This document shows, piece by piece, positions 1 through 64,000 of a stretch of DNA of 64,000 nucleotides (its first letter is position 1; each line of letters begins with the position of its first letter). Source of the DNA: Variovorax atrisoli 110B (GTDB taxonomy: Bacteria; Pseudomonadota; Gammaproteobacteria; Burkholderiales; Burkholderiaceae_C); assembly GCF_000382045.1 (NCBI RefSeq), contig NZ_KB907452.1, positions 250,295 to 314,294 of the forward strand, in the 5' to 3' direction. The notes beneath the pieces were generated by a model. That model had not been told where the DNA came from, searched no databases, and saw only the letters and a program-made list of their open reading frames with translations. The translations under genes were made by a program, and so were the position numbers.

Positions 1-1
1 A

Positions 2-250
2 CAGAAGCTGCTGGAGGAAAAGGCGCGCTTCCGCGACCTGGAGCGGGCCTACGCGACCACCCACCTCGACCGGCTGTCGGACCGCACCACGCTGAGCATC
101 GAGACCAGCTCGCTGCACATCGACCTGATCAGCGACCTGAAGCGCATCAACTCGCACATCTGCTCGATCGCGTATCCGATCCTGGAGTCGGCCGGGGCGC
201 TGGCGCCCAGCCGGCTGCGCGAGTCGCGGCTGGGCAAGATCGAGGGCTGA
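2..250 (+). CDS. Na/Pi cotransporter family protein, C-terminal fragment (partial)
   Basis: The frame is open from the window edge and ends in TGA after 82 codons. The visible part is a charged helical tail (LLEEKARFRDLERAY, then SDLKRINSHICSIAYPILE) of the kind that forms the PhoU-like regulatory domain at the C terminus of NptA-type sodium/phosphate cotransporters. Those proteins have an N-terminal Na/Pi membrane domain, which would lie outside the window. The assignment rests only on the PhoU-like helices, so a stand-alone PhoU protein is possible. The next gene lies 28 bases away on the opposite strand. Confidence 0.6.
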   Translation, partial: QKLLEEKARFRDLERAYATTHLDRLSDRTTLSIETSSLHIDLISDLKRINSHICSIAYPILESAGALAPSRLRESRLGKIEG

Positions 251-278
251 ACGGCCCTCCGAACGTTCTGTCCCGGGC

Positions 279-1289
279 CTACTTGGCCTGCCCGGCGGTC
301 TCCAGCAGCGAAGTCTCGTCGCGCCCGCGCCGCGCATAGCGCTGCGCCAGCACCGCGCAGACCATCAGCTGCATCTGGTGGAAGAGCATCAGCGGCAGCA
401 CGATCGCGCCCACCGCGTGCGAGGCGAAGAGCACCTTCGCCATCGGGATGCCGCTGGCCAGGCTCTTCTTGGAGCCGCAGAAAACGATGGTGATCTCGTC
501 TTCCGTGTCGAAGCCCAGCTTGCGCGCCAGCAGAGTCGTGAGGCTCAGCGCCAGGCCGAGCACCACCGCGCACACCACGAGCAGGCCGACCAGTGCATGC
601 ACGGGCACCTGCTTCCAGAGCCCCTCGATCACGGCCGCGCTGAACGCGGTGTAGACCACCAGCAGGATCGAGCCCTGGTCGACGAACTTCAGCACCGCGG
701 CGCGGCGCTGGATCCACTTTCCGATCAGCGGCCGCAGCAGGTGGCCGGCCGCGAAGGGCACCATCAGCTGCAGCAGGATGCGCCCGATGGAATCCAGCGA
801 GGAAGAAGCCGCATGGCCGCCGCTGGGCACCACCACCAGGTTGACCAGCACCGGCGTGATGAACACCCCCAGCAGGGTGGAGGCCGAGGCGCTGCAGATG
901 GCCGCGGGCATGTTGCCCCTGGCCATCGCGGTGAAGGCGATGGCCGACTGCACGGTGGCCGGCAGCACGCACAGGTACAGCACGCCGGTGTAGAGCTCGG
1001 GCGTCACCAGCGGCAGCAGGATCGGCTTGAGCACCAGCCCCAGCACCGGGAACAGCACGAAGGTGCTCGCGAACACCAGCAGGTGCAGCCGCCAGTGCAT
1101 GAGCCCGTTGACGATCGCCTCGCGCGACAGCTTGGCCCCGTGCAGGAAGAACAGCAGGCCGATGGCCACCGTGGTCAGCCCCTCGAAGAAGTGCGCGATG
1201 CGCCCGCTGGCCGGCAGCAGGCTGGCCAGGGTCACGACCGAAAGAAGCGCGAGGGTGAAGTTGTCGGGAAGGAAACGGGGGCGGGACAT
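279..1289 (-). CDS. SBF-like bile acid:sodium symporter family protein
   Basis: A 336-residue polytopic membrane protein with about ten hydrophobic segments and no signal peptide. Length and pattern fit the SBF-like branch of the bile acid/Na+ symporter superfamily; a charged stretch FCGSKKSLASGIPMAKVLF near residue 280 is characteristic of that branch, where related proteins carry organic anions. The substrate cannot be read from sequence. The frame stays open 63 codons upstream, but the ATG of MSRPRF starts the first hydrophobic region with a normal N terminus, so the shorter start was taken. Monocistronic: the neighbours are a gene on the other strand and a separate response regulator. Confidence 0.8.
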   Translation of the reverse strand: MSRPRFLPDNFTLALLSVVTLASLLPASGRIAHFFEGLTTVAIGLLFFLHGAKLSREAIVNGLMHWRLHLLVFASTFVLFPVLGLVLKPILLPLVTPELYTGVLYLCVLPATVQSAIAFTAMARGNMPAAICSASASTLLGVFITPVLVNLVVVPSGGHAASSSLDSIGRILLQLMVPFAAGHLLRPLIGKWIQRRAAVLKFVDQGSILLVVYTAFSAAVIEGLWKQVPVHALVGLLVVCAVVLGLALSLTTLLARKLGFDTEDEITIVFCGSKKSLASGIPMAKVLFASHAVGAIVLPLMLFHQMQLMVCAVLAQRYARRGRDETSLLETAGQAK

Positions 1290-1484
1290 GTTGCAACTCG
1301 GGACGAACGCCACGCGCGTTGCAGGCGCGCGGGCCGACTCAGCAGGGAAGATGTGATTTCCGCGCATGAATCTGGTCGCCACTTTGCGGAGCCCGGCGCG
1401 TGCTCCTCGCGCCTTCAGGAGGGGGATTTTCGGCGAATTCCGGCATCGCTGCCGGGCGGGCCGGAAATGCCCCACCACAGTGCT

Positions 1485-1886
1485 TCAGTGTGCCGTGGGC
1501 GAACTGAACTGCGCCTGACGGCGGCGCTGGCAGTAGTCGATCAGGTCGTCGATCTCGGTGGCCTTGTCGAAGACCGCATCGGCGCCCAGGTGCACGCATT
1601 TGCGTCGCATGTCGGGCGTGGCGTAGTTGCTGAGCACCACGATCTTCTGGGAGGGGCTGCGGTTGCGGCAGGCCTCGAGCACGCGAAAGCCCGTGCCGTC
1701 CTTGAGGAACAGGTCGACGATGGCCAGGTCCCACTGCGCCAGATTGCTCGAAAGCCATCGCGACCCCTCGGCCTCCGTCTCCGCCTCGCCGATGGGCTCG
1801 ACCCTCGCCACCTCTCGCAGGGTGCCTGCGAGGTTGCGGCGGATGGTCGGGTTGTCTTCGACGATGAAGGTGCGAACGGTGGTCAT
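1485..1886 (-). CDS. Single-domain response regulator (CheY-like receiver)
   Basis: The 133-residue protein is one receiver domain with no output domain. Visible landmarks are the acidic pair E10-D11, the probable phospho-acceptor D58 in LAIVDLFLKDG, and the conserved lysine K108 in DAVFDKATE. The family is phosphorylated by histidine kinases and, as single domains, acts by protein contact. No kinase is adjacent, so the partner is unknown. The C terminus is short and polar (RRRQAQFSSPTAH). It is followed on the same strand by the SBF-like gene after about 195 bases, so co-transcription is uncertain. Confidence 0.85.
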   Translation of the reverse strand: MTTVRTFIVEDNPTIRRNLAGTLREVARVEPIGEAETEAEGSRWLSSNLAQWDLAIVDLFLKDGTGFRVLEACRNRSPSQKIVVLSNYATPDMRRKCVHLGADAVFDKATEIDDLIDYCQRRRQAQFSSPTAH

Positions 1887-1998
1887 GGGTATCTATGCCT
1901 CTGCGTTGTATCCACAGGCTACAAAGTGCTCGTGGCACAAGTCGAAGGCATGACACCCCTGCGCCGGTAGGACAAGGCCGGCGCGGCGGGCTCGGAAA

Positions 1999-2985
1999 TC
2001 AGAGCGTGAGGATCGTGCAGCCGGTGGTCTTGCGCGCTTCCAGGTCGCGGTGCGCCTGCTGCACGTCGGCCAGCGGGTAGCGCTGGTCGATAGGGATCTT
2101 CACCGCGCCGCTGCGCACCACCGCGAACAGGTCGTCGGCCATCGCCTGCGTGCTTTCGCGCGTGGCCATGTGGGTGAAGAGCGTGGGCCGGGTGATGTAG
2201 AGCGAGCCCTTGGAGGCCAGCAGGCCGAGGTTGACCGGCGGCACCGGGCCGGAGCCGTTGCCGAAGATCGCCAGCAGGCCGAAGGGGCGCAGGCAGTCGA
2301 TGGAGCCCTCGAAGGTGTCCTTGCCCACCGAGTCGTACACCACCTTCACGCCCTTGCCGCCGGTGATCTCCTTCACGCGGGCCGCGAAGTTCTCGGTGCT
2401 GTAGTTGATGGCGTGCGCCGCGCCGTGCTCCAGCGCGAGCTTGCACTTGGCGTCGCTGCCGGCCGTGCCGATCAGCTGCAGGCCCAGGGCCTTGGCCCAC
2501 TGGCATGCGATGAGGCCGACGCCGCCGGCCGCGGCATGGAACACGATGAAGTCTCCGGCCTGCAGGCCCTCGGCCGGCAGCGTCTTCTTCAGCAGGTACT
2601 GCGTGGTCAGGCCCTTGAGCATCATGGCCGCACCGGTCTCGAAGGAGATGTCGTCGGGCAGCCTGCAGACGTTCTTCGCCGGCATCACCCGCAGCTCGCT
2701 GTAAGCGCCGGGCGGCTGGCTCGCGTAGGCGGCACGATCGCCGGCCTTGAGGTGGGTGACGCCCTCGCCCACCGCTTCGACCACGCCCGAGGCTTCCATG
2801 CCCAGCTGCAGCGGCATCTGGAACGGGTAGAGCCCGCTGCGCTGGTAGGTGTCGATGAAGTTCAGGCCCACGGCCTTGTGGCGGATGCGGATCTCGCCCG
2901 GACCGGGCTCGCCGACCTCCACCTCGACGATCTTCAGTTCTTCGGGACCGCCATGGCGGTCGATACGGACGGCTTTGCTCTTCAT
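1999..2985 (-). CDS. qor: NAD(P)H:quinone oxidoreductase, zinc-independent MDR family
   Basis: The 328-residue protein matches the usual length of QorA-type enzymes, which reduce quinones with NADPH in the cytosol. The N-terminal GroES-like domain carries GLNFIDTYQRSGLY (residues 40-53), the Rossmann domain the cofactor motif AAAGGVG (151-157), and the C terminus ends in the typical ARKTTGCTILTL. The zinc-binding cysteines of true alcohol dehydrogenases are absent. The frame is open upstream, but the ATG of MKSKAVRID is the standard family N terminus. It is divergent from the EamA gene, with 123 bases between them for promoters. Confidence 0.9.
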   Translation of the reverse strand: MKSKAVRIDRHGGPEELKIVEVEVGEPGPGEIRIRHKAVGLNFIDTYQRSGLYPFQMPLQLGMEASGVVEAVGEGVTHLKAGDRAAYASQPPGAYSELRVMPAKNVCRLPDDISFETGAAMMLKGLTTQYLLKKTLPAEGLQAGDFIVFHAAAGGVGLIACQWAKALGLQLIGTAGSDAKCKLALEHGAAHAINYSTENFAARVKEITGGKGVKVVYDSVGKDTFEGSIDCLRPFGLLAIFGNGSGPVPPVNLGLLASKGSLYITRPTLFTHMATRESTQAMADDLFAVVRSGAVKIPIDQRYPLADVQQAHRDLEARKTTGCTILTL

Positions 2986-3108
2986 CGTTGCGGTCTCCAC
3001 GCTCTGGAAAGAAGGTAAGGAAGGGATTGAAGGTAGGGGCAGGCATCCTGCCATGTTTGAGCTTCCGGCGACGGCGCGGGGAATCATTGCCCGGTAGAGT
3101 CGGCGCCC

Positions 3109-4017
3109 ATGCAGACACAGCCGCAGCGCCTCGCTCCCCTCACCGTCTTCCTGCTCCTCGTTCCTCCGCTGCTGTGGGCCGGCAATGCCGTGGTCGGCCG
3201 CATGGTGCGGGAGCTGGTCTCGCCGCTGACGCTGAACTTCGTGCGCTGGGTCATCGCCTTCGCGCTGCTGCTGCCGCTGGCGGCGCAGGTGCTGCGGCGC
3301 GACAGCCCGCTGTGGGCGCACTGGAAGCGCTACGCGGTGCTCGGCCTGCTGGGCATCGGCCTGTACAACGCCTTCCAGTACCTGGCGCTGCAGACCTCCA
3401 CGCCCATCAACGTGACGCTGGTCGGCTCGAGCCTGCCGCTGTGGATGCTCGCGGTGGGCGCCCTCTTCTTCCGCGCGCGCGTCAGCGGCCGCGAGATCGG
3501 CGGTGCGCTGCTGTCGATGGCGGGCGTGCTGCTGGTGCTCAGCCGCGGCGAATGGCGGCAGTTGCTAGGGCTGCGGCTGGTGCCGGGCGACCTCTACATG
3601 ATCCTGGGCACCATCGCGTGGGCCTTCTACAGCTGGCTGCTGGCGCGCACGCACGAGCCGGCGGCCGTGCGCAGGGACTGGGCCGCGTTCCTGATGGCGC
3701 AGCTGGTGTTCGGCCTCACATGGTCGGGCGCGCTGGCCGCAGGCGAATGGACGCTGACGCCCGCGCACCTCGAACTTGGCTGGCCGCTGATCGCGGCGAT
3801 GCTGTTCATCGGCATCGGCCCCGCGGTGGTGGCGTATCGCTGCTGGGGCACCGGCGTGCAGCGCGCGGGGCCGCAGCGGGCGAGCATCTTCATGAACCTC
3901 ACGCCGCTGTTCGCGGCGGTGCTGTCGGCGGCCTTCCTGCGCGAGCCGCCGCACTGGTACCACGGGGCGGCGTTCCTGCTGATCGTGAGCGGGATCGTGG
4001 TGGCCTCGCGGCGCTGA
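3109..4017 (+). CDS. EamA/DMT-family transporter
   Basis: A 302-residue inner-membrane protein with about ten transmembrane helices arranged as two EamA repeats; the second starts near DLYMILGTIAWAFYSWLLAR. The N-terminal LLWAGNAVVGRMV and the C-terminal MNLTPLFAAVLSAAFLRE blocks are typical of drug/metabolite exporters. The family exports amino acids or other metabolites, but nothing here shows which. It is transcribed away from qor and converges on the SDR gene; a dispersed repeat element fills the gap between the two stop codons. Confidence 0.88.
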   Translation: MQTQPQRLAPLTVFLLLVPPLLWAGNAVVGRMVRELVSPLTLNFVRWVIAFALLLPLAAQVLRRDSPLWAHWKRYAVLGLLGIGLYNAFQYLALQTSTPINVTLVGSSLPLWMLAVGALFFRARVSGREIGGALLSMAGVLLVLSRGEWRQLLGLRLVPGDLYMILGTIAWAFYSWLLARTHEPAAVRRDWAAFLMAQLVFGLTWSGALAAGEWTLTPAHLELGWPLIAAMLFIGIGPAVVAYRCWGTGVQRAGPQRASIFMNLTPLFAAVLSAAFLREPPHWYHGAAFLLIVSGIVVASRR

Positions 4018-4040
4018 GCGAAGGACGGACCCTTCAAGCG

Positions 4041-4135
4041 AACACCGAGGAACCGGCTTTGCCGGGCCTCAGGTGTTGTCCCCGGCAGGGGGAAGGCGTG
4101 CGCGACACGAAGTGCGCGCAGCCTGGGGGCGAGCC
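4041..4135 (-). repeat. Dispersed stop-codon-adjacent element, copy A
   Basis: Read on the minus strand, the element begins directly after the TAG of the SDR gene with GCTCGCCCCCAGGC, contains the core GCGCACTTCGTGTCGC, a C-rich/G-rich arm pair, and the arm GCCCGGCAAAGCCGG, ending near CCTCGGTGTTC. Four more copies of the same layout occur in this window. The element is full of short inverted repeats and has no coding potential. Here it lies between convergent genes. Confidence 0.85.
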
Positions 4136-4930
4136 CTAGTACGTGCCGGGGTAGGCGCCGCCGTCGGCCAGGATGTTCTGGCCGGTCATGTAGCCGGCCT
4201 GCATGCTGCACAGGAAGGCGCAGATGGCGCCGAACTCGGCCGGCGTGCCGAAGCGCTTGGCCGGGATGGTCTTCTTGCGGGCTTCCCACACGGTGTCGAA
4301 GTCCTGGCCCGACTTCTGCGCGGAACCGGCCATCGTGCCCTTGAGGCGGTCGGTGTCGAAGGCGCCAGGCAGCAGGTTGTTGATGGTCACGCCCTGCGCC
4401 GCCACCGACGTGCGCGCCACGCCGGCCACGAAGCCGGTGAGGCCGCTGCGCGCGCCGTTCGACAGCCCCAGGATGTCGATGGGCGACTTCACCGAGCTCG
4501 ATGTGATGTTCACGATGCGGCCATAGCCGCGCTTGGCCATGCCGTCCACCGTGGCCTTGATGAGCTCGATGGGAGTCAGCATGTTGGCGTCGACCGCCTT
4601 GATCCACGCCTCGCGGTCCCAGTTGCGGAAGTCGCCGGGCGGCGGGCCGCCGGCGTTGGTGACGACGATGTCGAAGTCATGGCCCAGCGCGAACACCGCT
4701 GCACGGCCGGCTTCGGTGGTGATGTCGGCGGCCACGTGCTTGACGAACGGGTTGCCCGAGCCGCCGGCCACTTCGGCCAGCTTCTTCGCGGCCGCTTCCA
4801 GCACCTCGGCGCCGCGCGCCACGATCACCACGTTGACGCCCTCGCGCACCAGCGCCTCGGCACAGCCGTAGCCGAGGCCCTTGCTCGCGCCGCACACCAG
4901 CGCGGTCTTGCCTGCAATACCCAGATCCAT
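4136..4930 (-). CDS. SDR family oxidoreductase with atypical active site
   Basis: A 264-residue short-chain dehydrogenase with a glycine-rich cofactor loop CGASKGLG (residues 13-20) and the NAG motif (VVTNAGGPPPGDF). The catalytic segment reads ITSSSVKSPIDILGLSNGAR: the serine is present, but the usual YxxxK is replaced by S-N-G-A-R. Some SDR subfamilies share this S-N-x-x-R form, so it is not proof of inactivity. It may act on 3-oxoacyl or similar substrates, but this is a guess. The EamA gene upstream on the same strand ends 41 bases before, so the two may be co-transcribed. Confidence 0.85.
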   Translation of the reverse strand: MDLGIAGKTALVCGASKGLGYGCAEALVREGVNVVIVARGAEVLEAAAKKLAEVAGGSGNPFVKHVAADITTEAGRAAVFALGHDFDIVVTNAGGPPPGDFRNWDREAWIKAVDANMLTPIELIKATVDGMAKRGYGRIVNITSSSVKSPIDILGLSNGARSGLTGFVAGVARTSVAAQGVTINNLLPGAFDTDRLKGTMAGSAQKSGQDFDTVWEARKKTIPAKRFGTPAEFGAICAFLCSMQAGYMTGQNILADGGAYPGTY

Positions 4931-4971
4931 GTTCTTTCTCCAATGAAACAGAAGCAGAAGCGCCGGGGGCT

Positions 4972-5940
4972 TCAGCGCCCCTTGCGCGTGAAAACGAAAA
5001 TGCCCGCGATCACGAGCACGGTGCCCGCCGCGATCCACGGCGTGAACGGCTCGCCGAGTATGACCACCCCCATGAGGATGGTCGACAACGGCCCGATCAT
5101 GCCGGTCTGCGCCGCCATCGCCGGGCCGATGCGCTCGATGGCCATCATCACCATCAGCACCGGCACCGCCGTGCACAGCGTGGCGTTGAGCACCGACAGC
5201 CAGATCACCTCCGGCGCCACCGCCATCGCCACGCTGATCGGCCGCGTCAGCGCGAACTGCAGGATGCACAGCACGCAGGCCACGGTGGTGGCCAGCCCAA
5301 CGAGCCTGAGCGACCCCAGCCGCTTGACGAACTCTCCGCTGTAGACGAGGTAGCCCGCATAGCTCACCGCGCTCAGGAACACCAGGAAGGCGCCCCAGGC
5401 CGCGGCGCCGCCGCCCTTGCCGCCGCCACCGGTCCAGAGCTCGTGGCCGAACACCAGCAGCACGCCGGCATAGCTCACGACCATGCCCAGCAGCTGCGGG
5501 CGCGTCGGGTGGCGCCGATAGAGCAGCCAGCCGAAGAACAGCACCAGCGTGGGGTTGAGGTAAAGGATCAGCCGCTCGAAGCTGGCCGAGATGTAGGCCA
5601 GCCCCGCGAAGTCGAGGAAGCTCGCGAGGTAGTAGCCCGAGAAGCCCAGGCCGACCACGCCGATCCAGTCGCGCCCGGTGAGCGCGGGCTTGCCGCGCCC
5701 GGCCCACCACGCCATCAGTGCGAAGAGCGGCAGCGCGAACAGCATGCGCAGCATGATGAGCGTGACCGCGTCCACGCCGTAGCGGTACGCGAGCTTGACG
5801 ATGATGGCCTTGCCGCTGAACGCGATGGCGCCCAGGGTGGCCAGCACCAGGCCGGTGGCGACGCCCTTCCTGGGGCTGTCGCGCAGGGGTTGGAGGGCTG
5901 GCCGGGGGGATTCGCCGGTCGACGCGGCTGTCTTGTTCAT
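4972..5940 (-). CDS. EamA/DMT-family transporter
   Basis: A 322-residue membrane protein with a cytoplasmic N-terminal extension of about 28 residues (MNKTAASTGESPRPALQ) and then two EamA repeats totalling ten predicted helices (first helix GLVLATLGAIAFSGKAIIVK). It ends with a basic tail FTRKGR. Members export small metabolites. It sits between the GGT-family gene and the SDR on the same strand with gaps of about 40 bases, so these may share an mRNA. It is only distantly similar to the other EamA protein in this window, so this is not a recent duplication. Confidence 0.87.
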   Translation of the reverse strand: MNKTAASTGESPRPALQPLRDSPRKGVATGLVLATLGAIAFSGKAIIVKLAYRYGVDAVTLIMLRMLFALPLFALMAWWAGRGKPALTGRDWIGVVGLGFSGYYLASFLDFAGLAYISASFERLILYLNPTLVLFFGWLLYRRHPTRPQLLGMVVSYAGVLLVFGHELWTGGGGKGGGAAAWGAFLVFLSAVSYAGYLVYSGEFVKRLGSLRLVGLATTVACVLCILQFALTRPISVAMAVAPEVIWLSVLNATLCTAVPVLMVMMAIERIGPAMAAQTGMIGPLSTILMGVVILGEPFTPWIAAGTVLVIAGIFVFTRKGR

Positions 5941-5984
5941 CCCCCGATCATCGCGGCAAGCCCGAACCCCTGCCTCGCCCGCGC

Positions 5985-7598
5985 TCAGTACCCCGCAGCC
6001 GCGCCGTCGCGGCGCGGGTCGCTGGCGGCCACGTAGCCTTCGACCGAAGGCTCGCCCGCGCGCCAGATGAACTGGCCGGCGCCGAAGTCCTGGTAGGAAT
6101 CGTTGATCACTTCCAGGTGGTGGCCCAAGTCGCGCAGGCCCTGCACCGTGGCCGGGTTCATCGCGGCCTCGACGTTGATCTCCAGCCCCGAGTTGAAGCG
6201 CCAGCGCGGCGCGTCACAGGCGGCCTGCGGGTTCTGCCCGTAGTCGAGCATGCGCACCAGCGTCTGCATGTGGCCCTGCGGCTGCATGTTGCCGCCCATC
6301 ACGCCGAAGCTCATCACCGGCTGGCCGCCCTTCGTGAGGAAGGCCGGGATGATGGTGTGGAACGGCCGCTTGCCCGGCGCCACCACGTTCGGGCTCTCCG
6401 CCTTCAGGCTGAAGCCGTGGCCGCGGTTCTGCAGGCTGATGCCGTATTCGGGCTCCACGCAGCCCGAGCCGAAGCCCATGTAGTTGCTCTGGATGAAGCT
6501 GACCATCATGCCGCTCTCGTCGGCGGCCGTGAGGTAGATGGTGCCGCCCTTGACCGGGTTGCCGGCCTTGAAGTCCTGAGCCTTCTTCGGGTCGATGAGG
6601 CGCGCGCGCGAGGCCAGGTAGGCGTCGTCGAGCATCTGCTCGGTGGTCACTTCCATGGTCCTGCGCTCCGACACGTAGCGGTACACGTCGGCGAAGGCCA
6701 GCTTCATGGCCTCGATCTGCAGGTGCTGCGACTGCACGGAGTCGACCGGCAGCGAGGCGATGTCGAACTTCTCCAGGATGCCCAGCGCGATCAGCGCCGC
6801 GATGCCCTGGCCGTTCGGCGGGATCTCGTGCAGCGTGTGGCCGCGGTAGTCGCGCGAGATGGGCTCGACCCACTCGGGCTGGTAGGCCGCGAGGTCGGCC
6901 ACGGTGAGCGCGCCGCCCTGCTCGGCGGAAAACTTCGCCAGCGCCTCGGCGATCTCGCCGTTGTAGTAGGCCTCGCCCTTGGTGCGGGCGATGGCCTTGA
7001 GCGCGCGCGCCGCGGCCGTGAAGCGGAACATGTCGCCCACCTCGGGCGCGCGGCCCCAGGGCAGGAAGGTCTGGGCGAAGCCCGGCTGCGACTGCAGGAT
7101 CGGCGTGGCCGCGGCCCACTTGCCCTGCACCACCGGCGGCACGAGGTAGCCGCGCTCGGCGATGTCGATGGCCGGCGCCAGCAGGTCGGCGAAGGGCAGC
7201 TTGCCGAAGCGCTCGCTCAGCGCCACCCAGCCGCGCACTGCGCCCGGCACGGTGACCGAGTCGATGCCGCGCATCGGCGGATTGGCCGCGTCGGCGCCGT
7301 ACTTGGCCTTGAAGTATTCGGGCGTCCAGGCCTTGGGCGCGGGGCCCGAAGCGTTGAGGCCGTGCAGCTTCTCGCCGTCCCACAGGATGCAGAAGGCATC
7401 GCTGCCCAGGCCGTTGCTTACCGGCTCCACCAGCGTCATCACCGCCGCGGTGGCGATGGCCGCGTCGACCGCGTTGCCGCCCTGCTGCAGGATGCGCAGC
7501 CCGGCCTGCGAGGCCAGCGGATGCGAGGTCGACACCACGTTGCGCGCGAAGATCGGGATGCGCGTGGAGAGATAGGGGTTGGCGTAATCGAACTTCAT
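5985..7598 (-). CDS. Gamma-glutamyltransferase family protein
   Basis: The 537-residue protein has the N-terminal signature of the GGT family (STSHPLASQAGLRILQQGGN, with NAVDAAIATAAV following) and the autoprocessing region GGTIYLTAADESG, in which T353 aligns with the catalytic N-terminal threonine of the mature small subunit. A glycine-rich SFGVMGGNMQPQGH block follows, typical of the acylase-like branch. GGTs hydrolyse or transfer gamma-glutamyl groups after self-cleavage. No signal peptide is visible, so unlike E. coli Ggt it is probably cytoplasmic. The gene follows the Bug-protein gene on the same strand with a repeat element between them. Confidence 0.88.
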   Translation of the reverse strand: MKFDYANPYLSTRIPIFARNVVSTSHPLASQAGLRILQQGGNAVDAAIATAAVMTLVEPVSNGLGSDAFCILWDGEKLHGLNASGPAPKAWTPEYFKAKYGADAANPPMRGIDSVTVPGAVRGWVALSERFGKLPFADLLAPAIDIAERGYLVPPVVQGKWAAATPILQSQPGFAQTFLPWGRAPEVGDMFRFTAAARALKAIARTKGEAYYNGEIAEALAKFSAEQGGALTVADLAAYQPEWVEPISRDYRGHTLHEIPPNGQGIAALIALGILEKFDIASLPVDSVQSQHLQIEAMKLAFADVYRYVSERRTMEVTTEQMLDDAYLASRARLIDPKKAQDFKAGNPVKGGTIYLTAADESGMMVSFIQSNYMGFGSGCVEPEYGISLQNRGHGFSLKAESPNVVAPGKRPFHTIIPAFLTKGGQPVMSFGVMGGNMQPQGHMQTLVRMLDYGQNPQAACDAPRWRFNSGLEINVEAAMNPATVQGLRDLGHHLEVINDSYQDFGAGQFIWRAGEPSVEGYVAASDPRRDGAAAGY

Positions 7599-7633
7599 AC
7601 CGTGCTTTCAAGGATGGCGTGAACAATTCGGGA

Positions 7634-7729
7634 AACACCGCCGAACCGGCTTTGCCGGGCCGCAGGTGTTGCCCCCGGACGGGGGTTGGCGAAGCGACAC
7701 GAAGTGCGCGAAGACTGGGGGTGAGCCTG
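7634..7729 (-). repeat. Dispersed stop-codon-adjacent element, copy B
   Basis: Read on the minus strand, it starts immediately after the TGA of the Bug-protein gene, passes through GCGCACTTCGTGTCGCTTCG, a CCCCCGTCCGGGGG hairpin and CCCGGCAAAGCCGG, and ends near GGCGGTGTTTCC. It lies between two co-directional genes (Bug protein and GGT family). It is nearly identical in layout to the other four copies. Confidence 0.87.
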
Positions 7730-8701
7730 TCACTCGTTGGTGATCTTGCGCTCGACGACGATCTTCTTCCACTTGGCCGCATCGGCCGCAACCATCTTCG
7801 CGAACTGGTCCGGCGTACCGGGCACCGCAGGCTCGATGCCCAGGCGCGCGAGCTTTTCCTTCACCTCGGGGTCGGCCAGCGCGTCGTTGGCGGCCTTGTT
7901 GATCTTCGCGACGATGTCCGCCGGCAGGTTCTTCGGGCCGTAGAAGCCGAACCAGGTGTTCGACTCGTAGCCGGGCAGCGTGTCGGCGATGGGCGGCAAC
8001 TCGGGCGCGAGCGGGCTGCGCTTGAGCGAGGTGACGCCCAGCGCGCGCAGGCGGCCGTCGCGCACGTGCGGCATGCCGGTGGGCAGCGAGTCGAACAGCA
8101 CGTCGACCTTGCCGCTAATCAGGTCGGGAATGGCCAGGGCCGTGCCCTTGTAGGGAATGTGCGTGACGAACACGCCGGCCTGCGCCTTGAAGAGCTCCGC
8201 CGTGAGCTGCACGATGGTGCCGTTGCCGCTCGATGCGTAGTTGAGCTTGCCGGGGTTCTTCTTGGCGTAGTCGATCCACTCGCGCACCGTCTTCGCGGGC
8301 GAATTGACCGGCACCAGCATGATGCTGGCCGCGTCGCCCACGTGCGCGATCGGCGTGAAGTCGCGCACCGTGTCGTAGGGCAGCTTGCTGATCGCCGGGC
8401 CGATGGAATGCGTACTGGTGGTGGCCAGCAGGATGGTGTAGCCGTCGGGCGCGGCCTTGGCAGCCTGGTCGGAGCCGATGGCGCCGCCGGCGCCGGGCTT
8501 GTTGTCGACCACCAGCGTAGTGCCCAGCTTGTCGCCCATCTTCTGACCCAGCGTGCGGGCGAAGAGGTCGGTGGCGCCCGCGGCCGGGAACGGAACGATC
8601 AGCCGGATCGGCTTGTTCGGATAGCCCTGCGCCAGGCTGGCGGACGAAGCGGCCACGCCGAGCGCGACGGCGAGCACCTGGAGGAACTGGAGGCGTTTCA
8701 T
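7730..8701 (-). CDS. Bug/TctC-family tripartite tricarboxylate transporter substrate-binding protein
   Basis: A 323-residue periplasmic binding protein. Residues 1-25 form a signal peptide (basic MKRLQF start, hydrophobic core, SLAQ end), followed by the Bug signature YPNKPIRLIVPFPAAGATD and the ligand-loop region VVDNKPGAGGAIGSD. The family binds carboxylates or other small ligands and may work with TctAB or as a sensor. No TctAB genes are contiguous; a TctAB pair lies beyond the LysR gene on the same strand. It is divergent from that LysR gene, suggesting regulation by it. Confidence 0.92.
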   Translation of the reverse strand: MKRLQFLQVLAVALGVAASSASLAQGYPNKPIRLIVPFPAAGATDLFARTLGQKMGDKLGTTLVVDNKPGAGGAIGSDQAAKAAPDGYTILLATTSTHSIGPAISKLPYDTVRDFTPIAHVGDAASIMLVPVNSPAKTVREWIDYAKKNPGKLNYASSGNGTIVQLTAELFKAQAGVFVTHIPYKGTALAIPDLISGKVDVLFDSLPTGMPHVRDGRLRALGVTSLKRSPLAPELPPIADTLPGYESNTWFGFYGPKNLPADIVAKINKAANDALADPEVKEKLARLGIEPAVPGTPDQFAKMVAADAAKWKKIVVERKITNE

Positions 8702-8770
8702 GTGCGGGAAAGAATTCTGTGCCAGTGAGGGGGACTGAGCATGCTATGCAGCGGCGGTGGATCAAGCCAG

Positions 8771-8784
8771 ATAATCCAGCTTAT
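8771..8784. promoter_or_regulatory. Candidate LysR operator in the divergent region
   Basis: The 102-base gap between the Bug-protein gene and the LysR gene is A/T-richer than its surroundings and holds the interrupted palindrome ATAATCCAGCTTAT (ATAA-N6-TTAT). LysR-type regulators usually bind such dyads between divergent genes. The spacing is T-N10-A rather than the classic T-N11-A, so the call is tentative. Confidence 0.4.
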
Positions 8785-8803
8785 TCAACTATCAACGCCG
8801 TTT

Positions 8804-9730
8804 ATGACACGAGCCCCCGCCGAGGAAATCTCGCTGCAGCAGCTGCGGGCGCTGGCGGCCGTGGCCGAAACCGGCAGCTTCACGCTGGCGGCCGAAGCCC
8901 TGCAGCTCACCCAGCCCGCCATCAGCCACCTGATCAAGCGGCTCGAGGAAGAACTGGCGCACCCGCTGGTGGTGCGCGGGCGCCGCATCCGCATGACCAA
9001 CGCGGGCCAGATGATGGTCGACACCGCCGTGCGCGCGCTGCGGCTGATCGACGACTCGGTCGGCGCCTGCCGTTCGCAGTCGCAGCTGCGTGAGGGCCGC
9101 ATCGTGCTGGCGGTGGGCCACCTGACGGCGGGCGCCCTGCTGCCGCCGCTGCTGGGCCGCTTCTCGCAGAAGCACCCCACGCTCGCGGCCACGCTGCTCG
9201 ACAGCACCGCCGAACAGATGATCTCGCGCGTGCTCTCGCAGGAAGCCGACCTGGGCTTCGGCTCCGACATCGGCCAGAAGCACTCCGAGCTGGCGACGGA
9301 GCCCCTCTTCACCGAGCGCATGGCCCTCTTCGTGCGCGACGACCATCCGCTCGCGCAGCACGAAACGGTCGAGGCCAGGCGGCTCGAAGGCCTGCCCTTC
9401 ATCCACGTCAACCCCGACGCCAACGTGTGGCGCGCCGTGAGCCGCCAGTTGGCGAGCGTGGCCAACGTGTACCCGCAGGTGGTGCACCACGTGTCGATGC
9501 TGTCGACGGCCTTCGGCCTCATCCAGGCCGGCGCGGGGGTCGCACTGGCACCCCGCTACGTCGAAGTCTTGATGCCCGGCAACCTGCGCGCCGTGGGGGT
9601 CACCCGCCCCGTGCTCGAATACCCCGTGGTCGCCATCCGCCTGGCCAAGCACCCGCTGAGCCCCGCGGCAATGGCCTTCCTGGCGATGGCGCGCCAGCAC
9701 ATGAAGCCGGTGCGGGTGGACAAGCTCTGA
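8804..9730 (+). CDS. LysR-family transcriptional regulator
   Basis: A 308-residue regulator with an N-terminal winged helix-turn-helix (residues about 9-68; LRALAAVAETGSFTLAAEAL then QLTQPAISHLIKRLEEEL) and a C-terminal periplasmic-binding-protein-like effector domain. The start was placed at MTRAPAEEIS, where the family N terminus begins; an upstream in-frame ATG would add 21 untypical residues overlapping the intergenic dyad. The divergent Bug-protein gene and the GGT gene behind it are the likely targets. The effector is unknown. Confidence 0.9.
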   Translation: MTRAPAEEISLQQLRALAAVAETGSFTLAAEALQLTQPAISHLIKRLEEELAHPLVVRGRRIRMTNAGQMMVDTAVRALRLIDDSVGACRSQSQLREGRIVLAVGHLTAGALLPPLLGRFSQKHPTLAATLLDSTAEQMISRVLSQEADLGFGSDIGQKHSELATEPLFTERMALFVRDDHPLAQHETVEARRLEGLPFIHVNPDANVWRAVSRQLASVANVYPQVVHHVSMLSTAFGLIQAGAGVALAPRYVEVLMPGNLRAVGVTRPVLEYPVVAIRLAKHPLSPAAMAFLAMARQHMKPVRVDKL

Positions 9731-9882
9731 AGAGCGGACAGCCGAACGCAGAAGAAGTACAAAAGACGCAAAGGCCGCAAAAGAAATCAGGAAGACCGGT
9801 TTTGGTTTTCCTTTCGCGCCCTTCGCGAACCTGTCGCGAATTCTTCGTGCCCCCTGCGTCCGGCAGCCCGCCCCCTCACCCC

Positions 9883-9912
9883 CAAACAAAAACGGCGCCC
9901 GAAGGCGCCGTT
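9883..9912 (-). terminator. Rho-independent terminator downstream of tctA
   Basis: On the minus strand the sequence forms AACGGCGCCTTCGGGCGCCG followed by a T-rich run (TTTTTGTTT). The stem closes on a C-UUCG-G tetraloop, a very stable loop. It lies 18 bases past the tctA stop codon and ends that transcription unit. The remaining gap up to the LysR gene holds nothing else recognisable. Confidence 0.85.
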
Positions 9913-9929
9913 GTGCAGAGCGTGAGGGA

Positions 9930-11441
9930 TCAGTCCTCGACGAAGGCCTCTTCGCGCTTGGACTTCACGGCCGGCAGCAGGACGATGATCAGCAGCAGGG
10001 CTGCCGCGGCCAGCAGGCTCGCCGAGATCGGGCGCGTGACGAACACGCTCCAGTCGCCGCGCGACAGCAGCAGCGAGCGGCGCAGGTTCTCTTCCATCAT
10101 CGGGCCCAGGATGAAGCCCAGCAGCAGCGGTGCAGGCTCGCAACCCAGCTTGAAGAAGGTGTAGCCCACCAGACCGAAGATGCCCACCATCCAGATGTCG
10201 AAGGTGTTGTTGTTGGTCGAGTACACCCCGATCGCGCAGAACAACACGATGGCCGGGAACAGGTACTTGTAGGGCACCGACAACAGCTTGATCCACATGC
10301 CGATCAGCGGCAGGTTCAGGATGATGAGCATCGCGTTGCCCAGCCACATCGAGGCGATCAGGCCCCAGAACAGCTCGGGGTTGCTGGTCATGACCTGCGG
10401 GCCCGGCTGGATGTTGTGGATGGTCATCGCGCCCACCATCAGCGCCATCACCGCGTTGGGCGGGATGCCCAGCGTCAGCAGCGGGATGAAGGAGGTCTGC
10501 GCACCGGCGTTGTTGGCCGACTCGGGAGCCGCCACGCCGCGGATGTTGCCCTTGCCGAAAGGCACTTCGCCCGGCTTCAGCTTGGTCTTCTTCTCGATCG
10601 TGTAGGCAGCGAAGGCGGCCAGCAGCGCACCGCCGCCGGGCAGGATGCCCAGTGCGGAACCCAGCGCCGTGCCGCGGAGAACGGCGGGCGTCATGCGCTT
10701 GAAGTCTTCCTTGGTCGGGAACAGGCCCGAAACCTTGGCGGTGAACACTTCGCGCTCGTCATCGGGACGCGAGAGGTTCGCGATGATTTCGCCGTAGCCG
10801 AACACGCCCATGGCGATGGCCACGAAGCCGATGCCGTCGGTCAGTTCAGGGATGTCGAAGCTGTAGCGGGCGACGCCCGAGTTCACATCGGTACCGACCA
10901 GGCCCATCAGCAGGCCCAGCACGATCATCGCGATGGCCTTCAGCAGCGAGCCGGAGGCCAGCACCACGGCGCCGATCAGGCCCAGGATCATCAGCGAGAA
11001 ATACTCGGCCGGGCCGAACTTGAAGGCCAGCTCGGTCAGCGGCGGCGCGAAGGCAGCCAGGATCAGCGTACCGACGCAGCCCGCGAAGAACGAGCCCAGG
11101 CCGGCGGCGGCAAGCGCCGGGCCCGCACGGCCCTTGCGCGCCATCTGGTAGCCGTCGATCACTGTCACCACCGATGAAGACTCACCGGGGAGGTTCACAA
11201 GGATCGCGGTGGTCGAGCCGCCGTACTGAGCGCCGTAGTAGATACCGGCCAGCATGATCAGCGCCGAAACCGGCGGCAGCGCGTACGTTGCCGGCAGCAG
11301 CATCGCGATGGTCGCGACCGGGCCAATGCCGGGCAGCACGCCGATCAGCGTGCCCAGAATGCAGCCGATCAGGCAGTACAGCAGGTTGGTGAAGGTAAAG
11401 GCGACGCCAAAACCGACGGAAAGGTTGTGGATCAGGTCCAT
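9930..11441 (-). CDS. tctA: Tripartite tricarboxylate transporter permease, large subunit (TctA)
   Basis: A 503-residue integral membrane protein with about 11-12 helices. It shows the TctA hallmarks LIGVLPGIGPVATIAMLLP and YYGAQYGGSTTAILVNLPGE near the N terminus and a similar GILPGGGALLAAFAAYTIEK block in the second half. TctA is the main permease that takes ligand from a periplasmic TctC/Bug protein with energy from an ion gradient. tctB lies 19 bases upstream; no tctC is adjacent, so the binding-protein partner must be encoded elsewhere, perhaps the Bug gene 1.2 kb away. Confidence 0.93.
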   Translation of the reverse strand: MDLIHNLSVGFGVAFTFTNLLYCLIGCILGTLIGVLPGIGPVATIAMLLPATYALPPVSALIMLAGIYYGAQYGGSTTAILVNLPGESSSVVTVIDGYQMARKGRAGPALAAAGLGSFFAGCVGTLILAAFAPPLTELAFKFGPAEYFSLMILGLIGAVVLASGSLLKAIAMIVLGLLMGLVGTDVNSGVARYSFDIPELTDGIGFVAIAMGVFGYGEIIANLSRPDDEREVFTAKVSGLFPTKEDFKRMTPAVLRGTALGSALGILPGGGALLAAFAAYTIEKKTKLKPGEVPFGKGNIRGVAAPESANNAGAQTSFIPLLTLGIPPNAVMALMVGAMTIHNIQPGPQVMTSNPELFWGLIASMWLGNAMLIILNLPLIGMWIKLLSVPYKYLFPAIVLFCAIGVYSTNNNTFDIWMVGIFGLVGYTFFKLGCEPAPLLLGFILGPMMEENLRRSLLLSRGDWSVFVTRPISASLLAAAALLLIIVLLPAVKSKREEAFVED

Positions 11442-11460
11442 GGTGGTATCGGCTTTCGTC

Positions 11461-11949
11461 TCAACCGGTGATGAAGGTCGGCCAGACCTGGATCTGGAGC
11501 TTGAGCGCCCAGATGAACGCGACGTAGCTGCCGACGGCCAGCACGGTGGCCAGGATCAGCACGCTGGGCAGCTTGAACTCGTGGCCCGCGAGGCTGGAGA
11601 TGATCACCAGCGCGTAGATGGCGATGATCATGCCCATGGCCGGAACCCCGATGCTCGGCAGGCCGCCGAGCAGGACGCCGAAGGCAAGGTTGGCGCCAAG
11701 GATGAACACCACCTGCTTCCAGGCCCACTTGCCGATCTTCTCGCCGTCGGTGGTCTCGACGCTGAGGCCGGTGAACATGATCCCGAGGCCGATGAGGGCC
11801 ATCAGGATGCCGAGCATCAACGGGAAGTAACCCGGTCCCATACGGGCGCCGGTGCCCACGGTGTAGGTGGTGGCGCCCCATGCGAACGCCACACCCACCA
11901 CCGTGAACATCAGACCCGAGAAAAAGTCTTTCTGACTCTTGATCTTCAC
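11461..11949 (-). CDS. tctB: Tripartite tricarboxylate transporter small subunit (TctB)
   Basis: A 162-residue protein with four predicted membrane helices; GARMGPGYFPLMLGILMALIG is the recognisable TctB motif. TctB is the small, poorly conserved membrane partner of TctA. The start codon is GTG (Val read as Met: MKIKSQKDFF), supported by GAGGAG a few bases upstream. It heads a two-gene operon with tctA. The 140 bases upstream separate it from the co-directional GspE-type gene and probably contain its promoter. Confidence 0.88.
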   Translation of the reverse strand: MKIKSQKDFFSGLMFTVVGVAFAWGATTYTVGTGARMGPGYFPLMLGILMALIGLGIMFTGLSVETTDGEKIGKWAWKQVVFILGANLAFGVLLGGLPSIGVPAMGMIIAIYALVIISSLAGHEFKLPSVLILATVLAVGSYVAFIWALKLQIQVWPTFITG

Positions 11950-12089
11950 GAACAGTCTCCTCGAACAAATTTCGATGCGGGATTGTCGAGTCAGCTTCCG
12001 GTCAGCCCGATGTGGATTCCACTAACCAAAGTCTTAGGGATAACCCGGGAACGATCACCGCCCCCGGGATGGCTGGGGCGCGGCGCGGA

Positions 12090-13886
<1,797 letters not shown>

Positions 13887-13906
13887 GTTCCGTGTGTCGG
13901 TCGGGT

Positions 13907-14683
13907 TCAGGTTCGGGTGAGTGTCGGATTCAACGGCTTGAAGACCCGGAGCCATTTCGGTGCGGGCAAGCCCCAGCGAGTCTGGATCGTTTGGGCGCGC
14001 TCGGCAAGCGCCTCGCGCTTCGGGCGGCTCGGGGTGCGCTGCGCGAGCACCACCGTGTTGCCTTCGCGCGTCGGCTTGAAGGCCCAGACGGCGTCGGCGC
14101 CGAAGGCGGCGCAGATCTTCTCGAGGCTGCGCTCGTAGCTCGACGAGCGGCCGAAGAGATTGACCGTCATGCAGCCGTCCTCGGTGAGCAGCGCGCGGCA
14201 GTCGGCGTAGAAGTCTTCGCTGTCGAGCACGGGCGCCGCGGCCTCGTGGTCGTACAGGTCGACCTGCAGCGCGTCGACGGTGCCCTGCCATTCGGGCTTG
14301 CGGATCTCGGCCGCGGCATCGGCGATCACCACGCGCAGCTTCGGATCGTCCGGCGGCAGCTTGAACCAGCCGCGGCATGCCGCCACCACCTGCGGGTTGA
14401 GCTCGATCGCGGTGGTGCGCATGCGCAGGATCTTGCGGCTGAACTTGGTGAGCGTGGCCGCGCCCAGGCCGAGCTGCATGGCATGGCGGCTGGCCACGGT
14501 CTTGGGGTCGGCGTAGAGCAGCCAGGCCATCATGCGCTGCACGTACTCGAGCTCGATCTCGAAGGGCGCATCGAGCTTCATCGAGCCCTGGACCCATTCG
14601 GTGCCGAGGTGCAGGTAGCGGATGGGGCCCCAGTCGGAGAAATTGACTTCAGGAAGGGAGACGGGAGTTTTGCTCGATGCCAT
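13907..14683 (-). CDS. Spermidine-synthase-like methyltransferase-fold protein
   Basis: The 258-residue protein has the Rossmann core of spermidine synthases: a glycine motif MQLGLGAATLTKFSRK near residue 70, an acidic loop end in TTAIELNP, and VDALQVDLYDHEAA matching the DxxD-type catalytic segment only loosely. True SpeE needs two aspartates for the amine substrates, and this match is incomplete, so polyamine synthesis is not certain. It is tightly linked to the GspE-type gene (20-base gap) and follows the glycosylase gene by 12 bases, suggesting one operon. Confidence 0.75.
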   Translation of the reverse strand: MASSKTPVSLPEVNFSDWGPIRYLHLGTEWVQGSMKLDAPFEIELEYVQRMMAWLLYADPKTVASRHAMQLGLGAATLTKFSRKILRMRTTAIELNPQVVAACRGWFKLPPDDPKLRVVIADAAAEIRKPEWQGTVDALQVDLYDHEAAAPVLDSEDFYADCRALLTEDGCMTVNLFGRSSSYERSLEKICAAFGADAVWAFKPTREGNTVVLAQRTPSRPKREALAERAQTIQTRWGLPAPKWLRVFKPLNPTLTRT

Positions 14684-14695
14684 CGATGCTGCAGC

Positions 14696-15241
14696 TCAGG
14701 CGACTAGTTTGTGGGCGGCCATCACCTCGCGCCAGGCCGCGAGCTTGCGCTCGAAGCTCCACGACGCGTTGGCGGGGCTGGTGGAAGGCAGCTGGTAGAC
14801 CGGCACGCCCAGCGTGCGGGTGTGGCGCGCATGCTTGAAGCTCTCGCCGCCGTTGTGCGCGATGGCCGCGAGCTTCGGCAGGTGCAGGCCGGCGATGTCG
14901 TTCGCCACCGGCGCACGGATGGCCGAGTCGAGGCTGCCCTCGCGCTCGCAGGAGGCATACACGTCCCACACGCCCAGGCCGCGTTCGAGCAGCCAGCGGC
15001 AGCGCTGCGCGTAGCTGTCGGCGCCCGAGGGAAGGGGAATGTCGGGCCACACGGCTTGCAGGATCTTCCAGAACTGGTTTTGGGGGTGTGCATAGTACTG
15101 CTGCCGCTCGAGCGACTTCACTCCCGGGAAGCTGCCGAGGATCAGCACGACGGTGGCCGGCGACACGACGGGCGCAAGTCCCGTGAGCACCAGGCCGGGC
15201 TCGACAGCGCCGTTCGAGGGCAAGACGGATTCCTTCTTCAT
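14696..15241 (-). CDS. DNA-deoxyinosine glycosylase (UDG superfamily)
   Basis: The 181-residue protein has the UDG-fold motif LGSFPG (35-40), the downstream HPQNQFW (52-58), and the second conserved loop TSPANASWSFERKLAAW near the C terminus. This pattern fits the hypoxanthine/deoxyinosine-specific branch, which removes deaminated adenine from DNA in base excision repair. The frame continues far upstream without a better start; MKKESVLPS was chosen. A bidirectional terminator lies just upstream, so its promoter must lie within about 45 bases or the mRNA reads through. Confidence 0.8.
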   Translation of the reverse strand: MKKESVLPSNGAVEPGLVLTGLAPVVSPATVVLILGSFPGVKSLERQQYYAHPQNQFWKILQAVWPDIPLPSGADSYAQRCRWLLERGLGVWDVYASCEREGSLDSAIRAPVANDIAGLHLPKLAAIAHNGGESFKHARHTRTLGVPVYQLPSTSPANASWSFERKLAAWREVMAAHKLVA

Positions 15242-15287
15242 GGGCGGCAATCGTGCCACCGTCGCGCGCATGCCAGGGCGAGTAACG

Positions 15288-15312
15288 AAAAAACCCGCCG
15301 AAGCGGGTTTTT
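15288..15312. terminator. Bidirectional rho-independent terminator
   Basis: The perfect stem AAACCCGC-CGAA-GCGGGTTT is flanked by further A residues on one side and T residues on the other, so it can work in both directions. It lies 60 bases downstream of the repeat-protein gene on the minus strand, which it most likely terminates. Confidence 0.85.
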
Positions 15313-15372
15313 CGCGGGGGACGCAAGCGTCCTGGAACAGGTCCGGGAGCGGCCCGAGTTCCTCTCTTTTAC

Positions 15373-15795
15373 TTACTTCTTGGCGGCTTCGTTCTCGGCC
15401 GTGCCCGGGATCTTCTCGCCGATGGCCTTGCCGGTGGAACGCATGCCGTCGGCCGTCTTGTGGCCGGCGTTCTCGACGGCGTCGCCGGTCTTCGCGGCTG
15501 CAGTCTTGGTGGCGTTGGTTGCCTTCTTGGTGGTGCGCTTGGTCGCGTTCCAGGCCTTCTTGGTGCCGCGCTCGGTGGCGTTCACGGCCTTCTTGGTGGT
15601 GCTCTTGGTCGCGTCCCAGGCCTTTTCCGCGCCGCGCTCGGTGGCGTTCACCGCGTCCTTGCCGGCTTCCTTCACCTTCTCGGTGGTGGTCGGCTCGGTG
15701 GTGGTGGCGGCGGTCTGCGCGACGGCCGACACGCCGATGGATGCCAGCGCCAGGGCGATGACGACGGGAACGGTACGAACAAAGGACTTGGTCAT
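15373..15795 (-). CDS. Secreted Lys/Ala/Thr-rich protein built from 11-residue repeats (LEA-like)
   Basis: The 140-residue protein has a clear signal peptide (residues 1-26, ending SAVA) and a low-complexity mature part. From about residue 37 it falls into consecutive 11-mers: AVNATERGAEK, AWDATKSTTKK, AVNATERGTKK, AWNATKRTTKK, ATNATKTAAAK, TGDAVENAGHK, TADGMRSTGKA. Pairs of 11-mers also repeat at DNA level with a 66-bp period. Group-3 LEA proteins use 11-residue amphipathic repeats for desiccation tolerance; a periplasmic protectant is an inference. It lacks hydrophobic-rich membrane segments after the signal. Basic and probably disordered in solution. Confidence 0.75.
   Translation of the reverse strand: MTKSFVRTVPVVIALALASIGVSAVAQTAATTTEPTTTEKVKEAGKDAVNATERGAEKAWDATKSTTKKAVNATERGTKKAWNATKRTTKKATNATKTAAAKTGDAVENAGHKTADGMRSTGKAIGEKIPGTAENEAAKK
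15521..15656. repeat. 66-bp direct repeats within the LEA-like gene
   Basis: Two 66-bp units, each starting GCCTTCTTGGTGGTG (first at 15521, second at 15587), encode two 22-residue blocks. They differ at scattered positions, so they are diverged rather than freshly duplicated. Copy number could vary between strains. Confidence 0.75.
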
Positions 15796-15927
15796 GGAAA
15801 GGCTCCTTTTTTGAGTGAAATATTGGAGTGACGGATGCGCCACTGCACACCCAACGCCACTTCGAACTTCAAGGATGACAGCAAAAGGGGCCCGATGACA
15901 CGCCTGGATGCAACTCGGGAAATCCGC

Positions 15928-16788
15928 CTACGCGGGGGATATCCGCCCATCCGACGCGGGCAGCAGACTTTGGAGCTTCGGCAGCGCCTGGACCGCATTG
16001 CGAGTGGTCGCTTCGGCCAGCGCATCGATGCCGATGCCCCGCAGCCCGGCCACCACTTCGGCGATGCGCGGCAGCTGCGCCGGCTCGTTGCGGCCCTGCG
16101 GCTCGCCGGCGTCGCGCTGGGCCTGCGTGCGGTAGATCCAGTGCGGCTGGATGTCGGGCGCGTCGGTTTCCATCACGATCGACTCCAGCGGCAGCGTCGA
16201 CGCCAGCCGCCGCAGCTGCAGGGCGCGCTCGAAAGTCACGGCACCGCCGAAGCCGAGCTTCAGCCCGAGCTCGATGCACGCGCCGGCCTGCTGCTCGCTG
16301 CCGTTGAAGGCATGGGCGATGCCCTGCCACGGCTTTCCGCCCGCCGTCTGCCTCAGATGCTTGAGCACCTTGTCGACCGAGCGCCGCACGTGGATGAGCA
16401 CGGGTAACCCGTGCCTGCGTGCCAGTTGCAACTGAGTGTGAAAGAACCGCTCCTGCTTTTCGCCGTCGAGCCCTTCCACGAAGTAGTCCAGGCCGATCTC
16501 GCCTACCGCCACCAGCCTCGGGTCGTCGCGTCGGGCGGCCAGTTCGGCGTCGAGGGCTTCCAGGTCTTCGTCCTTCGCCTCGCCGGTGCACAGCGGGTGG
16601 ATGCCCAGCGCATAGGCATCGCCCTGCACATGGGCCAGCTCGCGCACCGTGGCGAAGTTGGAGACGGCCACGGACGGGATCACGCACATCGCGACCCCGC
16701 GCTCGGCGGCGCGGACGCGCAGCACCGGCATCTCCGCACCGAATTCGGGCGCGTCCAGATGACAGTGGGTATCGATGAAGGTAGCCAT
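15928..16788 (-). CDS. TatD-family metal-dependent hydrolase/DNase
   Basis: A 286-residue TIM-barrel hydrolase. Metal ligands are visible in FIDTHCHLD (H8, H10), the glutamate in LVAVGEIGLDY, the histidine in LPVLIHVRRS, AHAFNGSE, and the aspartate in IVMETDAPD. TatD enzymes are cytosolic nucleases involved in DNA quality control or stress. Length is slightly above the typical 260 because of a C-terminal extension (LQSLLPASDGRISPA). It is divergent from the S1C protease gene; about 97 bases separate the two starts. Confidence 0.9.
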   Translation of the reverse strand: MATFIDTHCHLDAPEFGAEMPVLRVRAAERGVAMCVIPSVAVSNFATVRELAHVQGDAYALGIHPLCTGEAKDEDLEALDAELAARRDDPRLVAVGEIGLDYFVEGLDGEKQERFFHTQLQLARRHGLPVLIHVRRSVDKVLKHLRQTAGGKPWQGIAHAFNGSEQQAGACIELGLKLGFGGAVTFERALQLRRLASTLPLESIVMETDAPDIQPHWIYRTQAQRDAGEPQGRNEPAQLPRIAEVVAGLRGIGIDALAEATTRNAVQALPKLQSLLPASDGRISPA

Positions 16789-16885
16789 CGCTCGATGATG
16801 CCCGATGGGATGCGCCGGCGCGGAAAGCGTGCTACTGTGAACTCCTCTACACGCGATTGCGATTTTTTAAGCCGGAGGTACTCCG

Positions 16886-17902
16886 ATGCGCAGGCCCGCT
16901 TTCTACAGCCGTTCGCCCCGCACGCAGCCACCGGCCGCAGACGAGGCGGCCGAACGGGCGGATGCGCCGGCCTCGCCCGAAGCGGCCACGGTCGGCGCGG
17001 GCTCCGTACCTCCCGGCACTCCCGTCAAGAAACCAGGCTGGCAGCCCGGCCGCCGCAGCTTCGCGCTGCTGATCGTGCTCTCGGCCGCGCTGGTCACCGG
17101 TGCCGTGCTGTGGGTGCCCCGCCCCGGCGCCAGGGTTCTCACGCAGAAGGACATCGACGCGGCCGTGCTGCGCACGCTGCAGACCAACACCCTGCCCTCT
17201 CCCGCGGCCAAGGCGGCCGACATCATCCGGCCCTCGGTGGTGCGGGTGGTGAGCTACGGCGAAGAGAAGAACACGCCCGAGGCCAAGATCCAGAAGCGCG
17301 GCCGCAACATGGCCAAGGGCAAGCCGCCCGAGGCACCCAACGACGGCGCCGGACCGGGCGAAGTCGAACGCGGCGTGGGCACGGGCGTGGTGATCGTCGA
17401 CAAGGGCGTGATCCTCACCAACCTGCACGTGGTCGCGGGCGCCGACAAGATCAAGGTGACCTTCTTCGATGGCCTGGAGGCTCCGGCCACCATCACCGGC
17501 GTGCAGCCCGAGAACGACCTCGCGGTGCTGCAGGCGCAGAAGATTCCCGACGACCTGATCCCCGCCACCATGCGCTCCACGGCCGACCTGCGCCCCGGCG
17601 ACCAGGTGGCGGCGGTGGGCTTTCCGTTCGGCATCGGGCCTTCGGTGTCGGCCGGCGTGGTGTCGGGCCTGAAGCGCTCGTTCCGCTCGCCCGAGGGCAA
17701 GCAGGAGCTGGGCAACCTGATCCAGTTCGACGCGGCGGCCAACCCCGGCAACTCCGGCGGGCCGCTCATCAACATGGACGGCGAGGTGCTCGGCATCGTC
17801 ACCGCCATCCTCAACCCCACGCAGCAGCGCACCTTCATCGGCATCGGCTTCGCGGTGCCCATCGAGAACGCGGCCTCGGCCGCAGGTTCGCCGCCGTTCT
17901 GA
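16886..17902 (+). CDS. S1C-family (DegP/HtrA-like) serine protease lacking PDZ domains
   Basis: A 338-residue protein with a proline-rich cytoplasmic N terminus, a single membrane anchor at about residues 58-77, and a trypsin-like protease domain. The catalytic triad is visible: H181 in TNLHVVAG, D211 in ENDLAVL, and S290 in NPGNSGGPL. It stops shortly after the barrel, with no PDZ domain, unlike DegP/DegS. GGAGG precedes the ATG by 6-7 bases. The protease probably faces the periplasm. It precedes the MoxR operon by 45 bases on the same strand, so linkage to it is possible. Confidence 0.88.
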   Translation: MRRPAFYSRSPRTQPPAADEAAERADAPASPEAATVGAGSVPPGTPVKKPGWQPGRRSFALLIVLSAALVTGAVLWVPRPGARVLTQKDIDAAVLRTLQTNTLPSPAAKAADIIRPSVVRVVSYGEEKNTPEAKIQKRGRNMAKGKPPEAPNDGAGPGEVERGVGTGVVIVDKGVILTNLHVVAGADKIKVTFFDGLEAPATITGVQPENDLAVLQAQKIPDDLIPATMRSTADLRPGDQVAAVGFPFGIGPSVSAGVVSGLKRSFRSPEGKQELGNLIQFDAAANPGNSGGPLINMDGEVLGIVTAILNPTQQRTFIGIGFAVPIENAASAAGSPPF

Positions 17903-17947
17903 CGCTCCCGATCTTCTTCTCTTCCCTTCCTCTCGAAAGCCCTTCGC

Positions 17948-18967
17948 ATGAGCACAGCAGAGACCACCGCAGCCCCCACGCCAGCCGGCACGGCCGAACT
18001 GATGGAGCAGATCCTTTATGAGGTGAAGCGCGTGGTGGTCGGCCAGGACCGCTTCCTGGAGCGCGTGATGGTCGCCATGCTCGCGGGCGGGCACCTGCTG
18101 GTCGAAGGCGTGCCGGGGCTGGCGAAGACGCTCACGGTGAAGACGCTGGCCGACACCGTGCGCGGCCAGTTCAAGCGCATCCAGTTCACGCCCGACCTCG
18201 TGCCGGCCGACCTCGTGGGCACGCGCATCTACAACCAGAAGACGGGCGACTTCAGCACCTCGCTGGGCCCGGTGTTCGCCAACCTGCTGCTGGCCGACGA
18301 AATCAACCGCGCGCCGGCCAAGGTGCAGAGCGCGCTGCTCGAGGTGATGCAGGAGCGCCAGGTCACCATCGCCGGCGAGACGCACAAGGTGCCTCGCCCC
18401 TTCCTCGTGATGGCCACGCAGAACCCCATCGAGACCGAAGGCACCTACCCGCTGCCCGAGGCGCAGGTCGACCGCTTCATGATGAAGGTGCTGGTCGACT
18501 ATCCCACCGACGAGGAAGAGTTCGTCATCGTGCAACGCGTGATCGGTGCGCCCGTCAGCGCCACGCCGGTCGCCACCACCGAGCAGCTCGCCGCGCTGCA
18601 GGCCGAGGCCCGGCGCGTGTATGTCGACCCTTCGCTCATCCAGTACGCGGTGAAGCTGGTGTCGGCCACGCGCACGCCCGAGAAACATGGGCTCAAGGAC
18701 CTGCGCCGGTTCATCACCTTCGGCGCCAGCCCGCGCGCCAGCATCAGCCTGACCGAAGGCGCGCGCGCCCTGGCCCTGCTGCGCGGACGCAGCTACGCGC
18801 TGCCGGAAGACATGACCGCGCTGGTGCCCGACGTGCTGCGACACCGCGTCACGCTTTCCTACGAGGGGCTGTCCGAAGGGCTGACGCCCGACAGCCTGGT
18901 CGAGAAGATCATGCGCGCGGTCCCTGCTCCTCCCAAGCCGCTCGAACATGAAAAGCTGGTGGCCTGA
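17948..18967 (+). CDS. MoxR-family AAA+ ATPase
   Basis: A 339-residue AAA+ protein with the MoxR Walker A variant GVPGLAKT (54-61), Walker B LLLADE (113-118) followed by INRAPAKVQSALLEVMQE, and the sensor region MATQNPIETEGTYPLPEAQ. MoxR proteins act as chaperones, usually with VWA-domain partners. Here DUF58 and VWA genes follow on the same strand, the standard MoxR/DUF58/VWA arrangement. The C terminus HEKLVA is encoded by the left copy of a 17-bp direct repeat that recurs at the DUF58 start. Confidence 0.93.
   Translation: MSTAETTAAPTPAGTAELMEQILYEVKRVVVGQDRFLERVMVAMLAGGHLLVEGVPGLAKTLTVKTLADTVRGQFKRIQFTPDLVPADLVGTRIYNQKTGDFSTSLGPVFANLLLADEINRAPAKVQSALLEVMQERQVTIAGETHKVPRPFLVMATQNPIETEGTYPLPEAQVDRFMMKVLVDYPTDEEEFVIVQRVIGAPVSATPVATTEQLAALQAEARRVYVDPSLIQYAVKLVSATRTPEKHGLKDLRRFITFGASPRASISLTEGARALALLRGRSYALPEDMTALVPDVLRHRVTLSYEGLSEGLTPDSLVEKIMRAVPAPPKPLEHEKLVA
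18947..18963. repeat. 17-bp direct repeat, left copy (end of moxR)
   Basis: CATGAAAAGCTGGTGGC occurs here, where it encodes the last MoxR residues, and again at 19078-19094, where it begins the DUF58 gene. The two copies are identical, are read in different frames, and bracket element copy C. Confidence 0.9.
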
Positions 18968-18969
18968 CA

Positions 18970-19072
18970 TGAGCGCAGCCCCGGTCTTCGCGCACTTCGT
19001 GGCGCTTCGCCAACCCTCTTGCAGGGGTCGACACCTGCGGCCCGGCAAGGCCGGTTCCGCGGCGTTCCCTGG
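18970..19072 (+). repeat. Dispersed stop-codon-adjacent element, copy C
   Basis: This copy begins right after the moxR TGA and carries GCGCACTTCGTGGCGCTTCG, a degenerate CCCTCTTGCAGGGG hairpin and CCCGGCAAGGCCGGTTCCGCGG. It sits inside the moxR/DUF58 operon. Compared with other copies it has more mismatches, so it may be older. Confidence 0.85.
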
Positions 19073-19077
19073 AATCG

Positions 19078-19094
19078 CATGAAAAGCTGGTGGC
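19078..19094. repeat. 17-bp direct repeat, right copy (start of DUF58 gene)
   Basis: This is the second CATGAAAAGCTGGTGGC and holds the ATG of the DUF58 gene (MKSWW). It matches 18947-18963 exactly and ends the segment that contains element copy C. Confidence 0.9.
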
Positions 19095-20068
19095 GCAAGG
19101 CCCCCGCGGCCGCGAACGACGACCGGCTCGCCATCGAGGCCGGCGGGGCGGAACGTGCGCTGCGCCGGCTCGAGTGGACCGTGATACGCCGGCTCGACGG
19201 GCTGCTGCAGGGCGACTACCGCACGCTGATGCGCGGCACCGGCCTCGACCTGGCCGACCTGCGCGAATACCAGCACCAGGACGACGTGCGCCACATCGAC
19301 TGGAACGTCACGGCGCGGCTGCAGGTTCCGCACGTGCGCGTGTTCACCGAAGACCGCGAGATGGCCGCGTGGTTCGTGCTCGACCTCAGCCGCTCGGTCG
19401 ACTTCGGCTCGGGCCTGAAGGCCAAGCGCGAGATTTCGGCAGGCTTCGTCGGCGTATTGGCGCGGCTGCTCACGCGGCACGGCAACCGGGTAGGCGCGCT
19501 GGTGTACGGCAGCGATCTCGAAGCCGTGATTCCGCCGCGCAGCGGCCGGCGCCACGTGCTGCACCTGCTGCACGCGATGGAAAAACGCGCCACCAGGGCC
19601 GAGGCCGCGCCCACGCAGAAGGGCATGACGCGGCTGGCCGACCTGCTCAAGTCGGCCGCCACGCTGATGCCCCGGCGCTCGACGGTGTTCGTGGTGTCCG
19701 ACTTCCTCAGCGAACCCGGCTGGGAGCGCCCGCTGGGCCAGCTGGTGCAGCGCCACGAGGTGGTCGCGGTGCGCCTGTTCGATCCGCTCGAGCTGGAGCT
19801 GCCCGACCTGGGCCTGGTGCCGCTGCGCGATGCCGAGACCGGTGAACAGCTGTGGGTCGACACCCATGACGCGGGTTTCCGCAAGCGCTTCGCCCGGCTG
19901 GCGGCCGAGCGCGAGACCGCATTGCGCGAGGCGCTGGCCCGGGCCGGCGTCGACGCGCTCGAACTCTCGACCAACGACGATCTGGTGGAAGCGATCGTCC
20001 GTTTCGCCGAGCTGCGCAAGCGCCGCGCGCGCATCGGCCAGGCTGGCATGAAGGCGGTGGCAGCATGA
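19079..20068 (+). CDS. DUF58 domain-containing protein
   Basis: A 329-residue soluble protein containing the DUF58 signature around GDYRTLMRGTGLDLADLREY and HIDWNVTARLQVPHVR (residues about 45-90), then a VWA-like fold with WFVLDLSRSVDFG. DUF58 proteins accompany MoxR and VWA membrane proteins; their biochemical role is not settled. The start MKSWW lies in the right copy of the 17-bp repeat; an upstream in-frame ATG would translate the repeat element and was rejected. It overlaps the VWA gene by ATGA. Confidence 0.88.
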   Translation: MKSWWRKAPAAANDDRLAIEAGGAERALRRLEWTVIRRLDGLLQGDYRTLMRGTGLDLADLREYQHQDDVRHIDWNVTARLQVPHVRVFTEDREMAAWFVLDLSRSVDFGSGLKAKREISAGFVGVLARLLTRHGNRVGALVYGSDLEAVIPPRSGRRHVLHLLHAMEKRATRAEAAPTQKGMTRLADLLKSAATLMPRRSTVFVVSDFLSEPGWERPLGQLVQRHEVVAVRLFDPLELELPDLGLVPLRDAETGEQLWVDTHDAGFRKRFARLAAERETALREALARAGVDALELSTNDDLVEAIVRFAELRKRRARIGQAGMKAVAA

Positions 20069-21102
20069 CTTTTCTCTGGCCCCAATTCCTCTGGCTGCTG
20101 GCGGCGCTGCCGCTGCTGGTGCTGCTCTACGTGTGGCTGCTGCGCCGCAAGAAGAAGCTCGCGGTGCGCTACGCCAGCCTGTCGATCGTGCGCGAGGCCA
20201 TGGGCGCCGGGCAGAGCATTCGCCGGCACCTGCCGCCCCTGCTCTTCCTGCTGGCCATGGCCGCGATGCTGGTGGCCGCGGCGCGGCCGATGGCGGTGGT
20301 GGTCCTGCCTTCGAACCAGCAGACCATCATCCTGGCGATGGACGTCTCGGGCAGCATGCGCGCGGCCGACGTTCAGCCCAACAGGCTGGTCGCGGCGCAG
20401 GAGGCGGCCAAGAGCTTCATCAAGGACCTGCCGCGCAGCGTGAAGGTGGGCATCGTCGCCTTCGCCGGCAGCGCGCAGGTGGCGCAGCTGCCTACCACCA
20501 ACCATGAAGACCTGGTGACCGCCATCGACAGCTTCCAGCTGCAGCGCGCCACCGCCACCGGCAACGCCATCGTGGTGTCGCTGGCCACGCTGTTCCCCGA
20601 CGCGGGCATCGACGTCGAGCAGTTCAGCTCGCCCAGCCGCCAGCGCGGCGCGGCCATCGACCAGAACGAGAAGAAGCTCAAGGACTTCACGCCCGTGGCG
20701 CCCGGCTCCTTCACCTCGGCCGCGATCATCATGCTGACCGACGGCCAGCGCACCACCGGCGTCGATCCGCTGGACGCGGCCAAGGCCGCCGCCGATCGCG
20801 GCGTTCGCATCTACACGGTGGGCGTGGGCACGGTCGACGGCGAGACCATCGGCTTCGAGGGCTGGTCGATGCGCGTGCGCCTCGACGAGGACACGCTCAA
20901 GGCCATCGCCAACAAGACCAACGCCGAATACTTCTACGCCGGCACCGCGAACGACCTGAAGAAGGTCTACGAGACGCTGAGCACCAAGCTCACGGTGGAG
21001 AAGAAGGAAACCGAGATCTCCGCGCTCTTCGCGCTGGGCGCCGCGGTGCTGACGCTGCTGTCGGCCGGGCTCTCGCTGCTCTGGTTCAACCGGATTCTCT
21101 AG
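20065..21102 (+). CDS. VWA domain membrane protein (BatA/BatB-like)
   Basis: A 345-residue protein with two N-terminal membrane helices (about 6-26 and 57-74), a von Willebrand A domain with the metal-ion site DVSGS (93-97) and IIMLTDGQRTTG, and a C-terminal helix (about 323-342). This is the Bat/VWA topology, with the domain facing the periplasm. Its start overlaps the DUF58 stop by four bases (ATGA), indicating translational coupling. The last 17 bases overlap the convergent TetR gene. Confidence 0.9.
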   Translation: MTFLWPQFLWLLAALPLLVLLYVWLLRRKKKLAVRYASLSIVREAMGAGQSIRRHLPPLLFLLAMAAMLVAAARPMAVVVLPSNQQTIILAMDVSGSMRAADVQPNRLVAAQEAAKSFIKDLPRSVKVGIVAFAGSAQVAQLPTTNHEDLVTAIDSFQLQRATATGNAIVVSLATLFPDAGIDVEQFSSPSRQRGAAIDQNEKKLKDFTPVAPGSFTSAAIIMLTDGQRTTGVDPLDAAKAAADRGVRIYTVGVGTVDGETIGFEGWSMRVRLDEDTLKAIANKTNAEYFYAGTANDLKKVYETLSTKLTVEKKETEISALFALGAAVLTLLSAGLSLLWFNRIL

Positions 21103-21724
21103 CGCCGCGCGGGGCTGTCCGGGGCTCGGGCGACTTCACCGCCCCGATGCCGCCCAGGAACAGGTCGGCCACGATCGGCGCGATGGCCGCGTGGTCGAGC
21201 CGGCCGTCTGGCTTCATCCAGGTGAACATCCAGTTGATCATGCCGAAGAGCAGCATGGTCAGCGGCTTGGCGAGGTCGTCGCTGGGCGCACCGGGGCGCA
21301 GGGCCGACACCGCGCGCGCGAAGCCCGCGACCACCTCGCGCTCCTTGTCGAGCACGCGCTCGCGGTCGGCCTCTTCGAGAAAGCGCACGTCGTCGGTCAG
21401 CACGCGGTGTGCGTCCTGCGCGCCCGCGTACTCCTCGACGATGCGGTAGATGAAGCGGCGCAGGCGCTCCTCGTCGGTGTGCGTCGAGGCTTCCTCCTCG
21501 GCCACCAGAGCGGCGAGCTTCGACACGTGCGTCTCCGCGATGCTGATGAGCAGGCTGCTCTTGTCCTTGTAGTAGTGGTAGAGCGTGGCCTTCGAGAGGC
21601 CGCAGGCCTCGGCCACCTGGTTCATCGAGGTGGCGGGATAGCCGCTGCGCGCGAACAGCTGGGCGGCCTGCGCGAGGATGAATTCACGCTGGTCCTCGTA
21701 GGTGGCGGATCTTCCACGCGGCAT
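21086..21724 (-). CDS. paaR: TetR-family regulator, probable phenylacetate repressor PaaR
   Basis: A 212-residue regulator with an N-terminal TetR helix-turn-helix (REFILAQAAQLFARSGYPAT then SMNQVAEACGLSKATLYHYY) and a variable ligand domain. Betaproteobacterial paa clusters are commonly controlled by a TetR-type PaaR that responds to phenylacetyl-CoA. The role is inferred from position beside paaY and paaG and from a matching operator. The ATG of MPRGRSATY was taken as start. Its 3' end overlaps the VWA gene by 17 bases. Confidence 0.85.
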   Translation of the reverse strand: MPRGRSATYEDQREFILAQAAQLFARSGYPATSMNQVAEACGLSKATLYHYYKDKSSLLISIAETHVSKLAALVAEEEASTHTDEERLRRFIYRIVEEYAGAQDAHRVLTDDVRFLEEADRERVLDKEREVVAGFARAVSALRPGAPSDDLAKPLTMLLFGMINWMFTWMKPDGRLDHAAIAPIVADLFLGGIGAVKSPEPRTAPRGARESG

Positions 21725-21797
21725 CGGTTCGTGTTCCTCGGTTCTTCGTTGTTTGGATTGAAGGCAACGCGCGATCTTGCCCGAAGCTCGGCGGGGT

Positions 21798-22400
21798 TCA
21801 GCCGCGCTTCGTCGCGATGAGCGAACGCACGTCGGTGGCCGGCAGGCTCGGGCGGTCCTTCTCCACGCTGGAAAGCGGCTCCACCTCGCGCAGGCTCGCA
21901 AGGCTGCGCACCGTGAGCGCCTGGTAGGTATGGGTGCCTTCGAGCTTCCAGGCGATCTCGTCGTCGCTCAGCTCGCGCTTCACCTTCGCGGGAATGCCCG
22001 CGGCCAACGAGCGCGCCGGCACCTTCATGCCCGCAGGCACGAAGGCGCAGGCCGCGACGATGGCCTTCTCGCCGATCTCGGCCTCGTCCATCACCACCGC
22101 GTTCATGCCCACCAGCGCGTCGCGCCGCACGATGCAGCTGTGCAGGATCGCGCCGTGGCCGATGTGGCCGTTGACCTCCACCACGGTGTCGTTGTCCGGG
22201 AAGCCGTGGATGCAGCAGTGGTCCTGCACGTTGGAGCCCTCCTCCAGCACGATGCGGCCGAAGTCGCCGCGCAGGCTGGCGCAGGGGCCCACGTAGCAGC
22301 GGGGGCCGACGATCACGTCGCCGATCAGCACGGCCGTGGGATGCACGTAGGCGCTCGGGTCGACGACCGGGATCACGCCGTCGATGGAATAGCTGGGCAT
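21798..22400 (-). CDS. paaY: Phenylacetate degradation protein PaaY (gamma-carbonic-anhydrase fold thioesterase)
   Basis: A 200-residue left-handed beta-helix protein with hexapeptide repeats ([21 protein letters not shown]) and candidate metal-ligand histidines in [10 protein letters not shown] and [10 protein letters not shown]. PaaY is a thioesterase that clears dead-end CoA esters of the phenylacetate pathway. Its C-terminal helix ([15 protein letters not shown]) matches PaaY length. It lies 73 bases upstream of paaR on the same strand and diverges from paaG, so it shares the operator region. Confidence 0.9.
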
Positions 22401-22464
22401 TCGCTCTGTCTCCTTCTTGCCTGGCTTGTCGCAGGTATCAGGGTTTGCCCTGAATCAACCCTGC

Positions 22465-22510
22465 TTGTGCCGTTGTCCGGGTCGATCCTAAAATCAACCG
22501 AACGGTCGGT
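22465..22510 (+). promoter_or_regulatory. paaG promoter with PaaR-type operator
   Basis: TTGTGC, 18 bases, then TAAAAT gives a plausible sigma-70 promoter. Immediately downstream, ACCGAACGGTCGGT at 22497-22510 is an interrupted palindrome (ACCGA-N4-TCGGT) of the type bound by TetR-family PaaR repressors in betaproteobacteria. It would cover the predicted +1 and so block initiation. It lies between paaY and paaG and could control both. Confidence 0.65.
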
Positions 22511-22562
22511 CAATAGTGTTTGCACGCCGGCCCGTACCCACAAAGGATGAAAGAGACAAGCG

Positions 22563-23366
22563 ATGACTGAGCCTTTGGTACTCACCAGCGACGCCGGCGC
22601 CGTCCGCACGCTGAGCCTGAACCGACCGGCTGCCCTCAACAGCTTCACGACCCAACTGCATGAAGCGCTGATGGCGGAGCTGGAGGCCGCGGCGAACGAC
22701 GCGAGCGTGCGCTGCGTGGTGCTCACGGGTGCCGGCCGCGCCTTCTGCGCGGGTCAGGACCTGGCCGACCCGTCGGTCGCACCCGACCCGACGCCCGGCG
22801 CTGCGCCCAAGGACCTGGGCCACGTCATCTCTGCCTACTACGCCCCCCTGGTCGCACGGCTGCGCTCGATGCCGGTGCCGGTGATCGCTGCCGTCAACGG
22901 CGTGGCCGCCGGCGCGGGCGCGAACCTCGCGCTGTGCTGCGACCTCGTGGTGGCCGCGCGCTCGGCCAGCTTCATCCAGGCCTTCACCAAGATCGGCCTC
23001 GTGCCCGACACCGGCGGCACCTGGCTGCTGCCGCGCCTGGTTGGTTCGGCGCGCGCGCTGGGCATCGCGATGCTGGGCGACAAGCTGCCCGCCGAGGAAG
23101 CCGCGCGCATCGGCCTGATCTGGCAGTGCGTGGACGACGCAGCGCTCGCCGAAACGGCGGCCGCACTCGCGTCGAAGCTTGCCGGCATGCCCACGCGCGC
23201 CCTGGTCGCCACCCGCGAGGCCATGGCCGCCGCGCAGCACATGGACCTGGGCGCGGCCCTGGCCGAGGAAGCCCGCATCCAGCGCGAGATGGGCAATGCC
23301 GACGACTACCGCGAAGGCGTCGAGGCCTTCCGCGCCAAGCGCGCGCCCGTCTTCAAGGACCGCTGA
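22563..23366 (+). CDS. paaG: 1,2-epoxyphenylacetyl-CoA isomerase PaaG
   Basis: A 267-residue crotonase-fold enzyme. The oxyanion-hole segments are visible in VLTGAGRAFCAGQDL and VAAGAGANLALCCDLV, and the catalytic aspartate in GLVPDTGGTWLLPR. In the aerobic phenylacetate pathway PaaG rearranges the ring epoxide to oxepin-CoA. It leads the divergent operon paaGIKABCDE, with paaI four bases downstream. AAAGAGACA precedes the ATG as a weak ribosome site. Confidence 0.94.
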   Translation: MTEPLVLTSDAGAVRTLSLNRPAALNSFTTQLHEALMAELEAAANDASVRCVVLTGAGRAFCAGQDLADPSVAPDPTPGAAPKDLGHVISAYYAPLVARLRSMPVPVIAAVNGVAAGAGANLALCCDLVVAARSASFIQAFTKIGLVPDTGGTWLLPRLVGSARALGIAMLGDKLPAEEAARIGLIWQCVDDAALAETAAALASKLAGMPTRALVATREAMAAAQHMDLGAALAEEARIQREMGNADDYREGVEAFRAKRAPVFKDR

Positions 23367-23370
23367 AGCC

Positions 23371-23835
23371 ATGACCGACAACAACCAGCAACGCACGCCC
23401 CAGCAGACGGCCGAATACGTCCGCGACGGCATGTTCGCCAACGACAACGCCAGCAAGGGCCTGGGCATGCGCATCGTGGAGGTCGGCCCCGGCCAGGCCA
23501 CCATCGAGATGCGCGTGCGCCCCGACATGCTCAACGGCCACGCGATCTGCCACGGCGGCTTCATGGCCACGCTGGCCGACTCCACCTTCGCCTTCGCCTG
23601 CAACTCGTACGACGAGCTGACCGTGGCCTCGGGCTTCGCCATCGACTTCATCGCCCCCGCGCGTGAAGGCGACGTGCTCACCGCGCGCTGCCAAGAGGTG
23701 TCGAAGGCCGGCCGCACCGGCGTGTACGACACCGAAATCACCAACCAGCGCGGCGAGCGCATCGCGATCTTCCGCGGCCGCTCCTACACCGCCAAGGGCC
23801 GCCCGGCCGTTCCGCCTGCCGCTGCAGCCGCCTGA
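23371..23835 (+). CDS. paaI: Acyl-CoA thioesterase PaaI
   Basis: A 154-residue hot-dog-fold protein with the PaaI signature [20 protein letters not shown] and a conserved [15 protein letters not shown] strand pair. PaaI hydrolyses aryl-CoA esters, including ring-hydroxylated phenylacetyl-CoA, and spares CoA when the pathway stalls. Start was taken at MTDNNQQRT, four bases after paaG. The tail PPAAAAA is a short low-complexity extension. Confidence 0.93.
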
Positions 23836-23849
23836 GGAGACAACACACC

Positions 23850-25160
23850 ATGACAGTCAAGCGCCCCGCCCCCGGCGAGCTCGATCCCATCGAAACCGCC
23901 AGCCGCGACGAGATCGCCGCGCTGCAGCTCGCACGCCTGCGCGCCACGCTGCAGCGCGCCTACGAGAACGTGCCGCACTACCGCAAGGCCTTCGACGCCA
24001 AGGGCGTGCACCCGGACGACCTGAAGTCGCTGGCCGACCTGTCGAAGTTCCCGTTCACGGTGAAGAGCGACCTGCGCGACAACTACCCCTTCGGCATGTT
24101 CGCCGTGCCGCGCGAGAAGGTGGCACGCATCCATGCATCGTCGGGCACCACCGGCAAGCCGACCGTGGTGGGCTACACCCTCAAGGACATCGACACCTGG
24201 GCCGACCTCGTCGCCCGCTCCATCCGCGCCGCGGGCGGACGGCCCGGCGACATGGTGCACGTGTCGTACGGCTACGGGCTCTTCACCGGCGGCCTGGGCG
24301 CGCACTACGGTGCCGAGCGCGCGGGCTGCACCGTCATCCCCATGTCGGGCGGCCAGACCGAGAAGCAGGTGCAGCTCATCCAGGACTTCAAGCCGAACAT
24401 CATCATGGTCACGCCCAGCTACATGCAGGTGATCATCGAGCAGTTCGAGCGCCAGGGGCTCGATCCGAAGGAGAGCTCGCTCAAGGTCGGCATCTTCGGC
24501 GCCGAGCCATGGACCGAGGCGATGCGCCGCGACATCGAGGCCCGCGCCGGCATCGACGCGGTCGACATCTACGGTCTCAGCGAAGTGATGGGCCCGGGCG
24601 TCGCCAGCGAATGCGTGGAGAGCAAGGACGGCCCCGTGATCTGGGAAGACCACTTCTACCCCGAGATCATCGACCCGGAGACCGGCGAGCTGAAGGCCGA
24701 CGGCGAGGAAGGCGAGCTCGTCTTCACCTCGCTGAGCAAGGAGGCCATGCCGATCGTGCGCTACCGCACGCGCGACCTCACGCGCCTCCTGCCGCCCACC
24801 TCGCGCTCGTTCCGCCGCATGGGCAAGATCGTCGGGCGCAGCGACGACATGATGATCATCCGCGGCGTCAACGTATTCCCCACGCAGGTGGAGGAGATCG
24901 TGCTCGCGCACCAGGCGCTCTCGGGCCTCTACCAGGTTCACGTGAGCCGCGCCGACAAGCTCGACCAGGTCGAGATCCACTGCGAGCTCAAACCCGCCGA
25001 CGCCACCTCGGCCGACCGCACGGCCATCGGCGACTGGCTGCAGCACCGCGTGAAGACGCTCATCGGCATCTCCACCCGCGTAGTGGTGCACGGCCCCGAC
25101 GAGATGGAACGCACCCAGACCGGCAAGGCGCGCCGCGTGATCGACACGCGCCCGCGCTGA
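23850..25160 (+). CDS. paaK: Phenylacetate-CoA ligase
   Basis: A 436-residue AMP-forming ligase of normal PaaK length. The phosphate-binding loop SSGTTGKPT is at 97-105, the adenylate motif [10 protein letters not shown] near 235, and the hinge/C-terminal region [20 protein letters not shown] near 333. It activates phenylacetate with ATP and CoA, the entry step of the pathway. GAGGAGA lies before the ATG. It sits 14 bases after paaI and 38 before paaA. Confidence 0.95.
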
Positions 25161-25198
25161 GACCAGCCACTACCAACACCGACCGAAAGGACACGCAC

Positions 25199-26212
25199 AT
25201 GTACACCCAGGCAATGGACACCATGGGCAAGGACGCGGGCGACGGCAAGAAGGCCGTGCGCTCCGCAGAGGAGATGCGCCTCGAGGAACGCTTCGACGCG
25301 CAGATCGACGCCGGCGAATTCATCGAGGCGAAGGACTGGATGCCCGAGCACTACCGCAAGACGCTGGTGCGGCAGATCAGCCAGCATGCGCACTCCGAGA
25401 TCGTCGGCATGCTGCCCGAGGGCAACTGGATCAGCCGCGCGCCCACACTCAAGCGCAAGGCCATCCTGCTGGCCAAGGTGCAGGACGAGGGCGGCCACGG
25501 CCTCTACCTGTATGCCGCGGCCGAGACGCTGGGCACCTCGCGCGACCAGATGTTCGAGGCGCTGCACAGCGGCAAGGCCAAGTACAGCTCGATCTTCAAC
25601 TACCCCACGCTGACCTGGGCCGACATGGGCACCATCGGCTGGCTGGTGGACGGCGCGGCCATCATGAACCAGGTGCCGATCTGCCGCTGCTCGTACGCGC
25701 CCTATGCGCGCGCCATGATCCGCATCTGCCGCGAGGAGAGCTTCCACCAGCGCCAGGGCTACGAGTCGCTGCTGACCATGATGACCCACGGCACCGAGGC
25801 GCAGAAGGCCATGGTGCAGGACGCGGTCAACCGCTGGTGGTGGCCCTCGATCATGATGTTCGGCCCGCCGGACGACCAGTCGCCCAACAGCGCGCAGTCG
25901 ATGCGCTGGGGCATCAAGCGCTTCAGCAACGACGAGCTGCGCCAGAAGTTCGTCGACGCCACCGTGGAGCAGGCGCGCATCCTCGGCGTGACCCTGCCCG
26001 ACCCCGACCTCAAGTGGAATGAAGAGCGCCAGTCCCACGACTTTGGCGCGATCGACTGGAGCGAGTTCTGGCGCGTGATCGGCGGCGACGGCCCCTGCAA
26101 CCGCGAACGCCTGCAGGCCCGCGTCGACGCCTGGGAAGACGGCGCATGGGTGCGCGAAGCCGCGCTCGCCCACGCCAACAAGCAACATCAACCGATCAAG
26201 GAAGCAGCATGA
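25199..26212 (+). CDS. paaA: 1,2-phenylacetyl-CoA epoxidase catalytic subunit A
   Basis: The 337-residue protein carries the di-iron carboxylate ligands of the PaaA ferritin-like fold: an E at [21 protein letters not shown], and [15 protein letters not shown]. PaaA with PaaC forms the catalytic core of the monooxygenase that epoxidises the ring of phenylacetyl-CoA. The start is MYTQAMDTM, with GAAAGGA upstream. Its stop overlaps the paaB ATG (ATGA), indicating coupled translation. Confidence 0.96.
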
Positions 26213-26505
26213 GCACCGAAGCGAAACAGGAATGGCCTCTGTGGGAGGTGTTCGTGCGCAGCAAGGCGGGCCTGGACCACAAGCACTGCGGCAGCCTGCA
26301 CGCAGCCGACCCGAAGATGGCGATCCAGATGGCGCGCGACGTCTACACCCGCCGCCAGGAAGGCAGCAGCATCTGGGTGGTGCGCTCCGACCAGATCGTG
26401 GCCAGCGACCCCGGCGAGAAGGACATGTACTTCGATCCGGCCGAAGACAAGGTGTACCGCCACCCGACCTTCTATGCCTTGCCCAAGTCGGTCGACCACA
26501 TGTGA
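26209..26505 (+). CDS. paaB: 1,2-phenylacetyl-CoA epoxidase subunit B
   Basis: A 98-residue protein matching PaaB in size and sequence ([20 protein letters not shown], then [17 protein letters not shown]). PaaB is a small structural subunit needed for electron transfer within the epoxidase. It overlaps paaA by four bases; paaC begins 21 bases downstream. Confidence 0.95.
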
Positions 26506-26526
26506 GCGGCCATTGACGGAAGCATC

Positions 26527-27306
26527 ATGCAAGCATCCATCGAACTGAACCGCACGCCCGCCGTGCAATACCTGCTGCGCATCGGCGACACCTGCCTGGT
26601 GCTGGCGCAGCGCCTGGGCGAATGGTGCGGCCACGCGCCCGTGCTGGAGGAAGACATCGCGATGGCCAACATCGCGCTCGACCTCGTCGGCCAGGCCCGC
26701 GCGCTGCTCACGCACGCCGGCAAGCTCGAAGGCACCGGCCGCGAGCACGACGAGGACCAGCTCGCCTACCTGCGCGACGAGCGCGACTACTTCAACCTCA
26801 CCATCGCCGAACTGCCGCGCGGCGACTTCGCCTTCGCTGTCGTGCGCAACACCATGGTGTCGACGCTGCTCAAGCTGCTGTGGCAGCGCCTGGCGGCCTC
26901 GAACGACCCCGAGGTGGCGGCCATCGCCGGCAAGGCGCTGAAGGAAGCGCGCTACCACCAGCAGCATTCGGGCGACTGGGTGGTGCGCCTGGGCGACGGC
27001 ACCGACGAATCGCGCCGCCGCACCGAGAAGGCGCTGAAGCAGCTGTGGCTCTACATGCCCGAGCTCTTCTTCAGCGACGAGGTGGATGCCGCCGCCAGCG
27101 CCAGCGGCCTCGGCCCCGCATGGAGCGAGCTGCGCGAACCCTGGCTCGCCGAGATGCAGCAGGTGCTGGACGCGGCCGGCCTCGCCATGCCGAAGGAAGC
27201 CGCCTTCCGCAGCACCGGCAAGCACGGCGTGCACAGCGAGCACATGGGCTACATCCTCGCCGAGATGCAGCACCTGCAGCGCACCTATCCCGGAGGCGTG
27301 TGGTGA
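26527..27306 (+). CDS. paaC: 1,2-phenylacetyl-CoA epoxidase subunit C
   Basis: A 259-residue helical protein of the ferritin-like PaaC family (LAQRLGEWCGHAPVLEEDIA; EARYHQQHSGDWVVRLGDGT). PaaC is the structural partner of PaaA; its fold keeps a degenerate di-iron site. It overlaps paaD by a single base (TGATG). Confidence 0.95.
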   Translation: MQASIELNRTPAVQYLLRIGDTCLVLAQRLGEWCGHAPVLEEDIAMANIALDLVGQARALLTHAGKLEGTGREHDEDQLAYLRDERDYFNLTIAELPRGDFAFAVVRNTMVSTLLKLLWQRLAASNDPEVAAIAGKALKEARYHQQHSGDWVVRLGDGTDESRRRTEKALKQLWLYMPELFFSDEVDAAASASGLGPAWSELREPWLAEMQQVLDAAGLAMPKEAAFRSTGKHGVHSEHMGYILAEMQHLQRTYPGGVW

Positions 27307-27830
27307 TGAACGCACTGGCCTCGCGCGTCGACGCGGCATGGGCCGTGCTGCGCAACGTGCCCGACCCGGAGGTGCCGGCCGTGTCGGTGTGCGACCTGGG
27401 CATCGTGCGCGAGGTGATCGAGCACGACGACGGCCTGGAGATCGTGCTCACGCCGACCTACTCCGGCTGCCCCGCCACCGAGGCCATCGAGCACGACGTG
27501 CTCGCCGCCGTCGAGCAGGCCGGCCTGGGCCGCGCGCGCGCCACGCTGCGCCGAGCACCCGCATGGACCAGCGACTGGATCAGCGACGAGGGCCGCGCCA
27601 AGCTCAAGGCCTACGGCATCGCGCCGCCCGCGCACCTGAATGCCGAACAGGCCGCGGGCACCGCCGTGCCCATCAGGCTCTTCGGCCGCATCGCCGGCGA
27701 GCGCATCGCCTGTCCGCGCTGCGCGAGCGAGCGCACCGAGCGGCTTTCCGCATTCGGCTCCACCGCATGCAAGGCCCTGTATCGCTGCATGGCGTGCAAG
27801 GAGCCTTTCGAACACTTCAAACCCATCTGA
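27306..27830 (+). CDS. paaD: Epoxidase maturation protein PaaD
   Basis: The 174-residue protein joins an N-terminal DUF59/MIP18-like domain (NVPDPEVPAVSVCDLGIVRE; PTYSGCPATEAI) to a C-terminal zinc-type motif with CPRC and CMAC pairs. PaaD is thought to help assemble the metal centres of the PaaABCE enzyme. The start overlaps the paaC stop by one base. Confidence 0.93.
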   Translation: MNALASRVDAAWAVLRNVPDPEVPAVSVCDLGIVREVIEHDDGLEIVLTPTYSGCPATEAIEHDVLAAVEQAGLGRARATLRRAPAWTSDWISDEGRAKLKAYGIAPPAHLNAEQAAGTAVPIRLFGRIAGERIACPRCASERTERLSAFGSTACKALYRCMACKEPFEHFKPI

Positions 27831-27844
27831 GACGCCCCCCCGCG

Positions 27845-28930
27845 ATGAGCACCCTCTTCCATCCCCTGCGCGTGAAGGCCATCGAGCCCGACACCGCCGA
27901 GGCCGTCATCGTCTCCTTCGAGGTGCCGGCCGACCTGCAGCAGGTCTTCGGCTTCACGCAGGGCCAGTACCTCACGCTGCGCCACGAGATCGACGGCCAG
28001 GACCTTCGCCGCTCCTATTCGATCTGCGCCGGCCTCGACGACGGCGAGCTGCGCGTCGGCGTGCGCAAGGTGCGCGGCGGCGTGTTCTCCAACTGGATCA
28101 ACGCCAGCCTCAAGCCCGGCGACGCCATCCAGGTGATGGCGCCGCAGGGCCGCTTCTTCGTGCCCATCGAGCCGGAGGCGGCGCGCCACCACGTCGGCAT
28201 CGCGGGCGGCAGCGGCATCACGCCCATCCTGTCGATCATGAAGACGGTGCTGGCGCGCGAGCCGCACAGCCGCTTCACGCTGATCTACGGCAACCGCCAG
28301 CTGCAGTCCACGATGTTCAAGGAAGAGATCGAGGACCTGAAGAACCGCTACATGACGCGCCTCGTGCTGCAGCATGTGTTCTCCGACGAGCACACCGATT
28401 CGCCGCTGGGCTTCGGCGTGATGAACCGCGAGAAGATCGGCGAGTTCCTCGCGAGCGTGGTGCCTGCCGCGGACATCGACCACGTCTACGTGTGCGGCCC
28501 CTTCCAGATGAACGACGAGGCCGAGGCCGCGCTGCTGGCAGCCGGCGTGCCGGAAGACCGCATCCACATCGAGCGCTTCGGCGTCGCGCTGCCTTCGGCC
28601 AGCCAGGTGGGCGCGGTGGTGCACGAGGCCCAGCCCGGCGACGCGAAGCAGGCGCGCATCGTCATCGTGCGCGACGGCCTGCAGCGCGAGATCACCTTCA
28701 CCGAAGGGCAGCCCAGCATCCTCGACGCGGCATCGGCCGCGGGCCTCGAGGTGCCCTTCTCGTGCACCTCGGGCGTGTGCGGAACATGCCGCGCGAAGTG
28801 CGTGGACGGGGAAGTCCGCATGGAAAGAAACTTCGCGCTCGACAAGAATGAAGTCGCCGCGGGTTTCGTATTGACCTGCCAGGCGCACCCCCTGACCGAA
28901 CGCGTCACGCTGTCGTTCGACGAGCGCTGA
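27845..28930 (+). CDS. paaE: Phenylacetyl-CoA epoxidase reductase subunit E
   Basis: A 361-residue flavin/iron-sulfur reductase. The FAD domain shows RRSYSICAG, the NAD(P)H domain GIAGGSGITPILSIMK and YVCGPFQMN, and the C-terminal plant-type 2Fe-2S ferredoxin domain CTSGVCGTCRAKC with a distal cysteine in VLTCQAHP. It passes electrons from NADPH to PaaA. It ends the paaABCDE run; a repeat element follows within 18 bases. Confidence 0.95.
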   Translation: MSTLFHPLRVKAIEPDTAEAVIVSFEVPADLQQVFGFTQGQYLTLRHEIDGQDLRRSYSICAGLDDGELRVGVRKVRGGVFSNWINASLKPGDAIQVMAPQGRFFVPIEPEAARHHVGIAGGSGITPILSIMKTVLAREPHSRFTLIYGNRQLQSTMFKEEIEDLKNRYMTRLVLQHVFSDEHTDSPLGFGVMNREKIGEFLASVVPAADIDHVYVCGPFQMNDEAEAALLAAGVPEDRIHIERFGVALPSASQVGAVVHEAQPGDAKQARIVIVRDGLQREITFTEGQPSILDAASAAGLEVPFSCTSGVCGTCRAKCVDGEVRMERNFALDKNEVAAGFVLTCQAHPLTERVTLSFDER

Positions 28931-28947
28931 AAGATGAATCCAACCCT

Positions 28948-29035
28948 GAATCTCCGCGCACTTCGTGTCGCTTCGGATCCCCCCTCAAGGGGGCGCACCC
29001 GGTGGCCCGGCAACGCCGGCTCCACGGGTGCCCTG
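28948..29035 (+). repeat. Dispersed stop-codon-adjacent element, copy D
   Basis: The copy begins 17 bases after the paaE TGA with CTCCGCGCACTTCGTGTCGC, then a CCCCCCTCAAGGGGG hairpin and CCCGGCAACGCCGG, closing with a CACGGGTGCCC arm. The outer arm pair is CACCCGGTGG/CCACGGGTG, a compensated variant of the ACACC/GGTGT pair in other copies. It separates paaE from the ABC binding-protein gene. Confidence 0.85.
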
Positions 29036-29101
29036 AAAAAGACACCTGCAACGGAGATACTTCAGGCCTCAATCGATTTTCAACCCGGAGACAAGCCAAC
29101 C

Positions 29102-30247
29102 ATGAAATTCTTCAAGCCCCTGCTGACCGTCGCCCTGTGCGCCTCGGCCCTCGCGGCCTGGGCCGACGTCAACGTCGGCGTGACCATCTCGGCCACGGGC
29201 CCGGCAGCCTCGCTGGGCATCCCCGAGAAGAACACCATCTCGCTGATGCCCAAGACGATCGGCGGGCAGAAGATCAACTACATCGTGCTGGACGATGCCT
29301 CCGACACCACCGCGGCCGTCAACAACACGCGCAAGCTCATCGCGGAGAACAAGGTCGACGTGATCCTGGGCTCGACCACCACGCCGGCCTCGCTCGCCAT
29401 GATCGACGTGGCCGCCGAGGCGCAGACGCCGATGATCTCGGTGGCCGCGTCGGCGCGCATCATCGAGCCGATGGACGCCAAGAAGAAGTGGGTGTTCAAG
29501 ACGCCGCAGAACGACATCATGATGTCGCTGGCCATCGCCGAGCACATGACCGCCAACGGCGTGAAGACCGTCGCCTTCATCGGTTTCTCCGACGCGTACG
29601 GCGAAGGCTGGTCGCAGGAGTTCGCCAAGGCCGCCGACCTGAAGAAGATCAAGATCGTGGCCAACGAGCGCTATGCCCGCACCGACACCTCGGTGACCGG
29701 CCAGGCCCTGAAGATCATGGCCGCCAAGCCCGACGCGGTGCTCGTCGCCGGCTCCGGCACGCCGGCCGCGCTGCCGCAGAAGACGCTGAAGGAACGCGGC
29801 TACACCGGAAAGATGTACCAGACCCACGGCGTGGCCAACGCCGACTTCCTGCGCGTGGGCGGCAAGGACGTGGAAGGCACCTTCCTGCCCGCAGGCCCGG
29901 TGCTCGTGGCCGACCAGCTGCCCGCCAGCAACCCCGTGAAGAAGTCCGCGCTCGCCTACGTGTCCGCCTATGAAGCCGCCTACGGCAAGGGCTCGGTCTC
30001 GACCTTCGGCGGCCACGCCTGGGACGCCGGCCTGCTGATGAGCTCGGCCGTGCCCGTCGCGCTGAAGAAGGCCCAGCCCGGCACGCCCGAGTTCCGCGCC
30101 GCGCTGCGCGACGCGCTGGAGCAGACCAAGGAAGTGGCCGGCGCGCACGGCGTGTTCAACATGACCGCACAGGACCACCTGGGCCTGGATCAGCGCGCAC
30201 GCGTGATGGTGCGCATCGAGAACGGCGCCTGGAAATACCAACCATAA
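29102..30247 (+). CDS. Branched-chain-amino-acid-type ABC transporter substrate-binding protein
   Basis: A 381-residue periplasmic protein with a signal peptide (residues 1-21, MKFFKPLLTVALCASALAAWA) and the Peripla_BP_6/LivJ-like fold (VNVGVTISATGPAASLGIPE; FIGFSDAYGEGWSQEF). Its place between paaE and paaZ suggests that the ligand is phenylacetate or another aromatic acid; the family name alone would say amino acid. It heads a four-gene importer (binding protein, permease, permease-ATPase fusion, ATPase). An element copy follows its TAA with no gap. Confidence 0.92.
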   Translation: MKFFKPLLTVALCASALAAWADVNVGVTISATGPAASLGIPEKNTISLMPKTIGGQKINYIVLDDASDTTAAVNNTRKLIAENKVDVILGSTTTPASLAMIDVAAEAQTPMISVAASARIIEPMDAKKKWVFKTPQNDIMMSLAIAEHMTANGVKTVAFIGFSDAYGEGWSQEFAKAADLKKIKIVANERYARTDTSVTGQALKIMAAKPDAVLVAGSGTPAALPQKTLKERGYTGKMYQTHGVANADFLRVGGKDVEGTFLPAGPVLVADQLPASNPVKKSALAYVSAYEAAYGKGSVSTFGGHAWDAGLLMSSAVPVALKKAQPGTPEFRAALRDALEQTKEVAGAHGVFNMTAQDHLGLDQRARVMVRIENGAWKYQP

Positions 30248-30344
30248 GCTCGCCCCCAGGCTCCGCGCACTTCGTGTCGCTTCTCCCACCCCCTACCGGG
30301 GGCAACACCAGAGGCCCGGCAGAGCCGGTTCCTCGGTGTTCCTG
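30248..30344 (+). repeat. Dispersed stop-codon-adjacent element, copy E
   Basis: The copy begins at the first base after the binding-protein TAA with GCTCGCCCCCAGGCTCCGCG, continues through CACTTCGTGTCGCTTC and the CCCCCTACCGGGGG hairpin, and ends with CCCGGCAGAGCCGG and CTCGGTGTTCC. Together with copy A it is the clearest full-length example. It lies between the binding-protein and permease genes. Confidence 0.9.
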
Positions 30345-30378
30345 AACTGAGTCACGGGCGACGCCCGAAGGTTGTTTT

Positions 30379-31407
30379 ATGGATTTGCAGATCGCCCTGT
30401 TGCTCGGGCAGGACGGCATCGTGAACGGCGCGGTCTACGGACTGATGGCGCTCGCGCTGGTGCTGGTGTTTTCGGTCACGCGCGTGATCTTCATCCCGCA
30501 GGGCGAGTTCGTCGCCTTCGGTGCGCTGTCGATGGCCGCGCTGCAGGGCGGGCGGGCACCCTCCACGCTGTGGCTGCTGCTGGCGCTGGCCGTGATCGTG
30601 CTGGTGGTGGAGGCCTGGCGCTGGAAGCGCGGCGCCACCGTCGACTGGCGCTCGGCCCTGACCTGGTGCGTGGCCTTCCCGGCCATCGCGGCGGTGCTGA
30701 TTCTCGGCTTCAAGCCCACCTCTCTCGCGATGCAGTCGCTCGCCACGCTGGTGCTGATCGCGCCGCTGGGTCCGCTGCTGTATCGCGTCGCCTATCGCCC
30801 GCTGGCCGATGCCAGCGTGCTGATGCTGCTGATCGTGTCGGTGGCGCTGCATGGCGTGCTCGTGGGCCTCGGCCTCTTCTTCTTCGGCGCCGAGGGCTCG
30901 CGCACCAGCGCGTTCTCGGAAGCGCGCTTCGACCTTGGCGGCATTCCGGTCAACGGCCAGTCGCTGGTGGTGGTCGGCGTCACGCTGGTGCTGGTGATCG
31001 CGATGTTCTGGTTCTTCGGCCGCTCGATGGTCGGCAAGGCGCTGCGCGCCACCGCCATCAATCGCGTGGGCGCAAGGCTGTCGGGCATTCCCACCGAGCT
31101 CTCGGGCGACCTGAGCTTCGCGCTGGCGGCAGTGATCGGCGCCATCTCGGGCCTGCTGATCGCACCGATCACCACGGTCTACTACGACACCGGCTTCCTC
31201 ATCGGCCTGAAGGGCTTCGTGGCCGCCATCGTCGGCGGGCTCGCGAGCTATCCGCTGGCGCTCGCGGGCGCGCTGCTGGTCGGCCTGCTGGAGGCCTTCT
31301 CTTCCTTCTGGGCCAGCGCGTACAAAGAAGTGCTGGTCTTCACCCTGATCATCCCGGTGCTCCTGTGGCGCTCGCTGAACAGCCATCACGTGGAGGACGA
31401 GGAATGA
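30379..31407 (+). CDS. Branched-chain-type ABC transporter permease (LivH-like)
   Basis: A 342-residue membrane protein with about eight to nine helices. The LivH start QDGIVNGAVYGLMALALVLVF and the NRVGARLSGIP coupling loop are visible, and the cytoplasmic EAA-like region GLKGFVAAIVGGLASYP. It forms one half of the membrane pore of the importer. Its stop overlaps the start of the fused permease-ATPase gene (ATGA). Confidence 0.92.
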   Translation: MDLQIALLLGQDGIVNGAVYGLMALALVLVFSVTRVIFIPQGEFVAFGALSMAALQGGRAPSTLWLLLALAVIVLVVEAWRWKRGATVDWRSALTWCVAFPAIAAVLILGFKPTSLAMQSLATLVLIAPLGPLLYRVAYRPLADASVLMLLIVSVALHGVLVGLGLFFFGAEGSRTSAFSEARFDLGGIPVNGQSLVVVGVTLVLVIAMFWFFGRSMVGKALRATAINRVGARLSGIPTELSGDLSFALAAVIGAISGLLIAPITTVYYDTGFLIGLKGFVAAIVGGLASYPLALAGALLVGLLEAFSSFWASAYKEVLVFTLIIPVLLWRSLNSHHVEDEE

Positions 31408-33313
31408 ACCCGACGTCTTCATCCCCAACCGCATCCACCGCCGCGAACGCCGTGCCCGAGGGCCGCCCGCTCGTGACGCCGCGCGTGCTCACCCTCGTCT
31501 TCATCGTCGCGCTCGCGCTGGCCTGGGGCTGGCTGCCCGAGTTCACCGTCAGCGTGCTCAGCAACATCGGCCTGTACGCGCTGGTCGCGGTCGGACTGGT
31601 GCTGCTGACGGGCGTGGGCGGCATGACTTCCTTCGGCCAGGCCGCCTTCGTCGGCATGGGCGCATACGCCACCGCCTGGATCTGCACCTCGCCCACGGCC
31701 GCCGGCTGGCTCGGCGGCCTCGCAGGCTCCGCGCTGGTGCCGTGGCTGGGCCTGCTGCTCGGGCTGGTGCTGACCTTCGCGCTGGCGTGGACGCTCGGCG
31801 CGGTCACGCTCAAGCTCTCTGGCCACTACCTGCCGCTGTGCACCATCGCCTGGGGCCTGAGCCTGTACTTCCTGCTGGGCAACATGGAGTTCCTCGGCGG
31901 CCAGACCGGCATCACCGGCATTCCGCCGCTGGTGGTGGCTGGCGTCTCCTTCGCCACGCCGCGCATGCTGGGCGTGGTGATCTGGGCCGTGCTCCTGCTC
32001 GCGCTGTGGGCCATGCACAACCTGCTCGACTCGCGCGAGGGCCGCGCCATCCGCGCACTCAAGGGCGGCCGGCTGATGGCCGAGTCGATGGGCGTGGACA
32101 CCGCGCGCCACCGCATCAAGCTGTTCGTGCTGGCTGCACTGCTCGCGGCCATCTCGGGCTGGCTCTATGCGCACATGCAGCGCTTCGTGAACCCGACGCC
32201 CTTCAACCTGAACATCGGCATCGAGATGCTGTTCATGGCGGTGGTCGGCGGCGCGGGCCATCTGTGGGGCGCGGTGCTGGGCGCGACGCTGATCACGCTG
32301 CTCAAGGAGAAGCTGCAGGACGTTCTGCCCGCGCTGCTGGGCACCAGCGGCAACTTCGAGGTGGTGGTGTTCGGCCTGCTGATGCTGTTCGTGCTGCAGC
32401 GCTTCGCGGACGGCCTGTGGCCTACGCTCGCTCGGCTGTCGCGCCGCTGGGTGCGCGAAGTGCCGCGCGCCGCAGGTGCCGGCCCTGCCGCATCGACCAC
32501 GGTACAGCTCGTGCAGCGCGCGGTGCCCGCCGCCGGCACGCTGCTGCTGCAGGCCGACGGCGTGAGCAAGCGCTTCGGCGGCCTGGTGGCCAACAACGAC
32601 ATCTCGATGACGCTGAAGGCCGGCGAGGTGCATGCGCTGATCGGGCCCAACGGGGCCGGCAAGAGCACCTTCTTCAACATGATCTCGGGCGTGGACGACC
32701 CGACCACCGGCGAAGTGCGGCTGGTCGGCCAGCCCATGTCGGGCAAGCCCTCGCGCGCCTTCGCCTCGCTGGGCCTGGGCCGCACCTTCCAGCACGTGCG
32801 GCTGCTCGGCCAGCGCAGCGTGGTCGAGAACGTGGCGCTCGGCGCCCACCTGCGTGCCAGGCGCGGCTGGCTGTCGGCCATGCTGCGCCTGGACCGTGCC
32901 GAAGAGACCGCCCTGATGGCCGAGGCCCGCAGGCAGATCGAACGCTGCGGCCTCGGCGCGCACGCCGACACGCCCGCGGCGTCGCTCTCGCTCGGGCAGC
33001 AGCGCGTGGTGGAGATCGCCCGTGCGCTCGCCGGACAACCCTCGGTGCTGCTGCTCGACGAGCCTGCCGCCGGCCTGCGCCACCTGGAGAAGCGCGCCCT
33101 CTCGGAACTGCTCGCGCAGCTGCGCGCTGAGGGCCTCGGCATCCTGGTGGTGGAGCACGACATGGAATTCGTGATGAACCTCGCCGACCGCATCACGGTG
33201 CTCGAGTTCGGCACCGTCATCGCCACTGGCACGCCCGCCGAAGTGCAGGCCAACCCGCGCGTGCTCGAAGCCTACCTGGGCGGTGCCGACGACGAATTGC
33301 TGGAAGACGCAAG

Positions 33314-33317
<4 letters not shown>
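31404..33317 (+). CDS. Fused LivM-like permease and LivG-like ATPase
   Basis: A 637-residue fusion. Residues 1-about 345 are a LivM-type permease (GVGGMTSFGQAAFVGMGAYA); after an Ala/Pro linker, residues about 385-637 are a LivG-type ATPase with Walker A GPNGAGKS (414-421), signature LSLGQQRVVEIARALAG and Walker B SVLLLDEPAAGL. One chain thus supplies a pore half and its motor. Such fusions are seen in several betaproteobacterial importers. It overlaps livH and livF-type neighbours by four bases each, so the block is one coupled operon. Confidence 0.93.
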
Positions 33318-34045
<728 letters not shown>

Positions 34046-34055
34046 CTTGACTTTC

Positions 34056-34165
34056 ACCCTCCCCCGCTGGGGGAGGGCAGGGGTGGGGGCATGGCGGCCT
34101 CCACCGCCGCGCAGCCTTCGAGGACGTGGCTGCCCCCATCCCAGCCTTCCCCCAGAGGGGGAAGG
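34056..34165. repeat. Paired inverted-arm repeat (BIME-like) before paaZ
   Basis: Two arms face each other: 34056-34092 reads ACCCTCCCCCGCTGGGGGAG then GGCAGGGGTGGGGGCA, and 34131-34165 is close to its reverse complement (TGCCCCCATCCCAGCCTTCC, then CCCAGAGGGGGAAGG). Each arm is itself a hairpin. The 38 bases between are unrelated. It is a different family from elements A-E and fills most of the gap between the LivF-type gene and paaZ. Confidence 0.85.
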
Positions 34166-34189
34166 AGCAACACGCAAAGGACCCGCACC

Positions 34190-36262
34190 ATGACCACCAC
34201 CCTCCAAAGCTACATCGCCGGCCGCTGGATCGGCCAGCAGGCCGCGCAGCAGCTGCGCAGCGCCGTCAACGGCAAGCCCGTGGCCGCCACGCATGCCGAG
34301 GCCATCGACTTCGCCGAGGCACTGGCCCATGCGCGGCGCATCGGCATCCCGGCGCTCATGAAGCTCGACTTCCAACAGCGCGCCGAACGCCTGAAGGCGC
34401 TGGCCAAGTTCCTCGCAGCGAACAAGGAAACGCTCTACGCCATCTCGGCCCACACCGGCGCCACGCGCGCCGACAGCTGGATCGACATCGAAGGCGGTGC
34501 CGGCACGCTGAGCGCCTACGCCGGCATCGGCACCAACGAGCTGCCCTCGGGCAACCTGGTGCATGAAGGCCCGGCCTTCCCGCTCGGCAAGAAGGGCGGC
34601 TTCGCGGGCACGCACATCCTGGTGCCGCGCGGCGGCGTGGCGGTGCACATCGACGCCTTCAACTTCCCGGTGTGGGGGCTGCTCGAGAAGTTCGCGCCGA
34701 GCTTCCTTGCGGGCATGCCCTGCATCGGCAAGCCGGCCACTGCCACCAGCTATCTCACCGAGGCGCTGGTGCGGCTGATCGTGCAGTCGGGCATCCTGCC
34801 CGAAGGCGCGCTGCAGCTGGTCATCGGCAGCACCGGCGACCTGCTCGACCGGCTTGAAGGGCCCGACGTGGTCACCTTCACCGGCTCGGCCGACACGGCG
34901 GCGAAGCTGCGCGTGCACCCGAACATCGTGCGCCAGTCGATCCCGTTCAACGCCGAGGCCGACTCGCTCAACTGCGCGATCCTCGCGCCCGACGTGACGC
35001 CCGACGACGAGGAGTTCGATCTCTTCGTGAAGGAAGTGGCGCGCGAGATGACCGTGAAGGCCGGCCAGAAATGCACCGCCATCCGCCGCGCCATCGTGCC
35101 GCGCCAGCACCTCGACGCGGTGGCCGAGCGCCTGCGCGCGCGGCTCGCGAAGACGGTCGTGGGTGACCCCTCGCGCGAGGAAGTGCGCATGGGGGCGCTG
35201 GCCTCGCGCGACCAGCAGGCCGACGTGGCCGAGCGAGTGGCCACGCTGCTCAAGGGCGCGGAGCTGGTGTACGGCGAGCGCGACGGCTTCTCGCCGGTGG
35301 GCGACGGCGTGGGCGAAGGCGCCTTCTTCGCGCCCACGCTGCTGTTGAGCCGCAAGCCGCTCGAACACGACGCGGCGCATGACGTGGAGGCCTTCGGCCC
35401 CGTCAGCACGCTGATGCCCTACGACGGCATCGACGAGGCGCTGGCGCTGGCCGCGCGCGGCCGGGGCAGCCTGGTCGGCACGCTGGTCACCCGCGACCCG
35501 GCCACCGCTGCCAAGGCGATCCCGGTGGCTGCCGCATGGCACGGCCGCCTGCTGGTGCTCGACCGCGAGGCCGCTGCCGAATCGACCGGCCACGGCTCGC
35601 CGCTGCCGCAGCTCAAGCACGGCGGCCCGGGCCGCGCGGGCGGCGGCGAGGAACTGGGCGGCCTGCGCGCGGTGAAGCACTACCTGCAGCGCACCGCCGT
35701 GCAGGGCTCGCCCACCATGCTGGCCGCCATCACCGGCGAGCACGTGCGCGGCGCGGCCGTGCGCGAGAGCGAGGTGCATCCCTTCCGCCGCTACTTCGAG
35801 GACCTGCGCGTCGGCGACTCGCTGCTCACGCACCGCCGCACGGTGAGCGAGGCCGACATCGTGGCCTTCGGCGGCATCTCGGGCGACTACTTCTACATGC
35901 ACTTCGACGAAGTGGCGGCCAGGGAGTCGCCCTTCGGCAAGCGCATCGCGCACGGCTACTTCGTGCTGTCGGCGGCGGCGGGCCTGTTCGTGTCGCCCTC
36001 GCCGGGGCCGGTGCTGGCCAACTACGGCCTCGACACGCTGCGCTTCACCAAGCCCGTGGGCATCGGCGACACCATCCGCGCGCGCCTGACCTGCAAGCGC
36101 AAGATCGACCGCAACAAGAAGGACGCAAGCGGCCAGGGCCAGGGTGTGGTGGCATGGGACGTAGAGGTGACCAACCAGGACGGCGAGCTGGTCGCCAGCT
36201 ACGATATCCTGACCCTCGTCTCCAAGAAGCCCGAAGCCTCTGCAGCCTCGGCCAACGCCTGA
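34190..36262 (+). CDS. paaZ: Bifunctional oxepin-CoA hydrolase / semialdehyde dehydrogenase PaaZ
   Basis: A 690-residue fusion enzyme of standard PaaZ length. The N-terminal aldehyde dehydrogenase domain has the catalytic E256 (NAEADSLN) and C295 (VKAGQKCTAIR), positions that I recall as the same in E. coli PaaZ. The C-terminal MaoC-like hydratase domain has SEADIVAFGGISGDYFYMHF and KRIAHGYFVLS. It opens oxepin-CoA and oxidises the aldehyde to 3-oxo-5,6-dehydrosuberyl-CoA. The start MTTTLQSYIAG was chosen because the upstream frame would translate the repeat. Its stop overlaps the SDR start. Confidence 0.95.
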   Translation: MTTTLQSYIAGRWIGQQAAQQLRSAVNGKPVAATHAEAIDFAEALAHARRIGIPALMKLDFQQRAERLKALAKFLAANKETLYAISAHTGATRADSWIDIEGGAGTLSAYAGIGTNELPSGNLVHEGPAFPLGKKGGFAGTHILVPRGGVAVHIDAFNFPVWGLLEKFAPSFLAGMPCIGKPATATSYLTEALVRLIVQSGILPEGALQLVIGSTGDLLDRLEGPDVVTFTGSADTAAKLRVHPNIVRQSIPFNAEADSLNCAILAPDVTPDDEEFDLFVKEVAREMTVKAGQKCTAIRRAIVPRQHLDAVAERLRARLAKTVVGDPSREEVRMGALASRDQQADVAERVATLLKGAELVYGERDGFSPVGDGVGEGAFFAPTLLLSRKPLEHDAAHDVEAFGPVSTLMPYDGIDEALALAARGRGSLVGTLVTRDPATAAKAIPVAAAWHGRLLVLDREAAAESTGHGSPLPQLKHGGPGRAGGGEELGGLRAVKHYLQRTAVQGSPTMLAAITGEHVRGAAVRESEVHPFRRYFEDLRVGDSLLTHRRTVSEADIVAFGGISGDYFYMHFDEVAARESPFGKRIAHGYFVLSAAAGLFVSPSPGPVLANYGLDTLRFTKPVGIGDTIRARLTCKRKIDRNKKDASGQGQGVVAWDVEVTNQDGELVASYDILTLVSKKPEASAASANA

Positions 36263-37041
36263 TGCAATCTTCCTCGTCCTCCATGTTCGACCTCACCGGC
36301 AAGGTAGCGCTCGTCACGGGCGGCAACGGGGGCATCGGCCTCGGCATGGCCCGGGGCCTTGCCAGGGCCGGCGCCCGCGTCATCGTGGCCGCGCGCAATG
36401 CGCAGAAGTCGGCCGCGGCGGTCGAGGCACTGAAGGCGCTCGGCAGCGACAGCTTCGCGCTGGAGGCCGACGTGAGCGACGAGGCCTCGGTGCAGAAGCT
36501 GTTCGACGAAGCCGCCGCGCGCGCCGGCCGGCTCGACATCCTCGTCAACAACGCCGGCACCAACATCCGCAAGCCGGTCGACCAGCTCCCGCTGGACGAC
36601 TGGCACAAGGTGATGAACACCAACCTCACCAGCGCCTTCCTTTGCAGCCGTGCCGCGCACCCGCATCTGAAGGCCGCGGGCGGCGGAAAGATCATCAACA
36701 TCGGCTCGATGATGTCGATCTTCGGCGCGGCCTACGCGCCGGCCTATGCGGCGAGCAAGGCAGGCATCGTGCAGCTCACCAAGTCGACGGCGCTCTCGTG
36801 GGCTCCCGACAACATCCAGGTCAACGCGATCCTGCCCGGCTGGTTCGAGACCGAGCTGACCGACGGCGCGCGCAGCCAGGTGCCGGGCCTCTACGAACGG
36901 GTGAACGCCCGCGCCGCCGCTGGCCGCTGGGGCCAGCCGGCCGACATCGCCGGCACCGCCGTGTTCCTCGCGAGCGCAGCGTCAGACTACGTGACCGGCA
37001 CCGCAATACCCGTAGACGGCGGCTTCTCCATTTCGGGCTGA
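36262..37041 (+). CDS. SDR family oxidoreductase (gluconate 5-dehydrogenase-like)
   Basis: A 259-residue classical SDR: cofactor loop TGGNGGIG (19-26), NNAGT, and active-site Y-x-x-x-K in PAYAASKAG, with the C-terminal PVDGGFSISG. By similarity of type it resembles sugar-acid or 3-oxoacyl reductases. It overlaps the paaZ stop by one base, so it is translated with it. No standard paa function is known for this position; it could act on a CoA intermediate, but this is a guess. Confidence 0.9.
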   Translation: MQSSSSSMFDLTGKVALVTGGNGGIGLGMARGLARAGARVIVAARNAQKSAAAVEALKALGSDSFALEADVSDEASVQKLFDEAAARAGRLDILVNNAGTNIRKPVDQLPLDDWHKVMNTNLTSAFLCSRAAHPHLKAAGGGKIINIGSMMSIFGAAYAPAYAASKAGIVQLTKSTALSWAPDNIQVNAILPGWFETELTDGARSQVPGLYERVNARAAAGRWGQPADIAGTAVFLASAASDYVTGTAIPVDGGFSISG

Positions 37042-37070
37042 AGCCCGCGGGCCGTGTAAATTCGCCGGCC

Positions 37071-37631
37071 ATGCTCTTCTGGATCCAGATATTCCTTCTC
37101 GTCGCCGGCACTGCCGCGCTGGTGTACGTGTCGCGCGGCCCGCTGAGCCAGCCGGGCTCGCACGGCTTCTACCGCTTCTTCGCGTGGGAGTGCATGCTGG
37201 TGCTGATCGTGCTGAACCTGCCCTGGTGGCACGACGATCCGTTCTCGCCCCGGCAGATCGTTTCCTCGCTCTTCTTCGTGCTGTCGATCTGGCTGCCGAT
37301 CCACGCGGTGCGGCTGCTCAAGGCCCAGGGCAAGCCCAGCGACGCGCGCAACGACGATCCGGCGCTCTACGGCTTCGAGAAGACCTCGGCCATCGTCAGC
37401 AGCGGCGCGTTCCGCTACATCCGCCACCCCATGTACACGGCGCTGCTGCTGCTGGCATGGGGCGCCTTCATGAAGCAGTTCAGCTGGCTCACGCTCGCGC
37501 TGGTGCTGGCGGCCACGGTGCTGCTGTTCATGACGGCGCTGCGCGACGAGCAGGAATGCATCGCGCACTTCGGCGACGACTACCGTGCATACATGCGCGG
37601 CACGCGGCGCTTCATTCCGTTCCTGTTCTAG
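37071..37631 (+). CDS. Isoprenylcysteine carboxyl methyltransferase (ICMT/PEMT)-like membrane protein
   Basis: A 186-residue protein with four to five membrane helices and the C-terminal ICMT/PEMT motif: GAFRYIRHPMYTALLLLAWG and DEQECIAHFGDDYRAYMRGT. Such small membrane methyltransferases use S-adenosylmethionine; the acceptor is unknown. It follows the SDR by 29 bases on the same strand and may be the last gene of the paa unit. Confidence 0.87.
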   Translation: MLFWIQIFLLVAGTAALVYVSRGPLSQPGSHGFYRFFAWECMLVLIVLNLPWWHDDPFSPRQIVSSLFFVLSIWLPIHAVRLLKAQGKPSDARNDDPALYGFEKTSAIVSSGAFRYIRHPMYTALLLLAWGAFMKQFSWLTLALVLAATVLLFMTALRDEQECIAHFGDDYRAYMRGTRRFIPFLF

Positions 37632-37680
37632 GGGCTGCCGCCCCGCTCGAGAAGGCGCAGGCACTTCCGCTGCGCCAAAG

Positions 37681-37704
37681 AGAAAGCGCCCCGTCAGGGG
37701 CGCT
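37681..37704 (-). terminator. Rho-independent terminator of the Ala-rich protein gene
   Basis: On the minus strand, AGCGCCCC-TGAC-GGGGCGCT is followed by TTCTCTTT. It lies 20 bases past the stop of the Ala-rich gene. On the plus strand the hairpin is followed only by ATT, so reverse use for the ICMT-like gene is weak but possible. Confidence 0.8.
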
Positions 37705-37723
37705 ATTCACGTGGTCTCGACGC

Positions 37724-38098
37724 TCAGCACGCCTTGCCGTGGGCGGCGTGTGCGCCCTTGGCCTTCGCGTCGGCTTCTGACATGTACGAGCCGCGCTTGG
37801 TCTTGCCGAAGTACTTGTCGTTGGCGCAGTGATAGACCTTGCCGTTGACCCATACCTGGCCGGCGGCGGGTGCCGCTGCAGTCGTGGAGGCGGCAGGCGC
37901 GGCTGCGGGCTTGGCCGCTGCCGCAGCGGGTGCGGCCGCAGCAGGCGCAGCAGCGGGCTTCGCCGCCGCAGGAGCAGGTGCCGTGGCAGCGGCCGGCGCG
38001 GTGGCAGGGCTGGTCGTCGCGGGAGCGGCTGGTTGCTGTGCAAAGGCAGAGACGGCAAGGACGGAACTGGCCGCCAGCAGGAAAAGGGTCTTCTTCAA
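37724..38098 (-). CDS. Secreted Ala/Pro-rich protein with C-terminal Cys-containing YHC domain
   Basis: The 124-residue protein begins at a TTG codon ([20 protein letters not shown]), strongly supported by AAGGAG six bases upstream. After the signal peptide (about 21 residues) comes an Ala/Pro/Thr/Lys linker of about 55 residues ([20 protein letters not shown] is part), then a compact domain [20 protein letters not shown] with [16 protein letters not shown] and a final GKAC. I have seen this YHC...TK..YM..A form in other secreted proteobacterial proteins, but know no function; two cysteines could form a disulfide or bind a metal. Confidence 0.75.
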
Positions 38099-38270
38099 GA
38101 TCGCTCCTTGTGAATCGCACGAAAGCACGTGCATGCAGCGACCAACGCGCTCGCAGCAGCGCAGTTGACGAATGTTTACGCCGATGTGTGACGAGCCGTA
38201 CGGCGCGAGACCTTTTTCACGTTCGCAAGGCACATCGACCTCGACGTCCTTTTCATACGGGCGTCATCCT

Positions 38271-38306
38271 GAACCTTGCGGGATGCTGACCCGCCCGATC
38301 AGGTTC
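38271..38306. promoter_or_regulatory. Hairpin in the 237-base intergenic region
   Basis: GAACC (38271-38275) pairs with GGTTC (38302-38306) around an inner GCGGG/CCCGC stem (38278-38282 with 38290-38294). It lies 29 bases before the ATG of the small membrane protein gene. No rho-type T-run follows, so it is more likely a leader structure than a terminator. The rest of the gap shows no gene and probably holds the promoter of the Ala-rich protein. Confidence 0.45.
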
Positions 38307-38335
38307 GGTTCACACGAGCCTCATAGCATTCGCCC

Positions 38336-38788
38336 ATGCTGTTGCTCGCACGCGTCCGCCGTTTCGTCGACGCACACCACAAGGCGTGGTGTGTGGCGGG
38401 CATGCTGCTCATTCTTCTGCAGCCCTTCATCGCGGTCCATTTCCGCTGCGACGGGCTGGAAGACGAGCCGATGCTGCGCGTGCGCAGCGCCAGCGACACC
38501 ACCCAGTTCGAAGCCGACGACCGCGCGGACCACCCGTCCGACCGCGAGACCACGCTGTTCGCACAGGCTCCTGCGAGCATCGACCATCCCGATGCCTTCG
38601 ACCTCGCGCTGAGCACGCTGATGGCGATGGTGCTGGCGCTCCTGCCGCTGGCGCTGGCCGTCGCACGGCTTGCGGTTCCCATCGTGCGCGAAGCGCCCGA
38701 ACACGTGCCTCCGCACGGCGGCGCGCCACCTCCCTCGCAGCCCTGGCGGCGCCTGCCGCCGACCGTCGCGCCACCTTCCGCCACCTGA
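38336..38788 (+). CDS. Hypothetical small membrane protein
   Basis: The 150-residue frame begins MLLLARVRRFVDAHHKAWCV and has two hydrophobic segments (about 19-36 and 90-114) separated by an acidic loop (SDTTQFEADDRADHPSDRET), and a Pro-rich tail. No family was recognised and no good ribosome site precedes the ATG. Codon use looks like the neighbours. It lies in the same direction as the PAP2/glycosyltransferase cassette and may belong to it. Confidence 0.5.
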   Translation: MLLLARVRRFVDAHHKAWCVAGMLLILLQPFIAVHFRCDGLEDEPMLRVRSASDTTQFEADDRADHPSDRETTLFAQAPASIDHPDAFDLALSTLMAMVLALLPLALAVARLAVPIVREAPEHVPPHGGAPPPSQPWRRLPPTVAPPSAT

Positions 38789-38866
38789 GACACGACGCCT
38801 CGTGCGTCGAGGCGGTCTGCTGCGTCCTGCAGCGGGCCATCTCTTCCCCTGTCGAAAGGTTCGACC

Positions 38867-38965
38867 ATGTCCGGTTTCGCTTGTTGCGCCCGTGGTGGCG
38901 CGTGGCTTCGCTCGCGCATTTTTTCCTTCCACTTCCCGATCGCGCCGAAGAAGGTGGCGTCATGA
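38867..38965 (+). CDS. Putative 32-residue leader peptide upstream of the PAP2 gene
   Basis: A short frame starts at ATG with GAAAGG eight bases upstream and runs 32 codons (MSGFACCARGGAWLRSRIFS and so on, ending PKKVAS). Its TGA overlaps the PAP2 ATG as ATGA, the arrangement of translational coupling. No independent evidence of expression is visible. The peptide is basic, with two adjacent cysteines. It could be a coupling or attenuation leader. Confidence 0.35.
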   Translation: MSGFACCARGGAWLRSRIFSFHFPIAPKKVAS

Positions 38966-39558
38966 ATTCGCTGAATCTCGCGCTCTTCCAATGGCTCACG
39001 GCCGGCACACAGCCGACGCCGTGGGTGCTGTCCGTCGCATCCGCCTTCGCGCTCTGGGGCAGCTGGGTGAGCGCGGCCCTGGTCGTGTTCGCGCTGTGGC
39101 GGTATCGCGAGGAACGCGCCTACCTGTGCATCGTCGCGGCCTTCGCCGGCCTCTCGTCGATGGCCTCCCATGCGATCGCCCAGGCAGTGAACGCGCCGCG
39201 CCCCTTCGTGCTCGGGCTCGCACCCGCCTACATCGAGCACGCCGGCCGCGGCTCGCTGCCGAGCACGCACGCGACCGTGATGTTCATGGTGGCCCTGGCC
39301 TTCCTGCTGCGCCCGGGGCTGCGCAGGCTGGCCATGCCGCTGCTGGCGCTCGCGGCCCTCACGGGCTGGGCGCGCGTCTACGTGGGCGTGCATTTCCCGA
39401 TCGACATCGCCGCGGGCCTGCTGCTCGGAGGCGCCATTGCGGGCGCGCTCCTCGTCGTGCAGCTCCTGGCACATCGCTTCTTCTCTTTTCCAGCGTCGCC
39501 GGCCGGCCGCGCCCGCGACAACAGGCAAGCGGCCGCTTCTTTCTGGAGGCATCCATGA
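38962..39558 (+). CDS. PAP2-family phosphatase (undecaprenyl or lipid phosphate type)
   Basis: A 198-residue protein with about five to six helices and the three PAP2 signatures: AQAVNAPRPF (C1, RP retained), SLPSTHATVMF (C2, PSTH), and ARVYVGVHFPIDI (C3, with H and D). The family removes phosphate from membrane lipids at the periplasmic face. It is the first recognised gene of a coupled cassette: its stop overlaps the glycosyltransferase ATG (ATGA). Confidence 0.9.
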   Translation: MNSLNLALFQWLTAGTQPTPWVLSVASAFALWGSWVSAALVVFALWRYREERAYLCIVAAFAGLSSMASHAIAQAVNAPRPFVLGLAPAYIEHAGRGSLPSTHATVMFMVALAFLLRPGLRRLAMPLLALAALTGWARVYVGVHFPIDIAAGLLLGGAIAGALLVVQLLAHRFFSFPASPAGRARDNRQAAASFWRHP

Positions 39559-40616
39559 TTTCCTCGACCGACAACGGCCGGCATGCCCGCGCGCCGATGC
39601 GCATGCCACAGGCCGAAGCCCTCCCCGCAGCGCGCGCGGACACCGACGTGCCGCATGCAGCACCCGATTCGACGCGCAGCATCTCCTGCGTGATCCCGTG
39701 CTTCAACGAAGCCGCGAACCTGCGGCACCTGCTGCCGCTGCTGGAGGACATCCTCTGGGACACGCGCATGCGCTGGGAGATCATCGTGGTGGACGACGGC
39801 AGCACCGACGACACCGTCGCGGTGGCCGAGGCATGGTGCGAGCTCTCGGGCTTTCGCTGCATCTCGCTGTCGCGCAACTTCGGCAAGGAGGCCGCGCTCA
39901 CCGCGGGCCTCGCCGCCGCCACGGGCGACGCGGTGGTGCTGCTCGACGGTGACCTGCAGCATTCGCCGGAACTCATCCACACCATGATCGCGCAGTGGGT
40001 GGCCGGCGCCGAGGTGGTGTACGCGGTGCGCGAGCAGCGCAGCGACGAGAGCCGCTTCAAGCAGCTCGGCAGCAAGCTCTTCTACAGCCTGATCAACGGG
40101 TCCGACCGCTTCGCCGTGCCCAAGGACGCGGGCGACTTCCGCCTGATGGACCGCAAGGTGGTCGACGCACTCATGAGCCTGCCCGAGCGCAGCCGCTTCA
40201 TGAAGGGCCTGTACGCCTGGGTGGGCTTCCGTGCGGTGGCGCTGCCCTACACGCCCGCGCCGCGCGCGGAAGGCAAGAGCACCTTCAACAAGCGCCGGCT
40301 GGTGCGCCTGGCCATGGACGGGCTCACCGCCTTCACCACCTGGCCGCTGCGCGCGGTCAGCGTGGCGGGCCTCATGCTCGCGATACCGGCCTTCGCCTAC
40401 GGCGCCTTCGTGGCCATCAACTACCTGTTGTTCGGCAACGAAGTCTCGGGCTGGACCACCATCGTGGTGAGCCTCATGTTCTTCATCGGCATCCAGATGA
40501 TCTCCACCGGCATCGTGGGCGAATACATCGCCCGCATCTACGAGGAAGTGAAGGGTCGGCCGCTGTACGTGGTGCGCCGCGAACGCGGCACGGGACTCGA
40601 GACCGGAAAGACATGA
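39555..40616 (+). CDS. Family 2 glycosyltransferase (ArnC/GtrB-like, undecaprenyl-phosphate acceptor)
   Basis: The 353-residue protein has a cytosolic GT-A domain (SISCVIPCFNEAANLRHLLP; VVDDGSTDDTV; DXD-type VLLDGDLQ) and two C-terminal membrane helices (about 270-292 and 302-325), as in ArnC, GtrB and DPM1. These enzymes charge polyprenyl phosphate with one sugar. An N-terminal extension of about 42 residues is unusual and probably disordered. Coupled by ATGA overlaps to both the PAP2 and the ArnT-like gene. Confidence 0.92.
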   Translation: MISSTDNGRHARAPMRMPQAEALPAARADTDVPHAAPDSTRSISCVIPCFNEAANLRHLLPLLEDILWDTRMRWEIIVVDDGSTDDTVAVAEAWCELSGFRCISLSRNFGKEAALTAGLAAATGDAVVLLDGDLQHSPELIHTMIAQWVAGAEVVYAVREQRSDESRFKQLGSKLFYSLINGSDRFAVPKDAGDFRLMDRKVVDALMSLPERSRFMKGLYAWVGFRAVALPYTPAPRAEGKSTFNKRRLVRLAMDGLTAFTTWPLRAVSVAGLMLAIPAFAYGAFVAINYLLFGNEVSGWTTIVVSLMFFIGIQMISTGIVGEYIARIYEEVKGRPLYVVRRERGTGLETGKT

Positions 40617-42241
40617 AACGACCCGCTTCCCCATGGTGGACCGCTCCTCAACCCATATGGCTCATCGCAGCCCTGCTCGCCTGGCTGCTGGCCACGGCAT
40701 GGATGCGTCCGTTGATGGCGCCCGACGAGGGCCGCTACGGCGGCGTCGCGCTCGCCATGCTGCACTCGGGCGACTGGCTCGTGCCACGGCTCGACGGACT
40801 GCCCTTCTTCCACAAGCCGCCGCTCTTCTACTGGATCGGCGCGGCGGCGATGTCGATCGCAGGGCCCGTGGAATGGGCGGCGAGGCTGCCTTCCGTGCTG
40901 GGCGGCGCAGCGGCGGCCGCGGCGCTCTTTCTCTTCCTGCGCCGCTGGTCGACGGTGCGCCTGGCGCTGCTGTCCACGGTGGTGCTGGTGACCACGCCCT
41001 TCTTCTTCCTGGGCGCGCAGTTCGCCAACCTCGACATGCTGGTGGCGGGCTGCATCTCGGCCACGGTGCTGCTGGCGGCGGGCGCGGCACTGGCCCGCGA
41101 GCGCGAGGAGCCATGGCGCGCACTGCTGGCCGGCGCCTGGCTGTTCGCCGCGGCCGGCCTGCTGGCCAAGGGGCTGATCGGACTCGTGCTGCCCGCGATG
41201 GTGATCGCGATCTGGTGCGCCGCAACGCGCAGGCTCGGGGCACTGCGCCTCGCGCTGTGGCTGCCCGGCTGGGCCGTGCTGCTGGCAGTGGCCGGGCCGT
41301 GGTTCGTCGCGATGCAGCTGAGATATCCGGAGTTCTTCGACTACTTCGTCGTCACCCAGCACTTCCGGCGCTTCGCGTCGTCGGGCTTCAACAACGAGCA
41401 CGGCTTCTGGTTCTATCTGCCGGTGCTGGCAGGCCTGACGCTGCCGTGGTTCGCATGGGTGTTCGTGCCTCGCGGATCGGACGACGCGACGAACGACGCC
41501 GCGGCGCGCCACCGCCAGCCGGACATCGACCGGCTGATGTGGATATGGCTCGCGGTGATCGTGGTGTTCTTCTCGCTGCCGCGCTCCAAGCTGGTGGGCT
41601 ACGTGCTCCCGGCGCTGCCGCCGCTGGCGTACCTGATCGCGCAGCGCGTGCTGGCGGGACGCCCGCTGGAGACCCTGCTGCCGAAGGTGCGCGCGATGAC
41701 GGTGGCGGCGGCCGCGGTCTGCATCGGGTGCGTGATCGCCGTGATGGTGTATTCGTCGCCGCCGGGCTCGCGGCTGCGCCTGCCGGCTGGGCAAGCGGTG
41801 GCACCGGGTGAACAGGTGCTGATGCTCGACACCTACAACTACGAGATTCCGTTCTACTGGAACCTGCGCGAGCCGGTGATGGTGTCGGACGACTGGAAGG
41901 CCGCGGCCGAGGACACGCGCGACAACTGGCGCAAGGAGATCTTCGACGCGAGCCGCTTCGATCCGGCGCGCGCGGCGCGCACGCTGGTCGATCGCACGGA
42001 GCTCGCCGAAGTGCTGTGCGTGCCGCGCACCACCTGGATCGTCGGCGCGAACACGGCGCACCTCGCCAATCCGTGGCTGCACCATGCGCAGCTGGTGGTG
42101 GTGAACGACGGGCTGGCGGCCTGGCGCTTCAAGGGCAGCGCCACGGGCGACCCGCATTGCCTGGACACGGTGCCCTTCCCCGACCCGGCCGCCGCCCCGG
42201 CGCCCGCCCACACCACCGGAACGAACGGCGGCAATGGCTGA
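40613..42241 (+). CDS. Family 39 glycosyltransferase (ArnT-like lipid A / lipid-linked sugar transferase)
   Basis: A 542-residue polytopic protein with about 12 helices. The ArnT/PMT signature is seen in RPLMAPDEGRYGGVALAMLH (the acidic DE pair in the first periplasmic loop) and GLPFFHKPPLFYWIGAAAM. ArnT transfers aminoarabinose from undecaprenyl phosphate to lipid A; the upstream ArnC-like gene supplies such a donor. No arnA/B/D genes are near, so the sugar may differ. The C-terminal soluble domain runs to a Pro/Ala tail. Confidence 0.9.
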   Translation: MKRPASPWWTAPQPIWLIAALLAWLLATAWMRPLMAPDEGRYGGVALAMLHSGDWLVPRLDGLPFFHKPPLFYWIGAAAMSIAGPVEWAARLPSVLGGAAAAAALFLFLRRWSTVRLALLSTVVLVTTPFFFLGAQFANLDMLVAGCISATVLLAAGAALAREREEPWRALLAGAWLFAAAGLLAKGLIGLVLPAMVIAIWCAATRRLGALRLALWLPGWAVLLAVAGPWFVAMQLRYPEFFDYFVVTQHFRRFASSGFNNEHGFWFYLPVLAGLTLPWFAWVFVPRGSDDATNDAAARHRQPDIDRLMWIWLAVIVVFFSLPRSKLVGYVLPALPPLAYLIAQRVLAGRPLETLLPKVRAMTVAAAAVCIGCVIAVMVYSSPPGSRLRLPAGQAVAPGEQVLMLDTYNYEIPFYWNLREPVMVSDDWKAAAEDTRDNWRKEIFDASRFDPARAARTLVDRTELAEVLCVPRTTWIVGANTAHLANPWLHHAQLVVVNDGLAAWRFKGSATGDPHCLDTVPFPDPAAAPAPAHTTGTNGGNG

Positions 42242-43070
42242 ACCGCGCCGCTACCTGTGCATCTGCGCCGACGACTTCGGCATGAGCGCCGGCATCAACT
42301 CGGCCGTGCTCGACCTCGCCGCGAAAGGAAAGATCTCGGCCACCAGCGGCATGGTGCGCCGCGAGGCCTGGCTGGCAGGCGCGAGGATGCTGCGTCAGCT
42401 GGAGCCCTCGGAGTTCGACGCCGGCCTGCACCTCGACCTCACGCGCCCCGCGCATGCCGGCGGCCCCGAACCGGGCCTGGCCGGCCTGATCGCGCGCACC
42501 TGGACGCGCACGGTGTTCTCGCCCGGGCTCGAGGCCGACATCCGCGACCAGTTCACCCGCTTCGAGGACGCCATGGGCCGCGCGCCCGCCTTCGTCGACG
42601 GGCATCGGCACGTGCACCAGTTCCCGGTGGTGCGCGAACTGCTGGTGCAGGAGATCGCGCGGCGCTATCCCTCGTCGCCGCCCTGGATCCGCAACACGGC
42701 GCCGGGCTTTCGCCAGGGCCCCGACCGGCTGAAGGCCGAGATCATCCACGTGCTGGGCGGCGCGCGGCTGGCGGCGCTGGCCGAACGCCGCGGCATTCCG
42801 ACCAGCGGCCGGCTGCTGGGCGTCTACGGCTTCTCGGGCGACATCAACAGCCACGAGCAGCGGCTGCGCGAATGGCTCTCGGCCAGCCGCACCGGCGACG
42901 TGCTCATGTGCCATCCGTCCGCCGGCCTCATGCCCGGCGATCCGCATGGCGGCGCGCGGTTGCGCGAATACACCGCGCTGCTCGCGCTGGAGCCCGCCCA
43001 GGCCCTGCGCGATGCGGGAGGCAGCGAGGTCACGCTCGCACCGCTCACCCGCTGCCTGCAGCCCGCCTGA
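42234..43070 (+). CDS. ChbG/HpnK-family deacetylase (YdjC-like)
   Basis: A 278-residue protein with the family start YLCICADDFGMSAGINSAV, metal ligands in DGHRHVHQFPVV and a final CHPSAGL region. The family removes N-acetyl groups from sugars, including lipid-linked ones (HpnK-like); ArnD does an analogous deformylation. It overlaps the ArnT-like gene by eight bases, supporting a joint role in tailoring the transferred sugar. Confidence 0.9.
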   Translation: MAEPRRYLCICADDFGMSAGINSAVLDLAAKGKISATSGMVRREAWLAGARMLRQLEPSEFDAGLHLDLTRPAHAGGPEPGLAGLIARTWTRTVFSPGLEADIRDQFTRFEDAMGRAPAFVDGHRHVHQFPVVRELLVQEIARRYPSSPPWIRNTAPGFRQGPDRLKAEIIHVLGGARLAALAERRGIPTSGRLLGVYGFSGDINSHEQRLREWLSASRTGDVLMCHPSAGLMPGDPHGGARLREYTALLALEPAQALRDAGGSEVTLAPLTRCLQPA

Positions 43071-43083
43071 GCGCGGGCTTCCT

Positions 43084-43686
43084 CTAGCGGGGCAGCATCC
43101 GCGCGTCGACCGCTTCTCCATCGACGATGAAGTGCCCGCCCGCCACGTGGTGCAGCGTGCGCAGCTCGTCGTGTCCGTCGAAGTGCCAGCGCCCGTTGGA
43201 GAACACCCGCTCGTCGGCCTGCGCGGCGATCACCTCGCCGAGGAACAGGTCGTAGCGCTGCTGGATGGCCGGCTCTGGCAGCAGCCTGCATTCGAGCCAC
43301 GCGGCGCAGCCTTCGAGCAGCGGCGCATCGATGGCGGTGCCCGCGAAGGTCGAGAGGCCGTAGGCGGCGAACTTGTCCTGCCCCGGCTGATCGGCGATCT
43401 CGCGGCCCGACGTGTTGCCCAGCGTCTCCGTCAGGTCGAGCTGCGCGCGCACCGGCACCTGCAGCGCGAAGCTGCCTGCGCCTTCGAGCAGTTCGCGCGT
43501 CCAGGTGCTCTTGTCGAGCACCACCGCCACCTTGGGCGGATCGAAGTCCAGCGGCATGGCCCAGGCTGCCGCCATGATGTTGCGCCGGCCGCCGTGCGCG
43601 GCGCTCACGAGCACCGTGGGACCGTGGTTCAGCAGGCGGTAGGCCTTGTTCAGTGCGACGGGCTGGCGATGGGTGATGGCGTTCAT
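43084..43686 (-). CDS. Flavin reductase family protein
   Basis: A 200-residue protein with the FMN-binding split-barrel core (NHGPTVLVSAAHGGRRNIMA; MPLDFDPPKVAVVLDKSTWT; GSFALQVP). Such proteins reduce or bind FMN, often serving monooxygenases; no partner oxygenase is adjacent. Start at MNAITHRQP. It converges with the ChbG gene (13-base gap) and follows the TerC-CBS gene by 25 bases on the same strand end. Confidence 0.87.
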   Translation of the reverse strand: MNAITHRQPVALNKAYRLLNHGPTVLVSAAHGGRRNIMAAAWAMPLDFDPPKVAVVLDKSTWTRELLEGAGSFALQVPVRAQLDLTETLGNTSGREIADQPGQDKFAAYGLSTFAGTAIDAPLLEGCAAWLECRLLPEPAIQQRYDLFLGEVIAAQADERVFSNGRWHFDGHDELRTLHHVAGGHFIVDGEAVDARMLPR

Positions 43687-43711
43687 GGCGGGCGATGGAT
43701 CAGGACGTGGG

Positions 43712-45286
43712 TCAGGTCTCGGGCTCTTCCACCGGCACCCGGCGGACGGCGACCGTGCGGATGCGCTGCGCATCGACGTCGGTCACCACGAAATCGTACC
43801 CGTCGTGCGTCCAGCGGGCATCGCGCGCGGGAAGCCCGCCGAAGCGCTCCAGCAGCAGGCCCGCGACCGATGTGTAGCTGTCGTCATCGCTGACGAGGCC
43901 ATGGGTCTGCAGCGCCTGCTCCAGCAGATGCAGGTCGGCGCTGCCGGAGACGGTCCATGCATCGGGCGCGGTCTGCAGGATCTCCAGCGTCTCGTCCTCG
44001 TCGGGGAACTCGCCGGCGATGGCCTCCAGCACGTCGATGGGCGTCACCACGCCGCTGAGCGTGCCGTGCTCGTCGCTGACCAGCGCGAGCTGGCCGCGCG
44101 CGCCGCGCAGCGTGTCGATGAGGCGGATCGCGGTGGTCGACTCCGGCACGTAGATGGGCGCGCGCAGGCCGGCGCTCTCGTCGATCCGGCCGTTGCGCAG
44201 CAGCTGGCCCAGCAGGTCCTTGGCGCGCGCCACGCCCACCACCTCGTCGAGCGAGCCCCGGCACACGGGGAAGATGCCGTGCGGCGTGTCGAGCAGCTGC
44301 TCGCGCACCGCCACCGGGTCGTCGTCGAGGTTCACCCACGAGACATCGGCGCGCGGCGTCATCACCGAACGCACGGTGCGCTCGGCCAGCGAGAGCACCC
44401 CGCTCACCATGTTGCGCTCCTCGATCGCGAAGGCCGGTTCTTCCTGCGCCTCTGGCGTCGCGTCGGACGCGCCCGCACCGGCGGGCACGGGCTCGCCGCG
44501 CACCCTGCCGCCGAGCAGCCGCAGCACCGACTCGGCCGTGCGCTCGCGCAGCGGCCTGCGCGCCTCGTGCTTGAGCGCATTGCGCCGCGCCCACTGGTTC
44601 AGCGCCTCGATCATCACTGAGAAGCCGATGGCGCCGTACAGGTAGCCCTTCGGAATGTGGAAGCCCATGCCCTCGGCCACGAGGCTCAGGCCGATCATCA
44701 GCAGGAAGCTCAGGCACAGCATCACCACCGTGGGATGCGCGTTGACGAAACGGGTGAGCGGCTTCGAGGCCCACAGCATGATGCCGATGGAGATGACGAC
44801 CGCCGCCATCATCACCGGCAGGTGGTCGACCATGCCCACCGCGGTGATGACCGCATCGAGCGAGAACACCGCATCGAGCACGACGATCTGCGACACCACC
44901 AGCGAGAAGCTCGCGTAGGCCACCGGACCGGTGGCCGTGTGCGCCGCCACGCCTTCGAGCCGCTCGTGCAGCTCCGACGTGGCCTTGAAAAGCAGGAACA
45001 GACCGCCCCCCAGCAGGATCAGGTCGCGGCCCGAAAAGCCGTGCCCCCACACGTGGAACAGCGGCGTGGTCAGCGTCACCAGCCACGAGACGATGGACAG
45101 CAGCGCCAGCCGCATGATGAGCGCGAGGCTCAGGCCGATGAGCCTGGCCTTGTCGCGCTGGCTTGGCGGCAGCTTCTCCGCGAGGATCGCGATGAAGACG
45201 AGGTTGTCGATGCCCAGCACGATCTCCAGGACGACCAGCGTCAGGAGACCGAGCCAGACGGCCGGGTCGGAGAGCAGTTCGATCAT
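43712..45286 (-). CDS. TerC-family membrane protein with CBS and CorC/HlyC domains
   Basis: A 524-residue protein. Residues 1-about 235 form the TerC domain with seven to eight helices ([40 protein letters not shown], with acidic residues within helices). Residues about 300-430 hold a CBS pair ([17 protein letters not shown]), and the end is a CorC/HlyC transporter-associated domain. Such fusions (YegH/YoaE type) are linked to metal export or metalation of exoproteins. Upstream lies a 384-base gap. Confidence 0.9.
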
Positions 45287-45670
45287 GATGGGAGCAAGGA
45301 AGAAGCACGCACACCGCTGCAGCGCAACATGCCGCGGCCCATGCCGCAAAGGGGCGGCTCGGGAGGCGACTGGGGAGGCGACTGGGGAGGCGGAGAGCGC
45401 AAGAAGGCCGCGTGGATGTCAGCCGCGGCGCCGCTTTGCGGGGAAGAGATGAGGGTTGAAGCGAAGGCGGTGCTGGCGCATGCCAGCGGCCTACTGGGAG
45501 GCTCGGAAGAGGAGTTCACCCGCGCAGTTTAGCGAAGGCCCTCCTCGCGACCCTGCCATTTCCGCTTGCATCGGTACGGTCAATACCTTAGGCTGACCCG
45601 GCGTCCGCGCGCAGCACCCGAGCCCCGAGCGGGCCGCCGGGCCCGTCTTGCGGGCGTGAAGGAGCCACGC
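45287..45670. other. 384-base intergenic region between divergent genes
   Basis: This gap separates the TerC-CBS gene from the EF-G-like gene, which diverge. It holds a 12-bp tandem repeat (see next entry) and probably both promoters; a GGAGCC lies just before the EF-G-like ATG. TerC genes elsewhere can be preceded by a manganese riboswitch (yybP-ykoY), but I could not find its conserved core here. Confidence 0.6.
45361..45392. repeat. 12-bp tandem repeat (about 2.7 units)
   Basis: GGGGAGGCGACT recurs head to tail, giving GGGAGGCGACT, GGGGAGGCGACT and GGGGAGGCG. It lies in the untranslated region about 75 bases upstream of the TerC-CBS start. Being short and tandem, it may vary in copy number. 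Confidence 0.8.
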
Positions 45671-47734
45671 ATGCCAAGCCGATCGAACGGCCTCGCGGCC
45701 GAAATGGAAGCGGTGCGAACCCTGGCGCTCGTCGGCGCCTCCGCGTCCGGCAAGACCTCCCTTGCAGAGGCCCTGCTGCACGAGGCGGGCGCCATCGGGG
45801 CACGCGGCAGCGTGGAGCGCGGCACCACCGTCAGCGACCACGACCCGATCGAGAAGCGAATGCAGCATTCGCTCAATGCGACGCTGATGCACATGGCGCA
45901 CGGCGGCACCCGCATCCACCTGATCGACACGCCCGGCGGCGCCGACTTCCTGGGCCAGAGCCTGCCCGCGCTGGAGGCCGTGGAAACCGCCGCCATCGTC
46001 ATCAACGCCGCCGCCGGCATCGAGCCGATGGCGCTGCGCATGATGGACTACGCGGCATCGCGCCACCTCGCGCGCCTCGTGGTCGTCAACAGGATCGACG
46101 ACCCCGCCGCCGACCTCGCCGGCCTGCTCGCGCAGATCCAGGACACCTTCGGCCGCGAATGCCTGCCGCTGAACCTGCCCGCTTCGGGCGGCACGCGCGT
46201 GATCGACTGCTTCTTCAACCGCGAGGGCGAGTCCGACATCGGCGCAGTCGATGCGGCGCATCGCGCGCTGGTCGAACAGGTCGTCGAGGTCGACGCGGCC
46301 TTCGTCGAGCGCTACCTGAACGACGGCGACGTGGACGCCGCCGAGCTGCATGCGCCGCTCGAACAGGCGCTGCGCGAAGGCCACCTGATTCCCGTGTGCT
46401 TCGTCTCGGCGCGCAGCGGCGCGGGGGCGGCGGAGATGCTCGACATCATCGTCAAGCTGCTGCCCGACCCGAGCGAGGCCAATCCGCCGGACTTCCTGCT
46501 GGGCGAAGGCGAGGATGCAAGGCCGATGCACGCCACGCCAGACCCGTCGATGCACGTGCTGGCGCACGTCTTCAAGGTGACGAGCGATCCCTACGTCGGC
46601 AAGCTCGGCATCATGCGCGTGCACCAGGGCACCGTCGCGAGCGACAGCCAGCTCTACATCGGCGACGGCCGCAAGCCCTTCAAGGTAGGGCACCTTTTCA
46701 TGCTCCAGGGCAAGGACCATGTCGAGGTGCCGAGGGCCGTGCCGGGCGACATCGTGGCCGTGGCGAAGGTGGAAGAGCTCCAGTTCGACGACGTGCTGCA
46801 CGACGCGGCCGAAGACAGCCACGTGCACCTCGCGCCGCTGGCGTTTCCCGTGCCCGTGCACGGGCTGGCCGTGGAGCCCAAACGGCATGGCGACGAGCAG
46901 CGCGCATGGGAGATCCTCGGCAAGCTCGCGGCCGAAGACCCCTGCCTGCGCATCGAGCATGTGGCGGCGACCAACGAGACGGTGCTCTACGGCCTGGGCG
47001 AACTGCACCTGCGCACCGTGCTCGAACGCCTTCGCGAGGTGTATCGCTTCGAGGTGCAGACGCGCCCGCCGCGCATCGCCTACCGCGAGACCGTGACCGC
47101 GCCGGCCGAGGGCCATCACCGCCACAAGAAGCAGACCGGCGGCGCAGGCCAGTTCGGCGAAGTCTTCCTGCGCGTGGAGCCGCTCTCTCGCGGCGACGGC
47201 TTCCAGTTCGCCGACGAAGTCAGGGGCGGCGCGATTCCGGGCCAGTTCATTCCCGCCGTCGAGAAAGGCGTGCGCGAGGTGCTCTCGTGCGGCGCCATCG
47301 CGGGCTACCCGGTCGTCGACGTGCGCGTGGTGGTCTACGACGGCAAGCACCACAGCGTGGACAGCAAGGACATCGCCTTCGCCACCGCAGGCCGAAAGGC
47401 CTTCATGGCCGCGATCCGCGAAGCCAGGCCGGTGGTGCTGGAGCCGATCGTGCAGATCGAGATCGTGGCGCCCGAGCATGCGGTGGGCGACCTGACGAGC
47501 GACCTTTCGTCGCGGCGCGGACTGGTCACCGGCACGTCGGCCCTCGGAGCCGGCGCGGCTGCCGTCCGCGGACAGGTGCCCATGGCCGAGCTGGCGAGCT
47601 ACCAGTCGCGACTCAATGCGATGACGAGCGGACAGGGCCGCTACACGATCGCGCTGTCGCACTACGAGGCCGTGCCGCCGAACGTGCAGCAGGTGCTGAT
47701 GGGGCAATACCGGGGGCGGGAAGACGATCAGTGA
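45671..47734 (+). CDS. Elongation factor G-like GTPase with degenerate catalytic motifs
   Basis: A 687-residue protein with the EF-G domain order. The P-loop is LVGASASGKTS, G3 is DTPGGADF, G4 is VVNRID. Domain IV and V are present (KQTGGAGQFGEVFLRVEP; IVQIEIVAPEHAVGDLTSDL). Two residues that EF-G needs are absent: the switch I RGITI is replaced by EKRMQHSLNAT, and the catalytic histidine of DTPGHVDF is glycine. It fits the EF-G-like paralogue group of unclear role, not the main FusA. No ribosomal-protein genes are adjacent. Confidence 0.88.
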   Translation: MPSRSNGLAAEMEAVRTLALVGASASGKTSLAEALLHEAGAIGARGSVERGTTVSDHDPIEKRMQHSLNATLMHMAHGGTRIHLIDTPGGADFLGQSLPALEAVETAAIVINAAAGIEPMALRMMDYAASRHLARLVVVNRIDDPAADLAGLLAQIQDTFGRECLPLNLPASGGTRVIDCFFNREGESDIGAVDAAHRALVEQVVEVDAAFVERYLNDGDVDAAELHAPLEQALREGHLIPVCFVSARSGAGAAEMLDIIVKLLPDPSEANPPDFLLGEGEDARPMHATPDPSMHVLAHVFKVTSDPYVGKLGIMRVHQGTVASDSQLYIGDGRKPFKVGHLFMLQGKDHVEVPRAVPGDIVAVAKVEELQFDDVLHDAAEDSHVHLAPLAFPVPVHGLAVEPKRHGDEQRAWEILGKLAAEDPCLRIEHVAATNETVLYGLGELHLRTVLERLREVYRFEVQTRPPRIAYRETVTAPAEGHHRHKKQTGGAGQFGEVFLRVEPLSRGDGFQFADEVRGGAIPGQFIPAVEKGVREVLSCGAIAGYPVVDVRVVVYDGKHHSVDSKDIAFATAGRKAFMAAIREARPVVLEPIVQIEIVAPEHAVGDLTSDLSSRRGLVTGTSALGAGAAAVRGQVPMAELASYQSRLNAMTSGQGRYTIALSHYEAVPPNVQQVLMGQYRGREDDQ

Positions 47735-47792
47735 AGCGCCAGTGAGGCCGCGGCGGGTGGCTATACTGCGCCCCGTCACGTCGAACAAGGGC

Positions 47793-48011
47793 GTGATCGG
47801 GATTGGCGTCCCGCTGAAATCACTGCGACGTAAAGCCGCAGTCACCGCGCAGGGTCTGCGGCTTCGTCGTTCGTGCCTCCAGTTTTGGCGGCTCGACGTG
47901 CGGGCGCGAGCCCGGCCGGTTTCATGCAAGTGGTTTCCCGGTACGCCAACTCGTCGAGCCGCCGCCCTCAATTGGCGTTGAGCGCAGCGGTGTCAACAAG
48001 CCGAAACCACT
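47793..48011 (+). ncRNA. Highly structured leader RNA candidate
   Basis: Five perfect stem pairs fall in about 220 bases: GTGAT/ATCAC with inner CGGGA/TCCCG (47793-47823); AAGCCGCAG/CTGCGGCTT (47833-47864); GGCGGCTCGACG/CGTCGAGCCGCC (47887-47963); CGCCAA/TTGGCG (47944-47977); AGTGGTTTC/GAAACCACT (47929-48011). Some are mutually exclusive, as in a switching leader. It lies just upstream of a small orphan gene whose ribosome site follows. I know of no named family with certainty. Confidence 0.6.
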
Positions 48012-48022
48012 GGAGGCCTTTG

Positions 48023-48361
48023 ATGGCTGCATCTGCCCGCGCGTCCGCGCACGTCTCTTCATTCCCCCCATCTTCCGAAGCCGCAAGCCTCGAATCGCTC
48101 GCGCTGCAGGCCTGCGACGACATCGATGGCCTCCTGGCAGTGCAACGCGCATTCGCGTGCCTTGAAAAGCTCATCGCTCCCCAGCGAACGAGCGAAACCG
48201 ATGAGGTCTACCCGACCCGCACCGAACTCGGAGCGCTGGTGCGAGTGGTCAACGAGGAGCTGCAGAGGTGCCTGGGAGCGGCAGACGCGACGTTGCAAAG
48301 GCTGCGGGCCGGCCTCGCCGAGCGCGTCGTCGACGAACACCCCATGGCGCAACCCGGGTAG
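48023..48361 (+). CDS. Hypothetical 112-residue protein
   Basis: The small acidic-helical protein begins MAASARASAHVSSFPPSS and contains LALQACDDIDGLLAVQRAFA and ELGALVRVVNEELQRCLGAA, two amphipathic helices separated by a charged loop. No catalytic or membrane feature is visible. CTGGAGG precedes the ATG at good distance. The length and two-helix layout remind me of small regulator-like orphans in pseudomonads, but I cannot assign a family. The structured leader upstream is the noteworthy feature. Confidence 0.65.
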   Translation: MAASARASAHVSSFPPSSEAASLESLALQACDDIDGLLAVQRAFACLEKLIAPQRTSETDEVYPTRTELGALVRVVNEELQRCLGAADATLQRLRAGLAERVVDEHPMAQPG

Positions 48362-48467
48362 TCGCCACCTACAGCCCGCAGCCACCGCTGCCGACAAGGC
48401 CCGACTCCACCCGAACCTATGTTGAAGCCTGAACCGACTCACAGCAGACAGAGGACAGGCAGACGGC

Positions 48468-49034
48468 ATGAGCGAAGTCGCCGAACTTTTCGCGCGCGAG
48501 TTTCCCGTGTGGCACATGGTGGTGCGGGGCACGGTCGTGTACTGGTTCCTGTTGCTGGTGTTCCGCTTCGTACTGCGGCGCGACATCGGCTCGATGGGCG
48601 TGGCCGACCTGCTCTTCGTGGTGCTGGTGGCCGACGCTTCCAGCAATGCGATGCAGGGCGAGTACAAGTCGATCGACGACGGCCTCGTGCTGCTGGCGAC
48701 GCTGGTGGGCTGGAACTTCGCGCTCGACTGGCTCAGCTATCGCTTCGAGCCGGTCGCCCGCTTCCTCGAGCCGCAGCCGGAGGTGCTCATCCGCGGCGGC
48801 CGGCTGAACCGGCGCGCGCTTCGGCGCGAGATGATCACCACGGACGAACTGCGCGGCAAACTCCGTGAGCAAGGCGTGGCGGATTTCTCGGAGGTGCGCG
48901 TCGCCCGGCTTGAGAGCGACGGAACGCTGAGCGTTTTCAAGAAGAAGAGCAGCATCAAGAAGCAGAACGAAGGCGGCAGCGAAGACGAGGATCGCCACCA
49001 GCCGCCCGAGGCTCCCAGGCCACCGGCCCAATGA
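48468..49034 (+). CDS. DUF421 (YetF-like) membrane protein
   Basis: A 188-residue protein with two to three N-terminal helices (VVRGTVVYWFLLLVFRFVLR; MGVADLLFVVLVADASSNAM) and a cytosolic DUF421 domain (PEVLIRGGRLNRRALRREMI). The C-terminal 35 residues are a charged low-complexity tail (KKKSSIKKQNEGGSEDEDRH). DUF421 proteins are often stress-linked, function unknown. A second DUF421 gene follows after four bases. Confidence 0.9.
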   Translation: MSEVAELFAREFPVWHMVVRGTVVYWFLLLVFRFVLRRDIGSMGVADLLFVVLVADASSNAMQGEYKSIDDGLVLLATLVGWNFALDWLSYRFEPVARFLEPQPEVLIRGGRLNRRALRREMITTDELRGKLREQGVADFSEVRVARLESDGTLSVFKKKSSIKKQNEGGSEDEDRHQPPEAPRPPAQ

Positions 49035-49038
49035 CGCA

Positions 49039-49542
49039 ATGACGAAGGCGATGCAGTTCTTCGACTGGCTCTTCGGCGAGGGCTCCGCGCTCACCCCGTG
49101 GCAGATGGCCGCGCGGGCGCTGGTCGTCTTCTTCTTCGCGCTGGCGATGATCCGCGCATCGGGACGGCGCTCCTTCGGCCAGCAGAGCCCGTTCGACATC
49201 TGCATCACCGTGTTGCTGGGCGCAGTGCTCAGCCGCGCAGTGGTCGGCGCCTCGCCCTTCTGGAGCACCATGGCGGCCGGTGCGGCGCTGGTGGCCACGC
49301 ACCGGCTCGTCGCGCTCGCGGGCAGGCGGTGGCAGGGCTTCGAGGATCTGGTCAACGGCCACAAGATCACGCTGGTGCGCGATGGCAGGCTCGACGAGAA
49401 AGCCATGCATCACGCGCTGGTCTCGCGCAAGGACATCGACGAGGCGCTGCGCCAGCAGGGCGGCGGCGTGTCGCTCGACGAAGTCGAATGCGCTGTGCTG
49501 GAGCGCGACGGCAAGCTGAGCATCGTCAAGCGACGCTCCTGA
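49039..49542 (+). CDS. DUF421 (YetF-like) membrane protein, second copy
   Basis: A 167-residue DUF421 protein with membrane helices (AARALVVFFFALAMIRASGR; SPFDICITVLLGAVLSRAVV) and the cytosolic domain (HKITLVRDGRLDEKAMHHAL; ECAVLERDGKLSIVKRRS). It lacks the charged tail of the preceding protein and is only moderately similar, so the pair is an old duplication or two paralogues brought together. The four-base spacing indicates one operon and perhaps a heteromer. Confidence 0.9.
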   Translation: MTKAMQFFDWLFGEGSALTPWQMAARALVVFFFALAMIRASGRRSFGQQSPFDICITVLLGAVLSRAVVGASPFWSTMAAGAALVATHRLVALAGRRWQGFEDLVNGHKITLVRDGRLDEKAMHHALVSRKDIDEALRQQGGGVSLDEVECAVLERDGKLSIVKRRS

Positions 49543-49671
49543 TTCAGTGTGGCTCGCGCCACGCACGTAAGACAGCACCGACCCACGGCAACGGCGATGG
49601 CCTCGTTCGCGCGGGCTTCAGCTGCGAACACTCGGGCCCTGGAATGACATCCATCACTCCAAGGAAAGCCC

Positions 49672-49746
49672 ATGAGCAGCAGCCCCACCTCCGACCCGGC
49701 CCGAAGCCTCGAAATGAAGACCCGTCGCGAGTCCGGCAGGGGTTGA
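49672..49746 (+). CDS. Possible 24-residue peptide in the gap before the cysteine hydrolase
   Basis: In the 228-base gap a frame starts at ATG with AAGGAAAG about five bases upstream and encodes MSSSPTSDPARSLEMKTRRE plus four residues before TGA. It is polar with no membrane segment. Only the good ribosome site supports it. The rest of the gap shows nothing else recognisable. Confidence 0.25.
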   Translation: MSSSPTSDPARSLEMKTRRESGRG

Positions 49747-49770
49747 GCGGGTGCCTTCCTTCTTTTCGAC

Positions 49771-50409
49771 ATGGCAGCACCGCACCGGCCCCGTACCGGG
49801 TCCTCCTCCCCTTCGAACGACGCCCTGGCCGTCGAAGCGGCCAATGGCGAGACCGCCCTGCTCATCATCGACATGATCAGCAGCTGGGACTTTCCCGACG
49901 CCGAGAAGCTGCTGCCCGCAGCCGTGGCCATCGCTCCTTCCATCGTGGCGCTGAAGCGGCGCTGCAAGGCGCGCGGCGTGCCGGCGATCTACGTCAACGA
50001 CAACCGCGGCCGATGGCGCTCCGACTTTAATGCGCTGGTCGGCCTCTCGATGCAGAGCGGCGGCCCCGGCGCGGACATCACGGCCAGCCTCGCGCCGGAC
50101 CACGACGACTACTTCGTGCTGAAGCCGCAGCAGTCCGCTTTCGTCGCGACGCCGCTCGAACAGCTGCTGGGCGTTCTGAAGGCGTGCCGCCTCATCGTGG
50201 CGGGCGTGGCCAGCGACCAGTGCGTGATGAGCACGGCCACCGACGCGCGCATGCACGGCTTCGAGGTGGTGCTTCCCAGGGACTGCACCGCCACGCAGAC
50301 GGCCAGGCGCCACGCGATGCTGCTGGAGCAGTGCGAGACGGTGTTCGGCATCGCGACCACCTCCGGCCCGCGCATCCGCCTGCCGGCCGCGCGATCGCGC
50401 AAGCGATAG
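49771..50409 (+). CDS. Isochorismatase-family cysteine hydrolase
   Basis: The 212-residue protein shows the cysteine-hydrolase triad: D34 in ALLIIDMISSWDF, K118 in YFVLKPQQSAF, and C151 in GVASDQCVMSTATDA. The family includes nicotinamidases and isochorismatases; the substrate is not evident. It lies in the stress-type run, 56 bases before an SDR of the YghA/YdaD type, so a linked role is possible. Confidence 0.9.
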   Translation: MAAPHRPRTGSSSPSNDALAVEAANGETALLIIDMISSWDFPDAEKLLPAAVAIAPSIVALKRRCKARGVPAIYVNDNRGRWRSDFNALVGLSMQSGGPGADITASLAPDHDDYFVLKPQQSAFVATPLEQLLGVLKACRLIVAGVASDQCVMSTATDARMHGFEVVLPRDCTATQTARRHAMLLEQCETVFGIATTSGPRIRLPAARSRKR

Positions 50410-50465
50410 CTCCTCCATTTCTTTTTCTGTTTCCTTTCCGTTCCCACTTCCGTTTGGAGAAACCC

Positions 50466-51338
50466 ATGACACACCCCATGCAAGCCGCACCGCAACCACC
50501 CTTCGACACGCCCCGCCAGACCCCGCCCGGGCTCGAATCGCGGATGGATCCGCCGCCGGACTTCGGCGAGTCGTCCTACGTCGGCTCCGGCAAGCTCATC
50601 GGAAAGGCCGCGATCATCACCGGAGGCGACAGCGGCATCGGCCGCGCCGTGGCGCTGGCCTTCGCACGCGAAGGGGCGGATGTGCTGATCTCCTACCTTG
50701 CCGAGGAGGAGTCGGACGCGCGCCGCACCGCGGAGCTCATCGAGAAGGAGGGCCGCACCTGCGTCGCCGTGCCGGGCGACATCCGCGACGAACCGCACTG
50801 CAGGAAGCTCGTGGACACGGCCATGGAGCGCTTCGGCAAGCTCGACATCCTGGTGAACAACGCGGCCTTCCAGATGGCCCACAAGGACCTCTGCGAGATC
50901 ACGCCCGAGGAGTTCGACCGCACCTTCCGCACCAACGTCTACGCCAACTTCTTCCTCAGCAAGGCAGCGGCGGCGTGCATGAAGCCGGGCAGCGCCATCA
51001 TCAGCACTGCATCGGTCAACGCCGACAAGCCCAATGCCACGCTGGTGGCCTACGCCGCGACCAAGGGCGCGATCCAGAACATGTCCGGCGGCATGGCGCA
51101 GCTGCTGGCCGAGAAGGGCATCCGCGTGAACTGCGTGGCGCCGGGGCCGTTCTGGACGCCGCTGATCCCCTCGACCCTGCCGCCAGAGAAGGTGAAGGAA
51201 TTCGGCATGCAGACGCCGATGAAGCGGCCCGGCCAGCCCGCGGAACTGCAGGCGGTGTACGTGCTGCTCGCCTCCGACGAGGCCAGCTACATCTCGGGCG
51301 CCACCATTCCGGTGACCGGGGGCGTGCCTTTCATCTGA
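50466..51338 (+). CDS. SDR family oxidoreductase (YghA / general stress protein 39 type)
   Basis: A 290-residue SDR with the N-terminal extension typical of this branch (QTPPGLESRMDPPPDFGESS), cofactor loop TGGDSGIG (about 53-60), NNAA, and active-site Y-x-x-x-K in VAYAATKGA. Relatives are induced by general stress in other bacteria. The start MTHPMQAAP is preceded by TTGGAGAAA. It follows the cysteine hydrolase on the same strand. Confidence 0.92.
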   Translation: MTHPMQAAPQPPFDTPRQTPPGLESRMDPPPDFGESSYVGSGKLIGKAAIITGGDSGIGRAVALAFAREGADVLISYLAEEESDARRTAELIEKEGRTCVAVPGDIRDEPHCRKLVDTAMERFGKLDILVNNAAFQMAHKDLCEITPEEFDRTFRTNVYANFFLSKAAAACMKPGSAIISTASVNADKPNATLVAYAATKGAIQNMSGGMAQLLAEKGIRVNCVAPGPFWTPLIPSTLPPEKVKEFGMQTPMKRPGQPAELQAVYVLLASDEASYISGATIPVTGGVPFI

Positions 51339-51611
51339 GCAGCTCGGCAGCCCGGCGAAGCCCACGGCGCTCCAGGTGTCGTCGACGATGGCGTTCTTGC
51401 CGTCGGGGCGGGATGGCGCCTGCGAAGGCCGTGGGAACCACTCCCGAAGTTGCAGGCCCGTGTTGCCGTTTGTTGCGCTGAAAGAAATGCACCGCCAGCC
51501 GCGTACGCCGCTTTCCTACGCAACGGGGGCAAGGCGAGTTCCATCTTCTGGACTCAAGTTCTTTGTTGATTGCCTGTTTTTCATTTCTCAACCCAAACCA
51601 TGGAGCCCACG

Positions 51612-52103
51612 ATGCCAACGACCCGTCGCGCCACCCCCGATGCCTGCAGCCTTCTGGATACCGACCACAAGAACGTGAAGAAGCTCTTCACCGCCTACGA
51701 CGAACTCGCCCACTCCCGCGCCGCGAGCGCAGCCGAGAAGAAGCGCGACCTCGCGATGCAGATCTGCATGGAACTGCAGGTGCATACGCAGCTGGAAGAA
51801 GAGATCTTCTATCCGGCGCTGCGCGAGGCCATCAAGGAGGTGGACCTGCTCGACGAGGCGGAGGTGGAACACGCCAGTGCCAAGGAGCTCATCGCGCAGA
51901 TCCAGGACGCCACCGAGGTCGACGAGAAGTTCGACGCCAAGGTGAAGGTTCTGGGCGAGTACATCGACCACCATGTGAAGGAAGAGCGCAACGAGATCTT
52001 CGTGAAGGCCCGCGCGGCCCGCAGCCTCGACCTGCTCGCCATGCGCGAGCAGCTGGCGCAGCGCAAGGAAGAGCTCATGGCGGAGATGGAAGCGATGGCC
52101 TGA
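51612..52103 (+). CDS. Hemerythrin-like domain protein
   Basis: A 163-residue four-helix protein. The iron-ligand pattern of hemerythrins is visible: LLDTDHKNVKKLF, VHTQLEEEIFYPAL, EVEHASAKELI and YIDHHVKEERNEIF. These proteins bind oxygen, NO or iron, often under stress. The ATG after GGAGCCCACG was chosen; an ATG four codons upstream is possible. The 273-base gap before it has no gene that I can support and probably contains its promoter. Confidence 0.92.
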   Translation: MPTTRRATPDACSLLDTDHKNVKKLFTAYDELAHSRAASAAEKKRDLAMQICMELQVHTQLEEEIFYPALREAIKEVDLLDEAEVEHASAKELIAQIQDATEVDEKFDAKVKVLGEYIDHHVKEERNEIFVKARAARSLDLLAMREQLAQRKEELMAEMEAMA

Positions 52104-52438
52104 GGCCGGGCTCTCGCATCTTCCTCCGGGGCAGCCGTCAGCGCTGGGCTGGCGGCTGCCCTTCCTGTGGTGTGGCGCCCGTTTCAGTGCGGCACCCGCC
52201 GCAGCTCGCCGCGAGGCCGCTCGCTCGGCCAGACACCCCCGCCTTCTCTCCCCCCAACCTCACACCTCCTTGAGCAGTGCGAGCTGCAGCTTGGATGAAC
52301 AGCCGCGCCTCGTGTTGCCGTACCCGGGAGAGTCTTCTCGACAGGCGTCCAAGCCGATGTCCGACACGCGAGCCGCAACGCCGTCCTAGCTTGTTCCTTG
52401 TGGACGGATAAGTCCGCACCGCAGGAAAGGAACATCCC
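52104..52438. other. 335-base intergenic region
   Basis: I see no convincing gene on either strand. Near its right end, GTTCCTT (52393-52399) can pair with AAGGAAC (52427-52433) around an inner GGAC/GTCC pair. The right arm includes the likely ribosome site of the next gene, so the hairpin could mask it. The rest is unremarkable. Confidence 0.5.
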
Positions 52439-52672
52439 ATGACCGACACAGCGAGAAGACAGCAGGCCAGGAGCGACCGACGCGACAACCAGCGGGTGTT
52501 CGTGTTCAGCGTGACGCTGGCCATCGTCGTGATGCTCGGCGCCCTGCTCTATTTCTATGCTGCGGACAAGCGTGGCGAAGGGCCCTCGCACGAGGCCTCG
52601 CCGCCGGCCGCGCAGGTGCAGGGCGGCGCGCAGACATCTCCGGCGACGGCACCAGCCGCACCGCCGAAATAG
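52439..52672 (+). CDS. Small single-pass membrane protein
   Basis: The 77-residue protein has a basic N terminus (MTDTARRQQARSDRRDNQR), one membrane helix (VFVFSVTLAIVVMLGALLYF), and an Ala/Pro/Gln-rich tail. GGAAAGGAA lies before the ATG. The function is unknown. Its place between hemerythrin and SDR/TPP-enzyme genes suggests the same stress group. Confidence 0.7.
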   Translation: MTDTARRQQARSDRRDNQRVFVFSVTLAIVVMLGALLYFYAADKRGEGPSHEASPPAAQVQGGAQTSPATAPAAPPK

Positions 52673-52717
52673 ACGGCGCCCAGTCATCAACCCGACCCCA
52701 TCACCGAGAGGATCGTT

Positions 52718-53482
52718 ATGCAACGTTTCAAGGACCGCGTCGTCATCGTGACCGGCGCAGGCAGCGGCATCGGCGAAGCGACCGCCCGCCGCTTTTCACA
52801 GGAGGGCGCGAGCGTGGTGCTCGCGGGCGACACCCTCGACAAGCTCCAGCGCGTCGCGCGCGACCTGCCGAAGGAGCGCACGCTGGTGAAGGTGGCCGAC
52901 GTCTCCAGCTTCGAACAGGTGCAGGCGCTGGTGGATGCGACCGTCGAGCGCTTCGGCGCGCTGCACGTGCTATTCAACAACGCCGGCATCGCGGTCGAGG
53001 GCACGGTCACGCAGCCGCCCCTGGAAGACTGGAACCGGATCATGGCGGTCAACGCCGGCGGCGTGTTCCATGGCTGCCGCGCAGCCATGCCGCACCTGGT
53101 GCGCAGCAAGGGCTGCATCGTCAACACCGCCTCGGTCTCGGGCCTGGGCGGCGACTGGGCGATGGGCTTCTACAACGCGTCGAAGGGCGCGATCGTCAAT
53201 TTCACCAAGGCCCTCGCGCTCGACCACGGCAAGGACGGCGTGCGCGTGAATGCCGTGTGCCCGAGCCTCACCTTCACCCCCATGACCGAGGACATGAAGA
53301 GCGACGGCGCGCTGATGGCGAAGTTCGCCGAGCGCATTCCGCTGGGGCGCGGCGCCGACCCTTCGGAGATCGCGGCCGTGGTCGCCTTCCTGGCGAGCGA
53401 CGACGCGAGCTTCGTCTCGGGCGTCGCGATGCCGGTGGACGGCGGGCTGATGGCATCCAACGGACAGCCCGACATGGGCTGA
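52718..53482 (+). CDS. SDR family oxidoreductase
   Basis: A 254-residue classical SDR: TGAGSGIG (13-20), NNAGI, Y-x-x-x-K in GFYNASKGAIV, and MPVDGGLMASNG at the end. The substrate is unknown. It is followed after 14 bases by a pyruvate-oxidase-like gene, so the two are likely co-transcribed. AGAGGAT lies before the ATG. Confidence 0.92.
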   Translation: MQRFKDRVVIVTGAGSGIGEATARRFSQEGASVVLAGDTLDKLQRVARDLPKERTLVKVADVSSFEQVQALVDATVERFGALHVLFNNAGIAVEGTVTQPPLEDWNRIMAVNAGGVFHGCRAAMPHLVRSKGCIVNTASVSGLGGDWAMGFYNASKGAIVNFTKALALDHGKDGVRVNAVCPSLTFTPMTEDMKSDGALMAKFAERIPLGRGADPSEIAAVVAFLASDDASFVSGVAMPVDGGLMASNGQPDMG

Positions 53483-53496
53483 GGAAGGGCAGGAAC

Positions 53497-55305
53497 ATGG
53501 CATCGAGCACAGTCGGCGATTTCGTCGTGGAGCGCATGCACCAGTGGGGCGTGCGCCGCATCTATGGCTATCCGGGCGACGGCATCAACGGCATCGTGGG
53601 CGCGCTCGACCGCGCGGGCGATGCCATCGAGTTCGTTCAGGCCCGCCACGAGGAACTGGCCGCCTTCATGGCATGCGCGCATGCCAAGTTCTCGGGCGAG
53701 GTGGGCGTGTGCCTGGCGACATCGGGGCCGGGTGCCATCCACCTGCTCAACGGCCTCTACGACGCGAAGCTCGACCACCAGCCGGTGGTTGCGCTCGTCG
53801 GCCAGCAGAAGCGCAGCGCGCTCGGCGGCGACTACCAGCAGGAGGTGGACCTCATCTCGCTCTTCAAGGACGTGGCCCACGAGTTCGTGCAGATGGCCAC
53901 CAGCGCCGAGCAGGTGCGCCATCTCATCGACCGGGCGTTCCGCATCGCCCGCGACCGCCGCACCGTGACCTGCGTGATCTTCCCGAACGACGTGCAGGAC
54001 CTTCCCGCCGTGCCGGTGCCACCGCGCGAGCACGGCACGGTGCACAGCGGCATCGGCACCACCGTGCCGTCGGTGGTGCCGCCGCCCGATGCACTGCAGT
54101 ACGCGGCGGACATCCTCAACACGGGCAGCAAGGTCGCGATCCTTGCGGGCGCCGGTGCGCTCCATGCGGGCGACGAACTCATCGCCGTGGCCGAGTGCCT
54201 GGGCGCCGGCATCGCCAAGGCACTGCTCGGCAAGGCCGCAGTGCCCGACGACCTTCCATTCGTGACCGGCTCCATCGGCGTGCTGGGCACGCGGCCGAGC
54301 TCCTGGATGATGGAAGAGTGCGACACGCTGCTGATCGTCGGCTCGTCCTTCCCCTATGCCGAGTTCCTGCCCGAGGAAGGGCAGGCGCGCTGCGTGCAGA
54401 TCGACACCGACGCACGCGCGCTGGGCCTGCGCTACCCGGCGGAACTGGGCCTCGTGGGCGACAGCGCCGCCACGCTGGCGGCGTTGCTGCCGCTGCTGGA
54501 GCGCAGGACCGAATCGCCATGGCGCGCCTCCATCGAAAGCGAAGTCGCGCGCTGGTGGCGCGTGCTCGAGGCGCGCGCGCACGTGCCCGCATCGCCGATC
54601 AACCCGCAGCGCGTGTTCTGGGAGCTCTCCCCTCGCCTGCCCGACCACGCGGTGATCACCTGCGACAGCGGCTCGGCCGCCAACTGGTACGCGCGCGACG
54701 TCAAGCTGCGCCGCGGCATGAAGGCCAGCCTCTCCGGCGGGCTCGCGACCATGGGTCCGGCGGTTCCGTATGCGATCGCTGCGAAGCACGTGCACCCCGA
54801 GCGCCCGGTCGTCGCGCTGCTGGGCGACGGCGCGATGCAGATGAACGGCATCAACGGCCTCATCACCATCGCACGCCTGTGGCGCGACTGGGCCGATCCG
54901 CGGCTGGTGGTGATGGTGCTCAACAACCGCGACCTGAACCTGGTGAGCTGGGAACAGCGCGTGCTCGGCGGCGACCCGAAGTTCGATGCCTCGCAGGAGC
55001 TGCCCGACTTTCCCTATGCGCGCTTCGCGCAGATGCTGGGGCTGGAAGGCATCCGCGTCGAGAATCCCGACGCCATCGGCGACGCCTGGGATGCGGCCTT
55101 CAGGGCCGACAGGCCGGTGCTGCTCGACATGGTGACCGACGCCGCGGTGCCGCCGCTGCCGCCGGACGTCTCGCTGGCACAGGCCAAGGCGTACTTCTCC
55201 GCGCTCTGGCAGGGCGACCCCGAGGGCATGCGGACGCTGAAGGCGGTGATGCGGGAGTACTGGGCCAGCTTCACGGCAGGACGCTCGGAGAAGACGACGG
55301 CCTGA
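53497..55305 (+). CDS. Thiamine-pyrophosphate enzyme of the pyruvate oxidase (PoxB) type
   Basis: A 602-residue three-domain TPP enzyme: PYR domain with the catalytic glutamate E52 in ARHEELAAFMA, a central FAD/NAD-like domain, and the PP domain with the TPP motif that begins GDGAMQMNGINGL (443 onward, closing at VLNN). Pyruvate oxidases convert pyruvate to acetate and pass electrons to quinone; the exact substrate cannot be told here. No C-terminal membrane helix like that of E. coli PoxB is evident. It ends the stress-type run. Confidence 0.88.
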   Translation: MASSTVGDFVVERMHQWGVRRIYGYPGDGINGIVGALDRAGDAIEFVQARHEELAAFMACAHAKFSGEVGVCLATSGPGAIHLLNGLYDAKLDHQPVVALVGQQKRSALGGDYQQEVDLISLFKDVAHEFVQMATSAEQVRHLIDRAFRIARDRRTVTCVIFPNDVQDLPAVPVPPREHGTVHSGIGTTVPSVVPPPDALQYAADILNTGSKVAILAGAGALHAGDELIAVAECLGAGIAKALLGKAAVPDDLPFVTGSIGVLGTRPSSWMMEECDTLLIVGSSFPYAEFLPEEGQARCVQIDTDARALGLRYPAELGLVGDSAATLAALLPLLERRTESPWRASIESEVARWWRVLEARAHVPASPINPQRVFWELSPRLPDHAVITCDSGSAANWYARDVKLRRGMKASLSGGLATMGPAVPYAIAAKHVHPERPVVALLGDGAMQMNGINGLITIARLWRDWADPRLVVMVLNNRDLNLVSWEQRVLGGDPKFDASQELPDFPYARFAQMLGLEGIRVENPDAIGDAWDAAFRADRPVLLDMVTDAAVPPLPPDVSLAQAKAYFSALWQGDPEGMRTLKAVMREYWASFTAGRSEKTTA

Positions 55306-55333
55306 TCGGAGCCTGCAAGGGCCCCCGAGAGGG

Positions 55334-55702
55334 TCAGGCGGGAAGCGGCTGCGTGCGGGAAGAGTCCTGCTCGTGGCGCTCCACCTGCTCGATCCAGTCG
55401 ACGCAGCGGCGCTTCAGCAGATCGAGCCCGGTTTCCACGGGGACGCGGGGTTGGCACAGCACCAGCTTGCAGCGGTGCCGGCCATCAAGGGCAACATCGC
55501 CCACGGCGGCGAAATTGCCCTCCTCCTGCGTCAGAAGGTAGATCGTGCAGGCCCAGGGTCCGGACCGGCCGTCATAGACAAAGGTACTTCCATCCACGCA
55601 CACCTCGGTACCCGATACATGCGAGCCACCAGGATCGATGGATTGGCGCGAGCAACGAGCGAACCCACCATACGCGCATCGGCGGGCAGCGCCAAACGGC
55701 AT
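55334..55702 (-). CDS. Hypothetical protein (uncertain) in a 463-base gap
   Basis: The only frame of note in the gap between the TPP-enzyme and DUF4337 genes is 122 residues (IYLLTQEEGNFAAVGDVALD; DLLKRRCVDWIEQVERHEQD). The C-terminal two thirds look protein-like; the first 30 residues do not, and neither the ATG nor inner GTG codons have a ribosome site. No family was recognised. Base composition upstream of 55720 is slightly less GC-rich than that of the neighbours. Confidence 0.35.
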   Translation of the reverse strand: MPFGAARRCAYGGFARCSRQSIDPGGSHVSGTEVCVDGSTFVYDGRSGPWACTIYLLTQEEGNFAAVGDVALDGRHRCKLVLCQPRVPVETGLDLLKRRCVDWIEQVERHEQDSSRTQPLPA

Positions 55703-55768
55703 TTCGCAGACGGGGTTTCTTGACGCTTGTCCGGTTTCTGGCCGGTTTTCGGGCCTGTGCCAGCCGCC

Positions 55769-56398
55769 TCAGAGGTGGAATGCAGCCAGTACCCCGACCG
55801 CCAGCCCCGCAGCCGCCACCCCGAACATCGCCCGCTCCAGCCACTTGTTCTTCGTCAACAGCGCAATGGCAGCCAGGGCAATGGAAACCTGCAGCACGGT
55901 GGTCGCCTGCGCCCACCGATGATGCTGGTGCATCTGCTCATCCGACTGTGCGTCCCACTTGCCCGCCTCGGCCTCCAGCTTCTTCGCCTCGGTCTGGATG
56001 TCGGTCTTCTCCTGCTCGTAGCGCGCCACCTTGGCCTGCCAGCCCTGCTTGCGCGCGTCGTCGGTCGCGGTGTCGCGGGCGAACTCGGCGAGGGCCTGCT
56101 TGGTGCTCTTCGACTGGAAGTAATTCCACTGGTTCGACGCCTCGGTCTTCTTGATGGCGGCGTTGTTCTTGTAGATGCCCGCGTTGGCCTGCGTGGCGCC
56201 GCCCATGTACGCGAAGATGGCGCCGAAGGTGGCGATGACGGCCGTGCACATGGCGATCTTGCTCGTCGTGCTCATGCCGCCGGAGTGCTCCTCTGCCGGA
56301 GCCGCGTGATGGCCATCGCCATGACCATGGCCGCCCGATGCGGCGTGTTCGAGTTCGTGATCGTGCGGGCCGTGCACGTGAAAGCCGTGTCCTGACAT
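55769..56398 (-). CDS. DUF4337 domain-containing membrane protein
   Basis: A 209-residue protein with a His-rich N terminus (HGFHVHGPHDHELEHAASGG), three predicted helices (SKIAMCTAVIATFGAIFAYM; TTVLQVSIALAAIALLT; AMFGVAAAGLAVGVLAAFHL) and a coiled-coil-like middle (YEQEKTDIQTEAKKLEAEAG). This matches DUF4337; no function is known. The histidine cluster could bind metal. It is divergent from the SulP gene. Confidence 0.88.
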   Translation of the reverse strand: MSGHGFHVHGPHDHELEHAASGGHGHGDGHHAAPAEEHSGGMSTTSKIAMCTAVIATFGAIFAYMGGATQANAGIYKNNAAIKKTEASNQWNYFQSKSTKQALAEFARDTATDDARKQGWQAKVARYEQEKTDIQTEAKKLEAEAGKWDAQSDEQMHQHHRWAQATTVLQVSIALAAIALLTKNKWLERAMFGVAAAGLAVGVLAAFHL

Positions 56399-56520
56399 GG
56401 GATCCTTGTTGTAGAGAGATATGGTTTTTCGGGCGCGCGCGAGTATGCCCGTTCGATGAGTCAGCTTCCGGTCCGCCAGCCATTGCAAGCATGGGACGAC
56501 ATCAGCACACTTGCCTGCCC

Positions 56521-58200
56521 ATGGCCGCCGAACCCTCGCCGACACCGACAGCCAACGCCCGCCGCCCCGGCTTCGCCGACATCGTGGCGGGTATTTCCAT
56601 CGCAGGCCTGCTGCTTCCGGAGGCGGTGGCCTATTCGGGCATCGCGGGGCTGCCGCCGCAAGCGGGAGTGATCGCACTCTTCGCCGGGCTGCTGGTCTAC
56701 GGCCTCTTCGGCAGCAGCCGCTTCGCAATCGTTTCCGCCACCTCCTCCTCGGCCGCGGTGCTGTTCGCTGCCACCACCTCGGTGACGGGCGTGGACGCCG
56801 CCACGCGGCTTGCGATGGGCATGGGCATCGTGCTGCTGGCCGGCGTGTTCTTCGTGATCGCGGGCGTCGCCCGGCTGGGCGCGGTGTCGAGTCTGATCGC
56901 CAAGCCCGTGCTGCGCGGCTTCGCGCTGGGGCTGGCGCTCACCATCGTGGTCAAGCAGCTGCCCAAGGTGCTCGACGTGCATCCGGCGCACAGCGATTTC
57001 TTCAGGCTCCTCGCGGGCCTGGTGGCCGAATGGCGGCACTGGAACATCGCAGGCGCGGCCATGGCGCTGGTGGCGCTGGTGCTGCTGCGCGGCCTCGCAC
57101 GATGGCGCGCGGTGCCGGCGGCGCTGCTGGTGATCGTGGCGGGCATCGCGCTCGACGCGCAGGGCTTCTGCCATGCCTGGGGCGTGGCGGCGGTGGGGCC
57201 GATATCGCTCGACTTCTCGCATCCGACGGTGCCGCAGCTCGATCGCGCGCAGTGGCAGAACCTTGGCGGGCTGGCCTTCGCGATGGCGCTGATCCTCTAT
57301 GCCGAGTCGTACGGCTCCATACGCACCTTCGCCATGCGCCACGGCGACAACGTGTCGGCCAACCGCGACCTGCTCGCGCTGGGCGGCGCGAACCTGCTGT
57401 CGGCGCTGTTCCAGGGCATGCCGGTGGGCGCGGGCTACTCGGCGACATCGGCGAACGAATCGGCCGGCGCCAGGAGCCGCGCGGCCGGCATCGTGGCGGG
57501 GCTGGTGGTGCTGGTGGCGGTGCTCACGCTGCTGCCGTGGATCGCGCACACGCCCGAGCCGCTGCTGGCGGCCATCGTGATCCACGCGGTGAGCCACACG
57601 CTGAACCCGGCTGCGCTGCGGCCCTATTTCCAGTGGCGGCGCGACCGTCTGGTGGCGCTGGTGGCGGTGGCCGCGGTGCTGGTGCTGGGCGTGCTCAACG
57701 GGCTGCTGGCGGCCATCGGCGTGAGCATCCTGCTGCTGCTGCGCGGCTTCACTCGCACCACGGTGAGCTGGCTCGGGCGGCTGGGCCAGAGCCACGACTT
57801 CGTCGACATCGCGCGCCACCCCGAGGCCGTGGTGCCTCCGGGCGTGCTGATCGCGCGGCCCGAGGTGCCGCTTTTCTTCGGCAATGCGGACGCGGTGTTC
57901 GCATCGATCCGCGCGCGCATCGACGCCGCGCCGGGCCTGCAGCGCATGGTGCTGAGCCTGGAGGAGTCGCCCGACCTCGACGCGACCAGCATCGAGGCCC
58001 TGTGCGACTTCGCGGCCTACGTGCGCGTGCGGGGCCTTCGCCTCTCGCTGGCGCGCGTGAAGGACGACGTGCGCGACCTGCTCGCGAAGGTGAATTCACC
58101 CGACCTGCATGCCGAGGTGTACGCGCCGTGGAGCGTGGACGATGCGGTGCCGCGCACGGCGCCCGGCATCACTGCGCGTTCCGGGCAATCTCCCGGGTGA
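56521..58200 (+). CDS. SulP-family inorganic anion transporter with STAS domain
   Basis: A 559-residue transporter with about 12-14 helices (PEAVAYSGIAGLPPQAGVIA is the SulP signature) and a C-terminal STAS domain (PLFFGNADAVFASIRARIDA; LDATSIEALCDFAAYV). SulP proteins carry sulfate, bicarbonate or carboxylates. The ATG of MAAEPSPT was taken; another lies ten codons upstream. Neither has a strong ribosome site. The last 32 bases overlap the convergent PLP-enzyme gene. Confidence 0.88.
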   Translation: MAAEPSPTPTANARRPGFADIVAGISIAGLLLPEAVAYSGIAGLPPQAGVIALFAGLLVYGLFGSSRFAIVSATSSSAAVLFAATTSVTGVDAATRLAMGMGIVLLAGVFFVIAGVARLGAVSSLIAKPVLRGFALGLALTIVVKQLPKVLDVHPAHSDFFRLLAGLVAEWRHWNIAGAAMALVALVLLRGLARWRAVPAALLVIVAGIALDAQGFCHAWGVAAVGPISLDFSHPTVPQLDRAQWQNLGGLAFAMALILYAESYGSIRTFAMRHGDNVSANRDLLALGGANLLSALFQGMPVGAGYSATSANESAGARSRAAGIVAGLVVLVAVLTLLPWIAHTPEPLLAAIVIHAVSHTLNPAALRPYFQWRRDRLVALVAVAAVLVLGVLNGLLAAIGVSILLLLRGFTRTTVSWLGRLGQSHDFVDIARHPEAVVPPGVLIARPEVPLFFGNADAVFASIRARIDAAPGLQRMVLSLEESPDLDATSIEALCDFAAYVRVRGLRLSLARVKDDVRDLLAKVNSPDLHAEVYAPWSVDDAVPRTAPGITARSGQSPG

Positions 58201-59467
58201 TCCGCAGGAACTTCTCGATGTCCGCCATCGAATGGCAGTGCAGCGGCGACACCCGCACGGTGCCCGTGAGCCCGAAGGATTCGAGCATGCGCTTCGAGTA
58301 GATGCTGCTCGCCACGCGCTCGTAGACCGTCACGCCGCGCTTCGCATACTCGACCACCGCCTGCGTGCAGTCGATGCGGTCGAAGCCGATGCCCAGGATC
58401 AGGTCGCGCTTGCTCAGGTCCTCGTAGTCGAGGAAGACGTTGACGCCTTCCATCCTGCGCATGCCGGCGGCGTTCGCAGTGCCGTCGAGCAGGGCCGCCA
58501 GCAGCGCGCGCTCGTGCAGCTCGATATGGGTGATGCCCGCTACGAAGAGCTCACGCCTGTCCGCGGCATCAGCGAAGTGCGAGCCCAGCCAGCAGACGTA
58601 GTCGACGATCTCGGTGAGCACCGCGAACTGCCATGGCGAGGCGCTGCCCAGGTCCCAGTAGTCGGGCTTCTTGCCCGCGAGCTTGTGGTGGGGCAGCACG
58701 GCCGCGCGGTCGGACATCCACGACAGCCCCGAGCCCCTGCAGCCGAAGAACTTGTAGGGCGCGAGGTTGATGCCGTCCACCGGCGTCTTCTGCAGGTCGA
58801 TGAGGCCGTGCGGCGCGTGCTGCACGGCGTCGACCAGGATGTAGAGGTCGGGCTTGATCTCGCGCGCGCGGCGCACGATGGCTTCCATGTCGAGCTTGGC
58901 GCCCGAGATGTTCGACGCGTGGATCACGTTGAGCAGGCAGGTGTCCTTGTCGACCAGCCGCACGATCTCGTCGACGTCGACGCCGCCGGTGACGGGGTTG
59001 CTCTTCGCCACGCGCAGCTCGCGGCCCAGGCGCTGGGCGTAGAGGCTCATCGCGTCGAAGGCCGAAGGATGCTCCAGCACGGTGGTGACCATGTTCGTGC
59101 CCGGCACGTTCTCGGCCACCGCGCGCACCATGTCGAACATGGCGCCCGAGGCGGTGAGCGAGGCGTACACGCTGCCGCCGGTGGCGTTGAGGATGGTGCG
59201 CAGGTCGGCGCAGCCCCTGGCCTGGATCTGCTGCAGCTCGACGGCGGTGGCGTGGATGCGCTCGGTGTTGTCGGGAATGGCATCGACCTGCGCGAAGCGC
59301 TCGGCCGCGGCCTTCAGGCGGAAGGAGCCGCCGGCGTTGTCGAAGTACAGGCGCTCGCGGCCGTGGTGGTCGTGGTCGACCTGCAGGAAGCGGCTCTTCA
59401 CCTCGCGCATGAGCGCGTCGGAAAAGGCCAGCCCGTTCGGATGGCTCGATGACAGCTTGGAATCCAT
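58169..59467 (-). CDS. Class V aminotransferase-fold PLP enzyme (cysteine desulfurase-like)
   Basis: A 432-residue fold-type-I enzyme. Visible landmarks are the N-terminal YFDNAGGSFRLK, the cofactor-binding aspartate D213 and H217 in LVDAVQHAPHG, and the Schiff-base lysine K239 in NLAPYKFFGCRGSG. The family includes cysteine desulfurases and selenocysteine lyases; no catalytic cysteine loop could be fixed, so sulfur transfer is uncertain. The binding-protein gene is three bases upstream, which suggests a role in amino-acid catabolism. Its 3' end overlaps the SulP gene. Confidence 0.87.
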   Translation of the reverse strand: MDSKLSSSHPNGLAFSDALMREVKSRFLQVDHDHHGRERLYFDNAGGSFRLKAAAERFAQVDAIPDNTERIHATAVELQQIQARGCADLRTILNATGGSVYASLTASGAMFDMVRAVAENVPGTNMVTTVLEHPSAFDAMSLYAQRLGRELRVAKSNPVTGGVDVDEIVRLVDKDTCLLNVIHASNISGAKLDMEAIVRRAREIKPDLYILVDAVQHAPHGLIDLQKTPVDGINLAPYKFFGCRGSGLSWMSDRAAVLPHHKLAGKKPDYWDLGSASPWQFAVLTEIVDYVCWLGSHFADAADRRELFVAGITHIELHERALLAALLDGTANAAGMRRMEGVNVFLDYEDLSKRDLILGIGFDRIDCTQAVVEYAKRGVTVYERVASSIYSKRMLESFGLTGTVRVSPLHCHSMADIEKFLRITREIARNAQ

Positions 59468-59470
59468 CGC

Positions 59471-60367
59471 TCAGACGCCCTTGTTGTTCGGGTTCTTGTA
59501 GATCTCGCGCACCGCGTCGGTCATCGGGAAGTTGAGGTTCGCGTTGCGCGGAGGGATCGGCGAGAGGAACCACTTGGTGTAGAGCTGTTCGATGGCGCCC
59601 GACTTCATCAGGCCCGTGACGGTCTCGTCCACCAGCGCCTTGAACTGCGGGTCGTCCTTGCGCAGCATGATCCCGTAGGGCTCCTGGCGCAGCGATTCCT
59701 TCAGGATCTTGTACTCGCCCGGGTTGGTGGAGCTGGCGATCATGCCGGCGAGCTGCACGTCGTCGAGCACATAGGCGTCGGCGCGGCCGTTGGACAGGCG
59801 CAGGAAGCCGTCGGAGGTGTCCTTGCCGGGGATCTCGTTGACTTCGATGGTGCCGCTCTTGCGCGCAACGCGCAGCAGTTGGATCGAGGTGCTGCCCGAG
59901 ACGGTGGCCACGTTCTTGCCGTTGAGGTCGGCGAACGTGTCGATGCCGGAGTTCTTGCGCACGGCGGCGGTGATGTTGGCCACGAAGTGGCTGGGCGCGA
60001 AGTCGACCTGCTGCTGGCGCTGCGTGGTGTTGGTGGTGGTCGCGCAGTCGAGGTCGACGGTGCCGTTCTGCAGCAGCGGAATGCGGTTGGTCGAGTTGAG
60101 CATGGTGTAGCGCACGTCGATCTTCGCAAGGCCCAGCCTGGCCTTCACCGCATCGACGATCTTCAGGCAGATGTCGTTGGTGAAGCCGATGGGGTCGCCG
60201 TCGGCACCCAGCTTGTACGAGAACGGGATCTGGCTGTCGCGCGCGCCGATCTGGATCGTGCCGCTGTCCTTGATCTTCTGCAGCGTGCCGCTGTACTGGG
60301 CGACGGCAGCGCCGCTGGCGAAGACAAGGGCGAGTCCGAGCGCGAGGGGCAGTTTCTTGAAGTCCAT
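59471..60367 (-). CDS. Polar amino-acid-type ABC transporter substrate-binding protein
   Basis: A 298-residue periplasmic protein: signal peptide residues 1-24 (KLPLALGLALVFASGAAVAQ) and the SBP_bac_3 fold (GTIQIGARDSQIPFSYKLGA; ATTTNTTQRQQQVDFAPSHF). The sequence resembles the glutamate/aspartate-binding GltI group in layout. No permease or ATPase gene lies alongside, only the PLP enzyme, so partner subunits are elsewhere or the protein is a sensor. It is divergent from the LysR gene. Confidence 0.9.
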   Translation of the reverse strand: MDFKKLPLALGLALVFASGAAVAQYSGTLQKIKDSGTIQIGARDSQIPFSYKLGADGDPIGFTNDICLKIVDAVKARLGLAKIDVRYTMLNSTNRIPLLQNGTVDLDCATTTNTTQRQQQVDFAPSHFVANITAAVRKNSGIDTFADLNGKNVATVSGSTSIQLLRVARKSGTIEVNEIPGKDTSDGFLRLSNGRADAYVLDDVQLAGMIASSTNPGEYKILKESLRQEPYGIMLRKDDPQFKALVDETVTGLMKSGAIEQLYTKWFLSPIPPRNANLNFPMTDAVREIYKNPNNKGV

Positions 60368-60434
60368 GGCGGTTCCTTGAAGGGTCGATGAGGTGGTTCC
60401 GGCGAATCTTCGGCCTCGCCATCAATTTCCAAAA

Positions 60435-60457
60435 GCGATTTTTTGTGATCGAATCGC
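60435..60457. promoter_or_regulatory. LysR-type operator (T-N11-A dyad)
   Basis: GCGATT and AATCGC form a perfect 6-bp inverted repeat with an 11-base spacer, giving the classic T-N11-A (T60440, A60452). It lies in the 130-base gap between the divergent binding-protein and LysR genes. A further AAAAGCG at 60464 repeats the left flank (60432), as in an activation half-site. Confidence 0.7.
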
Positions 60458-60497
60458 ATGAGAAAAAGCGTTCTTTCCACTACGGAGCCAGCTCCCC

Positions 60498-61454
60498 GTG
60501 ATGACCTTCAAGCAGCTCGAAGCCCTGTACTGGATCGCCCGGCTGGGCGGCTTCGCGCAGGCGGCCAACCAGCTGCACACCTCGCAGTCGGCCATCTCCA
60601 AGCGGGTGCACGAGCTGGAGCAGCTCTTCGACACCGAGCTCTTCGACCGCAGCCAGCGCACCGCCCGCCTCACCGAGAAGGGCGAGGAGATGTTCGTGCT
60701 CGCCCGCAAGCTGCTGGAGCAGCGCGACGCGGCCATCGAGCAGTTCGGCAAGCCGGAGGTGGTGGAGCGGCGCATCCGCCTCGGCGTGACCGAGCTGACG
60801 GCGATGACCTGGCTGCCGCGGCTGGTCGGCCTGATCCGGCGGCACTACCCCAAGGTGATCCTCGAGCCCGACGTGGACGACAGCCTGCAGCTGCGCGACA
60901 AGCTGCTGGCCGACGAGCTCGACCTGGTCATCGTGCCCGAGACCTTCGCCGACTCGCGCCTTCCGCACAAGGTCATCGGCCAAGTCAAAAGCGCCTGGAT
61001 GTGCAAGCCCGGCGTGGTGCCGCAACCCAGCGGCGGCGCCATGCGGCTGCACGAACTGGCGCGCCACCGCATGCTGGTGCAGGGCAACAACTCCGGCACC
61101 GGCCGCGCCTACGACGCCTGGATGAAGGACCAGGGCGTGCAGCCCGCCGACGTGATCGTGGTGAGCAACCTGGTGGCGCTGACCGGGCTCACCGTGTCGG
61201 GCCTGGGCGTGAGCTACCTGCCGCGGGAGTGCCTGCAGCCGCTGGTGGCGGCGGGCATGCTCGCGGTGATCGAGGTGGCGCCGGCCCTGCCGGTGGTGCG
61301 TTATGTGGCGATGCACAAGGGCGAGCACCGCAGCGCACTCACCTCGTCGATCGTGATGCTGGCGCAGGAGTGCTGCGACTTCGCGCGCATGTTCCAGGCG
61401 CAGGGAGAGGAGGAAAAGGAAGGGGAGAAAAAGGAGGAATCCGGCCCGGCCTGA
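60498..61454 (+). CDS. LysR-family transcriptional regulator
   Basis: A 318-residue regulator with an N-terminal helix-turn-helix (LEALYWIARLGGFAQAANQL; HTSQSAISKRVHELEQLFD) and a C-terminal effector domain (VTELTAMTWLPRLVGLIRRH). The tail is highly charged (QGEEEKEGEKKEESGPA), an oddity for the family. Divergence from the binding-protein/PLP operon and the T-N11-A dyad between point to local regulation. An alternative ATG lies one codon later. Confidence 0.92.
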   Translation: MMTFKQLEALYWIARLGGFAQAANQLHTSQSAISKRVHELEQLFDTELFDRSQRTARLTEKGEEMFVLARKLLEQRDAAIEQFGKPEVVERRIRLGVTELTAMTWLPRLVGLIRRHYPKVILEPDVDDSLQLRDKLLADELDLVIVPETFADSRLPHKVIGQVKSAWMCKPGVVPQPSGGAMRLHELARHRMLVQGNNSGTGRAYDAWMKDQGVQPADVIVVSNLVALTGLTVSGLGVSYLPRECLQPLVAAGMLAVIEVAPALPVVRYVAMHKGEHRSALTSSIVMLAQECCDFARMFQAQGEEEKEGEKKEESGPA

Positions 61455-61490
61455 GCGCCTTCGACGGGGAAACGCCTTGTTGAAGCCGGC

Positions 61491-61676
61491 TCAGCCGTCG
61501 CCGCCGACCGGGGAAAGATCGGGGTGCAGGCGCTGCAGCGCCAGCGACAGCCTAACCACCCGCTCTCGCGCGCCGGGCTCGCCACGGGCTAGCGCACCCA
61601 GAGCGACTTCGTAGTCGTCGGTGAGCTGTTGCCACAACTCGAAGTCGGCGCCAAGGCCTTCGGCGTCCTTGTCCAT
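61491..61676 (-). CDS. Hypothetical 61-residue protein
   Basis: The small acidic protein (MDKDAEGLGADFELWQQLTD; DYEVALGALARGEPGARERV) has no membrane segment and is likely helical. TGGAG lies five bases before the ATG. The function is unknown. It converges with the LysR gene. The 260 bases upstream, to the next gene, contain an A/T-rich patch at 61690-61790 that may hold its promoter. Confidence 0.6.
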   Translation of the reverse strand: MDKDAEGLGADFELWQQLTDDYEVALGALARGEPGARERVVRLSLALQRLHPDLSPVGGDG

Positions 61677-61900
61677 CTTTGCTCCAGTAGGAATTCGACG
61701 GCTGGGAAGTGCACAGTTTGACTGATTTCTGCCTGGAGCGTTAGAACTTTAGCGGTCTTAGGGTTATAGCCGCACAGATATTGCGGTGCAGCATGAAGCT
61801 GCCGGGGGGGGCAGCCCGAGCCCCGGCACGGGGACCGCCCAGGCCTGGAGGGAGGCTGGCTGCGAGGCGACCGGTGCGACCAGGCCGACCGCGTCAGCGT

Positions 61901-61918
61901 CGCCGCCCCGGGGCGGCG
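61901..61918. terminator. GC palindrome downstream of the D-aminoacylase gene
   Basis: CGCCGCCCCGGGGCGGCG is a perfect 18-bp palindrome, 18 bases past the D-aminoacylase stop. There is no T-run, so intrinsic termination is uncertain. The rest of the gap contains a G-run (GGGGGGGG near 61805) but no gene. Confidence 0.4.
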
Positions 61919-61936
61919 GCGCGATGTGAGCGGGCC

Positions 61937-63418
61937 CTAGCTAGCGCTGCCCCGCGTCAGCATCCGCCCCGCGCGCGCGAGCACCCGGGCCTCGGGCTCG
62001 CCGCCGCGATAGGCCAGGACGCCGTTCACGAACACCCGCTCCACGCCCAGGCTCACGCCGTGCGGCTGGTCGTATGTGGCGGTGTCGGCGATGGTCTCGG
62101 GGTCGAACACCACCACGTCGGCCATGGTGCCGGCGCGCAACAGGCCGCGGTCGGCGATGCGCAGGTTGCGCGCGGTCATGCCGGTCATCTTGTACACCGC
62201 CTGCTCCAGCGTGAAGAGCCGTCGCTGGCGCCAGTAGCGTGCGAACACGCGCGGAAAGGCACCCCACAGGCGCGGATGCGGATGGCGGTCGTGCGGCAGG
62301 CCGTCGCTGCCGATCATGGTGAGCGGGTGCGAGATGACGCGCTCCACGTCCTCCTCCTGCATCTGGAAGTAGCAGGCGCCGCCGGGCTTCAGCCTCAGGC
62401 AGGCCTCCTGCTCGCTCACACCCCACTCGCGCGCGATGTCGGAGACCAGCCGCCCCGTCATCTCCGGATGCGGATCGGACCAGGTCAGCAGCACGTCGAT
62501 CACGCCATCCACCAGGTCCTCGCGCAGCACGGTGGAGCCGGCCACATAGGGGTACACGTCCATCGCGATCTTCTGGCGCTGCGCGAGCGACTCGATCAGC
62601 GGCAGCGTCTCCTTCGTGCGGCCCCAGTTGGCGGGGCCCGCGCACTTGTGGTGCGAGATCACCAGCGGCACGCCGGCCTCGAAGGCACAGTCGCCGGCCT
62701 CGTGCAGCGCCTCGATGATCTGTTGCATCTCGCTGCGCAGGTGCGTGGCGTAGACACCGCCGTGGCGGCTGACCACGCGCGCCAGCGCGGTCACCTCCTC
62801 CGCGGGCGCCGCGAAGGCTTCTTCATAGAACAGGCCCGAGGACATGCCGTGCGCCCCGTCGGCCATACAGCCGTCGAGCAGCGCTTCCATGCGCGCCAGC
62901 TCTTCGGCATCGGCGGGACGGTCCAGCGCCTGCATGGCGGCGAAGCGCAGCGTGGTGTGGCCGACCAGCGCGGCCACGTTGAGCGCGGGCTGCGTCTCAT
63001 CGACTGCGGCGCGGTACTCGGCCATGGTCGCGTGCCGGAACGAATCGGCGCCCAGCAGCGTGAGCGGCGGCAGCGACTGCGGCGTGCGGTACGGCGCCAG
63101 CGAGATGCCGCAGTTGCCCGTCACCACCGTGGTGATGCCCTGCGACACCTTCGGCAGGCACAGCGGGTCGCGCAGCACGATGGCGTCGTCGTGCGTGTGC
63201 GCATCGATGAAGCCGGGGGCGATCACCTTCGCGCGGCAGTCGACCACCTCGACGTCTGCCAGCGCCAGGCCATCGGGCAGCCGCCCGCGCAGGCCCTCGC
63301 CCAGCGCGACGATGCGGTCGCCCTGCAGCAGCACGTCGCCCGGCCACGAAGGGCCGCCCGAGCCGTCGACCACCAGGCCGGCCTCCAGCAGCACGGCCTT
63401 CTTGTTGTCTTCGCTCAC
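61937..63418 (-). CDS. N-acyl-D-amino-acid deacylase (amidohydrolase family)
   Basis: A 493-residue enzyme. Metal-site motifs are visible in PGFIDAHTHDD, the cysteine/histidine regions VTGNCGISLAPY and VISHHKCAG, and IGSDGLPHDRHPHPRLWG. The family removes acyl groups from N-acyl-D-amino acids. The start is GTG (MSEDNKKAVLLE), overlapping the TGA of the upstream RpiR gene as GTGA, so the two are translationally coupled. No good ATG precedes it. Confidence 0.9.
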   Translation of the reverse strand: MSEDNKKAVLLEAGLVVDGSGGPSWPGDVLLQGDRIVALGEGLRGRLPDGLALADVEVVDCRAKVIAPGFIDAHTHDDAIVLRDPLCLPKVSQGITTVVTGNCGISLAPYRTPQSLPPLTLLGADSFRHATMAEYRAAVDETQPALNVAALVGHTTLRFAAMQALDRPADAEELARMEALLDGCMADGAHGMSSGLFYEEAFAAPAEEVTALARVVSRHGGVYATHLRSEMQQIIEALHEAGDCAFEAGVPLVISHHKCAGPANWGRTKETLPLIESLAQRQKIAMDVYPYVAGSTVLREDLVDGVIDVLLTWSDPHPEMTGRLVSDIAREWGVSEQEACLRLKPGGACYFQMQEEDVERVISHPLTMIGSDGLPHDRHPHPRLWGAFPRVFARYWRQRRLFTLEQAVYKMTGMTARNLRIADRGLLRAGTMADVVVFDPETIADTATYDQPHGVSLGVERVFVNGVLAYRGGEPEARVLARAGRMLTRGSAS

Positions 63419-64000
63419 GATGCGCTCCCTCCATCGTTCACGCCGCCGCCGTCCCAGCTCTGCAGCGGATGCGTGGTGGCGTCGATGCCATGGCGCTGGA
63501 AGGCCTCGCGCGCACGCTGCAGGCGCTGCACCGCGGGCTCGCCGCGGCGCTGGGCCACCAGCACGGTGAGGATCTCGATGACCGTGAGGTGCGTGAGGTA
63601 GGCGTCGATGCCCACGTGCATCACCGCGTCGTCGGGCACCGACAGGCCCAGCAGGAAGTCGGCCCTGGCCGCGAGCGCCGTGCCCGGCCGCGTGAGCGCG
63701 ACCACCTTGGCGCCCTGCCCGCGCGCGATGTCCACCGCATCGAGCAGCGAGGGCATGCCGCCCACGTGCGAGATGGCGATGACCACGCCGCCCGGCCGCT
63801 GCGCCGCGCCGGCCACCTGCTGCAGGTGGTAGTCGGCCCATGCGTTGGCCGACAGGCCCAGGCGGAAGAGCCGCGCCTGCAGGTCGTTGGCCATGAACCA
63901 CGAGGTGGCGCCCGCGCCGTACAGGTCGACGTGCGGCGCCGCCGCGATCGCCGCCACGGCGCCGTCGAGCACCTGCATGTCGAGCTGGCCGCGCACGCCC
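63415..64000 (-). CDS. MurR/RpiR-family regulator, C-terminal part (partial)
   Basis: The frame runs off the window; 195 codons of the C-terminal part are visible. It is a SIS domain (APHVDLYGAGATSWFMANDL; GGVVIAISHVGGMPSLLDAV), which in RpiR regulators binds sugar phosphates. The N-terminal helix-turn-helix lies outside. The coupled deacylase suggests control of D-amino acid or amino-sugar (cell-wall fragment) use. A stand-alone SIS isomerase cannot be excluded from this fragment. Confidence 0.8.
   Translation of the reverse strand, partial: GVRGQLDMQVLDGAVAAIAAAPHVDLYGAGATSWFMANDLQARLFRLGLSANAWADYHLQQVAGAAQRPGGVVIAISHVGGMPSLLDAVDIARGQGAKVVALTRPGTALAARADFLLGLSVPDDAVMHVGIDAYLTHLTVIEILTVLVAQRRGEPAVQRLQRAREAFQRHGIDATTHPLQSWDGGGVNDGGSAS

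Follow-up and report, generated by a model that had tools for sequence, protein, structure and literature searches.

Predicted C4 antisense RNA cassettes with small genes of their own in Variovorax chromosomes

Why should a dense array of nested and mutually incompatible RNA stems stand immediately upstream of a small orphan gene in the chromosome of Variovorax atrisoli 110B? The stretch that was analysed, here called the window, comprises 64,000 nucleotides of this genome (NCBI RefSeq assembly GCF_000382045.1, contig NZ_KB907452.1, positions 250,295 to 314,294); positions given below for features of the region are those of the window and refer to its plus strand. The original prediction, made from the sequence letters, had offered two readings, i.e. 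a switching leader or a small mobile cassette with a structured RNA of its own. Comparison with Rfam identified positions 47881-47969 as a C4 antisense RNA (RF01695), with a score of 53.3 bits against a cut-off of 45, an E value of 1.9e-7 for the 64-kb window and coverage of model positions 1-87 of 87. This is the sole Rfam match above its cut-off within the 64-kb window, which rules out a riboswitch or any other Rfam family for the leader. In a focused scan, weak matches below threshold were obtained for c4-a1b1 (RF03163, 47761-47817; 25.7 bits against a cut-off of 46.7) and for isrK (RF01394, 47775-47868; 26.8 bits against a cut-off of 50). The computed fold of the leader RNA (47771-48026) is more stable than those of all 200 dinucleotide shuffles out of 200 (z -4.47).

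All arms of the nested stems are found where the original prediction had placed them, and they can be assigned to the parts of a C4 system. At the left edge of the conserved unit lies a putative -10 hexamer, TATACT (47762-47767), proposed on the basis of its sequence and of its position being kept in other copies; the window copy has no convincing -35 element, and a strict promoter scan found no site. The candidate a1b1 leader then begins with a 5' hairpin (GTCACG...CGTGAT, 47775-47797), suggested by the weak c4-a1b1 match together with the fold, and continues with the first targets of the two antisense loops. These are a1 (TTGGCGT, 47803-47809), which is located inside a CGGG/CCCG hairpin and would be bound by a', and b1 (GAAATCACT, 47816-47824), which would be bound by b' with one G-U pair and a duplex energy of -12.6 kcal/mol in the window. 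Between a1b1 and C4 there is a terminator-like hairpin (AAGCCGCAG/CTGCGGCTT, 47833-47841/47856-47864); a strict terminator scan makes no call for 47833-47864, where the T-run of the window copy is weak, and clear T-runs follow this hairpin in other copies. C4 itself features a main stem P1 of 12 bp (GGCGGCTCGACG, 47887-47898, with CGTCGAGCCGCC, 47952-47963), the antisense loop b' (AGTGGTTTC, 47929-47937) and the antisense segment a' (ACGCCAA, 47943-47949). Downstream of it are the second targets, a2 (TTGGCGT, 47972-47978) for a' and b2 (GAAACCACT, 48003-48011) for b'. The latter is the final arm that had been predicted to end at the ribosome site, and it does abut this site, with the Shine-Dalgarno motif GGAGG (48012-48016), recognized by its sequence, following directly. 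An uncharacterized gene for a protein of 112 amino acids (48023-48361) completes a unit of approximately 0.6 kb in the order promoter, a1b1, hairpin, C4, a2b2 and small gene. That some pairings exclude one another was likewise correctly seen: CGCCAA (47944-47949) lies inside the P1 loop, and its TTGGCG partners are located both beyond the stem (47972-47977) and upstream of it (47803-47808). The competing arms are the antisense loops a' and b' and their targets, and what had been taken for a switching leader is no riboswitch-like element but a C4-type antisense RNA that would be able to act in trans.

The region very probably constitutes a chromosomal C4 cassette, the parts of which, i.e. a1b1, the terminator-like hairpin, C4, a2b2 and the small gene, would be carried on a single transcript. 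By analogy with phages P1 and P7, where C4 silences the antirepressor operon, C4 most likely serves to switch off the small gene behind it. RNase P would cut C4 out of the transcript, a' and b' would bind a2 and b2, and with b' covering the ribosome site the small protein would not be made. Binding of C4 to a1b1 may titrate C4 or set read-through at the hairpin. Production of the small protein would then require that its own C4 be missing or titrated, for instance upon arrival in a naive cell or if matching a/b targets come from another element.

The same stems might alternatively form a cis-acting attenuator or a leader that sequesters the Shine-Dalgarno sequence, such that folding alone controls the gene, with the C4 fold being vestigial. 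In the minimum-energy fold of the window copy, a 9-nt segment upstream of C4, GCCTCCAGT, does pair with ACTGGAGGC at the ribosome site (-17.7 kcal/mol). Across 150 copies, however, cis pairing of this type is not copy-specific, as the median of a copy's own pairing (-9.7 kcal/mol) equals that obtained with swapped partners (-9.7 kcal/mol), and these equal medians rule it out as a feature of the family. Moreover, tight covariation is seen in the a/b codes, which would suit an RNA acting in trans, and full codes are unrepeated within a genome (see below); overall, we consider exclusive control in cis very unlikely.

How well pairing is maintained could be assessed in 162 copies fetched from 37 genomes (part of the genus total), 161 of which were parsable. 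For the structure count, 43 of the 162 copies were picked by equal C4 length and equal distance from C4 to the ribosome site, i.e. not by pairing. In this set, 99.9% of 1462 pair cells hold, compared with 28.4-45.3% in slid controls, and helices 1-3 of C4 are paired to 100%. Cells changed on both sides amount to 194, as against 55.1 in shuffles, and pairs with double changes to 17 as against 12.7; further standard pair types show no excess in this whole-structure count (31, with 32.3 in shuffles). Compensatory changes occur in 13 of 13 antisense-target pairs, i.e. in all counted pairs of both a'/a2 (7/7) and b'/b2 (6/6). The covariation check that the original prediction had proposed thus passes on related copies and, along with the Rfam match, upholds the claim of a structured RNA in front of the small orphan gene. 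Of the 161 copies, 147 have the complement of a' at a1 and 145 have it at a2, figures that drop to 3.0% and 0.9%, respectively, when a' is swapped in from a differently coded copy. An exact 6-mer match to b' is seen in 114 of these copies at b2 (1.2% after the swap) and in only 66 at b1 (1.7% after the swap). Comparison of the copies thereby shows, at the level of sequence, that the a'/a1/a2 and b'/b2 codes match and covary, with b1 being weaker.

Which genes stand behind these RNAs? As many as 157 of the 162 copies precede one of two small-protein families, with 120 belonging to the family of the window, 37 to a second family and five copies preceding neither; family membership was counted after leader residues had been removed from the profile, and upstream controls left one match for the first family and none for the second. 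Profile comparison, using profiles that are shallow, detected no homology between the two Variovorax families and none between the window's family and DUF6124, a viral family considered below. Independently of the RNA, 49 relatives of the 112-aa protein were found in the named genome collection, all in Variovorax records. An Rfam-grade C4 lies just upstream of 37 of these 49 (20/20, 13/20 and 4/9 by batch), such that C4 does precede most of these homologues of the small gene, a point that the original prediction had proposed to check. Among the 12 relatives without an Rfam-grade C4, in L325, L326, L329, L331, L333, L334 and L338 the ribosome site is immediately preceded by promoter, a1 and b1, which looks like a loss of C4 by deletion; other C4 RNAs could act on these versions in trans. 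L316 and L319 retain a1b1 and b2, and no leader was seen at L327, L328 and L337.

No Pfam family was found for the 112-aa protein; scores against PHROG and NCBIfam were at chance level, and there was neither a PADLOC (defence-family) match nor a tblastn match in phage or plasmid collections. AlphaFold2 predicts a helical hairpin with helices at residues 18-51 and 66-105 (mean pLDDT 76.8), for which Foldseek returned no fold relative at E <= 0.001; the best sequence match in the PDB is a designed helical repeat (E 0.0012). In 12 chosen pairs dN/dS amounts to 0.10-0.45, with a value of 0.19 for the window gene and its counterpart in genome G019, and by this measure the small gene is under purifying selection.

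Purifying selection also bears on whether the unit is a decayed prophage remnant, i.e. a C4 RNA with an accessory phage gene that has no present function. C4 is a phage RNA family, viral contigs and a prophage on a plasmid contain relatives of the unit, and some copies are damaged, with L007 having acquired a stop codon and L117 a deletion. Pairing is retained in diverged copies, however, the window neighbours tested are ordinary chromosomal genes and the sequence common to the copies stops at the edges of the unit, which together with selection on the small gene makes decay an improbable explanation. The damaged L007 copy resides in the window's own genome (C5, region 1751-1754); its small gene has an in-frame stop, and a'/a1/a2 as well as b'/b1/b2 still match.

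C4 was found in 47 of 101 genomes of the genus Variovorax, with up to 13 copies per genome; the window's own genome has seven, six of which exceed the cut-off. In the window, the unit is located between an EF-G-like gene and two DUF421 genes; TerC, isochorismatase, SDR and hemerythrin genes, which are ordinary chromosomal genes, are also nearby, and the window contains no tRNA. When 78 copies were compared, the common sequence began some 120-140 bases upstream of C4 and ended with the small gene, a limit located about 430-500 bases after the C4 start, with longer sharing only in some pairs. C4 follows the EF-G-like gene in three of 30 loci inspected, i.e. in the window, G019 and G080, and in the G080 copy at this site the small gene is deleted. 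Another site holds a full cassette in G080, a C4-less one in G019, G055 and G017, and other DNA in G000; the presence of the unit therefore varies between species, with no clean insertion caught.

The cassette part of the original prediction stands insofar as the unit recurs as such with its own structured RNA, but its mobility is hypothetical, the comparisons having turned up neither an integrase nor a terminal repeat nor a target duplication. Still, a minimal mobile element, moved by itself or by a helper and using C4 for superinfection immunity, would be in line with the unrelated flanks of different copies, with presence or absence at one site (unit in G080, other DNA in G000), with the exclusion of codes, and with an Ideonella unit (see below) that lies, together with an HNH gene, between a fragment of a DUF1367 gene and a whole one. 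Against this, comparisons of the unit edges revealed no recombinase, terminal repeats or target duplication, and the site examined in detail had no clean empty allele. Many cassette sites are common to several species, and the existence of 204 between-genome pairs sharing flanks implies that much of the unit's spread has been vertical. A mobile element is possible, if on balance rather unlikely.

If C4 acts in trans, as in the preferred reading of the unit as a C4 cassette, copies in one cell need different codes in order to be controlled separately. Among the copies compared, 7 a-codes and 42 b-codes form 70 combinations. Not one of 425 within-genome pairs has a full code in common, with 7.0 expected, since 201 of 12247 between-genome pairs without common flanks share theirs; the P values (binomial, 0.0009; label permutation, 0.0006) are indicative only, because copies from related genomes are not independent. 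After matching on protein identity, none of the 401 within-genome pairs then counted shares a full code, with 8.6 expected. Within-genome pairs with the same a-code (48, with 70.9 expected) or the same b-code (9, with 20.7 expected) are both rarer as well. Left out of the 425 are four tandem pairs, whose codes also differ. At L215, L228, L249 and L256, two tandem C4 RNAs with different full codes stand ahead of one small gene. Of the 204 between-genome pairs with common flanks, 146 have different full codes, and codes therefore change in place, as exemplified by L002 and its counterparts, which keep b' GGATGTC with a' varying among genomes. One may speculate, albeit with considerable doubt, that the Variovorax cassettes form a mutually orthogonal set with the two-loop code as an immunity barcode and no genome tolerating repeats. 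A phage or cassette that invades with a resident code would then titrate C4 and free the small protein, and the set as a whole would operate as a sensor bank for C4-type phages.

Outside Variovorax chromosomes, a pattern scan of viral contigs yielded 50 generic matches, some of which lack a1 and a2 and hence are not C4, and nine with a Variovorax-type P1 end. Among these nine, the proteins of L395 and L389 match the profile of the window's family (E 2.1e-9 and 3.8e-7, respectively, in a small set), and L397 has an AntA antirepressor. In L393 (IMGVR_UViG_3300011113_000379), both the a and the b code are identical to those of cassette L001, which belongs to the window's genome. Elsewhere, C4 precedes antirepressor domains, i.e. 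Rha (Phage_pRha) at L154, Bro-N at L346 and L158, and P22_AR_N at L357. C4 immediately precedes viral DUF6124 (PF19619) genes in 18 of the 20 loci that were scanned, out of 21 found, on contigs that are related rather than independent; one of the other two loci has a C4 above the cut-off farther upstream and one has none. At the loci concerned (L398, L400-L415 and L418) C4 is often accompanied by c4-a1b1, and two of them also carry the Pseudomonas sRNA P10. In sampled genomes of the class, DUF6124 was found in 0 of 369, a count that is uninformative as controls were equally silent. On the Ideonella dechloratans plasmid NZ_CP088082.1 (L174:5849-7523), a C4 leader, a small gene and an HNH endonuclease gene are flanked by an N-terminal DUF1367 fragment and a second, whole DUF1367 gene in a phage-like region with a terminase annotated downstream. 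A 1.5-Mb genome from another family of the class has four C4 matches inside 1.4 kb (G361:C9:1700-3092), and C4 RNAs from further families of the class (L145-L173) again contain a' codes such as TCTGCT, TCTGTC and TACGCC.

Taken together, these observations point to a known RNA in a new setting, i.e. in chromosomal single-gene cassettes that would be self-silencing and mutually orthogonal. According to the available text of PMC5320573 and PMC2864571, the C4 family, its predicted presence in Burkholderiales and multicopy C4 in Acinetobacter baumannii were already known; what appears to be new is the organization into cassettes with small genes of their own and the non-repeating combinatorial code. 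Literature searches, which left out most subscription journals, found no paper joining C4 antisense RNA and Variovorax, none on DUF6124 and none joining C4 antisense RNA, Pseudomonas and a small protein. C4 has hitherto been known from phage immunity, and few of its targets have been studied. If our interpretation is true, it also controls large families of small, uncharacterized bacterial genes, two of them in Variovorax and one, DUF6124, viral, the contigs with the latter carrying Pseudomonas-type sequence. The cassettes would then be a naturally occurring collection of dozens of antisense pairs orthogonal to one another, and the targets of multicopy C4 RNAs, a question raised for A. baumannii in PMC5320573, would be the gene behind each of them.

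How does the Variovorax unit compare with known systems? In phages P1 and P7, a C4 precursor is processed by RNase P and C4 represses in trans, with b' occluding the ribosome site and a' giving specificity and hence heteroimmunity, as described in the available parts of PMC5320573, PMC12197685 and PMC8546580. The Variovorax unit resembles this system in its fold, its a' and b' loops, the location of a1b1 before and a2b2 after C4, the position of b2 at the ribosome site and code differences that would separate immunities. In contrast to P1/P7, the gene putatively controlled is a chromosomal gene for a 112-aa protein rather than a phage antirepressor operon, and many differently coded copies are present per genome. 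An antirepressor gene downstream, as in the immI operon of P1/P7, is absent, and the genes after the small gene are those of DUF421. C4 in Burkholderiales had been predicted earlier (Weinberg et al. 2010, as cited in PMC5320573; PMC2864571). A parallel in copy number, described in PMC5320573, is A. baumannii AB5075, where Group 1 C4-like sRNAs comprise 21 similar sequences, 15 of them full length, that are expressed, apparently processed and variable in the a' loop; many C4-like RNAs per genome are common to both organisms. Whereas that text, as far as available, gives neither cognate genes nor a1b1/a2b2 codes, the Variovorax C4 RNAs come with matching targets of their own and nearly all with a small gene of the two families. 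IsrK of prophage Gifsy-1 (RF01394; PMC4825925) is similar in that a short leader RNA extends to a terminator, with read-through into a small gene, but the window leader remains below the isrK cut-off and has no antirepressor gene. Viral C4-DUF6124 loci share with the unit a C4 directly before a small uncharacterized gene, the Variovorax protein being without detectable homology to DUF6124. As for type I toxin-antitoxin systems, which pair a toxic protein with a separately transcribed RNA antitoxin, C4 here is part of the same leader as the gene that it would control.
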